Assembly (NCBI GenBank): GCA_916610825.1 | Contig: OU744448.1 | Span: forward strand, 18,041,936-18,105,935 | Direction: 5' to 3' | Length of the DNA stretch: 64,000 bases | Source: Haliclystus octoradiatus | Lineage: Eukaryota; Cnidaria; Staurozoa; Stauromedusae; Haliclystidae | Part shown: in pieces, positions 1-64,000 of the stretch | Position numbering within the stretch: the first letter of the stretch is position 1 | How the letters are laid out: each line of letters starts with the position of its first letter | Translations under genes and position numbers: made by a program | Notes under the pieces: generated by a model | Seen by the model: the letters and a program-made list of their open reading frames with translations, nothing else | What the model was told of the DNA's origin: nothing | Database searches by the model: none

Positions 1-659
1 TTCGATACATGTCTGAGTACGACATACTAAGAAATGAAGTGAATTGTATTGCTCGTATTGCTATTGTTTTAATGTGAGAAATATTTAAAGTCGAGAAAGT
101 GAAAAACAATCGATGCCATCGATAATGGTGCTGCTAATAACCGCCTTTTCCAGCTTTCATTCTAGCATTTATTCCATATTATATTCAATAATTAATCATC
201 CTTCATCTAGAGGAAAAAAGGGTGCTCTGCTATTTTTCTGTGAAAGAAGTATACTTTTCAGAATTAAAAATCAAGGTTTGCAACAGATAACCAGTAGTTT
301 CAATAAAATATCTCCTAACGCTGTCAATAGTCCAGGATATTCTCGAAAAATACAGAATTTTGACAAGTGAATCATAGACACGACCGCCTTCTTTTGCTTT
401 CAATTTGCAAGAAGGAAGGTTGTGATTTGTCGTGATTGTTCGGCTTGTTTGTTTTACAGCTTATCACGGATCACGGCGTTGCATTGAGGTGAATACCACA
501 AAACACGTCGTAGATGAACAATATTTTACATTTTTCTGTTTGCCAATTTTGCTAGTTAAAACAAGATAATAATGAAATAAGTTGGCAATTTACAAATATT
601 GTGTTTGATTTAACAATAATATGTAATATTTTATTGATATCTTTAATAAATAAGAATCT
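1..659. other. no recognisable gene
   Basis: AT-rich flank. The longest ORF (113-370 +) encodes a hydrophobic, low-complexity 85-residue product with no motif I recognise and no splice or promoter context. I treat it as chance and annotate no gene here. Confidence 0.5.
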
Positions 660-661
660 CA

Positions 662-706
662 TTTCGTTTCGTTTCGTTTCGTTTCGTTTCGTTTCGTTTC
701 GTTTCG
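662..706. repeat. (TTTCG)n microsatellite, 9 units
   Basis: Nine perfect tandem pentanucleotides lie directly beside the decayed end of a Penelope-like fragment (710-842). The reverse reading gives an RNETK peptide repeat in an otherwise meaningless ORF. Confidence 0.95.
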
Positions 707-709
707 CAA

Positions 710-842
710 ACCTTAGTAAGCCAAAGTATTGACCATTTGATGTTGTAGTTAATTTGATTATCTTTAAGTTGTGAGATATGCTTGGACAGTTCTGTTGAGT
801 TGATGTACTTTCTGTTTCTAAATGATAGCGCGTGTTGAGTAT
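710..842 (-). pseudogene. Penelope-like element (PLE) GIY-YIG fragment, distal half
   Basis: On the - strand this DNA matches, nearly base for base, the GIY-YIG endonuclease coding region at 5500-5624 of a neighbouring + strand PLE copy (the part that encodes KYINSTELSKHI). The fragment is cut at 842 by the gypsy element and resumes at 5202 after the 4-bp target duplication GTAT. It breaks off at the TTTCG microsatellite. It is a decayed, non-functional copy. The family assignment rests on similarity to the fuller PLE endonuclease ORF at 18850-19241. Confidence 0.75.
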
Positions 843-1001
843 TGTAGAGTCGGATAAATACATAAAGAATACAACGTTAGTAATATAACAACATCAAGTA
901 TAATTCAGATCCACTTCAAAACTCTTCTGTCTCACATCTCTTGATCCTCTTACTTATACATTCTATCACGAGGCTGGCCTCTAACTCATGCTAAACCAAC
1001 A
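843..1001 (-). repeat. 3' LTR of the gypsy-type element
   Basis: 159 bp, TG...CA, identical to 5043-5201 at every base I compared. It lies downstream of the gag-pol stop codon on the - strand, preceded by a purine-rich tract at about 1002-1020. Confidence 0.95.
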
Positions 1002-1141
1002 CTCGCTTCTTCTTCAAAAGTTTATTAATTTTAATTATTAATTATGTATAATTATATGAAGTATTTAAATCAAATTATCGAATAAATATGTAACAGCAAG
1101 AAGTATTTAATTATAAGAAGAACAACGTTAACGACACCTGA

Positions 1142-4100
1142 TTAATGTGTAGAAGGATCGGATGGATCAAAACGCACAGGCGGTTTACTAACTCGTCCAG
1201 ATCGTGTATGTACATTATCATTATTATTAAATCTTGAGGTTGGTCTCACATGAGACCTAGCCCTCACAAGTTGCTGACCGGAATCTGTTGAAATTGTTGT
1301 ACGGTCTTCAGACGAACTTACTGCAATACCACGGACGTTATTGTTACCATGTCTAAATAAAACTCTTTCCCCGTCATTGGGAATAGGTACATTACTAATA
1401 TTATTACCGCTATCGTGATATTTTTTCATTGCTAACTTAGCTTTTAATTGACTATCTACATTTACAGCTTTTGATGAAAATAAAGCAGGAATTGCCGTTA
1501 TAGGACGTCGACCTGTCAAAGCATGCAAAGGCGATGTACCGATCATACGATGATGAGAAGTACGCATAATAAATAAAACGTGACGTAAACGTTGGTTATT
1601 ACTAAGATCGTCACAACGAGACCATCGTCTTTTAAAAGTCCGGTGAAAACGTTCAACCATCCCATTAGATCTGGGGTATCGCGGGGCCGAGTGTCGAATT
1701 GTAACGCCCCATGATGACAAAAATGACTTGAACTTCTTAGACGTAAACTGCGATCCGTTATCAGACATGATCTCTAAACACGGACCATGAGAACAAAATA
1801 CAGATTCTAAAGCATCTAAAATATCAGGCGTTTTCTCACGTTTTATAGAAAACACTTCAGGGTAACGAGACCCATAATCAACAATACTTAAATATGGTTT
1901 ACCATCTACATGGAAAATATCCATGGCTAAAGTGTGCCACGGCGGTAATACATCAGATGGCTTTAACTCAGTATTAGGCCACCGTTCATCAAATTCTTTA
2001 CATTGTTCACAATGTTCAATAATAGTTTTTACTTCTTTGGTCAAACCAGGCCACCATACTGATGATAAATTAGACAATGTAGATTTTAAGCCAACATGAC
2101 TGTCGTGCGCAGAATAAATAACACGTTCACGTAAGGTAGATGGAATGACAATCTGTGAACCTCTTAGCAGTAAACGTGGCTGTGAAGAAACAGATAATGA
2201 ATAACGTTCTTTAAAATAACAATCCAAATTTTCAGGTAAGTTAGACCAATTACTAGTCTCTAAACAATTGATAACTAACGACAACGCATTACTTGCAGCT
2301 GTTTCGCGGGAAACTTCTTTTATAGACACAAATTCAGGAGTAAGAAATTGTGTAGCGTCATCAAGAACAACTGATGCAATTTCACTATAATCTTTAGTAG
2401 ACAATTCAGTGGTGTCATCCGCAATAGGTGAACGAGATAAAGTATCTGCTAATGTATTCATCTGTTCACGGGCCGGTTTATAACAAATAGTGCCCCCAAA
2501 AGAAGCTAATCTCATTAACATACGCTGTAAACGAGGGGCAACATCGTCAAATGGTTTTTTCCAAATAGACTCTAAAGGTTTATGGTCAGTCCAAAATTGT
2601 ACAGGACCACCCAAAATAAATTGTCGGAAACGAGTAGCACCAAACACAATAGATAATAGTTCACGCTCCATCTGCGAGTATTTCTGCTCAGTGGAGGTGA
2701 GGGATCGACTAGCGCACAAAACAGGCTTCCATTCATTGTTATGCAATTGCATGAGCACAGCTCCTAATCCATGTGGACTTGCATCGGACAAAACAGCAGT
2801 AGTAGCATTACAATCGTAAAATGCAAACGAAGTAGTTGCAGCACATCGTAAATCATCCTTCATTTTATCCCAACAATTATCAATAGCGCTCTGATCATAT
2901 GAGCCCTTCAATATATCTCGTATAGCTTTTAAATTGTTAGATAATGAAGGTAAAAATTTTTGCAAGTAGTTTAACATACCTAACAACCGACGCGCTTCTG
3001 TGACAGACTTTGGTGGTTGTAATGCCAAAGCTTCAGTAATTTTTGTAAGATCTGGAGCCAGACCAGCAGCAGAAATTGTATGACCAAGATAAAGCAACTG
3101 TTCTTGTGCAAATTTACATTTCTTTTTATTTAATTTTGCCCCAATGGATTTTAAACGTCGTAAAACAGCATTTAGACGAGCGTCATGTTCAGTACGGTCT
3201 TTGCCAAATATAATTATATCGTCGATATAAACTAGACATCCAGGAAGATCAACTAAATGATCTGACATAACTCTTTGAAACAATTCAGGAGCAGAGCTCA
3301 CACCAAAAGGTAAACGTTTAAATTTATAATTTCCAATATGAGTTGAGATTGTAGTTAATTCCGAAGAATCCGCATCGAGTTTGATTTGATGAAACCCGGA
3401 CTCTAAATCCAAACAGGAAAAGTATTTGGAACCAGACATCTTAGCGAAAAATGAATCAGCGTTTGGAATGGCATAACGTTCTCGTTGAACAGCTTCGTTT
3501 AAACGTCTAAAATCGCCGCAAAGACGTACATTTCCATTTTTTCGCCAAGCGACAACAATCGGCGATAACCATTTACTAGGGCCAGTCACTCTCTCCAATA
3601 TATCAGCTTTAACCATCTTTTCTATTTCTTTTTCAACTGGTTTATGTAATCTGAAAGCAAGCTTTCGTGCACCTTGAACAATAGGTGTAACATTAGATTT
3701 AACATTAATTGTTGCAACACCAATATTTCCTAGCGTTTCATCGACAGCACTTACGCTGACATCGTATGCTTCAGGTAATTGTAACGGCTGTCCTCCTAAT
3801 AATAAATAGTCGGAATAACTCAACAGAGGACATTTTAATTTCTTTATACATTTAGCCTTGATCAAAATTGCCTTGTCGCTTGATGAGGCCGACACTTTGA
3901 TTTTTCCTTCAGCAATAATAGGTATCTTTTTACTATTCCATGGTTTCACAAAAGTGTCAGTAAGCATTTTAAATTCTTGACCTTTCTTTAAATATTCTAC
4001 AGGTAACATCGTTGCCGTACTTCCAGGATCGATTAAAAATTTCAAAGGGTCTCCGTTTACAAATAAATGTACATAAGCACGCTCACCTGGCTGAGCGGAA

Positions 4101-4975
4101 GTTAATGCAAAAGAAATTTCCGACTCATTCGATGATGAGGTGTTATCCTCATTGTCAAGAGCAGCGCTTTTATCAGAGCGATGTGATTTACGCCTGACAG
4201 ATACTTTATGCTGTGATGGCGTCCTTGTCTTGTTAACACTGTCATTCGCATATTTACTACGCTGACAAACGCTGTGAAAATGATTACGAAGTCCACATGA
4301 TGAACATGATTTCCCATATGCAGGACAGCGTCCAACAGCGTGCGATCGTCCACAATATTTGCATGAATCGATAATCTTTGTATTATTTGCAGTTGTAGCG
4401 GCGATAATCTCTGTTTTAACAGCATCTGATCTATTAACAGTTTCATAACTTGAGACTAATTTTGTACATTCGTCAATAGTTAAAGAGTCAAAATCCTGTT
4501 GCAATAATAATCGTTTTGCGTCTTCGTTTCGGACACCACGAACCAACAAATCCCGCATTAACATATCTCCGGTTAGGGTGCGGTCAGTGTAACCAGTCTC
4601 ATCATATAAATTTCTCAATTGTTGTAAGTATTCATGTATTGGCTCGTCTTCACTTTGACGACAATCAAATAACTTACAACGGTAATCCAAATGTCGTCTC
4701 TGTGGTTTCAGGATCTTAGTTATTCCTTTGAGGACATTAGTGACAGTTTCCGTGTTGTCGGCCAAATTAAACGTACAGTTTTTCTTGGTAAATTGCCGGA
4801 ACTCTTCGCCTGCAATGTTGTAGAGAATAGCAAGCTTCTTTGCTTCTGATTGCAGTGCTAAGTCGGTGGCAGTCATATAGGTTTGGAAACCGAATTTCCA
4901 CTTCGTAAATCGGTCATATGCATCACGTTGACCAGGATTGAATTCAGGCGGAAGACGCCCACGAAAAGTTGCCAT
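1142..4975 (-). CDS. gypsy-type gag-pol polyprotein, 1277 aa, intact
   Basis: Single fused gag-pol frame. In order: a gag region; two cysteine knuckles near residues 206-237 (CKYCGRSHAVGRC, then CSSCGLRNHFHSVC); an aspartic protease near residue 315 with an unusual D-P-G-S active-site tetrad instead of D-T/S-G; reverse transcriptase with YIDD near residue 583; RNase H (SDASPHGLGAVL, WTDHKPLE); and integrase with an HHCC zinc finger and the D-D-E core (MDIFHVDG, SDNGSQF, MVERFHR). No chromodomain or env is seen. The start is the first ATG after the LTR and candidate primer site. The product would make capsids, copy RNA to cDNA and integrate it. No stop or frameshift interrupts it, so activity is plausible. 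The protease DPG variant is the one feature that could impair it. Confidence 0.95.
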   Translation of the reverse strand: MATFRGRLPPEFNPGQRDAYDRFTKWKFGFQTYMTATDLALQSEAKKLAILYNIAGEEFRQFTKKNCTFNLADNTETVTNVLKGITKILKPQRRHLDYRCKLFDCRQSEDEPIHEYLQQLRNLYDETGYTDRTLTGDMLMRDLLVRGVRNEDAKRLLLQQDFDSLTIDECTKLVSSYETVNRSDAVKTEIIAATTANNTKIIDSCKYCGRSHAVGRCPAYGKSCSSCGLRNHFHSVCQRSKYANDSVNKTRTPSQHKVSVRRKSHRSDKSAALDNEDNTSSSNESEISFALTSAQPGERAYVHLFVNGDPLKFLIDPGSTATMLPVEYLKKGQEFKMLTDTFVKPWNSKKIPIIAEGKIKVSASSSDKAILIKAKCIKKLKCPLLSYSDYLLLGGQPLQLPEAYDVSVSAVDETLGNIGVATINVKSNVTPIVQGARKLAFRLHKPVEKEIEKMVKADILERVTGPSKWLSPIVVAWRKNGNVRLCGDFRRLNEAVQRERYAIPNADSFFAKMSGSKYFSCLDLESGFHQIKLDADSSELTTISTHIGNYKFKRLPFGVSSAPELFQRVMSDHLVDLPGCLVYIDDIIIFGKDRTEHDARLNAVLRRLKSIGAKLNKKKCKFAQEQLLYLGHTISAAGLAPDLTKITEALALQPPKSVTEARRLLGMLNYLQKFLPSLSNNLKAIRDILKGSYDQSAIDNCWDKMKDDLRCAATTSFAFYDCNATTAVLSDASPHGLGAVLMQLHNNEWKPVLCASRSLTSTEQKYSQMERELLSIVFGATRFRQFILGGPVQFWTDHKPLESIWKKPFDDVAPRLQRMLMRLASFGGTICYKPAREQMNTLADTLSRSPIADDTTELSTKDYSEIASVVLDDATQFLTPEFVSIKEVSRETAASNALSLVINCLETSNWSNLPENLDCYFKERYSLSVSSQPRLLLRGSQIVIPSTLRERVIYSAHDSHVGLKSTLSNLSSVWWPGLTKEVKTIIEHCEQCKEFDERWPNTELKPSDVLPPWHTLAMDIFHVDGKPYLSIVDYGSRYPEVFSIKREKTPDILDALESVFCSHGPCLEIMSDNGSQFTSKKFKSFLSSWGVTIRHSAPRYPRSNGMVERFHRTFKRRWSRCDDLSNNQRLRHVLFIMRTSHHRMIGTSPLHALTGRRPITAIPALFSSKAVNVDSQLKAKLAMKKYHDSGNNISNVPIPNDGERVLFRHGNNNVRGIAVSSSEDRTTISTDSGQQLVRARSHVRPTSRFNNNDNVHTRSGRVSKPPVRFDPSDPSTH

Positions 4976-5042
4976 AACGTAAAAATATGGTTGATTATAT
5001 ATGCATGAAAAAAAATATATATAAATCTATCCACTGTGCCAA

Positions 5043-5201
5043 TGTAGAGTCGGATAAATACATAAAGAATACAACGTTAGTAATATAACAACATCAAGTA
5101 TAATTCAGATCCACTTCAAAACTCTTCTGTCTCACATCTCTTGATCCTCTTACTTATACATTCTATCACGAGGCTGGCCTCTAACTCATGCTAAACCAAC
5201 A
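5043..5201 (-). repeat. 5' LTR of the gypsy-type element
   Basis: 159 bp, identical to 843-1001. Promoter and RNA start would lie here for transcription towards lower coordinates. No TATA box stands out. Confidence 0.95.
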
Positions 5202-5251
5202 GTATAACGTTGTTTGAATGTGCCTTCAGTTTGATCATTATATAATTGTTT
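5202..5251 (-). pseudogene. PLE GIY-YIG fragment, proximal part interrupted by the gypsy element
   Basis: These 50 bases continue the - strand PLE fragment that ends at 842. They are an exact reverse complement of 5451-5500. Together 724-842 and 5202-5251 make a ~170-bp arm facing the + strand copy across a ~200-bp spacer. Confidence 0.75.
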
Positions 5252-5389
5252 GTGCCCTTTCAATCAAAGTGTAAAGACGAATATTGGTGAATTATTCCTT
5301 AATTTCATAAATTATTCAACCTAAACAACATCAAAGTAAGCTATAGCTGCACGAAAAACGTTAAGGCAATCATCCAAAGCCATAACAAC

Positions 5390-5780
5390 AACTTTGTTAA
5401 CTACCAACAACAAAAACGCAACCGTTACCACAAGTGAGGGAACAGCAGCAAACAATTATATAATGATCAAACTGAAGGCACATTCAAACAACGTTATACT
5501 CAACACGCGCTATCATTTAGAAACAGAAAGTACATCAACTCAACAGAACTGTCCAAGCATATCTCACAACTTAAAGATAATCAAATTACCTGCAACATCA
5601 AATGGTCAATACTTTCTACTGCCGTGGCATACAAAAACCAAGCAAAAAAAATGCGACTTATGTCTTACAGAAAAGTATCATATAATTTCTCTAATAAAAA
5701 CATTCTTAATTAAAAAAACCGAAATGATATCAAAATGTAGACATAAACACAAATTTTACCTGTCAAAATTTAAAACATGA
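5390..5780 (+). pseudogene. PLE GIY-YIG endonuclease fragment with frameshifts
   Basis: Reading across three frames recovers a PLE-type endonuclease tail: TEGTFKQRY, then KYINSTELSKHI, then CDLCLTEKYHII and a basic end finishing at the TGA near 5780. Frames switch near 5465 and within the A-run near 5645, so it is dead. The same landmarks occur in the better preserved copy at 18850-19241. In PLEs this domain nicks target DNA for reverse transcription. The reverse transcriptase part is absent. Confidence 0.75.
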
Positions 5781-5824
5781 TATATTATCACAGAACCTAT
5801 ATCCATAAAATTAACAATAGCACG

Positions 5825-5995
5825 ATTGGCTATTACGTCGAAAAGTTTTATGTCGAAAAGTTTAACGTCGAAAATTTAACGTCGAAAAAAATAAACCGCA
5901 AAAATGGATGTTTAATGTCGAAAAGCGGTTTTATTGCCATTTTATTTTTCTGCGTTTTTTTTCTGCGATTTTTTTAATTGTGCTGTTAAAGTGGG
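5825..5995. repeat. GTCGAAAA-motif repeat, end of an unknown element
   Basis: Four or more spaced copies of ACGTCGAAAAnTTTA-type motifs follow the sequence GATTGGCTATTACGTCG. The complement of a related block lies at 18479-18566. A short match, GTGCTGTTAAAGTG, occurs at 5981-5994 and, as its near complement, at 18551-18564. It looks like the terminal region of a short DNA transposon or MITE, but I cannot define both ends. Confidence 0.4.
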
Positions 5996-6126
5996 AATAT
6001 ACCCCCAGACTATCTTTACATATGTAGTAGAACTCGACGTGAAAAAAACAATGGCGTAATTTTTTTTTCGATCTGGAAATTATTTCTTGGTGAAAAATGC
6101 CTTCAAAGTGGTGTTTTGACCCAAAT

Positions 6127-6400
6127 GTCGCTGAGAAAAAAAGGGATTGGATCTAGCTTTATGACGACAAAGTCACAAGTCGTGCGGTTTTTCTAATAGT
6201 TAGATCGAATTAGTCACGCGATGTTGCGTTTGAGATGGCGTAGCTCTGTAACAGCAATCTATTTTTCTCTCTCACAAAACTGAGGTAAGGAAGAACATAT
6301 AAACTCAAGAGTAGCAAAATTCCAGATGATTTAATGATTTTGAAGTTTACGAATTTGAAGAAAATAAAAATCAGAAAATGTTTCATTCGTAGCACGTGTT
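6127..6400 (+). repeat. degenerate dispersed repeat, copy 1
   Basis: The block starting CTGAGAAAAAAAGGGATTGG and containing AAAGTCACAAGTCGTGCGG recurs in the same orientation at 13325-13590, right at the edge of the satellite array. The copies diverge by substitutions and small indels. Confidence 0.6.
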
Positions 6401-7597
6401 ATACAGATTATATTTTAACATATCATTCTCACACATATTTAACACATATCAAAAGATTCTCTGGTGACCACAATAGCTAGATAAGTAGAATTTATTGTTG
6501 TAAGCATGAGTCTGAACTGATAATGGAGTATTCTTTTGAGGGTAAAAATCATAACGTATGGCGGGAAACGCTATAAGAACACCATAACCGTTAATTTTAT
6601 AGTCCTCTTTTCACAGAAACGAAATCTGCTCATCTGATTTATCGTCTCTGTAGAAAGGTATTTTTTGCAAAGTATAGCTTCTGCACTGTACATTACCACA
6701 TCCTATAAACTACAGATTGTGATATGAATGATGCTAACATGTTCTACTTTCTAGCCAAAGGAATGAATACTAGACTGGTAATACAATTTGGTGGCGTATG
6801 TATAATCAGGAACGAGACTTCACATTGCAAAACCCTAATTTTGTTAATCAGATAACGTTGGTAGAGAGGATAACAATTTATGCAATGAAGATATAACGCA
6901 AAACCGAAAAATGATAGAATATGCATAACCGTAGTTCTGGTATACGGCTGTAAACTTGTATAAGAACGTCCAAGCCCTCATATCATTGTTGTACTATTTT
7001 CCGATATTTTATAGAATTTTAGAGTGTAATGTACTGAAGAATTTTCGATGCTTTTATAATAATTGAATGCTTGGTGAATAAATGATGAACACTTTGTTAG
7101 ACTATTGAGTATAATATATGATATATCTGTCTACAGTCGTATAAACTATACGATTACATGGTTAAAGAATTACTAGACAAACATCAATTTCAACTTAAAC
7201 TTTGAAATGATAATTGAAAAATGTCTATTTAATAATTTAGTAATGCTTAAAGAAATCCGAAAAAGTACAATTAATACTTTGCAGTACCAACTATTTCGAA
7301 AGAAGAGTCGTCTGTGCATGCCTGTGCAAATCGAGTCAGTTTACATTCACATTTAGATCAAGAAAAGGATATCTTGTAGAAATATTTACTCAAGAACAAA
7401 TTTCAGATAGAGTTAAAAATAGTTATAACTTATTTATATAGCGTAGGATAAAGCTATTTCGAAGGGCACGTGTCTAATTAAGATTTGAAGAAGTACTGCG
7501 GTCACACAGAATACGTAACTAATATGTATCACTAGACTAGTCACAAAGGAACACTCGCACCGCCTGACATTTGTGTTTATCCGCAATCTATATCAGA
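6401..7597. other. no recognisable gene
   Basis: AT-rich DNA with only short chance ORFs. I saw no exon, repeat or RNA gene that I can defend. Confidence 0.5.
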
Positions 7598-8380
7598 GGC
7601 CTGGATTATACAGCGCGCTTTCGAGCGTGCCGTGCTTTCGAGCGCGCTTTCATTTGAAGGCGCGCGCTTTTGAAAATGTCTAGTTATACAGCGAGCCGTC
7701 CTCAAAAGTTATGTAAAAACTTCCAATGAATTACATGATGACGCGTAAGAAAATATATCACAAGACTTTTGATTGACAAGTATACGCTTTTCGTGAAATA
7801 AATTTATTGCTTCAAAAAGTGATTTTTATCACAATTCGCCATCAAATAGTTGTGATTATCGTACAATGATAGTTTTTTAACCTACCATGGTCCTACAAAT
7901 ACAAGACAGTGTCTTATATCTAATCTGCAGAGCATATATATATAACCTTGTCTAATTAATACTATTTGAAAGTTTTCTCCTCTTCAATTGAGAAGTACAG
8001 ATGCTCTGAGTAGTTTCCTTATTATTATTTTGTGGATTTCGATTATAATTCGAAAGAAAATCACTGTTTATTCATCTGTTTATTTGCAAAACGGAACTGT
8101 ATCTAGGCAACGGCCGAGAAAAAGAGGCTAGACATTTCTTTCTCGACATCAACCCCCGGTTTTTACCAAATATGGTGAGAGGAATCCCTGGAATGTCGAA
8201 ATGAAAGTTCGCCTTCAAGTGAAAGCACGCTCTTCCTATGCGAGCTTTCGATTTGGAGCGCGCCGTGCTAATGACAGCGAGCCGTGTCAAGTTAGACGGG
8301 CGCGCCGACAGCGAGCCAACTTTCAATTTACTGTAAACGAAAGCACGGCACGCTCGAAAGCGCGCTGTATAATCCAGGCC
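7598..8380 (+). mobile_element. Harbinger-like MITE, copy 1 (783 bp)
   Basis: Terminal inverted repeats begin GGCCTGGATTATACAGCGCG and run over 40 bases. The interior is rich in short GAAAGC/GCGCGC inverted motifs and has no transposase. Copy 2 at 15184-15966 has the same length, appears identical and is inverted. The termini resemble a third element at 40396-41273 that has a clean TTA target duplication, suggesting the PIF/Harbinger group. The flanks of this copy do not match each other, but they do match the flanks of copy 2 when exchanged (see findings). Confidence 0.85.
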
Positions 8381-8566
8381 TGACTCTATCCGTTCCCGAC
8401 TCCTTTTGTAAAGTACTGCATAAATATAGCACATTTGTAATTGACTAGGTTCCTTCCTTTTTCATTGTTTAATTTCTAGCAGTATTATAACAATTACAAT
8501 GTGTTAAGTTTATAAATCCATTATAGCCTATAAATAATTTGTAAATTAAAATTTATTCTTTTGAAC

Positions 8567-8612
8567 TGACGATGATATAATAAATAATCTATTTGTAGTT
8601 TTTTGTTGCTAT
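8567..8612 (+). repeat. short dispersed repeat (GACGATGrTATAAT...TGTAGTTTTTTGTTGCT)
   Basis: The two sub-blocks recur at 16154-16222 and, less well preserved, at 41289-41353, each time shortly after the right end of a GGCCTGG MITE. It may be the tail of a SINE or of an older element. The identity is unknown. Confidence 0.45.
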
Positions 8613-8649
8613 CTTTCACTCTGAAATGTTTCACGAAGAAACTTTTGAT

Positions 8650-11600
8650 CAATCTCAAATTTAGTTTTCGAAATTAAACTTATCAAGTAACAACGCGACA
8701 TTCCGTATACTTTTAATTTTGAAGGGCTTTTTCATCAAGCTATTGATTTTCGACATGAAACATATCAGGACACAACGCGATTTTCATCACTAACAATAAC
8801 ACATGAATTTGATTCATTACAAACTATACTTAAATAACTATAATTGATAGTTAAAACTACATAAGAAGGTGTATCTATATGGTATCTTTCTACAGTGTCC
8901 AATACTTTTCATTTTAAAGGGTTTTTTAATCAAGTTATTCATTTTCGACATTAAACCTGTCGGGGCAGAACGCGATTCTCATCACTAACAATAACACGTG
9001 AATTTGATTCATTACAAACTATACTTAAATAACTATAATTGATAGTTAAAACTACATAAGAAGGTGTATATATATGGTATCTTTCTACAGTGTCCAATAC
9101 TTTTCATTTTAAAGGGTTTTTTAATCAAGTTATTCATTTTCGACATTAAACCTATCGGGACACAACGCGATTTTCATCACTAACAAAACAATAACACATG
9201 AAAATTTGATTCATTACAAACTATACTTAAATAACTATAATTGATAGTTAAAACTACATAAGAAGGTGTATCTATATGTTACCTTTCTACGGTGTCCAAT
9301 ACTTTTCATTTTAAAGGGTTTTTTAATCAAGTTATTCATTTTCGACATTAAACCTGTCGGGGCAGAACGCGATTCTCATCACTAACAATAACACATGAAT
9401 TTGATTCATTACAAACTATACTTAAATAACTATAATTGATAGTTAAAACTACATAAGAAGGTGTATCTATGTGTTACCTTTCTACAGTGTCCAATACTTT
9501 TCATTTTAAAGGGTTTTTTAATCAAGTTATTCATTTTCGACATTAAACCTATCGGGACACAACGCGATTTTCATCACTAACAATAACACATGAATTTGAT
9601 TCATTACAAACTATACTTAAATAACTATAATTGATAGTTAAAACTACATAAGAAGGTGTATCTATATGGTATCTTTCTACAGTGTCCAATACTTTTCATT
9701 TTAAAGGGTTTTTTAATCAAGTTATTCATTTTCGACATTAAACCTGTCGGGGCAGAACGCGATTCTCATCACTAACAATAACACATGAATTTGATTCATT
9801 ACAAACTATACTTAAATAACTATAATTGATAGTTAAAACTACATAAGAAGGTGTATCAATATGTTACCTTTCTACAGTGTCCAATACTTTTCATTTTAAA
9901 GGGTTTTTTAATCAAGTTATTCATTTTCGACATTAAACCTATCGGGACACAACGCGATTTTCACATAACGCGATTTTCATCACTAACAATAACACATGAA
10001 TTTGATTCATTTCAAACTCTACTTAAATAACTATAATTGATAGTTAAAACTACATAAGAAGGTGTATCTATATGGTATCTTTTTACAGTGTCCAATACTT
10101 TTCATTTTAAAAGGTTTTTTAATCAAGTTATTCATTTTCGACATTAAACCTATCGGGACACAACGCGATTTTCATCACTAACAATAACACATGAATTTGA
10201 TTCATTACAAACTATACTTAAATAACTATAATTGATAGTTAAAACTACATAAGAAGGTGTATCTATACGTTACTTTTCTACAGTGTCCAATACTTTTCCT
10301 TTTAAAGGGTTTTTTAATCAAGTTATTCATTTTCGACATTAAACCTATCGGGGCAGAACGCGATTCTCATCACTAACAATAACACATGAATTTGATTCAT
10401 TACAAACTATACTTAAATAACTATAATTGATAGTTAAAACTACATAAGAAGGTGTATCAATATGTTACCTTTCTACAGTGTCCAATACTTTTCATTTTAA
10501 AGGGTTTTTTAATCAAGTTATTCATTTTCGACATTAAACCTATCGGGACACAACGCGATTTTCACATAACGCGATTTTCATCACTAACAATAACACATGG
10601 ATTTGATTCATTTCAAACTCTACTTAAATAACTATAATTGATAGTTAAAACTACATAAGAAGGTGTATCTATATGGTATCTTTTTACAGTGTCCAATACT
10701 TTTCATTTTAAAAGGTTTTTTAATCAAGTTATTCATTTTCGACATTAAACCTATCGGGACACAACGCGATTTTCATCACTAACAATAACACATGAATTTG
10801 ATTCATTACAAACTATACTTAAATAACTATAATTGATAGTTAAAACTACATAAGAAGGTGTATCTATATGGTATCTTTCTACAGTGTCCAATACTTTTCA
10901 TTTTAAAGGGTTTTTTAATCAAGTTATTCATTTTCGACATTAAACCTGTCGGGGCAGAACGCGATTCTCATCACTAACAATAACACATGAATTTGATTCA
11001 TTACAAACTATACTTAAATAACTATAATTGATAGTTAAAACTACATAAGAAGGTGTATCAATATGTTACCTTTCTACAGTGTCCAATACTTTTCATTTTA
11101 AAGGGTTTTTTAATCAAGTTATTCATTTTCGACATTAAACCTATCGGGACACAACGCGATTTTCACATAACGCGATTTTCATCACTAACAATAACACATG
11201 AATTTGATTCATTTCAAACTCTACTTAAATAACTATAATTGATAGTTAAAACTACATAAGAAGGTGTATCTATATGGTATCTTTTTACAGTGTCCAATAC
11301 TTTTCATTTTAAAAGGTTTTTTAATCAAGTTATTCATTTTCGACATTAAACCTATCGGGACACAACGCGATTTTCATCACAAACAATAACACATGAATTT
11401 GATTCATTACAAACTATACTTAAATAACTATAATTGATAGTTAAAACTACATAAGAAGGTGTATCTATACGTTACTTTTCTACAGTGTCCAATACTTTTC
11501 CTTTTAAAGGGTTTTTTAATCAAGTTATTCATTTTCGACATTAAACCTATCGGGGCAGAACGCGATTCTCATCACTAACAATAACACATGAATTTGATTC

Positions 11601-13325
11601 ATTACAAACTATACTTAAATAACTATAATTGATAGTTAAAACTACATAAGAAGGTGTATCAATATGTTACCTTTCTACAGTGTCCAATACTTTTCATTTT
11701 AAAGGGTTTTTTAATCAAGTTATTCATTTTCGACATTAAACCTATCGGGACACAACGCGATTTTCATCACTAACAATAACACATGAATTTGATTCATTAC
11801 AAACTATACTTAAATAACTATAATTGATAGTTAAAACTACATAAGAAGGTGTATCTATACGTTACCTTTCTACAGTGTCCAATACTTTTCATTTTAAAGG
11901 GTTTTTTAATCAAGTTATTCATTTTCGACATTAAACCTATCGGGACACAACGCGATTTTCATCACAAACAATAACACATGAATTTGATTCATTACAAACT
12001 ATACTTAAATAACTATAATTGATAGTTAAAACTACATAAGAAGGTGTATCTATACGTTACCTTTCTACAGTGTCCAATACTTTTCATTTTAAAGGGTTTT
12101 TTTAATCAAGTTATTCATTTTCGACATTAAACCTATCGGGACACAACGCGATTTTCATCACAAACAATAACACATGAATTTGATTCATTACAAACTATAC
12201 TTAAATAACTATAATTGATAGTTAAAACTACATAAGAAGGTGTATCTATACGTTACTTTTCTACAGTGTCCAATACTTTTCCTTTTAAAGGGTTTTTTAA
12301 TCAAGTTATTCATTTTCGACATTAAACCTATCGGGACACAACGCGATTTTCATCACTAACAATAACACATGAATTTGATTAATTACAAACTATACTTAAA
12401 TAACTATAATTGATAGTTAAAACTACATAAGAAGGTGTATCTATATGTTACCTTTCTACAGTGTCCAATACTTTTCATTTTAAAGGGTTTTTTAATCAAG
12501 TTATTCATTTTCGACATTAAACCTATCGGGACACAGCGCGATTTTCACATAACGCGATTTTCATCACTAACAATAACACATGAATTTGATTCATTTCAAA
12601 CTCTACTTAAATAACTATAATTGATAGTTAAAACTACATAAGAAGGTGTATCTATATGGTATCTTTTTACAGTGTCCAATACTTTTCATTTTAAAAGGTT
12701 TTTAAATCAAGTTATTCATTTTCGACATTAAACCTATCGGGACACAACGCGATTTTCATCACAAACAATAACACATGAATTTGATTCATTACAAACTATA
12801 CTTAAATAACTATAATTGATAGTTAAAACTACATAAGAAGGTGTATCTATACGTTACTTTTCTACAGTGTCCAATACTTTTCCTTTTAAAGGGTTTTTTA
12901 ATCAAGTTATTCATTTTGGACATTAAACCTATCGGGGCAGAACGCGATTCTCATCACTAACAATAACACATGAATTTGATTCATTACAAACTATACTTAA
13001 ATAACTATAATTGATAGTTAAAACTACATAAGAAGGTATATCAATATGTTACCTTTCTACAGTGTCCAATACTTTTCATTTTAAAGGGTTTTTTAATCAA
13101 GTTATTCATTTTCGACATTAAACCTATCGGGACACAGCGCGATTTTCACATAACGCGATTTTCATCACTAACAATAACACATGAATTTGATTCATTACAA
13201 ACTCTACTTAAATAACTATAATTGATAGTTAAAACTACATAAGAAGGTGTATCTATATGGTATCTTTTTACAGTGTCCAATACTTTTCATTTTAAAGAGT
13301 TTTTTAATCAAGTTATTCATTTTCG
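8650..13325 (+). repeat. satellite array 1, ~23 monomers of ~196 bp
   Basis: Tandem units carry landmarks such as CATAAGAAGGTGTATC, TTTCGACATTAAACCT and GGACACAACGCGATTTTC. The spacing between landmarks is 195-202 bp. The first one or two units (8650-8820) are degenerate. Each unit contains the dyad TAACTAT-AATTG-ATAGTTA. Variant monomers with a 16-bp insertion (CACATAACGCGATTTT) recur about every 602 bp, indicating a trimeric higher-order unit. No ORF is conserved across units. The array ends abruptly at the repeat starting 13325. Confidence 0.95.
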
Positions 13326-13590
13326 CTGAGAAAAAAAGGGATTGGATAAAGTCACAAGTCGTGCGGTTTGTCTAACAGACTTTAGAGTTGGCTGATTACG
13401 CGACGCTATCTTTGAGGTGACCTAGCTCCGAGAGGTCACACAACAAAAATTTCTGACAAGGCTGAGCCATGAACAAACATATACACTCCCGAATTACGTA
13501 AAAAGATGCAATTTTTGATTACAGGAGCAGAATAAAATCTATTGCAACGCTCAGTCGAAATAATTTCTCGTAGCGTCATTAAGCGCGATG
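13325..13590 (+). repeat. degenerate dispersed repeat, copy 2
   Basis: Same orientation as 6127-6400 and sharing CTGAGAAAAAAAGGGATTGG and AAAGTCACAAGTCGTGCGG. It abuts the last satellite monomer. Confidence 0.6.
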
Positions 13591-13601
13591 AATCTGATAT
13601 A

Positions 13602-15176
13602 TATGATGGTATATGCGATAAAAAACACAATAATTGGCGCAACAGTTTCGATTTAATCTAAAATCATCTTCAGGCAATGTAAAAAGAGAGAGTTAAAAAG
13701 TTACATGAATATTTATATAAAAATCTAATTAATTTGTCTATTGTCTTGTGTGACATGCGCGATGCTGTCATGTCGGCCAATCAAGTCGGCAATTTTTTCA
13801 ACAACGACCAGAGGAAATACAGAAAGTTGGTAATCAATCTGATAGAATATTTTTCATTGATGAATGGATTTTGGATTATTTGTTTTTGGTTGTAATAATT
13901 ATTTCATTGTATCTGTCTTAAAGTATATCCGTACTTGGTTTTTCTGTTTGTCAATTTGTACTAAACTATTGCTATTCCATATTCATAGTTACGCTAAATC
14001 TAACTGTTGTTATCTTGTGTGACATGCGCGATGCTGTCATGTCGACCACTCAGGTCGGCAATATATTAAACAACGACCGGAAGAAATACAGAAAATGGAA
14101 GAATAATACCAAAGAGCATTTTGCCGCTGTTAAACTATTTTTGATTGTAACTGTTATTTCACCGTGTTTGTATCGTATATATTCGTAATCTTATGCTAAA
14201 ATATCTCTCCTGTAATTATTGTTTGCCATTGTTAAAAAGTATAATACCGTTCCGATAAATTCAATAGACAAATTAATTAGATTTTTATATAAATATTCAT
14301 GTAATTTTTTAACTCTATTCATTCATTTATTTGCCAAAAAATGACAGGCAAGAACAAAGGAGAGTTTGCACCCTCACTAACATGTGGCCTAAGTAATATA
14401 TATAATACATGAATAAGAAGATAATTAATGTGTGATAAATTGATTGTATATAAGTAATTAATTTAAAGATATTGTTGCAATGATTAACTGATTAACCATA
14501 GCCAAAAATTTTGCAATGTGATAACGTGTTTACTTTTTCGAGTGATGCCTTGAACTCTTTGACATTCTTAGAATTAACTGCAAAGTCCGGTAGTGAGTTC
14601 CACCATGGTATCACTCTGTTGTTAAACATAAATTTCGTAATATTGGTCCTACACATTTGCGTTGAATATAGTTTGTAAGGATGACCACGCATTGTATATT
14701 TGTTTACAAGATATTTACAATTTATCGAATCAAGAGATAAATCAACTAAGTCATGCGTGATTTTATAAATCATGATTAAATCAGCTTTAACCCTCCTCGA
14801 CTCTAATGATTCTAGCTTGAGGAGCTTTAGGCGATCACAGTAATCAATAAATTTGAGGTTGGCAACGTTACATATGAATCTTGTAAAAAATCGCTGAATT
14901 TTTTCTAGCAATACGATATCTTTTGCTAAGCAAGGGTTCCAAACTGGGGAACAAGTCTCTAGAATAGGTCTTACATAGACTTTGAATGCATTTAATAATA
15001 AGGGATCTTTCGATGTAAATGATTTCATAATTAAGTAAGAACGTCAATCTTTTTACATTACATTACATTTACTTTTTACATGATTTTAGATTAAATCGAA
15101 ACTGTTGCGCCAATTATTGTGTGTTTTTTATCGCATATACCATCATGAAATTCATGTCAAGTAAACCTTTACCAAG
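13602..15176 (+). mobile_element. fold-back element, copy 1, with LINE insert and partly deleted left arm
   Basis: The left end (GATGGTATATGCGATAAAAA) and the right end (its complement plus the tail GAAATTCATGTCAAGTAAAC) match the copy at 31994-33577. The left arm jumps at about 13737 straight into right-arm sequence, so most of the left arm is lost. A CR1/L2-like LINE interrupts the right arm at about 14325-15045. The 11-bp target duplication AATCTGATATA (13591-13601) has its first seven bases at 15177-15183. The remainder is found only after undoing the MITE-mediated inversion. The ~269-bp internal repeat (copies near 13744 and 14013) still reads as the membrane-protein-like sequence but with stop codons. 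Confidence 0.8.
14325..15045 (-). pseudogene. 5'-truncated CR1/L2-like LINE, RT C-terminal part
   Basis: The - strand ORF 14492-15028 (178 aa) matches the post-catalytic end of non-LTR reverse transcriptases: YVRPILETCSPVWNPCL, then KIQRFFTRFI, then LKLLKLESLESRR and DLIMIYKITH. The catalytic FADD block is missing, so it is 5'-truncated. The 3' end carries a TTTTTTGGCAAATAAATG-type tail with repeated AATG, as in CR1/L2 elements. It was inserted into the right arm of the fold-back element, since matching arm sequence resumes at about 15060. Confidence 0.85.
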
Positions 15177-15183
15177 AATCTGA

Positions 15184-15966
15184 GGCCTGGATTATACAGC
15201 GCGCTTTCGAGCGTGCCGTGCTTTCGTTTACAGTAAATTGAAAGTTGGCTCGCTGTCGGCGCGCCCGTCTAACTTGACACGGCTCGCTGTCATTAGCACG
15301 GCGCGCTCCAAATCGAAAGCTCGCATAGGAAGAGCGTGCTTTCACTTGAAGGCGAACTTTCATTTCGACATTCCAGGGATTCCTCTCACCATATTTGGTA
15401 AAAACCGGGGGTTGATGTCGAGAAAGAAATGTCTAGCCTCTTTTTCTCGGCCGTTGCCTAGATACAGTTCCGTTTTGCAAATAAACAGATGAATAAACAG
15501 TGATTTTCTTTCGAATTATAATCGAAATCCACAAAATAATAATAAGGAAACTACTCAGAGCATCTGTACTTCTCAATTGAAGAGGAGAAAACTTTCAAAT
15601 AGTATTAATTAGACAAGGTTATATATATATGCTCTGCAGATTAGATATAAGACACTGTCTTGTATTTGTAGGACCATGGTAGGTTAAAAAACTATCATTG
15701 TACGATAATCACAACTATTTGATGGCGAATTGTGATAAAAATCACTTTTTGAAGCAATAAATTTATTTCACGAAAAGCGTATACTTGTCAATCAAAAGTC
15801 TTGTGATATATTTTCTTACGCGTCATCATGTAATTCATTGGAAGTTTTTACATAACTTTTGAGGACGGCTCGCTGTATAACTAGACATTTTCAAAAGCGC
15901 GCGCCTTCAAATGAAAGCGCGCTCGAAAGCACGGCACGCTCGAAAGCGCGCTGTATAATCCAGGCC
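15184..15966 (-). mobile_element. Harbinger-like MITE, copy 2 (783 bp), inverted
   Basis: Reverse complement of 7598-8380 with equal length. All stretches I compared are identical, including the 60-codon chance ORF. The left flank is CCAAGAATCTGA and the right flank TCACTCTGAG, so the immediate flanks do not form a duplication with each other. Its inverted relation to copy 1 made it a substrate for recombination. Confidence 0.85.
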
Positions 15967-16779
15967 TCACTCTGAGTGCATTGTGAGGTTTTTTATCAAG
16001 GATAATTAACATTTCATGTACTACACAGTCGAATTTATTGCTACATTTTTCTCTACTGAAAATAAATGTTGTGATTCATCCATAGTTTTATTGTGGGAAT
16101 GTAAATGTCTTCTGATAATATCTTCCGTGAATGTAAAATTGTAATTGTATTTGAACTGACGATGGTATAATGAATAATACCCAAATTTTTTCAACATCAC
16201 TTCTTGTAGTTTTTTGTTGCTTTGAAATAAATTTAAGATGGAATTGTAATAAAATAATAAACCCTCGTATTAGGTTAATACTATAAGTTATTAGATATAT
16301 ATTTTTTTGGGGGGGTGTAACACGGTAATTGGGGGGGCCAACTTGACAGAGGTGTAATTCCAGCCTCTTCAAAGAACAAAACTTGAAAATGCTCCTAAAA
16401 AGTTCCTAAAATCCAACAAAATACGGTAATTTTTTATTTTTCCAATTCAAAGTTGATTTCTCAAAACTCTCAACAAATTTGAAAAGGAGACTAAAATCTG
16501 AATTTTGCAATCCAATTGTTCTCATCGTAATCGTTTATCGGGGTGAACAATTTAATCCATCGTTTTATCACGTAGTTCTTTGTTTCACTATTACGTTTGA
16601 CCATGGTTTGACTATTTCTCAAAAATGTAGTGTATTTCCGCAGTATCCTTTTGCCACCGGGATTGTGTCTGTTTAACAGTGGGGAATCTGTCATAACAAA
16701 GCGAACAAAGTTAGTGTACGTGTAAATAAGATAAATTCAAATGTAATATAGTTAAAAGTTGGCAAGTGCACGCCCTTGC
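15967..16779. other. no recognisable gene
   Basis: AT-rich DNA with a short dispersed repeat at 16154-16222 and two G-runs at 16311-16342 (GGGGGGG). The ORFs are chance readings. Confidence 0.5.
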
Positions 16780-18310
16780 TATATAGGTGCACGTTGGTTT
16801 AATAGTCTTCATATTTAATTAAAATTTTGATTGCACCACCATGCGATAGGTACACGCCAGTAATATCCATATGTAAAATAGTTTTTTAAGTGCGCGCCCT
16901 GCTATATGTGCACGCCGGTACTCTTCTATATATTTAGTTTTATATGCACGCCCTGCTATAGGTGCACGCCGGTAATAATCTTCATATTTAAATTCAAGTT
17001 TTAAATGCACGCCCTGCTATAGGTGCACGCTGGTAATATTCTTTATATTTAGTTTGATGTGCACGCCGGTAACATTCTTCAGATTTAAATTTAAGTTTTA
17101 AGTGCACGCCCTCCTACAAGTTTCCCTGTATTTGCCTGTCACCATTGTTGACAAATAAAATACATACATACAAATAGGTGCACGCCGGTAATATTCTTTA
17201 TATTTAGTTTTATGTGCACGCCGGTAACATTCTTCAGATTTAAATTTAAGTTTTAAGTGCACGCCGGTAATAGTCTTTATATTTAGTTTTATGTGCACGC
17301 CGGTAACATTCTTCAGATTTAAATTTAAGTTTTAAGTGCACGCCCTCCTATAGGTGCACGCCGGTAATATTCTTTATATTTAGTTTTATGTGCACGCCCT
17401 GCTATAGATGCACGCCGGTAATAATCTTCATAGTTAAATTCAAGTTTTAAGTGCACGCCCTGCTATAGGTGCACGCTGGTAATATTCTTTATATTTAGTT
17501 TGATGTGCACGCCGGTAATATTCTTCAGATTTAAATTTAAGTTTTAAGTGCACGCCCTCCTATAGGTGCACGCCGGTAATATTCTTTATATTTAGTTTTA
17601 TGTGCACGCCCTGCTATAGATGCACGCCGGTAATAATCTTCATATTTAAATTCAAGTTTTAAGTGCACGCCCTGCTATAGGTGCACGCCGGTAATATTCT
17701 TTATATTTAGTTTCATGTGCACGCCCCTGCTATGTACACGCCGATAATATTCGTATTTAAAGAAGTTTTTAAGTGCACGCCCTGCTATAGGTGCACGCCG
17801 GTAATAATCTTCATATTTAAATTCAAGTTTTAAGTGCACGCCCTGCTATAGGTGCACGCCGGTAATATTCTTTATATTTAGTTTCATGTGTACGCCCCTG
17901 CTATAGGTGCACGCCGGTAATAATCTTCATATTTAAATTCAAGTTTTAAATGCACGCCCTCCTATACGTGCACGCTGGTACTATTCTTTATATTTAGACG
18001 ATACGATAGGGTGCACGCCGGTAATATTCTTCATATTTAAATTCAAATTATAAGTGCACGCTCATACGATAAGTGCACTCCGGTAATATTCTTATTTAGT
18101 TTTATGTGCACGCCCCTACTATAAGTACACGCGGCCGGTGATATTCTTCATATTTAAATTCAAGTTATAAGTGCACGCCCATACGATAGATGCACGCCAG
18201 TAATATTATTCATATTTAAAAAAAAATAAAGGGCACGCCCATGAGATAGGTGCACGCTCTTAACATTTAAAAACTTTTACGTCCACGCCTCTGTTTTAGG
18301 TGCACGCTGT
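16780..18310. repeat. GTGCACGCC minisatellite array
   Basis: Irregular tandem units of about 54-60 bp carry GTGCACGCC followed by either CTGCTATAGG or GGTAATATTCTT, then an AT-rich stretch TTTAAATTCAAGTTTTA. Pairs of units alternate. Copies degrade towards the right end (TCATACGATAAG variants). The palindrome GTGCAC occurs dozens of times. ORFs across it (for example 16819-17010 -) encode only repeat peptides. Confidence 0.9.
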
Positions 18311-18469
18311 CGATATTTTAGGTTTTCGTTTCGTGTAAAATTGCGGTAATTATTTTACTTCCGCGGCAAATCGTGCCGGCTCCTTCTTGTATCTACGTCA
18401 TTTCGTGCAAAATTGCGGCGACAATTTTTGCCGCGCGGCAAAATATCGTAGATGCACGTGGAAAAACGT

Positions 18470-18566
18470 ACATTTTGGGATTTATGTCGAAAATTTAACG
18501 TCGAAAAAATTTTTTCGACGTTAAACTTTTCGACGTTATAGCGTACAATCACTTTAATAGCACCCT
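18470..18566. repeat. GTCGAAAA palindromic block
   Basis: ACGTCGAAAAAATTTTTTCGACGT forms a hairpin, flanked by further TTAACGTCGAAAA motifs, and ends in ATAGCGTACAATCACTTTAA. It is inversely related to 5825-5995. Confidence 0.5.
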
Positions 18567-18618
18567 ATTTTGTATGTATCTAGAAGGTAGGCTATAGTGT
18601 TTTTTATCATTTAATAGA

Positions 18619-18658
18619 TTGCCTGATGATCGCCTCAGCGTGAAATCTCAAGTAGCAA
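18619..18658 (+). ncRNA. candidate hammerhead ribozyme motif (HHR-A)
   Basis: Box CTGATGA at 18623-18629. Stem II CGC/GCG with loop CTCA (18631-18640). Box GAAA at 18642-18645. A very short stem III (CT/AG, with one unpaired T) ends in the cleavage triplet GTA (18652-18654). Stem I pairs TTGC (18619-18622) with GCAA (18655-18658). PLEs are known to carry minimal type-I hammerheads with tiny stem III. The weak stem III makes this copy less certain than 18827-18872. Confidence 0.5.
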
Positions 18659-18826
18659 ACATGACTGTCTGATTCTCTGACTGTTGTTATATATATGTAT
18701 ATATATATTATTAAAGGAGTCAAAGACTACACATTCATAATTGTTACTAATATTTTCATGCTTACGCAATCATCAAACAAATAAACTAGTCCTTTGTTCC
18801 TTTGTTCCTTTCCTGGAACTAGTTTA

Positions 18827-18872
18827 TTTGTCTGATGATTGCGTAAGCATGAAAACGAGGCTCGTTTACAAG
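18827..18872 (+). ncRNA. type-I hammerhead ribozyme (HHR-B)
   Basis: All core parts are present. Stem I: TTTGT (18827-18831) with ACAAG (18868-18872). CTGATGA at 18832-18838. Stem II: TGC/GCA closed by the GNRA loop GTAA (18840-18849). GAAA at 18851-18854. Stem III: ACGA/TCGT with loop GGC (18855-18865). Then U16.1 and H17 as TT (18866-18867), with predicted cleavage before 18868. The match was built by hand. The 3' half overlaps the start of the endonuclease ORF (codons for KTRLVYK), which is odd and needs an assay. Confidence 0.65.
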
Positions 18873-19241
18873 GCAAAAGTTACTACGACGGAAAATCAGG
18901 AAGGTCAAAATTACGTCGGTTTGACGGAGGGAACCTTCAAACAAAGATACATTCAGCATATGATGTCATTCAAACACAGAAAATATATTAACAGCACACA
19001 ACTTTCTAAATACATCTGGAGACTAAAAGATAGGAAAGAAAACTACAAAATTGAATGGACCTGCCTAGCTAAAGCGAAAGCATACAGCAATAAATCAAAA
19101 AAATGCCATCTATGCCTAATTGAAAAGTACCACATCATTTGCACTAAAGATGATCTATTGAATAAAAAGTCTGAACTCATTTCCAAATGTATACATGAGA
19201 ATAAATTTTACCTAACTAATTATAAATTCGTGAAAACATAA
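18850..19241 (+). pseudogene. PLE GIY-YIG endonuclease domain, 5'-truncated ORF
   Basis: About 130 residues from ATG 18850. Motifs in order: LVYKAKVTTTE, YVGLTEGTFKQRY (the YIG half of GIY-YIG plus the conserved R), a long basic helix, LSKYIWRLKD, AYSNKSKKCHLCLIEKYHI (the CxxC and conserved E) and a basic C-terminus with NKFYL. PLE proteins carry this domain after the RT, where it nicks target DNA. The frame is open, but the RT is missing, so it is a truncated retrotransposon end. The longer frame from 18741 only adds inverted-repeat DNA. Confidence 0.85.
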
Positions 19242-19469
19242 TGCAGATGATAACTAACCAAGCGATAATAGGAAATAACAACAATGCAATTTATTTCTAG
19301 CATCAAAATTCTGTTAAACAATAACTGTAGGTTTGTAAATCGATATAGGAGGAACTGTATGTTTTTCATTAATTAGCATGAAACTATTAGTAACAATTAT
19401 GAATGTGTAGTCTTTGACTCCTTTTATTATATTTAGCTCTGTCCAATGATATCGAGCACTATTTTTTGC

Positions 19470-19526
19470 TATTAGATAATATCTAATAATATATATATAT
19501 ATATATATTGTTGTTTTTCTCTCCAG
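19470..19526. repeat. (TA)n tract before a splice acceptor
   Basis: A run of about ten TA units (19488-19508) is followed by a pyrimidine tract TTGTTGTTTTTCTCTCCAG that forms the acceptor of the exon at 19527. Confidence 0.8.
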
Positions 19527-19617
19527 ACAAATGAATTCTTCAATAATTTACGGATTTTAGTAGTTGATAATGCTGTTCCTGTGTTGGCAGACTGTGTCGG
19601 TGGCAAGCAATCCCAAG
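19527..19617 (+). CDS. RAD51D: RAD51D-like gene, internal exon (Walker B region)
   Basis: 91-nt exon between a strong acceptor (TTTTTCTCTCCAG) and donor (CAAG|GTAGTG). It encodes 30 residues, including LRILVVDNAVPVLADCVGG, then one base of a split Gly codon. The hydrophobic LVVD is the Walker B strand of RecA-fold ATPases. The following GGKQSQG matches the RAD51D loop by position. RAD51D is a RAD51 paralogue of the BCDX2 complex that promotes RAD51 filament assembly in homologous recombination. Phase 1 agrees with the next exon. Exons with the N-terminal domain and Walker A were not found in this window and may lie upstream. Confidence 0.75.
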
Positions 19618-19889
19618 GTAGTGTTAGTTATTTTTATTGAATGAAGCAAGCTGTATCTTTTCTATTACGTCTCCAAAAGTTTGCGTTATTCAATGGTTTA
19701 GAATCAAAAACATTTTATTTGATGTTCTTATTGATGGTGAAATTAAAACTCCTGGAGGCAAAAAAAGCTCTTTGATTCAACTGATTAATGATGCATTTAC
19801 TTGACTGCAATAAAACTTGAAGGAGTAAAATTAAAACTTTTCATATCCGCAAGGAAACTAAATATCCAGATGTTACTTATCTTCAAGTA

Positions 19890-19980
19890 TCATACGTCTA
19901 TATATATACATGTATAGTATACATGTATAGATGTATAGATATAGATATACATGTATAGATATACATGTATAGTATGAAAA
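19890..19980. repeat. ATACATGTAT-type simple repeat
   Basis: Overlapping TATACATGTATAG units, self-complementary, in the first visible RAD51D-like intron. Confidence 0.8.
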
Positions 19981-20104
19981 CCAAGACTTTCTTTCTTACT
20001 GTTGATTGTCGCTTATTTTATAATGACTCTCATTACCAAAGTGTCAGCATGTTGCGTTTTTCAAGAATTTTTTTCTCAAACTGCCTCGAGGAAAAGATTA
20101 GTTG

Positions 20105-20260
20105 AGTTCGTGAACTTTTTGTGAACTTCACAAAACCTTCATGAACTGCTCATGGACATCTTTTAAATAGTCCATGAATGTTAAATGGCTCAATTTATTT
20201 TATGAACAGTTCCTCAGAATTGGGCCATTTAACGCTCATGAACTGTTTTCGCAGTGGTCC
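20105..20260. repeat. remnant of the TTCATGAACAGTTC MITE family
   Basis: It shares the palindromic TCATGAACTGTT motif, GGGCCATTTAACG and the terminal GTTTTCGCAGTGG with the complete 213-bp element at 47416-47628. The left end is degraded. It lies in a RAD51D-like intron. Confidence 0.6.
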
Positions 20261-20404
20261 TAGAAAGCAGATTATTTTAATCTACGCGGAAGATAACGGT
20301 TTTTCTTTGTATTGCTGAGCATAATCCGAGACACAGCAGGATTTGTGTAATAGGGTAATTTGTATTCTGTTATCAAACATATTTAATTAAATTTATGTTT
20401 CCAG

Positions 20405-20475
20405 GGTACTATTTGTTGTGTCAAGTTGGTCGTGATCTTCATTCGATTGCAATAAACCACAATGTTGCTGTTTTG
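20405..20475 (+). CDS. RAD51D: RAD51D-like gene, second visible exon
   Basis: 71-nt exon: acceptor TTTATGTTTCCAG|GG, donor TTTTG|GTAAGT. With the single base from 19617 it encodes G-YYLLCQVGRDLHSIAINHNVAVL. This aligns without gaps to the helix and strand after Walker B in RAD51D (the QLARELKTLA-type helix, then the VAVV strand). The incoming phase is 1 and the outgoing phase 0. The next exon, 21.2 kb downstream, continues the same fold in phase 0, which is strong support for one gene. Confidence 0.8.
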
Positions 20476-20479
20476 GTAA

Positions 20480-21389
20480 GTTCGTTTTTATATTTTATTT
20501 GATCATTATTTTATGCATGGGTATACTACATATGGCAGACATTAAGTATCCAACTTAGCTCACTGTGATATGACGTTATAACACAACTGTCTGCATAACT
20601 TACTATATGACTTAAGTACTGGGGAGTAGTGTCCTACACTTTATTGAGGGTATTTCTCACCAGTAGTCAGGGTGGAAATTGAACATGCTGAAGTTACGTT
20701 TATTATATTTTCAACGTTTTTGAATTTTTAAGCTGTATATTTTGTCCGTTATTGACAACCAGTGGTGTAAATCTGAAACTGCATATGTTCCCAAGTAGAA
20801 TAATTTCGGTATTTTACAATTTCGCTGAAGAACGATGCACCAGAATACTTTGATGAACTAGCTTAATGTACCGGTTTCTTTATCAGGGAAAACATAACTT
20901 TTGAAATTCGCTTGTAATTGATAAATGATTGAAATAATCTATAAATATAGACATATCTCAATCAACATTGGTTAAGTTTGTGTCTTGTATTGGCGCTTCC
21001 ATGCGAAAATATGTACGACTTCATGCAAATTGGTAGTTGATTGAAATAATCTGTAAATATAGACATACGTCCGTAAATTGTATAGGCACTTCCATGTGAA
21101 TTTTGCTCGTCAAGTTGCCCATTTTTCATTACAGTTTTCATGAACTTCTCTTAGAGAGTTTATTGAAAATGTTGGCAATGTTATGTTCATCAACATTTGA
21201 TCAACTGCGTCATAAAATCTGCATAAACCCGTAAAGGGTCAAACAAGACCGGCAGCCTTTGTATGGAACTTTTTGAAATCTGATCTCGTAACTTTTTTAT
21301 TTACGTCATGCTATTTCAGTAAGTTGATGATATTTAAGCCGTGAATTCTGAAACGCAACTTCCAATATTGTAACATCTTATCTTGGAGT
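20480..21389. other. intronic, no recognisable element
   Basis: The only internal structure noted is a short duplication of TTGATTGAAATAATCTrTAAATATAGACATA-type sequence near 20925-20955 and 21037-21067. Confidence 0.5.
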
Positions 21390-22030
21390 ATGTTTGCAGC
21401 AATCTTTAACTTTTCACCAACATATTACAAACAAGTTCTACAAAATCTGTCACGAGTATCACTACAAACATCTTTAATTATTTTTTCTATGAAAGTTGCT
21501 CCAATAATCACTTATGCATTTGAAGTCATAGCTCCTTTTCTTAAAGCACATCAACTGGTGTTTCTAGACAGAGTCAAAGCAGCGTATCTGACACGAACTA
21601 TACGTCCGTCCATACATCATCATCAAATGCGTTAATGTTCATTTTCTGCAACACACCTTCTTTCGTCGATGATATTAGAGGCCGCTTTTAATTTCATACC
21701 GAATCTGTTGACATCTGTATTAAAGAAAGAGCTGAGAAAGTTGAACAACTATTATCAAGTGACTACATAAATGCTCCAATTTTAAAATCTTCAGGTTGGC
21801 AATCATGCAACCAAACAAACCGCAACTTTCTCGCTAGACTCTCAGTGCATGGCTTTCATCATGCAATTTGCACCAGGAAAGACTATCATAAACCTCAAGT
21901 GAACTGCTTTTGCCAGGAGTGTAATGGTTGTGCGAGTAATCTCTACCATATCTTGGATTGTCCATCCATTCCACCTTACATCGGTTTCATCAAAAATAAG
22001 GAACAATTATAAAAGATAAAAAAAAAAAAC
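21390..22030 (+). pseudogene. non-LTR retrotransposon, RT C-terminal remnant
   Basis: The opening 81-codon frame includes MKVAPIITYAFEVIAPFL and LDRVKAAYLTRTI, the region after the RT catalytic core of LINEs. The coding sense continues in shifted frames to 22010 (SGWQSCNQTNRNFLARLSVH, then a C-terminal cysteine cluster CFCQECNGCASNLYHILDC). An A-run at 22019-22029 marks the 3' tail. The catalytic motif is absent, so it is 5'-truncated and dead. The clade is undetermined. Confidence 0.75.
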
Positions 22031-23150
22031 TCCTAACAAATTAATAATAAAAGAAGTAGTCCCATAACCATAATATCTTGAGTATTTTTTAATAACACAT
22101 ATATCTCACATTATCGTACCACATGGTTGAATACATTATATACCTTACTTTTGGAAATATACTGTACTGAATACATTTAAATAACTATATCAACTTGCTT
22201 TATTTTAAACATATGATTTTAAACTTATAGAAAATGTACATAACACAAAAAAAAAAAAAAAATTCAAATATATGACACAATATTGTAACACTTTTTGAAA
22301 TACACATGCAAAAGCAATACGAATTGAATATAAAGATGATAACAATCAGGGTTTCAAATACGACATATGTATATGTCCTTAAAATCATCATTCCAAGCGA
22401 ACAAGTCAGACATTTTATCAGAATAGTTCTTACCAAAAACATCGTGGCTCGAAACGCAGACAAACGAACGACTGGGCAACGGTCAGTAATTAAATTCCAT
22501 TGGAATCAATTTTGTAGCAAACCATAATATCCAAACACCCAGAAACCACATATGATGTTTATTTTGTTTCGATCGAGGTTCAGTAATGTCAGTGTAATTA
22601 AAATACAGAAATATAAGCCGTTGATCTGATGTTGTCAAAATGAAGCTATATTCGATATGTTTCTTCGGAAGAAATCTCACATTCATAGATTTGTAAACAA
22701 AAAAACAGTATCAAATGTGCACAATTACCTACATTATGCTTCCTTTCAACAAAATGCTTTATTCCTTATTACATATTTGGTAAAAGGTCTTATCAAATCA
22801 CACAAAACATTTCTTTGTAGTTTTTCTGCCATCGAAACACTTTTCGTGTTATATTCCAGTTACCAGATTTCATCGCTATAAAAACTCTTGGATTTGAACT
22901 TGAAATGGACTTGAAATCGGATTTTTAGACTTCTTCGATTCTGTAGCTTCAGATCGATGTGTTTTTTTTATTTAAATCATTCAAAATGACATTTTAATTC
23001 ATATCTAATTAATTTGCATGTGAATTAATACTGCTATTGTAAACAATTCATTTTAAATGCATGTTATTCACGATTTTATCTTGTATAAACAGATTCATTG
23101 GGTAGTTTTACTAAACTATAGTATTTTATCCTAAAACAGGGCCTAGTGGT
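22031..23150. other. intronic, no recognisable element
   Basis: AT-rich, with a poly(A)-like run at 22247-22261. The ORFs here show no domain. Confidence 0.5.
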
Positions 23151-23159
23151 TGCCAATAT

Positions 23160-23430
23160 TTATAGGCCGTAGCGCCGCGAATTGAAGTGGACTTTTGTAA
23201 ACCCGGGTTTTCCATAAATTTCCGTTTAGATGACAGAAAGATCCAGGTTTTGCAAAGTCTGGTTTGAGAAACCTGGGTTTCCTATCCTTACTTTCAATAA
23301 GTCCTGATAGAGTCGCTAAGCGGACTAATTTCCTCTCGGGTTTCCTGTTTACGTCTAGACGCGAGGGCGATCCAGACTAAAATTCACCAGGGTTTCGTAG
23401 ATCCACTTGTCGTGTAAACGCAGCATAAGA
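23160..23430. repeat. possible short inverted-repeat element
   Basis: GC-richer island in AT-rich DNA. AAGTGGACTTTTGTAAACCC near 23188 is imperfectly complementary to the block before TCCACTTGTCGTGTAAACG near 23400. The ends and target duplication are not resolved. Confidence 0.3.
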
Positions 23431-23447
23431 GTATTTGGAAGTGATGT

Positions 23448-24366
23448 AATGGTACACATACCAAAAGACGAGAGAAAGAAGCTTTCTCAAAAGTCCAAGC
23501 TATGCTGCTTTATTGGCTATTAGTTATGGATATAAGCTATATGATCCTAGAAAGCAAAAGTTCTTCAGATCAAGAGATATGATATTCGAAGAGAAATCTT
23601 TCCGTTCATGCATGAGGAATAAAAAGCAACAGCAATAATGATAAGTCACTTCTACTTGATGATACAATTGGAACCGACGACGAGAATTTAGCCATCAGTA
23701 ATGCTTTGAAGCTGGAGGTGCATCACATGGATGTAAATACAGCATATCTCAATGGAGAACCAAGAAATCATTGCGTTGCTGGATTAAGGCTATGAATGAT
23801 TTTCTGACAAGTCAAGGCTACAAAGAAAAGAAAGCTGATCTACGTGTTTATACTAAAAGAGAAGGATCAAAACTAATTATCATTTGTCTCTATATGTCGA
23901 TGACTTAATTATAGCAACTTTGATTATAGCAACTAACGATCAATAAAATATAAAAAAAGAAACTGAGCAAAAAATTCCACACGGGTATGAAAATTGAGCG
24001 CAACAAAGCTACAAATGTGACGAACATCAGTCAAGATCAACATTTGAAGAATGCTTTTATCAGATTCAACATGACAGACTGCCAGGCAATCTCAACTCCA
24101 TTGGAGACATGAATAAGATATGAAAAAAAAACAGAAGATGAAGACAGCATTGATATATAGCAGAATACCAAGCAGCTATCGGTTGTCTAACATACGCAGC
24201 GGTTGCAACCAGACCCGATTTGTCTATCGCAGTAAATATGTTAAGCCAGTTTATGTCAAACTCGGCAGCAAGACATTGGAAGGCAGTGAAGCGGGTTTTC
24301 AGATACATCAAAGGAATCAGCGATCAAGGAATCATTTATCAGTCCTTTGAAAAAAAGTTATGTATA
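23448..24366 (+). pseudogene. Ty1/copia-type pol remnant
   Basis: Read across frames it gives the copia order: integrase end (VPKDERKKLSQKSK, YGYKLYDPRKQKFF, RSRDMIFEE), reverse transcriptase (MDVNTAYLNGE, then a shifted LYVDDLIIA-like block) and the RNase H approach (AAIGCLTYAAVATRPDLSIA, VKRVFRYIKG). Large deletions and several stops and frameshifts make it non-functional. It is cut off at the TTAA (24369-24372) where the next element begins. Confidence 0.8.
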
Positions 24367-24372
24367 ACTTAA

Positions 24373-26691
24373 AGGAGCAAAAGTGACCGGCAGGCGCTAC
24401 GCACTTAGGATCACGTGCACGCTTATATTATTTACAACTCTAATGCAAAATCATTCATTTAAGCCAGAAACTGTGAAGACTGACTAGAAATAATTGAATT
24501 TTGAAAAAAAAATAAAAATTTTGCTTTAATTACGCAATGACAGCTGCTGACTCAGCAAATTGCAAAGTTTAAAATGTTTCAAAATCTCGAAAACTGATAA
24601 GTCAATCTTAACCAAATTTAAGTGAGATGCTCAGTACAGTTTTAGCTTTAATGTGTTCTATCAGTTTACTAATCACTCAAAGATCTTTGAAATTATTAGT
24701 AGTTTCCGGAATTCATAATATTTTCTGTCGACGTAAGGTCGAATTGGGCCATCTCTTACAAGGCTTTCCAGATATTTCCATGTCCATAGAATACAACAAT
24801 AAGCACTACCTAAGCAGCACAAAATCCAGTTACCTAGCTTATGTCGTTCTTGAGATATATCCAGTTACACCTACCGATATCATGCAAAACCTTGTAATTG
24901 AGAAAAACCAGAAACAAAAAAGGACAACAATAGATTATGTTCAAAACTAATAATAATAGCAAAAATGATAATGTATAGGTACTATATAAACATCAGAATT
25001 ATTGTATAAGGTATATAACTAGTTTTCAGTATCAGCTGCTAGTCCTGGGGCATAGTCTTTCTTACTAGCATAGGCGCTTTCTTGGGTACTTTTGCGCTTG
25101 CGCTTTTTTATCAGATACTTCTGAGTTTTTTACTCTAGTAATATCACCTTTTCTAACATATTCTCTTGTATATTTGCTGTCATTTACACCAAGATTAGTA
25201 AGGACAGGAACCTTTGCTAACTTTCCATCGTTGTATTGGATAGCCGCAGAAGCAACAGCCAATTGGATACGTTCAATACCAACGAAAATCTCTTTGGTAC
25301 AAAGGGCCCAGATTTGATGGTGAAAACTTTCGTTCACATTCTGAGTGCCACCATGAAGACATTTTGACAGTAAATTTGTGTGTGCCAGGCCATCAAATAC
25401 AGATTTCATTTCTTGAATGACAAAAGGTGGGAGAATTGGTACACTTTCACGCTTTCCAGACTTGATGGGGCACCAATCCCCGCATTTGTCATGTACCCCA
25501 GCCTTGTGGTTATAAATTGCCCAAATTGCTTCGCGCATTGCTGTTTCATTGCCACAGTGTTTTCTTATAGCTGCCCCATAGTGACCTTGAATTGGATGTA
25601 TAAGCTTTTTTGACAATTTTCCTTTTCCACCAATTCCTTTTGAAAATTTTCCTTTTCTAATTTCATACTTCTTCTTTTTACAATCATCGACCAATGTCAT
25701 TAGGCGGCGACCCATACGTTTTTGTATGTACCCAACACATTCTAGCTTAGTAATATCCTTTTTATAAATAGGTGGGACTGCTTCTGAAACACTAGCGTAA
25801 CCTTTCGAATCACTCTTTTTTCGAAAGACATCCTGTAAAACGATTTCCGTGAAATTTATGAGCACTGGCCTTTTTTCGACCCATCCTACATTGAAAACAC
25901 AACATTCGAATTATATAAAGCTTCAAAATTTATACAGTTACAAGCAAAGAAGACAGTAACACAGGATAAATAGATGACACACAAGAAATAGTGAAATGAT
26001 GTTTCATGAGGCATGAAAAGTCTTACCTTTTCTAATGGTGAGTTTCGAGAAACAGCCAATAAACAATCAAATTGTTGTTAAATAAATATACCAAGGAATA
26101 TAAAACGTTTTCCAACTTTACATCTAAATAATCAGACCAGTAAAATGCTAAACATCCACCTTTTACTCAATATTTCGCAGTGAAAACAGGGTGGGAACAA
26201 AATCAGCTGTGTGAAAAATATAAATCTGCCATTATGAATTCCAACGCATTTTGTCACGTGACATAAAATAAACCAATCAGCTTCCGATGCATCTCATTAT
26301 AAATATTGGTCCATTGTTTAGAAGCACAGAGAAGCCAATATTTGGCCTGCTTCTAGCTACTCAGGAACTGTAGACAGCACAACGAGACCACAATTGTTTT
26401 CAAGTTCAAAGTCTAAGAAACAAAATGGTATGCGCCATGTTGCGATTGAATTTTCGTAGGAGAAACGGTAAAAACTTGAAAATAAACATAAAAATTGCTC
26501 AAATGATGCGGGAATAGTCAAAAAATCTTCATAAAGGTAATAATAAATGCTTTTTTTCATAATAAACCAACTCTGTAGTGAAAATTTTTTTACATGATTC
26601 AAAAATATACATATCAACCTACGACAAAACATCAAAAAACTTTTTTTGAATTTTTTTACCAAACTTTGTATTTTTTAGGGTTACCCTGCCC
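24373..26691 (-). mobile_element. possible TTAA-flanked element carrying the MULE-like ORF
   Basis: The left edge is TTAA (24369-24372) followed by AGGAGCAAAAGTGACCGG, identical over ~60 bp to the left end of the 199-bp MITE at 26696. The right edge, just before TTAA at 26692, reads inward GGGCAGGGTAACCC, only loosely similar. If real, this is a 2.3-kb unit with a target duplication shared with the adjacent MITE. The alternative is a truncated MITE end beside unrelated DNA. Confidence 0.35.
25065..25865 (-). pseudogene. MULE-type (Mutator-like) transposase, internally deleted
   Basis: 266-codon frame resembling the C-terminal half of an animal Mutator-like transposase family: CVGYIQKRMGRRL, GKGIGGKGKLSKKLI, CGDWCPIKSGK, then CLHGGTQNVNESFHHQIW and FVGIERIQLAV. 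The first residue comes from a GTG, not an ATG. A likelier start is the ATG at 25884 in another frame (MGRKKASAHKFHGNRFT), preceded by an acceptor-like TTTTCAATGTAG. That frame stops after 24 codons, so a frameshift separates it from the main ORF. The middle of the protein, with the first catalytic acidic residues, is missing between SVSEAVPPIYKK and DITKLECV. Not functional. Confidence 0.65.
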
Positions 26692-26695
26692 TTAA

Positions 26696-26894
26696 AGGAG
26701 CAAAAGTGACCGGCAGGCGCTACGCACTTAGGATCACGTGCACGCTTATTGTTATAACACAATGTTTATTGTTGACATGAATTTTATTACAAGTTAGGCC
26801 TGCGTATAACAATTGTTTCAAAGCGAGACCGTTGAATTACGCTAAGCATAAATTCAACTTGTGCTCGCAGCGGTCGCCGGTCAATTTTGCCCCT
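26696..26894. mobile_element. 199-bp MITE with TTAA target duplication
   Basis: Target duplication TTAA at 26692-26695 and 26895-26898. The inward termini AGGAGCAAAAGTGACCGGC (left) and AGGGGCAAAATTGACCGGC (right) are inverted repeats of about 35 bp with mismatches. There is no coding capacity. TTAA insertion is typical of piggyBac and Kolobok groups. Confidence 0.8.
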
Positions 26895-26902
26895 TTAAAA
26901 GT

Positions 26903-26950
26903 TTCTGAATAAATGATGATGATGATGATGATAATGTTGTTGTTGTTGTC
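26903..26950. repeat. (ATG)n and (TTG)n microsatellites
   Basis: Short trinucleotide runs that, on the - strand, read as an (ATC)n tail and may be the 3' terminus of LINE A. Confidence 0.6.
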
Positions 26951-27213
26951 AATATACCCAATTTTACAGGATGTGTGATAATTACATAATTATGTTCTAT
27001 TTATATAACATATATGTATATACAATATTTAATTATACTTTTATTTCTTTTTTTTATAATGATTGTAACTATTAACAATCCTAATAAAATAACTAACCAA
27101 CTATTACAAATATGATGTAATGTGTGATAATTATTAATTATTCTACCACTGTTTAATACAACCAAAGATATAGTATAATCTAATATCTATTTTTTTATTT
27201 TTTTTTATTTTTT

Positions 27214-29035
27214 TTATAAGCCTCTTGCACGATAAGAGTTGAGTACAAATGCCCCAAGAACATTGTTCACGATAGTAGGTGGATCCGAGAATAAGAAGTG
27301 AATCTTTTCTTCAGTTGTCGACGAGCTAAAACTACTATACATTCTATTTATTGCATTATAGAAGGATATCCTATTATTCTGATTTGAAGAACAGAAAAAG
27401 AGAAAGTGAATTTCGTCATCAATATCATCTGTGTTGCAAACTGGACAAAGGCGATCTTCGTATGGGATACCAATATGGCGTCCTGCTTGTACAGTTAATT
27501 TATGAGAACTTACTCTCAGTTTAGTTAACGCTATCCTAGCTTTTGTATGAGGTATCAGTAGGTAGTTTTTAAATTGAAACTTTGATTTAATTTTTCGGTA
27601 AAAGTTCAATTGATTACAGTTTTGATTACCGGAGAGATTATTTTCAAATAATTGAATAAATTTTTTGCGTCAAATCTTGCTCTACTGCTTTTATAAATAA
27701 GTTTTGAGAAGTCAAGGTTGATAAATCCTTATTGCAAAGGAGTGTAAACTCAACTCCAACTTCTCTCAAAATATTTTTGACATTTGCAAGCCAAGTAAGG
27801 GGGGAACTATCTAAGACTTGTTCTCCAAAAGCTTTATATACTGGTGAATTTTGATCAGAGTTTAACAAATGAATCCAGTATTTAATTATTTTAACTTTAA
27901 CATCGATAATTAATGGCAATAATGCCAAGTCACCGCGTATCGTAGTCAGGGTAACATTCTTTGGTACATTTAGCATACTTCGCATTATATTTTTTTGAAG
28001 GCTTCTAATGGGTTGCTTTCTTGGTCTCTAAGAGAGTCACCCCAGACATCACTTCCATAAAGTACAATGGGTTTTATCATTGTTTGATATATAGTTTTGA
28101 ATATTGGAACATGACTGGTTGGTGATTTTCTCATTAAATTCGATGTCAAATACCATGCTTTTTCAGCCTTTACACATAGCTCTTTTATACCATTTGCTTG
28201 CTCACAAGTGGAATTAAAAACGAAGCCCAGATATTTGTATGAAACAGTCTCAGACAAAGGATTGCTTCCTTCCTTGCCTGCTTAAATTTTTGAAAAATCA
28301 TTACTTTTGATTTTACCATATTTATTTGTAGCTGCCATTTATTACAATATTTCTCAGTGATGTTAAGGCAGTTTTGCAAGCCTTCTTTGCTAGTAAAGAA
28401 TAGCACTATATCGTCGGCGAATAATAAGCAATTTAGTTTCTGATCTAACAAAGTAATCTGTGCAGTTGATGGACAAGACATATCTTAAGCTATATCATTG
28501 ATGAAAATGTTAAACAGCGTTGGACTAAGTACACATCCTTGTCGAACACCGACATTTGGAAAAATAGATGTTGTAAAATTGTTATAAATAATTTGTGCCT
28601 TATTATTTGAATATAAACTATTGATAATGTTATAAAAATTGCCTGCTATGTTCAATCGCTCGAGTTTAAGCAAGAGACCAGCATGCAAAACAGTATCGAA
28701 TGCTTTTCTTAGGTCGATAAAACATGTAAACAATGGTTGATTGCACTTGGTGTATTTTGACAAAATGGTTTTTAAACAAAAAAGGTGGTCTGTGGTTCTT
28801 CTTCCTTCTTGGAAACCTGCTTGCAAGTTTACAATTGTTTTGGTTGATTTCAAATAAAAAGTCAAGCGTTTAATTAATATTAAACAGAACAATTTTCCCA
28901 GATGCTTGTTAAACTAATGCCACGATAATTTGATGCATTTAGTTTGTCACCATTTTTGCATAGTGGAAGAATGAGATACTCCTTCCAATCCAATGGACAA
29001 TAGCCTGACTGAAAAATTGTACATAAAGCGGTAGA
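27214..29035 (-). pseudogene. LINE A ORF2, RT core to C-terminus
   Basis: Five overlapping frames reconstruct one RT: LILPLCKNGDKLNASNYRGI (thumb-side start), FQEGRRTTDHLFCLKT, CFIDLRKAFDTVLHAGLL (first catalytic D), VGVRQGCVLSPTLFNIFIND, LLFADDIVLFFTSKEG (FADD catalytic pair), then a thumb and a C-terminal zinc-type cluster CPVCNTDDIDDEIHFLFFC. Frame changes at about 28890, 28483, 28220, 27985 and 27620 show it is dead. It ends at RARGL-stop, followed by an A-rich stretch (27185-27215). Confidence 0.9.
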
Positions 29036-29040
29036 CAGAT

Positions 29041-29426
29041 TGTTTCCGCGATAATAAATGGACTGTAATTTATGATTTGATGTATATATCTGCAACGATA
29101 TATATTTAATTTTTGATTATAAACAATAATATAATCGATGGGTCAAGGACCACATCTAACACGCGCTACACTTGGCGACATGCTTTTTACAACTGTCTTC
29201 TAACTTTCAATTAACTCACAGTCAGCGTAAACAGTTTACAAGTATGTGGGAAATTTACGTACGTCATTAATGACTATTATTAAACAAATATTAACAATAT
29301 ATAAGACACTTAACAAATAAAGGTAAATACTTAAAAGCTATAAATCAAACCATTAAAAACTAAACTATTCAAATAATGTTATTAAATCACTGCCGGACAA
29401 TATCTTAATATGTTTACGCTTGAAAA
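29041..29426 (-). repeat. 3' LTR of the defective BEL/Pao element
   Basis: 386 bp, matching 30757-31142 with about five differences. On the - strand it starts TTTTCAAGCG (the first G mutated), directly after the purine tract GAGGGGGAAGA, and ends GGAAACA. It is followed by the target copy ATCTG (29036-29040). The polyprotein stop lies inside it. Confidence 0.9.
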
Positions 29427-30740
29427 TCTTCCCCCTCATCGTCCGATGTAGAATTTTCACAGAGGTGATCTTCATTCTTCTCTAAGATACACATACGAGA
29501 TATTGGACGTGATAGTTCTCCATCTTCAGTAGCGATGATCCCCATTCGCACCAATCCATCTTTTCCGGGTAAAACCTTTTTAATAGTACCGCATCTCCAC
29601 TTTCCTCTTGGTAGGTTTGGTTCGACAACCAGGACAATATCACCAACTGCTAGGTTACGTTCTTTGTGACGCCATTTCGATCTGCTGAGTTGTGCAGGAA
29701 GGTATTGTTTCTGCCAGATGTTCCAGATTTGATTTGTCAGGTGCTGTACCAATTTGTAACTATTTCTTGGGTGAGGTTCATTGAAGTCTCCTTGTGGGGC
29801 ATTTAAAGACGCTCTTTGAATCAAGAAATGGTTTGGTGTCAATAATTGCATATCAGCCGGATCATTACTGATGTACATCAAAGGTCTTGAATTAAGGAAT
29901 CCCATAACTTCTGCTAAAATAGTTCTTAACTCATCATCTCTTAGATGTCGTAACTTCTGATTTCTTGAATTCAAAACTTTGGTCATGGCTTTTTTACTGC
30001 TCTTTACTAGAGACTCATGAGCCCCACCCCAATGAGGGGCAGAAGGGGGCTGAAATTTCCATATTACTCCTTTACCCTCTAAATGGGATGCTAATGTTTC
30101 ATCTACAACTAATTTTGAAACTAACGGTTTAAGTTCTTTCTCAGCTCCGATAAAATTTGTTCCGTTGTCTGAATACAAACTTTGTGGTGTGCCCCTTGTG
30201 TTTCGAAACCGTTCGAACGAATTCAGAAAGTCGGGAGTGGAAAGAGAGACTGCAACTTCTAGGTGAACTGCTCTAGTTGTTAGGCAGGTGAACAGAGCAC
30301 CATACCGTTTTACAATTTTATTCCTCCCTTCCAATATTTCAAATGGTCCAAAATAATCTACCGATGTGTGCCAAAAAGCTGGCTTGCCAATTGCTACCCT
30401 TTCTTTTGGTAGATTAGCCATTAATTAGACTTGAGGTTTTGATGATTGATTCCTCTAAGCATTGTCTGCATGATCGTTTTTGTTGCTTAACAGCCTCCCG
30501 TCCTCTGATCAACCAGAATTCTTGTCTCATACTACCAAGAATGTAATCTACTCCAGCATGGTTACACTTCTTATGGTAATATTCTACCAGAAGTTTAGAA
30601 AATACATGGTTCCTTGGTATGATGATTGGGTGTTTAGCATCATATGGAAGATTGATCTGTTGAAACCTGCCACCAACTCTTAACACACCACTTTCATCAA
30701 TAAAAGGAGTTAAGGGTAGCCTGACTGAAAAATTGTACAT
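29414..30740 (-). pseudogene. BEL/Pao integrase and C-terminal domain remnant
   Basis: Two frames. 30740-30414 carries the HHCC zinc finger (YYHKKCNHAGVDYILGSMRQ ... CRQC). 30421-29414 (335 aa) carries the D-D-E core (SVDYFGPF, SDNGTNFIGAEKEL, GGAHESLVKS) and the BEL-type C-terminal module (VGDIVLVVEPNLPRGKWRCG). The frames are offset near 30415. The first eight residues of the right-hand ORF (MYNFSVRL) are encoded by transposed LINE A DNA, not BEL. Without gag, protease, RT and RNase H it cannot move by itself. Confidence 0.9.
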
Positions 30741-30756
30741 AAAGCGGTAGACAGAT

Positions 30757-31142
30757 TGTTTCCGCGATAATAAATGGACTGTAATTTATGATTTGATGTA
30801 TATATCTTCAACGATATATATTTAATTTTTGATTATAAACAATAATATAATCGATGGGTCAAGGACCACATCTAACACGCGCTACACTTGGCGACATGCT
30901 TTTTACAACTGTCTTCTAACTTTCAATTAACTCACAGTCAGTGTAAACAGTTTACAAGTATGTGGGAAATTTACGTACGTCATGAATGACTATTATTAAA
31001 CAAATATTAACGATATATAAGACACTTAACAAATAAAGGTAAATACTTAAAAGCTATAAATCAAACCATTAAAAACTAAACTATTCAAATAATGTTATTA
31101 AATCACTGCCGGACAATATCTTAATATGTTTACGCTTGAACA
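30757..31142 (-). repeat. 5' LTR of the defective BEL/Pao element
   Basis: 386 bp, beginning TGTTCAAGCG on the - strand and ending GGAAACA. Flanked on the outside by CAGAT (31143-31147) and on the inside by CAGAT plus LINE A sequence. Confidence 0.9.
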
Positions 31143-31981
31143 CAGATATTTGATGTAACTTTAATTATTTCTGCTAGTATTCCATCTTTTCCTGGAGATT
31201 TGTTTGATTTTAGTAATGAAATAGCGATTTTAATCTCCTTCTCTGTGATTAATTGGTTTAGGCTGTGTTCTGAGTTTTGTTCCGATGGGTCATTATGAAG
31301 GACATTTGACATAGAAATATCGCGATTTTGCTGTTCTAGTGTTGTCGAATGTCGATTCATGCAGCTTTTCAAAATGTTGCAGTAAATTATCGGGATCTGG
31401 CAGTGTAGTATTAATTGTATTTTTTCCATTCGCTGCTTTCAGAAATCGCCAAAATTTACTTCTGTCTTTAGACAGATTTTGATTCAACTCTTGTAAAGTT
31501 GACATACGTTGTGTCATTTTTGACTTTCTAATTTGTTTTTTATATTCCTTTTTCAAAGAGAATAAACGACCACGCAGATAAGGATTGGAAGGCGAGTTTT
31601 TTAAAAGATGTATAACATTGTTCAATTGCGATTTTTTCGAAGAACAGGATTTTGTATACCACGAACTTTTGAAGTTTCGTGAGAAAGATTTCTTTGAATA
31701 AGATTTGCATTTGAGTGTTGCTTTTCCAGACAGGTGAAACACCTTACTAAGTGCCAAGACAGTTTTATTTATGTCTGTCTCCGACTGGATAGGTGTTGAG
31801 CAAAGTTTATCTATCAGTTTGGCGTTGAAGTCAAGTTGAAAATCATGAGCATGGTTTTTAGACCAGAGAAAAAGAGATGGTCGGACATCCGAAATTGATG
31901 AAGACTGATATATGCCCGTTTCAAACGACATAACTGGCAATGAAATATTTACTATACTATGGTCGGAAAAATTAACCCTTC
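31143..31981 (-). pseudogene. LINE A ORF2, linker between endonuclease and RT
   Basis: Frames 31940-31293 and 31429-31143 encode the basic linker (SYSKKSFSRNFKSSWYTKSC, LKKEYKKQIRKSKM, KDRSKFWRFLKAANGK) and the RT entry motif LLKSNKSPGKDGILAEIIK. LINE B has the same order. Frame changes near 31320 and at the fold-back border. Confidence 0.85.
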
Positions 31982-31993
31982 CTCTTTTATTTC

Positions 31994-33577
31994 ATGATGG
32001 TATTTGCGATAAAAAACACACAATAATTGGCGCAACAGTTTCGATTTAATCTAAAATCATCTTCAGGCAATGTGAAAAGAGAGAGTTAAAAAGTTACATG
32101 AATATTTATATAAAAATCTAATTAATTTATCTATTGAATTTATCGGAACGGTATTATACTTTTTAACAATGGCAAACAATAATTACAGGAGAGATATTTT
32201 AGCACAAGAACTAATTACGAATATACGATACAAACACGGTGAAATAACAGTTACAATCAAAAATAGTTTAACAGCGGCAAAATGCTCTTTGGTATTGTTC
32301 TTCCATTTTCTGTATTTCTTCTGGTCGTTGTTTAATATATTGCCGACCTGAGTGGTCGACATGACAGCATCGCGCATGTCACACAAGATAACAACAGTTA
32401 GATTTAGCGTAACTATGAATATGGAATAGTAATAGTTTAGAACAAATTGACAAACAGAAAAACTAAGTACGGATATACTATAAGACAGATACAATGAAAT
32501 AATTATTACAACCAAAAACAAATAATCCAAAATCCATTCATCAATGGCAAAATGTTCTATCAGATTGATTACCAACTTTCTGTATTTCCTCTGGTCGTTG
32601 TTGAAAAAATTGCCGACCTGATTGGCCGACATGACAGCATCGCGCATGTCACACAAGATAACAACAGTTAGATATAACGTAACTATGAAAGTTAATTCAA
32701 AATCTTTTAGGCCACATTGACACCAAATAAATCGATGAGGTATTCCCTCCGGTCTGTAAATATACCATATCATTGAAACTCCAAATAAAAACAACAAAAT
32801 AATCTTCGTACAACATCCAAAATATAAGTAAAATATATACGACGACAACATTTATATCTCCAGATGTAATTGATAATGAATTGCCACACCTCCCAAGTCA
32901 CTTAGAAAAGTGTAGCTGGCTATCAACACTTTTTCAACAACGACCAGAGGAAATACAGAAAGTTGGTAATCAATCTGATAGAACATTTTGCCATTGATGA
33001 ATGGATTTTGGATTATTTGTTTTTGGTTGTAATAATTATTTCATTGTATCTGTCTTATAGTATATCCGTACTTAGTTTTTCTGTTTGTCAATTTGTTCTA
33101 AACTATTACTATTCCATATTCATAGTTACGCTAAATCTAACTGTTGTTATCTTGTGTGACATGCGCGATGCTGTCATGTCGACCACTCAGGTCGGCAATA
33201 TATTAAACAACGACCAGAAGAAATACAGAAAATGGAAGAACAATACCAAAGAGCATTTTGCCGCTGTTAAACTATTTTTGATTGTAACTGTTATTTCACC
33301 GTGTTTGTATCGTATATTCGTTAAATTAGTTCTTGTGCTAAAATATCTCTCCTGTAATTATTGTTTGCCATTGTTAAAAAGTATAATACCGTTCCGATAA
33401 ATTCAATAGATAAATTAATTAGATTTTTATATAAATATTCATGTAACTTTTTAACTCTCTCTTTTCACATTGCCTGAAGATGATTTTAGATTAAATCGAA
33501 ACTGTTGCGCCAATTATTGTGTGTTTTTTATCGCAAATACCATCATGAAATTCATGTCAAGTAAACCTTTACGAAGA
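31994..33577. mobile_element. fold-back element, copy 2 (1584 bp, near-complete)
   Basis: Arms of about 615 bp (31994-32608 and 32930-33546) are complementary with few mismatches around a 321-bp loop. A 31-bp tail (GAAATTCATGTCAAGTAAAC...) extends only the right end and is conserved in copy 1. A perfect 12-bp target duplication CTCTTTTATTTC (31982-31993 and 33578-33589) lies in LINE A ORF2. No transposase is recognised. Variable 11-12-bp duplications and the one-sided tail argue for target-primed insertion rather than cut-and-paste. Confidence 0.85.
32183..32851 (-). CDS. uncharacterised repeat membrane protein-like ORF in the fold-back element
   Basis: 222 codons starting in the loop and running through the left arm. 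Several hydrophobic segments are separated by two near-identical blocks: TVVILCDMRDAVMSANQVGN and TVVILCDMRDAVMSTTQVGN, each followed by NNDQ(R/K)KYRK. The blocks are ~269 bp apart in DNA. The intervening segment (DYLFLVVIIISLYLSY) could span membranes. The mirror frame in the right arm (32963-33400 +, 145 codons) encodes the same second half because the arms are palindromic. I do not recognise the family. A captured fragment of a polytopic host protein and a chance ORF in repeat DNA are both possible. Copy 1 has stops in it. Confidence 0.35.
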   Translation of the reverse strand: MLSSYIFYLYFGCCTKIILLFLFGVSMIWYIYRPEGIPHRFIWCQCGLKDFELTFIVTLYLTVVILCDMRDAVMSANQVGNFFNNDQRKYRKLVINLIEHFAIDEWILDYLFLVVIIISLYLSYSISVLSFSVCQFVLNYYYSIFIVTLNLTVVILCDMRDAVMSTTQVGNILNNDQKKYRKWKNNTKEHFAAVKLFLIVTVISPCLYRIFVISSCAKISLL

Positions 33578-33589
33578 CTCTTTTATTTC

Positions 33590-34398
33590 GAAAAAAATAA
33601 GTGACTTTTGCGTCTCTAGAAGAAAGTTTTCAGATGCCAAGACAAAATCTACCAAACTTGAACCATGTGGACCGCAAAAATATAGTTTTCCTTTGTCATC
33701 TCCAGGTGTTCTACCGTTCAATATACGTAATTGATTAGTCAAGCAAAATGTAATAAGGGTTTTACCGTAGTTGTTAATAATTTATCCTGGGTCGTCCGAG
33801 TTTTTAAATGAGAGTCGGGTTTATATGACGGAGGCATGTCGTGAAACACTTCATCATCAGCGTCATCTAAAATGAAATCTAGCATTTGACCAACGCGCGC
33901 ATTGAAATCACCACCAACCAGTATGCTGCAAGTTGAAGGGAATTTCAGAATATCATTTTGAAGATCCTCAAACACTTAAATTGTGTGTCTATTGTCTACA
34001 TGTGAAGATTCAGGACTAATATAGAGAGAAGCTACAAAAATATCCCTATTCAATCCAAAAAATGATTTGCTCAATTTTAGCCACATTAAATTTTCTGAAA
34101 TTGAAGGAATTTCAGTTATTCCCCTTTTAATTGTTTCATCGATTAAAGTTGTCAATCCACCAGAATTTCTGGTAGTATTTAAGTTTGAGCGTTTTCTAAA
34201 TTTAGTTAATGTACTATAACCTTTTATATTAAAATTAGGTGAATTATCATCAAACCAGGTTTCATTAAGACAAATAATGTCTCCTTTGAGTTCTCTTAAA
34301 AAGTCTAGATTATCTATGTTCTGGTTTATACCGTATACGTTCCAAAAGGAAATATTTAGTTTATTTTTAGAAGATGTCATTGTAAGTATAGTTGTCAA
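33590..34398 (-). pseudogene. LINE A ORF2, APE-type endonuclease
   Basis: Motifs of the exonuclease-endonuclease-phosphatase fold: ISFWNVYGINQN, GDIICLNETWF, GGLTTLIDE, FVASLYISP, then ILVGGDFNARVG (catalytic D and N) and, after a frameshift, GSSLVDFVLASEN near 33630 (an SLVDF-type motif before the missing SDH, which lies beyond the fold-back insert). A TAA at about 33976 interrupts an otherwise continuous frame, and a +1 shift occurs near 33770. The domain would nick DNA for target-primed reverse transcription. Confidence 0.85.
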
Positions 34399-34532
34399 TC
34401 ACTGTATGTAACAATGCATCACTATAACAAACAAAAATATAACTATACTAAACTTAGCTGCATATAATTCTTTTGTCGTCTTCTCATCACTTCTCTCGGT
34501 TAATAATATAACTATCGATAATTCAACCATCA

Positions 34533-35996
34533 TTAATACAAGCGTTGGCCATACGAGTTGGTGATGACGGGCATATTAGTAGGATGCCTGAGATGGGATA
34601 CTGATATGTTCGCAGGCCAATTACCTTGGTATTTAAATGGTGCGTGATTGTAATAATTAATATTGTTGTCGATTAGTTGAGATTGAAAGTTATGAAAATT
34701 AGATGGAATAGAATAGTTTGTAATTGGATAACCAGACATATGATGGTAGCTGGGTGCACCCATTTGTCTCTGCCAGTGTTGAGGGTGGTTTAGATTTGGA
34801 AAGTGTACATATGGATTATGCTGTCTACGATACTGCGGTGCTGGTATACTATGGAATCGTTGTTCTGTTTGTCGATGATCATTATTATTGGAATTAACTT
34901 GAAAGGGTAAACCTTCTCTATGCAAGAGTGGTGGCTCGCTTTCATTTAGCTCAACCTGAATGGCACGGTGATTATCGATTTCCTGCGCTATTTCTGGATC
35001 TATTCTGCGTTCTGCTGCTGTAATTGATGCTATATTATTAGTAACGTTCGGTTGCGTATTTGTAGTAAGCTCAGCATTTACCTCTTTTGAGCTATTATCC
35101 TGATGTAAAGCTTTGATCATATTTCTTGCCAAAAGTATTGTGCCATGTTCATTAGTATAAATTAAATCTCTAAGAAACAGACTTGAGTTTATAACTCTTT
35201 TACCGCTTTTACTGGAAATGAAAGTTTTACTGTGATTAATGAACTTGATATTATTTGTCGTGCAGTAGGTCTCGATGGCTTTGTTTAATTCTATAATAGT
35301 TTCAATAATCTTACCGTAATTTGTTTTAGGTAAAACAGAAGAAACATATAATTCTGCGGATGCGAACAGTGTTCTGATTTTATTTATAATTTTCTCGACG
35401 TCAGATATACTCACTGCCAAAGGCTTTTCGTGGATGTCATTCGATCCTACGTGTAAAATTATATTTTCAAATGTTTTTGTTGTTGTTGAGTGAATTCTCT
35501 CTATTTCTGATGCAAATTCGTGTGTCGGCTTACCCTGGCATACTATTTTGTCAGCTTTACCCGACTTAGCTATTCTCCTTGAGTCAATATGCCTCAGTTG
35601 AGAGTCACTAATAATAAGCAGTTTTTGACGTGTGGTTGTGACAACAGTTTGTGAATGATCTGATGTTGTTTTATTTCGTTGTGCTGAAATAGGTCTGGTT
35701 TCTTTGCGGTTTGTGAGATTATTTTCGTTGATATGTGATTGTGTATGTTTTTGTAGCTCTATTATTTCCTTCAAATGTTCCCTTAAAACCTTATTTTCAT
35801 TTTCTAGGTGTTCGACTTTCGTGTTTAAAACATCAATTGCATCCCAAAGCTTTCTTTCGTTTGTCTGTAACGATTGAGGCTGGCATTGTATTTGTTGCAT
35901 TGGTGAAGGCGTTGCCAGAATTCGTGTAGTTTTCTGTTTTCTTGCAGTAAGAAGAATGCTCGGCCTAAGAGGTGTTGTAACTACAGATTGGCTTAA
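34533..35996 (-). pseudogene. LINE A ORF1, C-terminal part with SGNH/GDSL-like esterase
   Basis: About 485 residues. A heptad-rich coiled coil (KLWDAIDVLNTKVEHLENEN, VLREHLKEIIELQKH) is followed by an SGNH-hydrolase-like domain: KLLIISDSQLRHID (block with the nucleophile S), NIILHVGSNDI (the GxND block) and RDLIYTNEHGTILLARNMI (the DxxH-like block). A polar Asn/His/Tyr-rich tail follows. ORF1 proteins of CR1-group LINEs carry this esterase and bind element RNA. The frame itself is open. It is separated from its N-terminal part by the MITE at 35997-36762, and removing that MITE plus one TTAA restores one continuous frame. Confidence 0.85.
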
Positions 35997-36762
35997 AGGG
36001 AGAATACTGACCGGGGAACATTGCGCGCTCAACCAACTCATACGTCATCAATTTGAACAAAGCTTTGAGAAAAGCTGCCGTGCGTGTGAGTGAGCTTCGT
36101 TTTATTATTCTGGCCGTATGTTGATTTTATGGTAAAGTATTTCAAATGAACAAATTAAAATCACAATTTGGGAGCTATACTACGTACTCATTTTTATCAC
36201 GTTCTGGACTTTAATGTATTGTTTACTATGTGATCAACAGTATATAAAGTATGATGTGCAGGAGCGTTTTTAGTTCGATCAGTTCGATTGATATGTTGAA
36301 CGAAAGTAACACTAAACAAGAACCTTGTTTAACATTTTGATTTTCGTTATAAAGCCAAATTGTTTCTTGACATCTTAGGTCATCTTGCGTATCGACTATC
36401 GTTCTTTTTCATGTTTTTGTTGATGTAACGATCGGACCATAAAAGCTTGCCAACTAATAACAAGGCAACTTCAGTAAATATAACCAAGGATAAATATACC
36501 AGAAGCAAACTAATGTGATAATTCAATAAACTATGCGAATCTAAGTTAAATGCATGGAATAAATCGTTGTTTAAAAACATTGATTCGTTGATGATTGTCA
36601 CCAGTTCACGGCTTCGACATTTGTTCCTGTCTCGTGTTTTTGATTATTTTATTCAAAACAATAGAATTAAGGCGAGGCCAACTCTGTTTCAAAACGAGTA
36701 CTTGAATTTGGTATGAAGAATTCAAGTTCCGCGCGCAACGTTCCCCGGTCAGTATTCTCCCT
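35997..36762. mobile_element. 766-bp MITE with TTAA target duplication, inside LINE A ORF1
   Basis: TTAA at 35993-35996 and 36763-36766. Terminal inverted repeats AGGGAGAATACTGACCGGGG continue imperfectly (AACATTGCGCGC against AACGTTGCGCGC). The interior is AT-rich with no transposase. The first 18 bases share the pattern AGG..nAAnAnTGACCGG with the 199-bp MITE at 26696, suggesting one superfamily. Confidence 0.9.
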
Positions 36763-36766
36763 TTAA

Positions 36767-37153
36767 GTCATCTCCGCTTTCTTCAAAATCGTCTGATGTC
36801 TCCGATGTTTCTGTTGAGTAATCGGACTCTTCTGCTTGCTGCGTGTCTGAATTTTGAAGCATTTTTTTAATTTTCGAACCATCTGTCTTTTTTTCAATGT
36901 CTGTATTTTCACTTTCGAGTTCTTGATTCGGGCTTGTATTGATTAATTTTAAAATTTCATTATAATACTCTTCAGAAAATTTTTCGAGGTCCTTACCATT
37001 TACTATTATTGTTCCTGTCAGTATAAAATATGTCAGTGTAAGCTGTTTGCTTCTTCCACGCTTAAAGTTTATTATTTTTCGTGTATCCGATTTATTATCT
37101 TTCACATGGTTTGTTAAATTAATACTTTGTAGATACCTAACTTTTCTATTTTA
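36767..37153 (-). pseudogene. LINE A ORF1, N-terminal part
   Basis: Frame open from about 37150 to the MITE. It contains KQLTLTYFILTGTIIVNGKD, a block I associate with the N-terminal domain of esterase-type LINE ORF1 proteins, then an acidic, Ser/Glu-rich linker. No ATG is in view. The left-hand frame used GTG 37105, but coding sense continues upstream to the LINE B junction, so the true start is lost by 5' truncation. Confidence 0.7.
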
Positions 37154-39420
37154 TTAAAAAAACGCTACCCTCAAGTTACTATTTATATTACAGTTAAAGA
37201 GTAGATGTATCTCATCGTCGATACTGTCACTATCGCAATGGGGACATAGCCGGTCCTCGTAGGGAATGTTAGAATATCGTCCGGTCTGTACTCCGAGCTT
37301 ATGAGCACTGATTCTGATCTGAGTTATTGCTATCCTAGACTTTTTGTGTGGAAGTAGCAAATAATTTTCAAATTCAAATTTATGTTTGATTGTTTTGTAG
37401 AATTTCAATTGGTTCGATTGGCCTGGAGTGTTAGAGTTTAGATTAGTTTGCTCAAAGTTGATTTTGTATTCGTTATTTTATTGATCTTTTATAGAGTTGA
37501 TTAGTTTTATTTGATCAGATTTTTGATTTGTATCTTTAGAGATCAAAAGTTGTAAATTGATTCCTATTTCGGACAAATGATGTGTAACTTTACCCAGCCA
37601 TGAAGTTGATGAACTGTTGACGATTTGTTCACCAAATGCCTTGTACAGTAAACTACTTTTTTTGGAGTTAATCATTCTAACAAGGAATTTGATCATATTA
37701 ATTTTAACGTCAATCTGTAGAGGGATGATCCCCGATTCCGCTCTAACAGCTATCTTACTGGAATTCTTTCTAACATTTAGTATTTTCCGCATAATATCTC
37801 GCTGTACAGTTTCTATTTGGTTATTTTCAATGTGAGTAACAGAATCACCCCAAACATCACTAGCATAGAGAAGTATGGATTTTATCATGGTAGTAAACAT
37901 TGTTTTGTGAATTGCGACATAGCTGGTTGACGACCGCCCCATAGAGCGCTGTGTTATTGCCCATGCTTTTTCGGCTTTTGTGCAAAGTTGCTTAATACCA
38001 AAACATTGTTTTGAGGAGCAATGAAACGAAAAACTTAGATATTTGTAATTTTCGACCATTTCGATGGGGGTATTATCAATGGAAAAGAAATGTTGCTCAT
38101 CAACAGACTTTTTTGAGAAGATCATGCATTTTGACTTTTCATAATTAATTTTGAGCTTCCATTGCTCGGCGTAAAGATATGATTTCTCCATGCATTTTTG
38201 GAGACCCTCTTTGGTTTGAGAAAATAAGACTATATCGTCGGCAAACATTAAACAATTCAATGGCTTATCAGCAAGAAAAACTGGATGTGTTGATTGACAT
38301 GTTAAAGATTTTGCAAAATCATTGATATAAATATTAAAAAGATTAGGACTACGGATACACCCTTGGCGAACGCCAACACTGGGTGAGATCGACGTAGTCA
38401 AGAGATTGTTGTAAATGATATGTGCTTTGTTATGAACATATATTTTGTCAATTATTTTATAAAAAATTCCATCGATGTTTAATTGCTTTAGCTTCAATAA
38501 AAGGCCAGGATGCCAAACAGTATCGATCGCCTTTTTCAAATCAATGAAACATGTAAAAAGCTTTTTATTATTTTTTGTGTACTTTGAAATAAGGGTTTTA
38601 AGGCAAAACAAATGATCTGCCGTTCGTTTATTTTTTTGAAAACCACCCTGTGCTTCATGAATTATATCATTTTCGTCAAGGAAATGCCTGAGCCTCTCAT
38701 TGAAGATAAGACAGAACAATTTACCAAGAATACTAGTGAGGCTTATTCCTCTGTAATTATTTGAGTTGAGCTTGTCCCCAGATTTAAAAAGGGGTAAAAT
38801 AAATGACTCTTTCCAAGAATTTGGAAAGTAGTCAGATTGAAAAATTTGATTGAATAGGTTTTTGTAAACGTCGATAAATTTATCTGCGGTTGCATGGACC
38901 ATTTCTGCCAATATCCCATCCCTACCAGGTGATTTATTTTTTTTAAGAGTTTCATGGCAGAGATAATCTCCCTTGTGTCTATTGCCCTGTCGAGATCTCC
39001 CACGAAATTGGATTCAGGTTGGGATTGCATAACAGTATAATTCCCATCTACAGTATCTGACTCGATAGGATTCTCTTCATGGAGTTGCTTAAAATGAGAT
39101 AGGAGCTCATAGGCATCAGGCAGTGTCTCATTTTTATTTTCAGAAGCTCGAAATGATTTCATTAATTGCCAAAATTTATTTTTATCGTTATTCATGGCGT
39201 TGTTTAGATTATGCAAAGCAGTATCATTGTGTTGACGTTTTGAAAGTTTGATTTCTTTTTTATATTGCTTTCTTAACCGGCAAATATTACCTCGAAGAAA
39301 TGGATCATTAGGGTGCCTTTTCAAAAGTCTGATGATGTTATTTAGTCGTGATTTTATATGAGAACATGATTTTGTGTACCATCGTGTTTTGAATTGCCTA
39401 GCATGTTTGAAATTTTCTGG
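37154..39420 (-). pseudogene. LINE B: RT part of a related non-LTR retrotransposon
   Basis: Frames 39324-38743, 38911-37478 and 37408-37154 give linker, RT and C-terminal zinc cluster, co-linear with LINE A and clearly homologous: FILPLFKSGDKLNSNNYRGI, TCFIDLKKAIDTVWHPG, VGVRQGCIRSPNLFNIYIND, LMFADDIVLFSQ and CPHCDSDSIDDEIHLLFNC. The main RT ORF (477 codons) is still open. It lacks endonuclease and ORF1 (5'-truncated near 39420) and loses its last ~40 residues at the LINE A border, so it cannot move autonomously. Confidence 0.9.
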
Positions 39421-39626
39421 GGAAAAAAATTGAGTGGGAGTGTTTTGAATGTAATATTATTCACTGTATTGTATTGTATTCATAGTTGATATGATTGGAT
39501 AACTTTATATTAACAATCCATTGATTTCTGTTGTTGTGGAATGATCTTCTGTAAACTATGTAGCTCCGTGAGAAATAATCGTATCTTATTTACTCTACCA
39601 ATTTGGTTATTTTAAGTTTTAACAGT

Positions 39627-40361
39627 TCTAAACTTATTACATTCTATTCATTCTATTACTTCTATAAAAGTTTCGAACAGATGGGTGGATGGATAGATGG
39701 ATGGATGGATGGATGGATGGATGGATGGATGGATGGATGGATGGATGGATGGATGGATGGATGGATGGATGGATGGATGGATGGATGGATGGATGGATGG
39801 ATGGATGGATGGATGGATGGATGGATGGATGGATGGATGGATGGATGGATGGATGGATGGATAGATGGATGGATGGATGGATGGATGGATGGATGGATGG
39901 ATGGATGGATGGATGGATGGATGGATGGATGGATGGATGGATGGATGGATGGATGGATGGATGGATGGATGGATGGATGGATGGATGGATGGATGGATTG
40001 ATGGATGGATGGATGGATGGATGGATGGATGGATGGATGGATGGATGGATGGATGGATGGATGGATGGATGGATGGATGGATGGATGGATGGATGGATGG
40101 ATGGATGGATGGATGGATGGATGGATGGATGGATGGATGGATGGATGGATGGATGGATGGATGGATGGATGGATGGATGGATGGATGGATGGATGGATGG
40201 ATGGATGGATGGATGGATGGATGGATGGATGGATGGATGGATGAAATGTTTAGTGCATGTAATGCTCGCGATCTGCGAAAGAAGACCGACTCTCAACACC
40301 CAGACCGATTCAATCCGTTCGAAACTTCTTTTATAGAATGAATAGAATGTAATAAGTTTAG
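39627..40361. repeat. (GGAT)n tract flanked by ~45-bp inverted repeats
   Basis: The tract is at about 39682-40241: roughly 140 units of GGAT with only a few interruptions (GATAGATG, GATTGATG). The left flank (39627-39680) and right flank (40318-40361) are near-complementary: TAAACTTATTACATTC at the left edge against GAATGTAATAAGTTTA at the right. All long ORFs here (MDGW repeats on +, HPSI repeats on -) are by-products of the repeat. Confidence 0.9.
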
Positions 40362-40395
40362 TACGATGTAAATGTAGTAGCTTGTAAATAACTTA

Positions 40396-41273
40396 GGCCT
40401 GGGTTATATGGACGCACCGAACTCAATTGATTCATTCATTCGAATTAAATCTCATGATAGCGCGCTTCGTATAACATCATTCGGTTCATCAACATTCCTC
40501 AAAAAACATTAAATGCGTCAAGCTAGCTCCGCACGTCAAGGCTTGACGTGCGGAGCTCTTCTCCATGAATTAAATTCATCGCCGCGTTATACGAGCGAGC
40601 TATCATCGCACCGAACTAAATACATTCGACTCACGGTGCCGTGACTGAGCTCCTATATCAACCTTATATGGCAATAAACCGGGGGATGTGCAAATCATAA
40701 ATTATTTCAAAGGATGTTTCCATGGCAATACGATAGAAAGAACATCGCTTTTGGGATGTTGTTATGGTGACTTGTTTATTTGATTGAAAGATGGCTGACA
40801 TTGAAGCTGATGTTTTCCAAAATCATGATTTAAAACATTTTAAAAACGTTTTATTTTAGTCAATCACAATGCATCAGCACTAGAATTGGGGTCGCTTTTA
40901 TCATAATATGTTATTATAATGAAAATTTGCATTTAATTTGCTCTGAGTACTATGCCTTGATAGAACAAAAACTGTCTCCTATAAAAATGCTTGAAAACCT
41001 GTGAGATTACTAGTTCATACAAGTTTCAAACTATAGATAGGCAAAATAGAGCGGAAAAATCGCTGAAAATGAAAAATAATGCAAACAAAACACTCTGGTT
41101 TCAAACCATGCGGTATAATTCCAAGAAAACTACTTCCTATCACGTGACATTTTGGCCAGTTTTTAAAGATCGTCGACATTCGGTTCGTCTGTATAACCCC
41201 AAATGCGAATTTAATGCAATTCGGTGTCGCACCTAATTCGAATTGAGTTCGGTGCGTCCATATAACCCAGGCC
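40396..41273. mobile_element. Harbinger-like MITE, family 2 (878 bp), TTA target duplication
   Basis: Terminal inverted repeats GGCCTGGGTTATATGGACGC plus ACCGAACTCAATT. Target duplication TTA immediately outside (40393-40395 and 41274-41276). It contains a perfect 33-bp palindrome at 40525-40557 (AGCTCCGCACGTCAAG and complement). No transposase. The termini resemble those of the 783-bp MITEs. Confidence 0.85.
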
Positions 41274-41288
41274 TTACTTTTTTCTTTT

Positions 41289-41353
41289 GACGTGATGATG
41301 GATATCATATTTCCTAAACGTTGTCCACAACTACTTGTAGTTTTTTATTGCTA
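41289..41353 (+). repeat. short dispersed repeat, third copy
   Basis: Contains CTTGTAGTTTTTTATTGCTAT, related to 8567-8612 and 16154-16222. Confidence 0.35.
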
Positions 41354-41684
41354 TATTTCGTCATATACAATATTTAATTACAGAGTAAATTTCTTATTCT
41401 GAAAGTTCATTAAATTTTGAAGCAGCTTGTCGCCATTTTCAAAACACTTGTGTTAACCATTGAGTTACAACTATCGGGTGTAGACCGTGCAGGTACAAGG
41501 CTATACCCGACATGGCAATGAAAACCCATATAATTTTAGTGGGTGTCGTTTAATGTTGTGGGTTGTCATGACATAACTGTAACTCACGAGGTACAAATCA
41601 ACACATGTTTACAAAATAGGTATTAAGACTGTATAACCAATAGGCATGCGTAAGTTGACCTTAGTTTTTTGTTTGTGTTTCAAG

Positions 41685-41840
41685 GTTGTCAATGGTACTG
41701 TGAGGGAAGGAAATAAGGTTAAACCAATGCTAGGACGAAGTTGGCGCCAATTTGCATCAACGCGGATTCTTCTAGAAGCTGATAATGATAACCGCAATGT
41801 TGATTATACGATTATAAAATCATCACACCCAAGAAGATAG
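41685..41840 (+). CDS. RAD51D: RAD51D-like gene, last visible exon with stop
   Basis: Acceptor TTTGTTTGTGTTTCAAG, then 51 codons and TAG. It encodes VVNGTVREGNKVKPMLGRSW, continuing with STRILLE and YTIIKSSHPRR. KPMLGRSW followed by a few residues and STRILL is a RAD51-paralogue signature (KPALG-SW...R..L), after the strand ending exon 20405-20475. The phase is 0 on both sides. The C-terminus is shorter than I expect for RAD51D by roughly 20 residues, so either the product ends here or a further splice skips this stop. ORF codons upstream (41646-41684) are intronic. Confidence 0.8.
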   Translation, partial: VVNGTVREGNKVKPMLGRSWRQFASTRILLEADNDNRNVDYTIIKSSHPRR

Positions 41841-43490
41841 AGGACTTTTGAAACAGAATAGCAAAATAATGATATTATTAGCAGCACGATTCTTCAAACC
41901 GAAATTGAATTGTTAATAGACGTGTTTCCATCAATGACAAGGAGAGGGTTTGACCATCAAACGATGGGCTGAAGGAGAATCATGATTCCAATAATCCAAT
42001 ACATCGTAACAACAACAGTCCAATATCACTGTTCACTGTCATTGTGCAGCCAAACATCCGGATAATAAGCGGGTTGTCACTGATATCAGTTGAGTTTCAT
42101 AAAAACTTATTCTGAAAATTACAATAGCAACTTACTGCAACTATTTATATGAGTACTTCAATGGCAGAAGAATGATCTGACCACCAGTTAAGTAAAATGA
42201 ACGGTGTCTGATTTGTGTAAAATATAACCCAGATCCATAATTCAATTGTCGCATATCGGCACTCAATCATAAAACATTCAAATTGTCAACTCAAATTATA
42301 GTGATTTTATTCAACAAGAGTGTGTAATCATGGTAGAGCTACAGTATCAATTGATTTCGTTTAGCAACATTTTCACTGTAATCACTATAGAAATAGATAT
42401 TTATGAAAAACATTTAACTTGATACCTATTGATATTGCGCATAACATTGTGATAGAAATCACTAAATGCATTTATATCTATTTGCAATTATTTCAACTGA
42501 TCATTTAGTCCGGGAGCCGAGAGCAAAAATCATTACATTGCCGTTGGACACCTACTCAATTACAGGCCTAGATTCAAGCTCAGATAAATGATATACTAAT
42601 TTTGAGCAAAACATCAGAGCTTTTGGTCTTTCTTTCCTCCTCCATATTTTCGAAAGATACGAAATTATCGCGAAAGAAAATTTCTCCCCAGTCCACTTTG
42701 TAAGTGCTGTCATAGTAATCATAATGGCTTCCAAATGAACAAATGGCCCGTAGAATTTGGGGAGTGTCCGATATTTACGTGGTTTCTTCTCTTACTTCGT
42801 TTAAAATAAGTAAACATGGAACTTTACTCCAAAAATGCACACACGTTAACGCAATGAAGAGAGTGAGGTTATACTGTATTTTTATCTTAGTACATTTTTA
42901 TTTGCTTTAATAAATGGTTTTTAATGATGTTTGGTGTAAAAACACCAGTAGAACATGAGTATTGATAGAGATGCTGATGGTGTTATGCTTGGTTTTTCAT
43001 GTTTTCAGAAACGTCATCAATTACTGGTAAGCTATATAATGAATAAGATTAGATAAACGCGAGAAAATGTATACATGCATAAATTGTACTCCATTGAACT
43101 CAATAATAATAATAGATAGATATACTAAACAAATTATATAATTTATTTACAAAATACATTGATAATCCATTAATTACTATCTATATGTACACTTTGATTA
43201 CAATCAATATTTGCCACTGGATTTAGATTGTGAAGCTTGGGAAAATTTATCTTCATTGGCTGAATATTCTCCTGTGAAGATTAAACGTAGATCAAAGTAA
43301 ACAAATTAAAACCAACATGGTCAAACTGTCTATGTGATTGTTCAATTCTTAATTAAATGTGATCCAACATACAATGGTAAATGCTCAATCGCTTAATCGT
43401 TGTTCGGAAATTGAGCACAATATGACCTAATCACTACTAAACATGATGATATAAATATTTGTTTTTCATGCTATTGTTCAAGATACGAGG
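41841..43490. other. no recognisable gene
   Basis: AT-rich DNA with no exon I can defend. An isolated TTTTCAG|...|GTAAGC pair near 43009-43031 would define an 18-nt micro-exon, too short to claim. Confidence 0.45.
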
Positions 43491-43496
43491 GATTTT

Positions 43497-43780
43497 CTGT
43501 AGAAAGTTGGAGAACTTTTCTCCAATATGCAGAAATCAAGAAAGATTATGTATGGGATTTTTCAATAAAAGAACATAGTTTTGATAAAAAGAAACCCCCA
43601 ATGGGATGCTATCACCGTTCATGCTACCAAAGGTACACTATGAAGAGAGAGAGGCAATGAAAGAGAACTGGAAAGATGCCACACAGAAAATAATAAAAAG
43701 TAAATTGGTCAAAGAAGACACTTTAGATGGGTCTAGTCAAAAACGCTACTTGCGCTCCAACACAAAACGATTAGATTGAA
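43497..43780 (+). pseudogene. remnant of an uncharacterised Cys/His protein
   Basis: Two frames joined by one shift near 43655 give a coherent basic protein fragment: WRTFLQYAEIKKDYVWDFSI, then GCYHRSCYQRYTMKRER and, after the shift, a Lys-rich tail ending in QKRYLRSNTKRLD and a stop. The C-x-x-H-x-x-CY...YT arrangement recurs in uncharacterised, often transposon-associated animal proteins. I cannot name the family. The frameshift indicates decay. Confidence 0.4.
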
Positions 43781-44299
43781 CAAAATGCCTATTTTTTCAA
43801 CGTAAGTAAATATACTGTAACACACATTTACCTCAAAAATTCATGTAATCTTCTGTATGATGTTAAGAACTTCCTTTTCAATTCAAAAGAATCAAAGAAA
43901 AGAAAGAATTTAGCCATATATAAACACGCTGTTATCAGCATAGTTGTCAAATCTTTTACCCAAAAAGAGACATTTTTCAACTGGCATATAACGGGACTGA
44001 AAAATGAAAAAGTTATTAAACTTTGAAAATGCACGTCTTGGTTTGCGTTTTTGTTTCACTAATATTGTTGTAATAACTTTTTTATTTTTCATATTATTTA
44101 AAAAGCTCGTGGTAGATTTGTAGTTAATGTACCAAGGTACCAGATGCAAAACGAACATTGAAAATCGGTTGAAACAGAATCTACAAAATTAATCGCCGTA
44201 CTTTTTGGATTGCCGATCTATTTTTGATGGATCGCCTCTCGAAAGTACGCCGTATAACCTAGGGGTAATAATAGGGCTGAATCTAGTGAGTTTTAAAAG

Positions 44300-47185
44300 C
44301 CTGGATCGCTTGTATTTGATGCAAACGCCCCTGAGAACTGGTGCCGTTTTTTGATGAGGTTTCAAATTTACCTAGCCGCGAAAGAAAAAGATGATAAGCC
44401 TGATCGCTTGAAAGTAAATATGTTGTTGAATTTCGCTGGCCCTGATGCTATAGAAGAATATAGCCATTTTACTTATGGTCCAAGAGAAGACTTGGAAAAT
44501 TATGTCGTGGAGCAAAGAACGTTATTTATGAAAGATTTATGTTTTTCGCTAGACAACAAAAGGATGGTGAAAGGATTGATTCTTTTATCATTGTGGACTG
44601 AAAAGGTTAGCATTGTCTTGCGAATTTGATTCGAGATCGAGTTGTTGGGGGAGTAATCTCTGATGACTTAAGAGGAGAGTTGCTAAAGAAGCCAGGCCTA
44701 AGCTTGAAAACTGCCCATGACTATGCAAGGACTTTTGAAGCAACTGAAAGCCAGAAGCAGCAGTTTTCTTTATCTGCACGTGCCCCACGAACAGAACAGA
44801 CTGCAATTCATTTTGTGAAGGATGCCAAAAGAAGCAGCAAGAATCCAACCTGTAAATTCTGTGGATATAGTCATTCATTGAAAATATCATCATGTCCTGC
44901 CCACAATAAAAATGCAGAAGATGTGATAAGATTGAGCATTTTGAAAAAATGTGTGCAACAGCGAAAGATAACAGCAAGAAAATTCAGACTGTCCAGAGAG
45001 ATGAAACAGACAATGAAAAAGATATTGAAAGCCAATTATATTTTTGGTCTCTTGAAGTTGGTGCTATATCTTCAAAGATGCATAAGAAAAGCATTGTGAC
45101 TTTAAAAGTTGCTTGGAAGGATGTACAATTGAAGGCTGACACAGGGGCAGAAGCAACTGTTATTCCGTTGTCACTATATAGACGCTTGTCCAAAAAGCCG
45201 TTGAAGAAAGTGCGTCTACCGTTAAAAGGTTGGCAGACAAGTCTGTATATCCAAAAGGTTGTGTTCATTTACACACACAGTACAAGAGTCGCAGTTTAGA
45301 CATTCTGTTCTTGGTTTCGTGGCTGTGGCGTGTGTTTGGATCTTGAGGTTGTCAAATTTATGAATGTTGATTGCATATCAGACATGAGCCACAAAATAAA
45401 AACTTTCAGAATTTGTCCATTGGATTAATCACCTATGCTTAAAGAGTTCCGCGATTGTTTCTCACAACAACCAGGACTGTTTGAAAATTCTGTCAGTTTG
45501 GAAATTGATGAATCTTGTAGCCCAGTAGTCCACGCACCTCGAAAGATACCAATTGCATTACAAGAACCTGTCCATCAGAAACTAAAGGAAATGTTAGACA
45601 TGGGTGTAATTATAAAGCAGGCATCTGGCACACCATGGGTATCTTCAATGGTTGTTGCAGACAAAAGGAAATCAGCCCAACAATCAACCAGACCTTGTGC
45701 CAAAGATATCAGAATATGTATAGATATCCGAGATTTGAACAAGGCTCTAAAACATTCACACTATCCGATGGCTTTAAATGAAGATATTGCTTCTCGTATC
45801 CATGAATCCAAAGTGTTTGCTGTTCTTGATGCTTGCAGTGGCTATTGGCAATTACCAGTTGATTTACCAAGCTCTATTTCACTCACTAAATGGGGAAGAT
45901 ATAGATTCACATGACTACCATTTGGAATTTCACCTGCTCCAGAGTTGTACCAACGTGAGATGGATCGTTTGTTTGAGGGATTGCCAGTTGACATTATTGT
46001 TGATGATTTTTTGGTATGTGGCAAAGATCAGAAGGACCTAGATCAAAACTTGAATTTGGTATTAGAAAGAGCACGTGAAGTTGGATTGCAATTTAATCCA
46101 AAGAAATCGAAATACAATTTAACAGAAGTAACTTATGTTGGACGTGTATTATCATCGGATGGTTTGAAACCTGATCCTGAAAAGATCCAAGCCATTCAAC
46201 AGATGTCAGTACCAACAGCTTTTTATGAAGGAATTCTACGTTTTTTGGGTACTGTCAACTACCTGGATAATTTTTTACCAAACAAAGCTGATTTACAAGG
46301 ACCGATATCTCAGCTGTCACAGAAGAATGCCAATTTTGTGTGGGGCACACCTCAACAAGAGGCATTACATTTGATTCTTTGAAGAAAGCCTTAATCCTGG
46401 AAGCCTGGACTTGGTGCAGTTATACTTCAGGATGGACGACCAATTAATTATGGGTCAAAGAGACTAACTGAATGTGAACGAAGATATACGAACATAGAGA
46501 GGGAGCTGTTAGCAATGGTATGGGGTGTAGCAAAATTCCATACCTATATCTACGGGCTCTACGAAAGGCAGATAACAGTTGAAACTGACCACAAACCACT
46601 AGAAGCTATATTCCGAAAGAATCTGAACGATGCACAACCAAGACCTCAAAGAAGAGCTGCTGATTCAAACACTGAAAATGTTCCAAAATACGATTCAAAT
46701 CTCCACATAAGCATGATTAACAATGTTGGCATTCAAAATAGGTCTATTGAAACCTTCCGGCGTGCCATTTCAACTGACGACGTATCAACTGTTGTGATGG
46801 ACTACATTGTAAATGGTTGGCCAAAAATGAAAGATTCTGTTGATGAGCTAGCAAAAGAGTACTGGAATATGAGATATGAACTTAGCATTGAAGATAGTAT
46901 CATCTTTAAAATGGATGTTCTTGTTGTACCACGCTCACTGCGGAAAGAGGTGTTGAAAGACATTCATGCTGGTCATATGGAAGAAAACAAAAGTTTGTCC
47001 TTTGCCAGAGAGTATGTATTTGGGACTGGCATGTCAGCCCATATTAAAGATACTGTATCATCATGTGGAGTATGTAATTCATTCTGTAACAGAAAACAGA
47101 AGGAAGCGTTGCAGCCACATGAGATTCCTGATCTACCATGGAAATCGATAGGATGTGACCTCTTTGCTTTTGGTGGTCAAGCGCA
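44300..47185 (+). pseudogene. Ty3/gypsy-type gag-pol remnant
   Basis: Eroded element with domains in the correct order: gag (NAPENWCRFLMRFQIYLAAK), cysteine knuckle (CKFCGYSHSLKISSCPAHN), protease (LKADTGAEATVIPLSLYRRL), RT (RICIDIRDLNKALKHSHYP, LDACSGYWQLP, LPFGISPAPELYQREMDRLF, then IIVDDFLVCG, where I replaces the Tyr of YxDD), RNase H (TVETDHKPLEAIFRKNL) and the integrase zinc finger (HAGHMEENKSLSFAREYVFG ... CGVCNSF). At least four frameshifts and a TGA at 45913-45915 inactivate it. It ends within integrase near 47185, where GTGGTCAAGCG is repeated. I found no LTRs. Confidence 0.9.
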
Positions 47186-47299
47186 TTTGCGGTGAGCCTT
47201 TGTGGTCAAGCGTTGGTGGTCAAGCGCACTCAGGTGAGGTGAGGCTTTCATCAAGAACGGACGTGTTTCGGCCCGCTGTTCATGAACGGGTTTTTAAAA

Positions 47300-48062
47300 C
47301 AGTAGGCTTGACAATTAACACGACTGTAAAGAAATTTATTGATTTAGGCATAAAACAGGCACACCTAGCCTCATAAAATGGTGACATAGAACGTGTAGAT
47401 TCGTTCAAGTACCTACCCCTGCGAAAACAAATCAGGAGTTCATGAACAGTTCATGAAAGTTAAATTGCTCCAATTTTCCTGAACAGTTGTTCATGAACAG
47501 TTCATGAAAGTTTGGGGCCATTTAACGTTCATGAACTGTTCGTGAACTGTTCAGGAAAATTGGAGCCGTTTAACGTTCACGAAATGTTCGTGAACTGTTC
47601 AAGAACTCCTGAATTGTTTTCACAGGGGTAGGTTCTGTACTTCCATCTTCTTCAGATGATTTAACCCAACGTAGAGGCCAGGCTTTGGGAGCCATCAGAG
47701 GTTTAAATAAATTCTGGGCTTCCGATGTCAATACTGACGTTAAGTTGAGAGTGTTCAGACACACGATAGAGCCTGTTCTATTATATGCATCTGAAACGTG
47801 GGTTCTATCAGCCTCACTATTGACCCGACTTGACTCAGCTTATAACGCCATGCTTCGGTATGCTTTAGGAATATATTGGCCCAACTTACTGTCTTCTGCT
47901 AAACTTAGAAAACTTTCCCCTTCTGCCTCTGCTATTGCTCACAAATGTCAGATGTCTTTTTAGGTCACATCGAGAGATCAAAGACGTATGCCCCTCAACC
48001 TCTGCATGACATCCTTCACCGGCAACCGAAGGAGATGCTTCGACGGGGTTATAGGGGAGTAT
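47300..48062 (+). pseudogene. non-LTR retrotransposon (RTE/Jockey-like) RT C-terminal remnant
   Basis: Coding sense: VGLTIN, then ERVDSFKYL interrupted by the 213-bp MITE, then GSVLPSSSDDLTQRRGQALG, LYASETWVLSASLLTRLDS and, frameshifted, GHIERSKTYAPQPLHDILHR. This is the region after the FADD core of RT (VDSFKYLGS is a widely conserved LINE block). 5'-truncated and non-functional. Excising the MITE rejoins the frame exactly. Confidence 0.8.
47416..47628. mobile_element. 213-bp MITE with TA target duplication
   Basis: TA at 47414-47415 and 47629-47630. Termini CCCCTGCGAAAACAA (left) and CCCCTGTGAAAACAA (right, inward). The interior consists of repeated, mutually complementary TTCATGAACAGTTC motifs, so the whole unit can fold. 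A decayed relative lies at 20105-20260. TA targeting suggests the Tc1/mariner group. Confidence 0.85.
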
Positions 48063-48270
48063 AGTATCTTTTCATAATGTTTTGTATCGTGAATTGTGTT
48101 ATTTACAAGTTTCTTTGACAGCTATATCTGTCCGTGATTTGTGGCGTTCTTTGTGTAGCATATATGTAAGGCGTAAGAGGGACGGCACATTCCTATAATG
48201 TGACTGTCTATACTACTACTAACGTGTGTTGCGGTCAATGACTGTAAAAACATAAATATGTCATAGAGAT

Positions 48271-48408
48271 TGGTAGAGGTCCAACTATGTCCACATGGAT
48301 TTGATCAAAACGACGATTTGGTGGAACGATGACTTCTGGACGAGGAGTAGTATGACGATGAATTTTGGCACGTTGACATTGGATGCAAGTATATGTAACA
48401 GTGTTAAG
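48271..48408 (-). pseudogene. gypsy-type integrase fragment
   Basis: Reads LNTVTYTCIQCQRAKIHRHT, continuing PNRRFDQIHVDIVGPLP. This is the end of the HHCC zinc finger and the start of the catalytic core (the D in HVDIVGPLP) of a gypsy-clade integrase different from the two other gypsy elements here. It is about 46 codons, open, with no flanking pol found. Confidence 0.85.
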
Positions 48409-48939
48409 GATAGAGAAGAGATACTCAAATAGTACTAGTTGATTTGCTTGGTAAAGTTATAATAATATATTTCTACTTCATCATCTTGATAATTACATAT
48501 TTTGAAGTAGCTATATTTATGTCCTAATTATATTACAGTTGTGACGTAGATAACATGGTCACTACAACGTCAACTGTTAGACAGAAAAGGGGCTTCGAAT
48601 GGACTTGCATGTAGAGCGTCTAGTTAAATATGTACAGCATATTACCGATACCAAAATGAGTGCATAATGAAATGACTGAGAAGAAACACTCATTTGGTAT
48701 CACTCATTTGAGGCATTTGAGATATAATTATAACGTTCGTGTTATTTTGCGATTAACGATGATGAAGATTGCCATTAACGCCGGTATGACCAAATTGATT
48801 TGTCGAATTGGTTCCTTGACATCGCGGAATATATTTATATATGCACGTGATAATAATTGTATAAATCTCCAAAAATCAAGTAATTTTTACTCTTCAGAAG
48901 GCTTGAAAAATAAAATCACGTCGTTGTCACCAATGTAGA

Positions 48940-49100
48940 GTTTTGTGGGAGATTGTAATAGATATTGACTCTACAAAGGTTGACATAGAAAGAGAGTGAT
49001 TACATATTACAGTGACTATTTACATGTAGAGAAAGACTGATACAAACGGAAGTTACAATATATATAAACCATTACACATACATGCACGTGATAACACATT
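48940..49100. repeat. possible solo LTR or LTR fragment
   Basis: CACCAATGTAGAG resembles a primer-site/LTR border like that of the gypsy element at 5043. TTGACTCTACAAAGGTTGAC follows. The second end is not identified. Confidence 0.25.
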
Positions 49101-49208
49101 CGATTTTTCAATTGAACGAAGTCGGAAGTTTGACGTTTGAAGTTTGATATTAATGAGATCGTTTCAGCGTGGCCCTCCTCGGCGATCGTAGATTCCAGTA
49201 GCTGAAGC

Positions 49209-49612
49209 TAAATGACGAAGAATGGTGAAAAGGATTTTTTAGTTTAGATACGTATAAGCGGATATATTTAAAGTTGAATGTACCCTATTTTCGACCATTC
49301 ACTGGTCAGTCGGAATGACAAGAAGGCTTACTATAGGAAAAATGTGAAGTCAGAATTATAAAAATTTGTATCTCCTTTCTCGCAAATCAAAAATTCAAAG
49401 GTCAAAGTCAGTTACTATGGAGATACGATATTTTAAACTTTTCAATTGTCCTTTTTCCTATATGGTAATCCCTCTTGTCATTCGGACTACCGCTCCGAGT
49501 TTGGAAAACAGTAAACGATCGAAAATAGCCAATAGGGTAGATTCAATGTTAAATATCTCCGCTTTATACACGTTCAAACTAAAACATCATTGCCACCATT
49601 CTTCATCATTTA
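49209..49612. repeat. imperfect long inverted repeat
   Basis: 49209-49325 (ACGAAGAATGGTG ... CTATTTTCGACCATT ... GGAATGACAAGAAGG) is imperfectly complementary to about 49478-49612 (CCTCTTGTCATTCGG ... GATCGAAAATAGCCAATAGGG ... CCACCATTCTTCATC). It is probably an old fold-back MITE. No target duplication is resolved. Confidence 0.6.
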
Positions 49613-50006
49613 GTTTTTATTCGAATCTGTGTAAAAATTATTTCGTGTCATGTGCACTTTTAACGTAATTTGATTTATACGTCAACAAGAAAGTCGAAAA
49701 TCGAGAACATTGTCTTTTGTATGCAGTGTTCAGTTGGCGTGAATGCTCATGGAACCATGTCGATGTTATGAACGTATTTTAAAACTGATAATCTCTTATT
49801 CGCTAACAATGTATTCTCCGTATGCGCCTACGCTTAAAGTTAAAAATAAATGTTTCACTTTTCATAGAAACAATAATATACACGGATGACTGCTATCGAC
49901 TATAATCTTTTGATTTTACTGAATTAGTCACCCACTCAACTATCCAAATATGTTATTGATAATTATATGTTGATGCAGAAAGTGCATCTACTGTGTTACT
50001 GATAGT

Positions 50007-50195
50007 ATGGAAGCGAATCCATTTTCAACGGTGTTTCTTTCAACTATTCTATTTTGCATTTATAGTGGTATGTGGTTAGCTTCTGCAGCCGACCAGGGTC
50101 CATGCTTAAAGTACACAAGTGAGATTGCGGATGAAAATTTGGCTTGGTTGAAAACAGCGCAGTTCATATCCAAATGCGAGACTTCTTCTTCAATG
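50007..50195 (+). CDS. candidate secreted protein, exon 1 with signal peptide
   Basis: ATG 50007 opens 63 codons ending at a good donor (ATG|GTGAGT). The N-terminus is a convincing signal peptide: FLSTILFCIYSGMWLASAA is hydrophobic with a small-residue cleavage region, followed by DQGPCLKYTSEIADENLAW and KCETSSSM. Two cysteines remain in the mature part. I do not recognise the family. Upstream DNA shows no obvious promoter. The following intron (50196-51330) would link in phase 0 to 51331-51489. Confidence 0.45.
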
Positions 50196-51330
50196 GTGAG
50201 TACTTTAATAATAATTGAACATTTCTCCTAACTGGTCCTGCCCTATCAAACAGCGTTCAACGCATTCAAGTCTTTTAAACGCATCTAGCTAACCTGGAGT
50301 CATGGTATACCGCATGGAATCAATTAATTTTGCGTATTTTCTATATTCGCTTCTATCAAAGTGAAAAGTCATGCTAGATCTTATTAATATATCTTTGAAA
50401 TCTCAGAATGACAAAAAAAGCTGAGTATACATACCTACGATTAATTACAAAATGTATAGGTTTGATGTAAATTGCTTATATTAGTGTAATATAAAGGATC
50501 TACTAGGAATTGTTTTGATTTGCTGTGCCTTGTTTCGATATCACTTACACTAAATATTTGGGTAAGTTTTATCTTGTGGGTTGAAATTATAGATCCATCT
50601 TTTGTATAATTGATTATTTGTATGACTTTCATTCTTGCAATTGATCATTCTCATGCTGCATCATTAATTTGGCTTATTGCAACAAATGTTATAAAATTAG
50701 ACATTTTTGCTGTTGCGCATTATCATTTTGAATTATAAAACCAATTTCATCCAAGAGAAGAACTATCTAAGCTGAGATATGTGATAGATTGTCGTGAAAG
50801 ACGAACGTTTTCGCTGAATGTAGTAGAACATTTCTCGATTGTGTTCCTGGACAGATAGACATTTAATTGTATATCTTATAGCGTTGGTATTAGCATTGGA
50901 TGATTTTATCTTTGCGGAGGTGCAACTTCTTGAAGTCTGAAAAGAAGTTCCATCATATAAGGGTAAGAAAGTTTGAATCGTCTTTTGAACAGTGAGGTTT
51001 TGTATCGGCTCTGCTGAAGCATATTCAATTTATTTGTCGTACAGGACTTCATGTGAGCATGGTTATTGAATGTGGAAATTACCCTGTTAAAGAGAACCAG
51101 AGGTCCAGATATTATCTTCTGTAACTCAAGCGGTCAAAGATTAACATTCATGATCAACACTACTTGCACTGCCTGAAGCTCAATCCATACCGATCTTTGT
51201 AGTTGTAAATGGAACTGACAAGAGAAAATAAATTATAAATCATCGTCATCATCATTATCTACGTTATCATATATAGCTTTATGATTGAAAAGGACAAAAT
51301 TCTTTAAATATAATCCCAGTTAAGTTGCAG

Positions 51331-51489
51331 GTAATCAAACGCCAACCTAAACTTCCCATTCCATTGGCATCCTTTACTCGAATTCCGTTAAAGTATGAAT
51401 TTGAGATAAAAGTACAAGCAGAATTGCAACAGAATGGTATCAAATCAAATCAATCCATAACAATAGAAGTAACGAGTAACAGAACATAA
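51331..51489 (+). CDS. candidate secreted protein, exon 2
   Basis: Open for 52 codons plus TAA after an acceptor-like AAGTTGCAG. It encodes a basic, non-repetitive sequence (VIKRQPKLPIPLASF, YEFEIKVQAELQQNG, SITIEVTSNRT). Joined to exon 1 it gives a 115-residue precursor. An AATAAA overlaps the stop codon, which is too close for a normal 3' end and may be chance. The link is inferred from phase only. Confidence 0.35.
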   Translation, partial: VIKRQPKLPIPLASFTRIPLKYEFEIKVQAELQQNGIKSNQSITIEVTSNRT

Positions 51490-51499
51490 TAAAAGTAAT

Positions 51500-53010
51500 A
51501 GAACAAACGCTTATGGCTGAGTAACTCAACATTTTTTACAATTAGGAACTGAAAATTAATTATAAAGTTAGATATCTGTTGAAGAACATTTCTGTGAATT
51601 TTGGATGCAAAATATCATCTTTGGACTAAAAATCAAACCAAGCATGGGGTATCTAACTTTTGCAGTAATAACCCTATATACGTACAAACGCTTATGGCTG
51701 AGTAACTCAACATTTTTTACAATTAGGAATTGAAATTTAATTTGGTAGTGTGTTTATAGATTTAAAACATTTCTGTGAATTTTGGATGCAAAATATTATC
51801 TTTGGACCAAAAATCATACTAAGCCTGGAGTATCTAACTTGTGTAATTTTGCAGTAATAACCCTATATACATACAAACGCTTATGGCTGAGTAACTCAAC
51901 ATTTTTTACAATTAGGAATTGAAATTTAATTTGGTAGTGTGTTTATGGATTTAAAACATTTCTGGGAATTTTGGATGCAAAATATCATCTTTGGACTAAA
52001 ATTCAAACCAAGCATGGGGTATCTAACTTTTGCAGTAATAACCCTATATACGTACAAACGCTTATGGCTGAGTAACTCAACATTTTTTACAATTAGGAAT
52101 TGAAATTTAATTTGGTAGTGTGTTTATAGATTTAAAACATTTCTGTGAATTTTGGATGCAAAATATTATCTTTGGACCAAAAATCATACTAAGGCTGGAG
52201 TATCTAACTTGTGTAATTTTGCAGTAATAACCCTATATACGTACAAACGCTTATGGCTGAGTAACTTAACATTTTTTCAATTAGGAACTGAAAATTAATT
52301 AAATAGTTAGATATCTGTTGAAGAACATTTCTGTGAATTTTGGATGCAAAATATCATCTTTGGACTAAAAATCAAACCAAGCATGGGGTATCTAACTTTT
52401 GCAGTAATAACCCTATATACGTACAAACGCTTATGGCTGAGTAACTCAACATTTTTTACAATTAGGAATTGAAATTTAATTTGGTAGTGTGTTTATAGAT
52501 TTAAAACATTTCTGTGAATTTTGGATGCAAAATATTATCTTTGGACCAAAAATCATACTAAGCCTGGAGTATCTAACTTGTGTAATTTTGCAGTAATAAC
52601 CCTATATACGTACAAACGCTTATGGCTGAGTAACTCAACATTTTTTACAATTAGGAATTGAAATTTAATTTGGTAGTGTGTTTATGGATTTAAAACATTT
52701 CTGTGAATTTTGGATGCAAAATATTATCTTTGGACCAAAAATCATACTAAGGCTGGAGTATCTAACTTGTGTAATTTTGCAGTAATAACCCTATATACGT
52801 ACAAAAGCTTATGGCTGAGTAACTCAACATTTTTTACAATTAGGAACTGAAAATTAATTATATAGTTAGATATCTGTTGAAGAACATTTCTGTTAATTTA
52901 GGAAGCAAAATATTATCTTTGGACCAAAAATCATACTAATTTTGCAGTAATAACCCTATATACGTACAAACGCTTATGGTTGAGTAACTCAATATGTTGT
53001 ACAATTAGGA
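51500..53010 (+). repeat. satellite array 2, 9 monomers alternating 181 and 189 bp
   Basis: Units share ACAAACGCTTATGGCTGAG, GATGCAAAATATTATCTTTGG and TTGCAGTAATAACCCTATA. Landmark spacing is 181, 189, 181, 189, 180, 189, 189 and 164 bp. Short units carry AAGCATGGGGTATC, long ones AAGCCTGGAGTATC plus TTGTGTAAT, so the base unit is a ~370-bp dimer. It lies between the secreted-protein candidate and the 3' end of the TNP2-like gene. No coding sense. Confidence 0.95.
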
Positions 53011-53151
53011 ATTGAAATTTACATGGAATTGAATTATTCTTGGAATAAATATGACACCGTATAGCAATTATACAAATAAAATTTAATATGTAACATCATA
53101 TCATATACATTAGTTAAGACTTATAAATGATAGCAATGATAATAATTTGAA

Positions 53152-53157
53152 TTTATT
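53152..53157 (-). terminator. candidate poly(A) signal of the TNP2-like gene
   Basis: AATAAA on the - strand about 45 nt downstream of the TNP2-like stop codon, in the expected position for polyadenylation. Confidence 0.4.
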
Positions 53158-53198
53158 AAAAATCAAATAGTAAATGGATAGAAGTAATATTGTATATA

Positions 53199-55388
53199 TT
53201 ATATCCATAATGGATTTTCCCCAATTGCATGCTGCTCCAGCAGGTCGTCTAGGTCATATTTAACTGGGATATACTGATTACCATTTAAACCTTTCTTGAT
53301 GTGGAAGACGTTGAAATCGACCAGCGAATCTGAGCTGTAAAATCTAGTGGTGATAGGCAGATTGCCATTATCCAATACGTATGCCTGATGATCTTCATCA
53401 AAATGAGACACTCTTAAGAGCTGCACTTCAAAATACACAAAATTTTCAGCCAGAAGGATTGTAGAAACATTCCCGAATAAAGGAATTAGGGGTTCGTCAA
53501 CAGCATCACATGCAAGAATGGCTTCAATTTTATACTTTGTCCCATAAAGCGTTACCCACGAGGTGGTGAAAAGAGAATACTGATTCGTGCCAGGCAGCAT
53601 ACCACTGTGTCTGAATCGCTCTCTTAAGTCAAAGTTTTCCTCTCCAACTGCCCTAATAACACCACACACCTTTTCACTCGCAAAAATAGGATGCTCAACC
53701 TTGCTTTCAGAGTTATCCCCAAAATTGCAGCAATCATTTAATTGACACCGTTTCGCTAAGGAGAGGCATAGATTTTTAAAATTCTGCTTTCGTCCAATTT
53801 GTTTAAAGTAGCTGTGTGCAGACTCAAATGCAAAGCATGATGAGCGAATCATAGGTCCAAGAACTTTAATAGTAGATGGTATATGAATGAGGTAGTGGTG
53901 TTTGGGTAAAATGTTCCATGTAGGGAATAATTCTTTAAAAGACGAAAGATGTTCTTCAATCAGTAGCGATAAATATTGTATGCTCTCTTCACTGATAGCT
54001 GGGGAGAATATCAAGTTGACAATTTTAATTAAGTTTAATATTAATCGATAATGTTCTCCTCCTGTATCTACAAACGGACCAACCAAGAATGGAAATAATC
54101 TAAGGAATAAATGTGCTTGACATGCAGAATATTTTAGCTTGTAGTGTTCATCTCCACTAAAAACAGATTCCTTTAATGGACCAGGCTTATTAGACACTTC
54201 TGTGTAGCCATATGGGTGACTGATAATAGCACCATTGATCTCATGCAGTTTGATTTGCTTACTACTGATGAAATGATGTAGTACCAATCTGATCTCATAT
54301 TGTAATACTCCTTCCAGTACAGTATGCATTACATCTTGAGGCAATTGTACAGTTACGTCAAAATCTGGAAGTTTACACAGGGTACTTCGACAATTAATGC
54401 CATATGTTGTCTTTTGGTTTTCCTTGATTGTCTTATTTGGGGCTGATTCAATATATGAACAGTGTATATCATAATTATATTGTGTTCTAGGGATAAATTG
54501 ATCCTCGTTATAACGTATCTGCATGTCGCTGAAACAGCATAGACAATGTCTACATTTTTGGAATGAAGCGCCAACACCTTCTTTAAATCCACCCCATAAG
54601 TGCTGACCTAGTGTATCACCAGTACATAATAAGACTTTGCCAAATACTTTTTTTTTACGATGGGCGATGTTCATTTCGTAGCCAGAATACAACTCTTTCA
54701 GGTCAGCAATAATCGGGTCAAGAATTGCACCAATACCATATTTCTTTACCAGCGAAGAGTATACAATTGCAAGTAGTCGCACACCACAACGCTTTGAGCG
54801 AAACTTTGGATTAATGTTACCTAACGAATAATAGTACATGTCCACTTTATGTATGCCAGCATTACTTCCAAGAGGATTGCATATTTCGAGCTCATCATGA
54901 TAAAGAATAATCGCCAATGCATCTGGATGTTGCTGAAAATATGGGTCATTCCTGTAGAGGCTTCCATCATAATGGTCGTAATAAATGTCTCTTTGCGAAT
55001 AGCATGGCGGCTTGAGTACCATTGAAGAAATTCGGCGGTTTGAAAGGAGCTGCTCTATACTTTCCAAAATTGGAATATAAATAAAATTTTCATCTACCTC
55101 ACATACCATACGCTTCTTATCATTACCAATCTTTTTCATTTTTAATTTTTTTCCAAGTGTTTTTATGGAGTACTCAACATAATTGAAATTATTTTTAAAA
55201 TAAGTTGTTTGTCTAGCAGCAGTTTCCAGATCGACAAATGCATCTGTATTGGACTGTATAATTGTTTTGATGGCATCAATATTTACATCATCATTTCCAT
55301 GGAATGACTTGATCAGTTCATTTTGAACATTGAATAGGACTTGCTTGATGAGCACATCAGTATGACCTATAATGTCGTCAATTGCAAC
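53199..55388 (-). CDS. TNP2/CACTA-transposase-like protein, main exon (729 codons)
   Basis: Acceptor TTATATTTCCAG|GTTGC at 55389/55388; the five codons upstream (MLYFQ) are intronic. Recognisable blocks in order: CGVRLLAIVYSSLVKKYG; FGKVLLCTGDTLGQHLWGGF (GDT block); CRHCLCCFSDM; TYGINCRS; VQLPQDVMHTVLEGVLQYEI; KHHYLIHIPSTIKVLGP, then CFAFESAHSYFK; and a globular C-terminus. The D, H and E blocks follow the order of EnSpm/CACTA TNP2-type transposases. Animal genomes hold many such uncharacterised proteins. No CACTA termini flank it, the frame is fully open and it is spliced. It may be a domesticated gene or part of a large element. The family call is from memory. Confidence 0.7.
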   Translation of the reverse strand, partial: VAIDDIIGHTDVLIKQVLFNVQNELIKSFHGNDDVNIDAIKTIIQSNTDAFVDLETAARQTTYFKNNFNYVEYSIKTLGKKLKMKKIGNDKKRMVCEVDENFIYIPILESIEQLLSNRRISSMVLKPPCYSQRDIYYDHYDGSLYRNDPYFQQHPDALAIILYHDELEICNPLGSNAGIHKVDMYYYSLGNINPKFRSKRCGVRLLAIVYSSLVKKYGIGAILDPIIADLKELYSGYEMNIAHRKKKVFGKVLLCTGDTLGQHLWGGFKEGVGASFQKCRHCLCCFSDMQIRYNEDQFIPRTQYNYDIHCSYIESAPNKTIKENQKTTYGINCRSTLCKLPDFDVTVQLPQDVMHTVLEGVLQYEIRLVLHHFISSKQIKLHEINGAIISHPYGYTEVSNKPGPLKESVFSGDEHYKLKYSACQAHLFLRLFPFLVGPFVDTGGEHYRLILNLIKIVNLIFSPAISEESIQYLSLLIEEHLSSFKELFPTWNILPKHHYLIHIPSTIKVLGPMIRSSCFAFESAHSYFKQIGRKQNFKNLCLSLAKRCQLNDCCNFGDNSESKVEHPIFASEKVCGVIRAVGEENFDLRERFRHSGMLPGTNQYSLFTTSWVTLYGTKYKIEAILACDAVDEPLIPLFGNVSTILLAENFVYFEVQLLRVSHFDEDHQAYVLDNGNLPITTRFYSSDSLVDFNVFHIKKGLNGNQYIPVKYDLDDLLEQHAIGENPLWI

Positions 55389-55698
55389 CTGGAAATATAA
55401 CAAAAAATAGATTAAAAGTCTGATGCCGAACCACTCTAATCATGGGCTGAACATCAAACCATGCCAGGGGATCCTCTTGCGGTATCTTGTTATTTTTAAG
55501 TGTAGCCTAATACTTTGATTGATAAACACATAAATTGATAATAGTAAAAGTGTATTAATCTAGTTTAATAAATAGGATCAATGATGGTTCATAAAATGTG
55601 TACTCTTTTATGTGGGAGGGCGTTATATTCAGACTGATCGTAGCATCTCTAATGTTAATATCAAAACATTTACTGAGCTAAGTACTTTATTGATGGCC

Positions 55699-55964
55699 TG
55701 TAGATAGAGGATTGGGAACAATTCTTATTGTTAACAATATAGAGGCATGGTGCCCAATTAGTGATTGCAATAATATATGTTATAGCCTCACGTGTTATCG
55801 ACAGGCATTGTTGGGCGAAAGCCATTGAAATAAGATCGTTATTATCTAAGCCTCATTTGTTGATCTTCTTACGGACTCGTTGCTTTGAGTCAATCTTCGG
55901 ATTATTATAGTATTTATTACAGTCCTACAATAGAATTGTGTTCCCTTAAGACCACACTTTTACA
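55699..55964 (+). repeat. 5' LTR of the complete BEL/Pao element
   Basis: 266 bp, TGTAGATAG...CTTTTACA, identical in my comparison to 62073-62338. Followed at once by a tRNA-type primer site TGGTTACGTCGAACC (55965 on). Confidence 0.95.
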
Positions 55965-56605
55965 TGGTTACGTCGAACCACAATCGAATTGGATTGGTAA
56001 GAACTTTTTAGAAATTTTATTGCGTAGTCAATATTTGGTTCTTGTGTCACACATATATTATATATCTATATATTTAAGGCGTTTGTCTTTCTATTTTTTA
56101 TCTTTATTATTGCTACATTAAATATCTTCCTTTTGCACCTTTTTAAAAAAAAGACCTTTGCACTCTTGCACAAATAGCTCAGTCTACGTCAAAATAAAAT
56201 TTAAATATCATTTCGCAATTTTTCACATAGTCACATGTTTTAGTTTTGACATAACGTGTCTATGCCAGCATACCGTTTTACCCCGCGTTTTCTCGTGTAT
56301 GTGTCTGACTTTGCTTTGTTTTGTCTTACGGATTTTTTCCAGGTATATTATTAACTTTAATCAAATTTGAATACATTTAAAAACGTTGTAATTTTATTCC
56401 TAACAAAAGTTCCCTTTTCTGTTGTTGTTGTTGATTAAATACACATACCGTTTAGGTCACATGTTTCAGCATATAGCGTGCCTGTCTGTTTCTTACCGTT
56501 TGACAGTTGCCCGACGTTGTATGGGTTCACGATAATTTTTTAACATGCTGTCTCGAAACACTTTGAATAAAATTGTTAATTAAGCTTAAATAATTCCTAA
56601 ACAAT
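55965..56605 (+). promoter_or_regulatory. BEL/Pao 5' leader with primer binding site
   Basis: Begins with the primer binding site TGGTTACGTCGAACC. The 640-nt leader has no long coding frame and would include packaging signals. None can be recognised by eye. Confidence 0.6.
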
Positions 56606-59600
56606 ATGGAAGCATTTGAGACTGCTATTTGTTTTTATGACATACAGCAATCTATCCTTGAGCATAATCTTGCATCAGATGATCATGATACCATTGACCG
56701 TAGTATGGCAGACTTGGAAGATTGTCTTTCAACAATTCAAATTGAATTTAAAACGGCTAGGGTAGGGCTACCAGCTGACGAAAAAAAACTTATCGCTGGT
56801 CAGCTGCAATCAGTTTTTCTTAGTCATCATGATACTTTAAAACGCTTCCGCAAGGCTCAGGCTGTTGATGTCAAGCCGCCTGTTAATGTCATAGAGGAAA
56901 CGTCACAGATTAATTTATCTAACTCTGACAGTTCTAATGTTAACGGGAACCCTTTCCGACAGGTTGAGTCTAGCTCTAATGATGCTAGGGAAACACCTTG
57001 GTATTGCACTCATTCATCCGTACAAGATCCGACTGCAATTTCAGATGTCACATCTCTTGGTGACACTTTAGTCGCACTAAACCTTAAGTTACAGTTTTTT
57101 GATGGTAACCCTTTGAGATATCATGAATTCCAAACTTCATTTTTTACACAAATCCACTCATTGTCATCACTATCATTTGCTGCTAAAATGACGCATCTCA
57201 TTGAGCATTTAGAAGGCCCTGCGAAGGACAGTGTTCAAAACCTTCCCCGTGACCAAGAGGGTTATGAAACCGCCTGGGAAACGCTGGAGGATGATTTTGG
57301 GTCCAACATTAGAGTTGCTCGTGCCCATATTAACAAATTGCAACAGGGAAATCATGTGAATGATGCCGAAAGCCTTCAATTATTTTATCACAGTCTTAAG
57401 TCTGCTTGTGCTATTTTCAAACGAATGAAACATTATGATGATATTAATTCGACATTTGCATTAAAGGCAATTGTAGCTCGCCTTCCAGAATATATTAGAA
57501 ATAAATGGTGTAGACGTGTTGATGATATGCGCCTACGCAATGAGACACCCCACGTAGATAATCTTTTAGCACTCGTGAAAACTGAAAGTCGGATAGCAAA
57601 TGATGCTGTCTGGTCTTATGCAGGCACCCACGACTTCAATCCCAGCCGCCCTAAATATGATATGTTCAGCGGTGCCATGACGACTAACAATTGCGTGTTT
57701 TGTGAAGGAAACCATAAGTCAAAAACTTGCCCTTCACCCCCTGAGCGCTCTACTGTAGTTGATCTCGCACATCGTCATGAGTTATGTTTTAAATGTTTTA
57801 CAAAAGGTCATCGTAGTGCTATGTGTAGACAAATGGTTCGATGTTCTCTCTGTCAACGTGGGCATCACACCTTCATGCATACACATAAGGCACCTAATTC
57901 TACTGCAGTCACTGTACCTGTTAAGACTTCTTCAAACCCTTTTACTCCCCCTGTTGCTTCTGACAATAGTCATATTGGACAAGCTGTAGCCAAAGTTACA
58001 GCTAGTTCAAATACTATAGTTGCCACAACACAATCACAATCGTCAATATCATTGCAAGTAATTAAAGTTGTTCTCCACGGCCCTCATGGTGTTAAATGTG
58101 TATCGGCTTTATTAGATAGTGGCAGCATGGTGACTGTTTTAAACAGTAAAATTGCAAATAAATTAGGTTTACAGGGCATTTCGAAAGAACTTTGCATTTC
58201 AACTATTGCAGGTGACACACAATTGCAGAAAGCTCAGCAGTCAGCTTTGCACGTGCAAGCTGCTGATGGTAGTATATTAACTGTACCAGATGTGTGGGCT
58301 GTTGATGGATTTCAAATACCAAATGTGGCTTTCAAATATTGTAGCCAAACTAATATGTCTCTTTCTGTAACAGATGTTCCTTCCAATGAAAGAATAGAGC
58401 TTTTGATTGGAGCCAATGCTTCAAATTTACTACTTCCTCTTGAATACCGTCAACTCACAGACAATTTTACTGCAATTCGTTGTCCTCTAGGTTGGTCCGT
58501 TCTTGGTGGACCGGGCGTCGATACACATTTTCCTTCTCAGGTCAATTTTCAAATACTTGAACCTTCCCTGAAAGACCAGTGGGATCGGTTCTGGCGGTCT
58601 GATAGCTTTGAATCCCCTGAAATTCTCCCGTTTGCTTACAGCCAAGAGGACCGTCGTTGTTTGGCGGCTCTTGATAATATAAGTGTTACTAATAATCAAT
58701 ATGAGTTAGGGTTACTATGGCGACCGCAAGTAAATTTGCCTTTTAATCGCTCACAGGCATATAGCCGTCTCAAGCATTTACAACATAAATTTTTGTCAAA
58801 TAAGCTGTTTGCTAGGCAGTACATCGCTGAAGTAGAAAGCTATTTAACTAAGGGTTATGCTGAGATAATTCCAAGTCACGAATTGGAACAGTCATTTACT
58901 AAAATCTGGTATCTTCCGCACCATGCTGTATTCTCTAAAAGTAAACCAGATAAATGCAGAGTTGTTTTTGATGCTGCTGCCAAATTCAAAGGAGTCAGTT
59001 TAAACAACTCTGTCTATAACGGACCTGATTATCTCAACAGTTTGCTTGGAGTCTTACTTCGTTTTCGAAAAGGTCCCGTAGCGATACAAGCAGATATTAA
59101 GGAAATGTATCATCAAGTATCCGTGACACCTTGTGACCGTGATTGTTTACGTTTTTTATGGTGGGAAGATGGGGATCCGGATAAATCTATCATTGAATGT
59201 CGTATGAAAGTTTTTGTTTTTGGTGCGAGCTGTTCTCCTGCTTGCTGCCTAGCTGCACTTCGCCACATTGCGACTGAATTTCGTGATGAATTAGGCGAGC
59301 AATGTATTAAAGTCATATTAAAACAATTTTATATGGATGACTTATTAGCGTCTTTTGAAACAGAGGGTGAAGCAATAGAAGTAGTTAAAAAATTGAATAA
59401 TGTTTTAGATAAAAGAAGTTTTATTTTAACTAAATGGTTGTCAAATAAACAAAATGTTTTAGAATGTCTGCCTTGTGAGAAATGGTCGAAACAAATTATA
59501 AATTTAGATCGAGAGACTATTGTAATTGAACGTGCGCTTGGTGTGTTTTGGAATGTAACTAATGATAATTTATGTTTTATTGTTAAAAATGTAAATAAAC

Positions 59601-61888
59601 CCTTTACAAAGCGTGGAATTCTTGCCACTGTTAGCACAATTTTTAACCCTGACGGATTTTTATCCCCTATCATGTTACTGCCCAAACTTCTTCTGCGAGA
59701 ATTGTGGCAATCCAAGCCACCGATACAATGGGACGACCCATTACCAAAACACGTGCTAGATCGTTGGCTGGAGTGGCTGCAGACTCTCCATGTCATTGAA
59801 ACAATCACATTGCCTCGTTGCTTCAGAAACACCTCCTTTTTCTCGACTGAATTCACGACCGGCTTGCATATTTTTTGTGACGCCTCGCAAATTGCTCTTG
59901 GAACTGTAGCATTTCTGCGGTTTGAAAATGGCGATGCTATTTCTTGCTCATTTGTTGCTGCAAAATCGCGCTGTGCTCCACTGCATGCTGTAACTATCCC
60001 GCGCTTAGAATTACAATCAGCAGTCCTAGCGACACGCATGTGCCAACAGTTAGTACAGGAATTAGACATCGACCTTAGTTCAGTTGTGTTTTGGTCAGAT
60101 TCCAAAACGACCTTGTCGTACATTTCTAATGATTCCCGTAGATTTAAAGTATTTGTAGCTAATAAAATTAGTGAGATTAGACTAACAACTAACCCTAACC
60201 AATGGCGACATTGCCCGGGCAATCTCAATCCTGCAGATATTGCATCACGTGGTCTCAGTCCTGAAGAGTTTCGTTCAGCCGACACTTGGTCAACTGGTCC
60301 ATCATTCCTCTGGCAAACAAGTGATCACTGGCCGCAAGACTCACATCCATTCATTCCGGACGAAGACCTAGAAGTGCGTGCCCGTCCTGTTCTTCAGACC
60401 AGTCAGCCACGTGATTCTCCATTGAAGCAAATCATCGAACGCTTCTCCTCTTGGTTTAAGGTAAAATGTATCCTATTCAGATTGCTTTTTGTTATTTCAT
60501 GTTTTAAAGCTGATGATGTTGTTACCCCTTTGACCAAATTTGAAATTTTTGAAAGGGCAGAACGTTATTTGTTGATTTATGTCCAGCGTCAACATTATGC
60601 TAAGGATATCAGTAGCTTAAAAACAAAAGGTGACCTTCCTAATTCTAGTACATTGAGATCATTGTGTCCGTTTCTTGATGAATACGGAGTACTTAGAGTA
60701 GGTGGACGCCTACATAATTCAGATTTAAGATTTTCTGCTAAACACCCTGTGATAATTCCACCCAATTCCAACATCGTTCGTGGCATCATAAACGATTATC
60801 ACAATAATTTGTTACATGGCGGAGTGAATACAATTGTTTCCGAAATAAGACAACGATTTTGGATCCCTAATTTGAAGTCTCTTGTGAAACAACACGCCCA
60901 TCGTTGTGTGAAGTGTAGAAAAATTGATGCCAAACGTATGACGCAACACATGTCCACCTTACCTAGTTTCAGAGTAAAATGTTCTCGAGCTTTTGCTAAA
61001 ACCGGGGTTGATTTTTTTGGGCCATTTTATGTTGTACGTGGTCGTTCTCGTGAGAAAAGATGGGGTTGCATTTTTACATGTCTCACTATCAGGGCTGTAC
61101 ACCTCGAGTCATGTTCATCACTCGATTCTGACCATTTTATACTGGCATTGCGTCGATTTGAGGCACGAAGAGGTTCCCCCTCTGAACTCATTTCTGATAA
61201 TGGGACAAATTTTACAGGGGCAGAGCGGGAACTTAGAGAGGCGTTGGCAGAATGGAACTTATCCAAAATCGAAAGTTTCTGTCATCAGCGACACATTAAG
61301 TGGACATTTAACCCCCCAGAAGCCCCCCATTTCGGTGGTATCTGGGAACGCCTAGTAAGATCTGTGAAGCGTTGCATTTATTCTGTTTTTTCTGAGCAAG
61401 TGTCTTCACAGGAATTATTTGACTCAGTCTTATGTGATGTTGAGCGAAGCCTGAACTGCCGACCACTGACAAGCCTCTCGGATGACACAGCAGACCTTGA
61501 GCCGCTGACACCCAATCACTTCTTGCTTGGTCACGCGATGGATGATCGAGAACCTGGCCTGTTTGTCCCACAAGATGTGTTCCTTCGAAAGCAGTGGAGA
61601 GCCGGACAAGCTTTGATGCAGTCATTCTGGCGTCGCTGGGCAAAAGAGTATATCACCCTCCTTCAACAGCGTCAAAAATGGACCTCAATCACCCGTAATA
61701 TTAACATAGGGGACTTGGTGCTATTGGCAGATGATCGTCTTCCCCGTGGTAAATGGCCGCTAGCTGTTGTCACTGAGGTAAAAGAGAGTTCTGATGGCCT
61801 GGTGCGGTCGTGCACAGTAAAAACAGAATCGTCTGTGTTAACAAGACCCATTCATAAACTTTGCTTGCTTGAAGCAGCAGAAGATTAA
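56606..61888 (+). CDS. BEL/Pao gag-pol polyprotein, 1760 aa, intact
   Basis: Gag-like N-terminus with the region usual in BEL elements (LQFFDGNPLRYHEFQTSF near residue 165, the DUF1759-type start). Cysteine knuckles near 374-425 (CVFCEGNHKSKTC, CFKCFTKGHRSAMC, CSLCQRGHH). Aspartic protease ALLDSGSMVTVL near 503. Reverse transcriptase with FYMDDLLASF near 909. RNase H HIFCDASQIALG and FWSDSKTTL. Integrase zinc finger (HNNLLHGGVNTI, CVKCRK), then the core D-D-E (GVDFFGPF about 1468, SDNGTNFTGAERE about 1530, WERLVRS about 1581) and the BEL C-terminal domain (IGDLVLLADDRLPRGKWPLA). All catalytic motifs are intact with no frame break, so it could be active. Confidence 0.97.
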   Translation: MEAFETAICFYDIQQSILEHNLASDDHDTIDRSMADLEDCLSTIQIEFKTARVGLPADEKKLIAGQLQSVFLSHHDTLKRFRKAQAVDVKPPVNVIEETSQINLSNSDSSNVNGNPFRQVESSSNDARETPWYCTHSSVQDPTAISDVTSLGDTLVALNLKLQFFDGNPLRYHEFQTSFFTQIHSLSSLSFAAKMTHLIEHLEGPAKDSVQNLPRDQEGYETAWETLEDDFGSNIRVARAHINKLQQGNHVNDAESLQLFYHSLKSACAIFKRMKHYDDINSTFALKAIVARLPEYIRNKWCRRVDDMRLRNETPHVDNLLALVKTESRIANDAVWSYAGTHDFNPSRPKYDMFSGAMTTNNCVFCEGNHKSKTCPSPPERSTVVDLAHRHELCFKCFTKGHRSAMCRQMVRCSLCQRGHHTFMHTHKAPNSTAVTVPVKTSSNPFTPPVASDNSHIGQAVAKVTASSNTIVATTQSQSSISLQVIKVVLHGPHGVKCVSALLDSGSMVTVLNSKIANKLGLQGISKELCISTIAGDTQLQKAQQSALHVQAADGSILTVPDVWAVDGFQIPNVAFKYCSQTNMSLSVTDVPSNERIELLIGANASNLLLPLEYRQLTDNFTAIRCPLGWSVLGGPGVDTHFPSQVNFQILEPSLKDQWDRFWRSDSFESPEILPFAYSQEDRRCLAALDNISVTNNQYELGLLWRPQVNLPFNRSQAYSRLKHLQHKFLSNKLFARQYIAEVESYLTKGYAEIIPSHELEQSFTKIWYLPHHAVFSKSKPDKCRVVFDAAAKFKGVSLNNSVYNGPDYLNSLLGVLLRFRKGPVAIQADIKEMYHQVSVTPCDRDCLRFLWWEDGDPDKSIIECRMKVFVFGASCSPACCLAALRHIATEFRDELGEQCIKVILKQFYMDDLLASFETEGEAIEVVKKLNNVLDKRSFILTKWLSNKQNVLECLPCEKWSKQIINLDRETIVIERALGVFWNVTNDNLCFIVKNVNKPFTKRGILATVSTIFNPDGFLSPIMLLPKLLLRELWQSKPPIQWDDPLPKHVLDRWLEWLQTLHVIETITLPRCFRNTSFFSTEFTTGLHIFCDASQIALGTVAFLRFENGDAISCSFVAAKSRCAPLHAVTIPRLELQSAVLATRMCQQLVQELDIDLSSVVFWSDSKTTLSYISNDSRRFKVFVANKISEIRLTTNPNQWRHCPGNLNPADIASRGLSPEEFRSADTWSTGPSFLWQTSDHWPQDSHPFIPDEDLEVRARPVLQTSQPRDSPLKQIIERFSSWFKVKCILFRLLFVISCFKADDVVTPLTKFEIFERAERYLLIYVQRQHYAKDISSLKTKGDLPNSSTLRSLCPFLDEYGVLRVGGRLHNSDLRFSAKHPVIIPPNSNIVRGIINDYHNNLLHGGVNTIVSEIRQRFWIPNLKSLVKQHAHRCVKCRKIDAKRMTQHMSTLPSFRVKCSRAFAKTGVDFFGPFYVVRGRSREKRWGCIFTCLTIRAVHLESCSSLDSDHFILALRRFEARRGSPSELISDNGTNFTGAERELREALAEWNLSKIESFCHQRHIKWTFNPPEAPHFGGIWERLVRSVKRCIYSVFSEQVSSQELFDSVLCDVERSLNCRPLTSLSDDTADLEPLTPNHFLLGHAMDDREPGLFVPQDVFLRKQWRAGQALMQSFWRRWAKEYITLLQQRQKWTSITRNINIGDLVLLADDRLPRGKWPLAVVTEVKESSDGLVRSCTVKTESSVLTRPIHKLCLLEAAED

Positions 61889-62072
61889 ATTGACTGGCTT
61901 TGCCCAGTAGTTGTATTAATTAAATCACAATGTTTCACTGTGAAGTTTTTTAATTTTTACCATTGATAATTTAGCTTTTTAATACGGAATATTTATCTAT
62001 ATCATTTTGATATACTTTCTGTAAATGTCCCCAATTCTCTATAATCATTCGCTTCTCTCATTGAGATGGGAA

Positions 62073-62338
62073 TGTAGATAGAGGATTGGGAACAATTCTT
62101 ATTGTTAACAATATAGAGGCATGGTGCCCAATTAGTGATTGCAATAATATATGTTATAGCCTCACGTGTTATCGACAGGCATTGTTGGGCGAAAGCCATT
62201 GAAATAAGATCGTTATTATCTAAGCCTCATTTGTTGATCTTCTTACGGACTCGTTGCTTTGAGTCAATCTTCGGATTATTATAGTATTTATTACAGTCCT
62301 ACAATAGAATTGTGTTCCCTTAAGACCACACTTTTACA
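62073..62338 (+). repeat. 3' LTR of the complete BEL/Pao element
   Basis: 266 bp, identical to 55699-55964, followed by the target duplication TGGCC. Confidence 0.95.
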
Positions 62339-62577
62339 TGGCCTATTATCAAAATCTGAATTTTATAATTTTTAAAGTAGCTTATAAACAAGGTCTGGCA
62401 AATGTGTGTATCCTGCAATACCAGATTCCTGAATGCATAAGAGAATTCAGCAGAAATTGTGTAATTTTTGTAGATTTTAGGCCAAACTTTTACAAAAATA
62501 TATCAGAAAATAATATTTTCAGAAAGCTTCATTTTTCGACATATCAGCTGCTTGTACAATCTTGTATGCCTGTAATA

Positions 62578-63416
62578 CAGTAGAAACTGTTTATAGCATG
62601 ACTTTTTATAACGGATTATTGTTTATAACGTAGACATTCATTGTTCCCGGTGTATTTTAGTCGGTTCTCTCTTAATAATTATCAGACATAGCGTCAATAT
62701 TTATTTCTGATTATCTCTCCCAGCGTCGCACTATTTGCTTCCTCTGAAGTAGTAAAATGTTTATAACGTCATTTGCAAGAATCCTTTGGTTTCATTATGA
62801 AATATTACCAATATAGTTATATTTTAACAATGAGAAAGCATTTTTGATGCAATGGAATGTACCAAAAGTTGAATTTTACTTTGTGAACTATTTGAATAAG
62901 TATATGTAGCATTTAGGAAAGGAAAACATTTGTGTCATTGTTTGTATAACATGAAGTCCATAGTCAAAACAAAGCAACATGATGAACGACAAAACAAATC
63001 AAAACTGATCATTTGCCATTATAGTAAGAAAAGTCATAACATATGTCGGCGTCGATTCAACAGTAAATTGAATAATAATAATCCCATTTAACAGCAGGCA
63101 TTTTGAATAATATTTCACTTTTTTAATGTTATTTCACTAAATAGATAACAAATCAGATGAAGTAGATAAATGGCTATGTCCAAAATATAGCAATTTGTTG
63201 GTTATTGGATCTCACTTCCTTCCATATGCAAATAGTTGAACACATTATAACCAACATGCTTTTTTGTTTGCATGTGTCATCAAAACAAGAAATGAGATTA
63301 AGCATTTTCTATTGCTCTCTATTGTTATGACCTAATATCGGCTATAATGGCACATCGCCGATAACATACATTTTTAGATTCCCCAAACTTGGTGCCGTTA
63401 TAAACAGTTTCTATTA
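62578..63416. mobile_element. pogo/Tigger-like MITE, ~839 bp
   Basis: The left end CAGTAGAAACTGTTTATAGC and right end (inward) TAATAGAAACTGTTTATAAC are inverted repeats, both continuing into TATAACGG-like motifs. TA borders both sides. CAGT.GAA termini with TA targeting are typical of pogo/Tigger elements. The interior has no ORF for a transposase. The right terminus has lost the CAG. Confidence 0.6.
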
Positions 63417-63451
63417 TAGATGGAACATTATAACCTCAGTTATTGACTAAC

Positions 63452-63520
63452 CTGACTGATCTTGCTTCTCTCTTTCACTTTCAGTAAAAATGATGCGGCA
63501 CTTTTTTTAACATCAATGTT
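63452..63520 (-). CDS. TNP2/CACTA-like gene, upstream exon (23 codons)
   Basis: Acceptor TTTCATTTGTAG and donor ATCAGTCAG|GTTAGT bound 69 nt encoding NIDVKKSAASFLLKVKERSK, then ISQ, in phase 0. Joined to the next exon it reads ISQ-VAIDDIIGH, matching the usual continuity in this protein family (a helix KxAxFLL.LKE..R+SQ before V..D+). Further 5' exons must lie beyond or were not recognised in 63521-64000. Confidence 0.65.
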
Positions 63521-64000
63521 CTACAAATGAAAGACAAGAATATGTCTAAGTTATAAACATATAACTTCAGAAATTAAATAAATCTAACTTTGCAGAATGA
63601 TCGAGTAATATTCTGAGTAGGTAAATATTGCTGAAGAATTGAATTGAATGCGATATGTCATATATTACTCAAAATACTTTACAAAGGTCATTCTGTTTTG
63701 TACGTCTATCCCTAGATCAAATATAATATCTATTATTGCTGTTGTCATGGACAGGTGACGTGAGCCGCTGAAGAATTCATTTCACATCAACACTATTGTT
63801 AACACTATTGTTGAAGTTATGTAGAATTCTCTTTGTTGGGTTGGTTTTGTAAACCACATTGATTAGTCAATCAAACGTGTTAGCATGTTTCTCACAGCAA
63901 CACTATATCTAATGTGTTTGATATTTCCAAAAGGTGTTCACATTTAATCAATAAATATGTCAAAGATTGTGACGAATAATTCAGAATGTGTTCAATTTCA
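63521..64000. other. no recognisable gene
   Basis: Probably further intron of the TNP2-like gene. No second upstream exon is evident. Confidence 0.45.

Follow-up and report, generated by a model that had tools for sequence, protein, structure and literature searches.

Two identical inverted MITEs around an inverted block in a large mobile element of Haliclystus octoradiatus: a probable product of one aberrant transposition

Introduction

When an inversion lies between inverted transposon copies whose target duplications have been exchanged, recombination is often named as the cause. The Galileo inversion 2z3 of Drosophila buzzatii has inverted transposon copies at its ends, exchanged target duplications and known empty sites, as does the locus described here; the 2z3 copies are chimeric, for its authors a proof of ectopic recombination, whereas the two miniature elements (MITEs) described here are identical and have a rare allele in common (PMC2775673). 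Inversion 2Rj of Anopheles gambiae likewise has repeats at both breakpoints and a split duplication, but the repeats are low-copy and 14.6 kb long, and only one duplication set is noted there (PMC1952172). The authors of that study considered two routes with the same outcomes, recombination and alternative transposition starting from a single copy, and came to no conclusive decision (PMC1952172).

A second route is described for Drosophila P elements (hybrid element insertion) and maize Ac/Ds (alternative transposition), in which the ends of different copies jump together and opposite-orientation copies are left at both inversion ends, as here; where the partners are sister copies, identical flanking elements and a split of old and new duplications result, much as in the present case (PMC2775673, PMC8225341). 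Hybrid element insertion leaves identical flanking copies and ectopic recombination chimeric ones, the products being otherwise nearly the same (PMC2775673). In Arabidopsis soma, inversions and other changes have been credited to alternative transposition of the class II element VANDAL21, the kind of process proposed here, although those events involve two close head-to-head elements and were seen in reads, and the present case starts from one parent element (PMC12312487). A full-text search, and wider searches by titles and abstract openings among the matches listed, found no case of hybrid element insertion for the Harbinger superfamily.

Here we describe an inversion in a 64,000-nucleotide stretch of the stauromedusan Haliclystus octoradiatus (contig OU744448.1, 18,041,936 to 18,105,935), hereafter the window. 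Unlike the P and Ac/Ds cases, it involves a PIF/Harbinger-type MITE of 783 bp whose target duplications are 3 bp long, the turned block lies inside another mobile element, and the event was not observed happening but is read from paralogous copies within a single genome. Such copies show parental states that are rarely available in natural cases, and sequence can therefore be used to weigh one mechanism against the other.

Two identical MITEs inside a large mobile element

The features of the locus are collected in Table 1. A sequence-only reading of the window had described the two MITEs (hereafter MITE1, left, and MITE2, right) as identical and inverted, and they are indeed exact reverse complements at 783/783 positions. 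Both MITEs and the inverted block sit inside a 12.7-kb mobile element, which also contains the satellite array and a fold-back element; another short-tandem-repeat region lies within it at 16826-18257. More than 25 further copies of this host element were found in the same genome, a lower bound like all copy numbers from our DNA copy searches, which scored the best 40 candidates only. A perfect 8-bp target duplication surrounds six of the eight copies in which both ends were read, the exceptions being the window copy and one at C1:10.5 Mb. Since the surroundings of the duplicated copies also differ from one copy to another, the host element is a transposing element.

Table 1 Features of the inverted locus, in window coordinates
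Feature	Position	Strand	Basis or remark
Host mobile element, 12.73 kb	5821..18550	.	Terminal inverted sub-repeats GTCGAAAAGTTT; both boundaries read
Left junction	7593..7597	+	Target duplication TCA (7593-7595) and private GA (7596-7597); GA absent in two sister copies
Left MITE (MITE1), 783 bp, PIF/Harbinger-type	7598..8380	+	Pairwise comparison, family alignment
Marker base, MITE position 467 = C	8064..8064	+	Only in MITE1, MITE2 and the MITE of two sister copies
Inverted segment, 6,803 bp	8381..15183	- relative to order in other copies	Copy searches and paired breakpoints
TGA, one half of new target site TCA/TGA	8381..8383	+	Flanks abut in 29 un-inverted copies
195-bp satellite array, ~23 units (23.2 copies)	8707..13325	.	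Within inverted segment
AATCTGATATA, intact copy of the 11-bp target duplication of the fold-back element	13591..13601	+	Host copies without fold-back element
Fold-back element (terminal inverted repeats)	13602..15176	.	Predates MITE insertion
AATCTGA	15177..15183	+	First seven bases of second 11-bp duplication; final four (TATA) now at 7589-7592
TGA	15181..15183	+	Other half of original TCA/TGA of MITE1
Right MITE (MITE2), identical to MITE1	15184..15966	-	Pairwise comparison, family alignment
TCA, other half of new target site	15967..15969	+	Matching flank in un-inverted copies

Because the window copy is without the 8-bp duplication, we considered a larger rearrangement or ectopic exchange at the ends of the host element and looked for its reciprocal partner. 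Two pattern searches allowing up to two mismatches gave no exact match; each of the three matches had two mismatches, and one was the flank of the C11 copy itself. The joined window flanks match at least 25 other copies of the target repeat continuously at ~80 percent identity, and in alignments to three of these copies the flanks are collinear, with the missing duplication and small deletions as the only changes. The larger rearrangement was rejected on account of this collinearity. Two sister copies of the host element (C4:7.21-7.22 Mb and C2:2.23 Mb) have indels at 6135 and 7114-7120 in common with the window copy, and these are absent from five other aligned copies; the MITE1-bearing element therefore came to occupy at least three places.

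The MITE has perfect terminal inverted repeats of 43 bp that start with GGCCTGGATTATACAG. Outside the window, a 3-bp TNA duplication flanks 36 of the 37 copies whose two ends are intact (left triplets TTA in 17, TAA in 16, TCA in 3 and TGA in 1), a count that leaves out the two window copies, two L006 rows and one L007 row whose ends are damaged or fused, and L063, which equals L008. Target duplications of PIF/Harbinger elements in plants are 3-bp TTA/TAA (PMC2213677), and staggered cutting at the 3-bp duplication has been proposed for mPing (PMC4561436). By its 3-bp TNA duplication we place the MITE with the PIF/Harbinger (Tourist-like) elements. In the assembly (33 contigs, 262 Mb), where a first look gave 276 MITE candidates, genes for PIF/Harbinger-type transposases are common, with 150 scored matches to their domain, PF13359; 12 of these matches, equal in score, lie in open frames of 525 aa.

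The un-inverted order in paralogous copies

The sequence-only reading had held that the block between the MITEs was turned round, on the grounds that the MITE flanks do not match at present (..ATATCAGA / TGACTC.. and ..AATCTGA / TCACTC..) and do so once 8381-15183 is flipped. We confirmed the unmatched flanks, and also that the satellite array lies within the flipped block. The un-inverted order, for which that reading had proposed a search, was found in paralogous copies of the same genome.

At the right breakpoint, 30 of the best 40 matches to 15967-16300 have a match to 8381-8720 within 30 kb, and the other 10 are without such a partner. The flanks are un-inverted in 29 of these 30 pairs, abutting on opposite strands with an overlap of three bases in 24 and two bases in 5, and the window alone is inverted. 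Five of the 29 are diverged relatives with 76-88 percent identity (C11:15.88, C8:1.41, C7:17.18, C5:10.68 and C1:15.64 Mb). The left breakpoint has 12 un-inverted pairs out of 13, again with the window as the sole exception; ten of them abut with TCAGA in common, and two (C4:7.22 Mb and C2:2.23 Mb) are separated by one 783-bp MITE. These pairings drew on the best 40 matches per flank for the right site, and for the left site on the first 30 of 40 for one flank and 14 places for the other. Read copy by copy, the left site is un-inverted in 26 copies, of which 19 continue into the fold-back end without a MITE, 2 have both and 5 have neither (the following element was judged by its first 60 bases, and L114 is off site).

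With the un-inverted order in all other copies examined, the inversion is derived, and real unless misassembled, and it is private to the window among the copies examined in this one assembly. The two sister copies, un-inverted and carrying only MITE1, keep the parental state. The un-inverted order is now read directly in other copies instead of being argued from short matches, and the turning of the block between two MITEs is strongly supported. The inverted block of the window is 209-211 bp shorter than its counterpart in the two sisters, about one satellite unit, a difference that no step proposed below accounts for; the array stretches 8707-10200 and 12090-13344 each show one gap and zero mismatches against the C4 sister. 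A direct similarity between 8541-8588 and 16127-16178 was also seen.

The flip restores the right flanks to TCA/TCA (GAGTCA[M]TCACTC, with M for the MITE), as had been claimed. On the left it gives ATATCAGA[M]TCAGATTC, in which the letters TCAGA match on both sides, but TCAGA is not the target duplication of the MITE that it had been taken for. The two sister copies read ATATCA[M]TCAGATTC at this place, that is, TCA/TCA flanks, and from these junctions and the 3-bp rule of the family TCAGA is therefore TCA followed by a window-private GA.

The 11-bp duplication TATATCAGATT that the earlier reading had assigned to the fold-back element is borne out by host copies without that element. These copies read CAATCTATATCAGATTCATCGCGC, and copies with the fold-back element have TATATCAGATT on both sides. 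Three of the copies without it (L108, L109 and L112) contain TATATCAGATT once, with 7597 joined to the complement of 13601; L107 has it with one mismatch, and L113 agrees at the site and diverges beyond ~15 bases. Once the fold-back element was in place, MITE1 entered the TCA inside one of the two 11-bp repeats, and it is because of the inversion that the TATA of this repeat now stands apart from its AATCTGA.

Origin of the right MITE

Among 42 distinct MITE copies that were aligned (the window row being L002, L063 and L008 counted once, and pieces <700 bp excluded), two copies differ from each other at a median of 12 sites. At position 467 the window pair and the MITEs of the two sisters have C, and the 38 other aligned copies have A. 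Searching the whole genome for an exact 28-base word, we found the C form at four places, namely the window pair and the two sisters, and the A form at 103. This restriction of C467 to four places indicates that MITE2 was copied from the lineage of MITE1, unless gene conversion erased a difference. The MITE at C7:16.7 Mb differs from MITE1 at position 467 and at no other.

Mechanism of the inversion

The earlier reading named recombination between the inverted MITEs as the cause. Its inversion stands, and recombination as the best reading of it does not, as exchanged duplications are equally expected from hybrid element insertion. We consider it rather probable that one aberrant PIF/Harbinger-type transposition of the latter kind made both MITE2 and the flip. 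The event would start from MITE1 in one copy of the large mobile element. After replication, the transposase would take one end of MITE1 from each of two sister chromatids (or homologues), the left end from one and the right end from its partner, and this hybrid pair of ends would insert 6.8 kb away, at a TCA of the same element. Each MITE would stay tied to the donor DNA through its uncut end, so that the intervening DNA would be turned round, with both duplications, the old TCA and the new TCA/TGA, each split between two identical MITEs.

Each of the four junctions follows from hybrid insertion when this is worked through, with TCA in front of the left MITE, TGA at 8381, TGA in front of the right MITE and TCA at 15967; the extra GA does not. 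In the window the old and new target duplications are split between the two copies, whereas other host copies have both empty sites unbroken. The identity of the MITEs, the rare C467, the copies with MITE1 only, and a MITE at the second site in 0/29 un-inverted paralogous copies together favour a single aberrant transposition. The chimeric flanking copies that mark ectopic recombination were not seen, with zero differences between the MITEs, although this mark would be invisible if MITE2 were a fresh copy of MITE1. We infer the single transposition step, the PIF/Harbinger transposase as its enzyme and the sister chromatids as its partners; the leap from MITE2 as a copy of MITE1 to copying and flip in the same event is one of parsimony, not proof.

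The alternative that survives best is that MITE1 first transposed locally, inserting 6.8 kb away in opposite orientation with the donor site repaired, and that later homologous recombination flipped the block. Local jumping is known for cut-and-paste elements, and such a history explains the identity, the common C467 and the exchanged duplications equally well. It needs two events and an intermediate, however, and MITE2 is in none of the 29 un-inverted copies, paralogues from one assembly, so we regard it as unlikely while giving it real weight. Closest to the idea of the sequence-only reading would be an independent insertion of MITE2, followed by ectopic recombination and by gene conversion that equalised the MITEs. 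The exchanged duplications and the large family, with 103 A-allele places, agree with this, and as the copy at C7:16.7 Mb is one base away from MITE1, converting a single site might be enough. However, the window copies are not chimeric, 0/103 A-allele places could donate C467 without conversion, and a chance hit in the 12.7-kb element is unlikely (276 x 12.7 kb / 262 Mb, or ~1.3 percent per host copy), which together make such a history improbable. An assembly error, with MITE2 real and the block not turned round in the organism, is more improbable still: the repeats are identical over 783 bp and the inversion is read from the assembly only, but the 33 contigs for 262 Mb and the spanned 4.6-kb satellite array suggest long reads, and misjoining leaves the private GA at the left junction unexplained.

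The extra GA is predicted neither by hybrid insertion nor by local copying with recombination. It has the same letters as the two bases that come next in the empty site and could be a 2-bp AG duplication across the junction, maybe left behind by an abortive cut. Over the 4,852 bp that were compared outside the array, the window-private changes are 7245 A>G, 7305 A>G and the GA at 7596-7597, all within 353 bp to the left of MITE1; this cluster, which was picked post hoc, is suggestive of a repair scar. The two private substitutions per 4,852 bp outside the array indicate that the event was recent on that scale.

If one aberrant transposition is the right reading, MITEs as numerous as those of PIF/Harbinger could create small inversions directly while jumping. 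We also think it fairly likely that a one-step MITE inversion has here re-ordered a large mobile element from inside, and that the genome keeps the stages, from copies with no fold-back element to those with the fold-back element, with one MITE, and with two MITEs and the inversion.

Other inverted MITE pairs and repeats

We surveyed inverted MITE pairs by eye, within 20 kb, among the matches listed for the A-allele word. A pair at C11:8.135/8.139 Mb was rejected as a further inversion, as it has no exchanged duplications, one copy being intact with TTA/TTA and the other truncated. The pair at C4:13.680 Mb was likewise rejected, being a fused inverted dimer with TAA/TAA bounds and no exchanged duplications. 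Fused inverted dimers bounded by TAA/TAA were seen as L006 (C2:30.30 Mb) and L121 (C4:13.68 Mb), and aberrant transposition might be the maker of these too. The copies L123 and L124 (C7:16.961 and 16.974 Mb) are 12.8 kb apart with both flanks near-identical, probably through local segmental duplication.

Within the fold-back element, the stretch 14317-15048 matches many other places by itself and resembles the 3' end of a retrotransposon; its 178-aa frame had no Pfam match. Elsewhere in the window are a GATG microsatellite at 39680-40243 (564 bp, ~141 units), with open reading frames on both strands, and a tandem array at 51503-52939 with a period of 189/370 bp. A second copy of the fold-back element at 31989-33581 is without the stretch 14317-15048, and its flanks point to a 12-bp duplication, CTCTTTTATTTC, and to an asymmetric tail of ~28 bp on the right.
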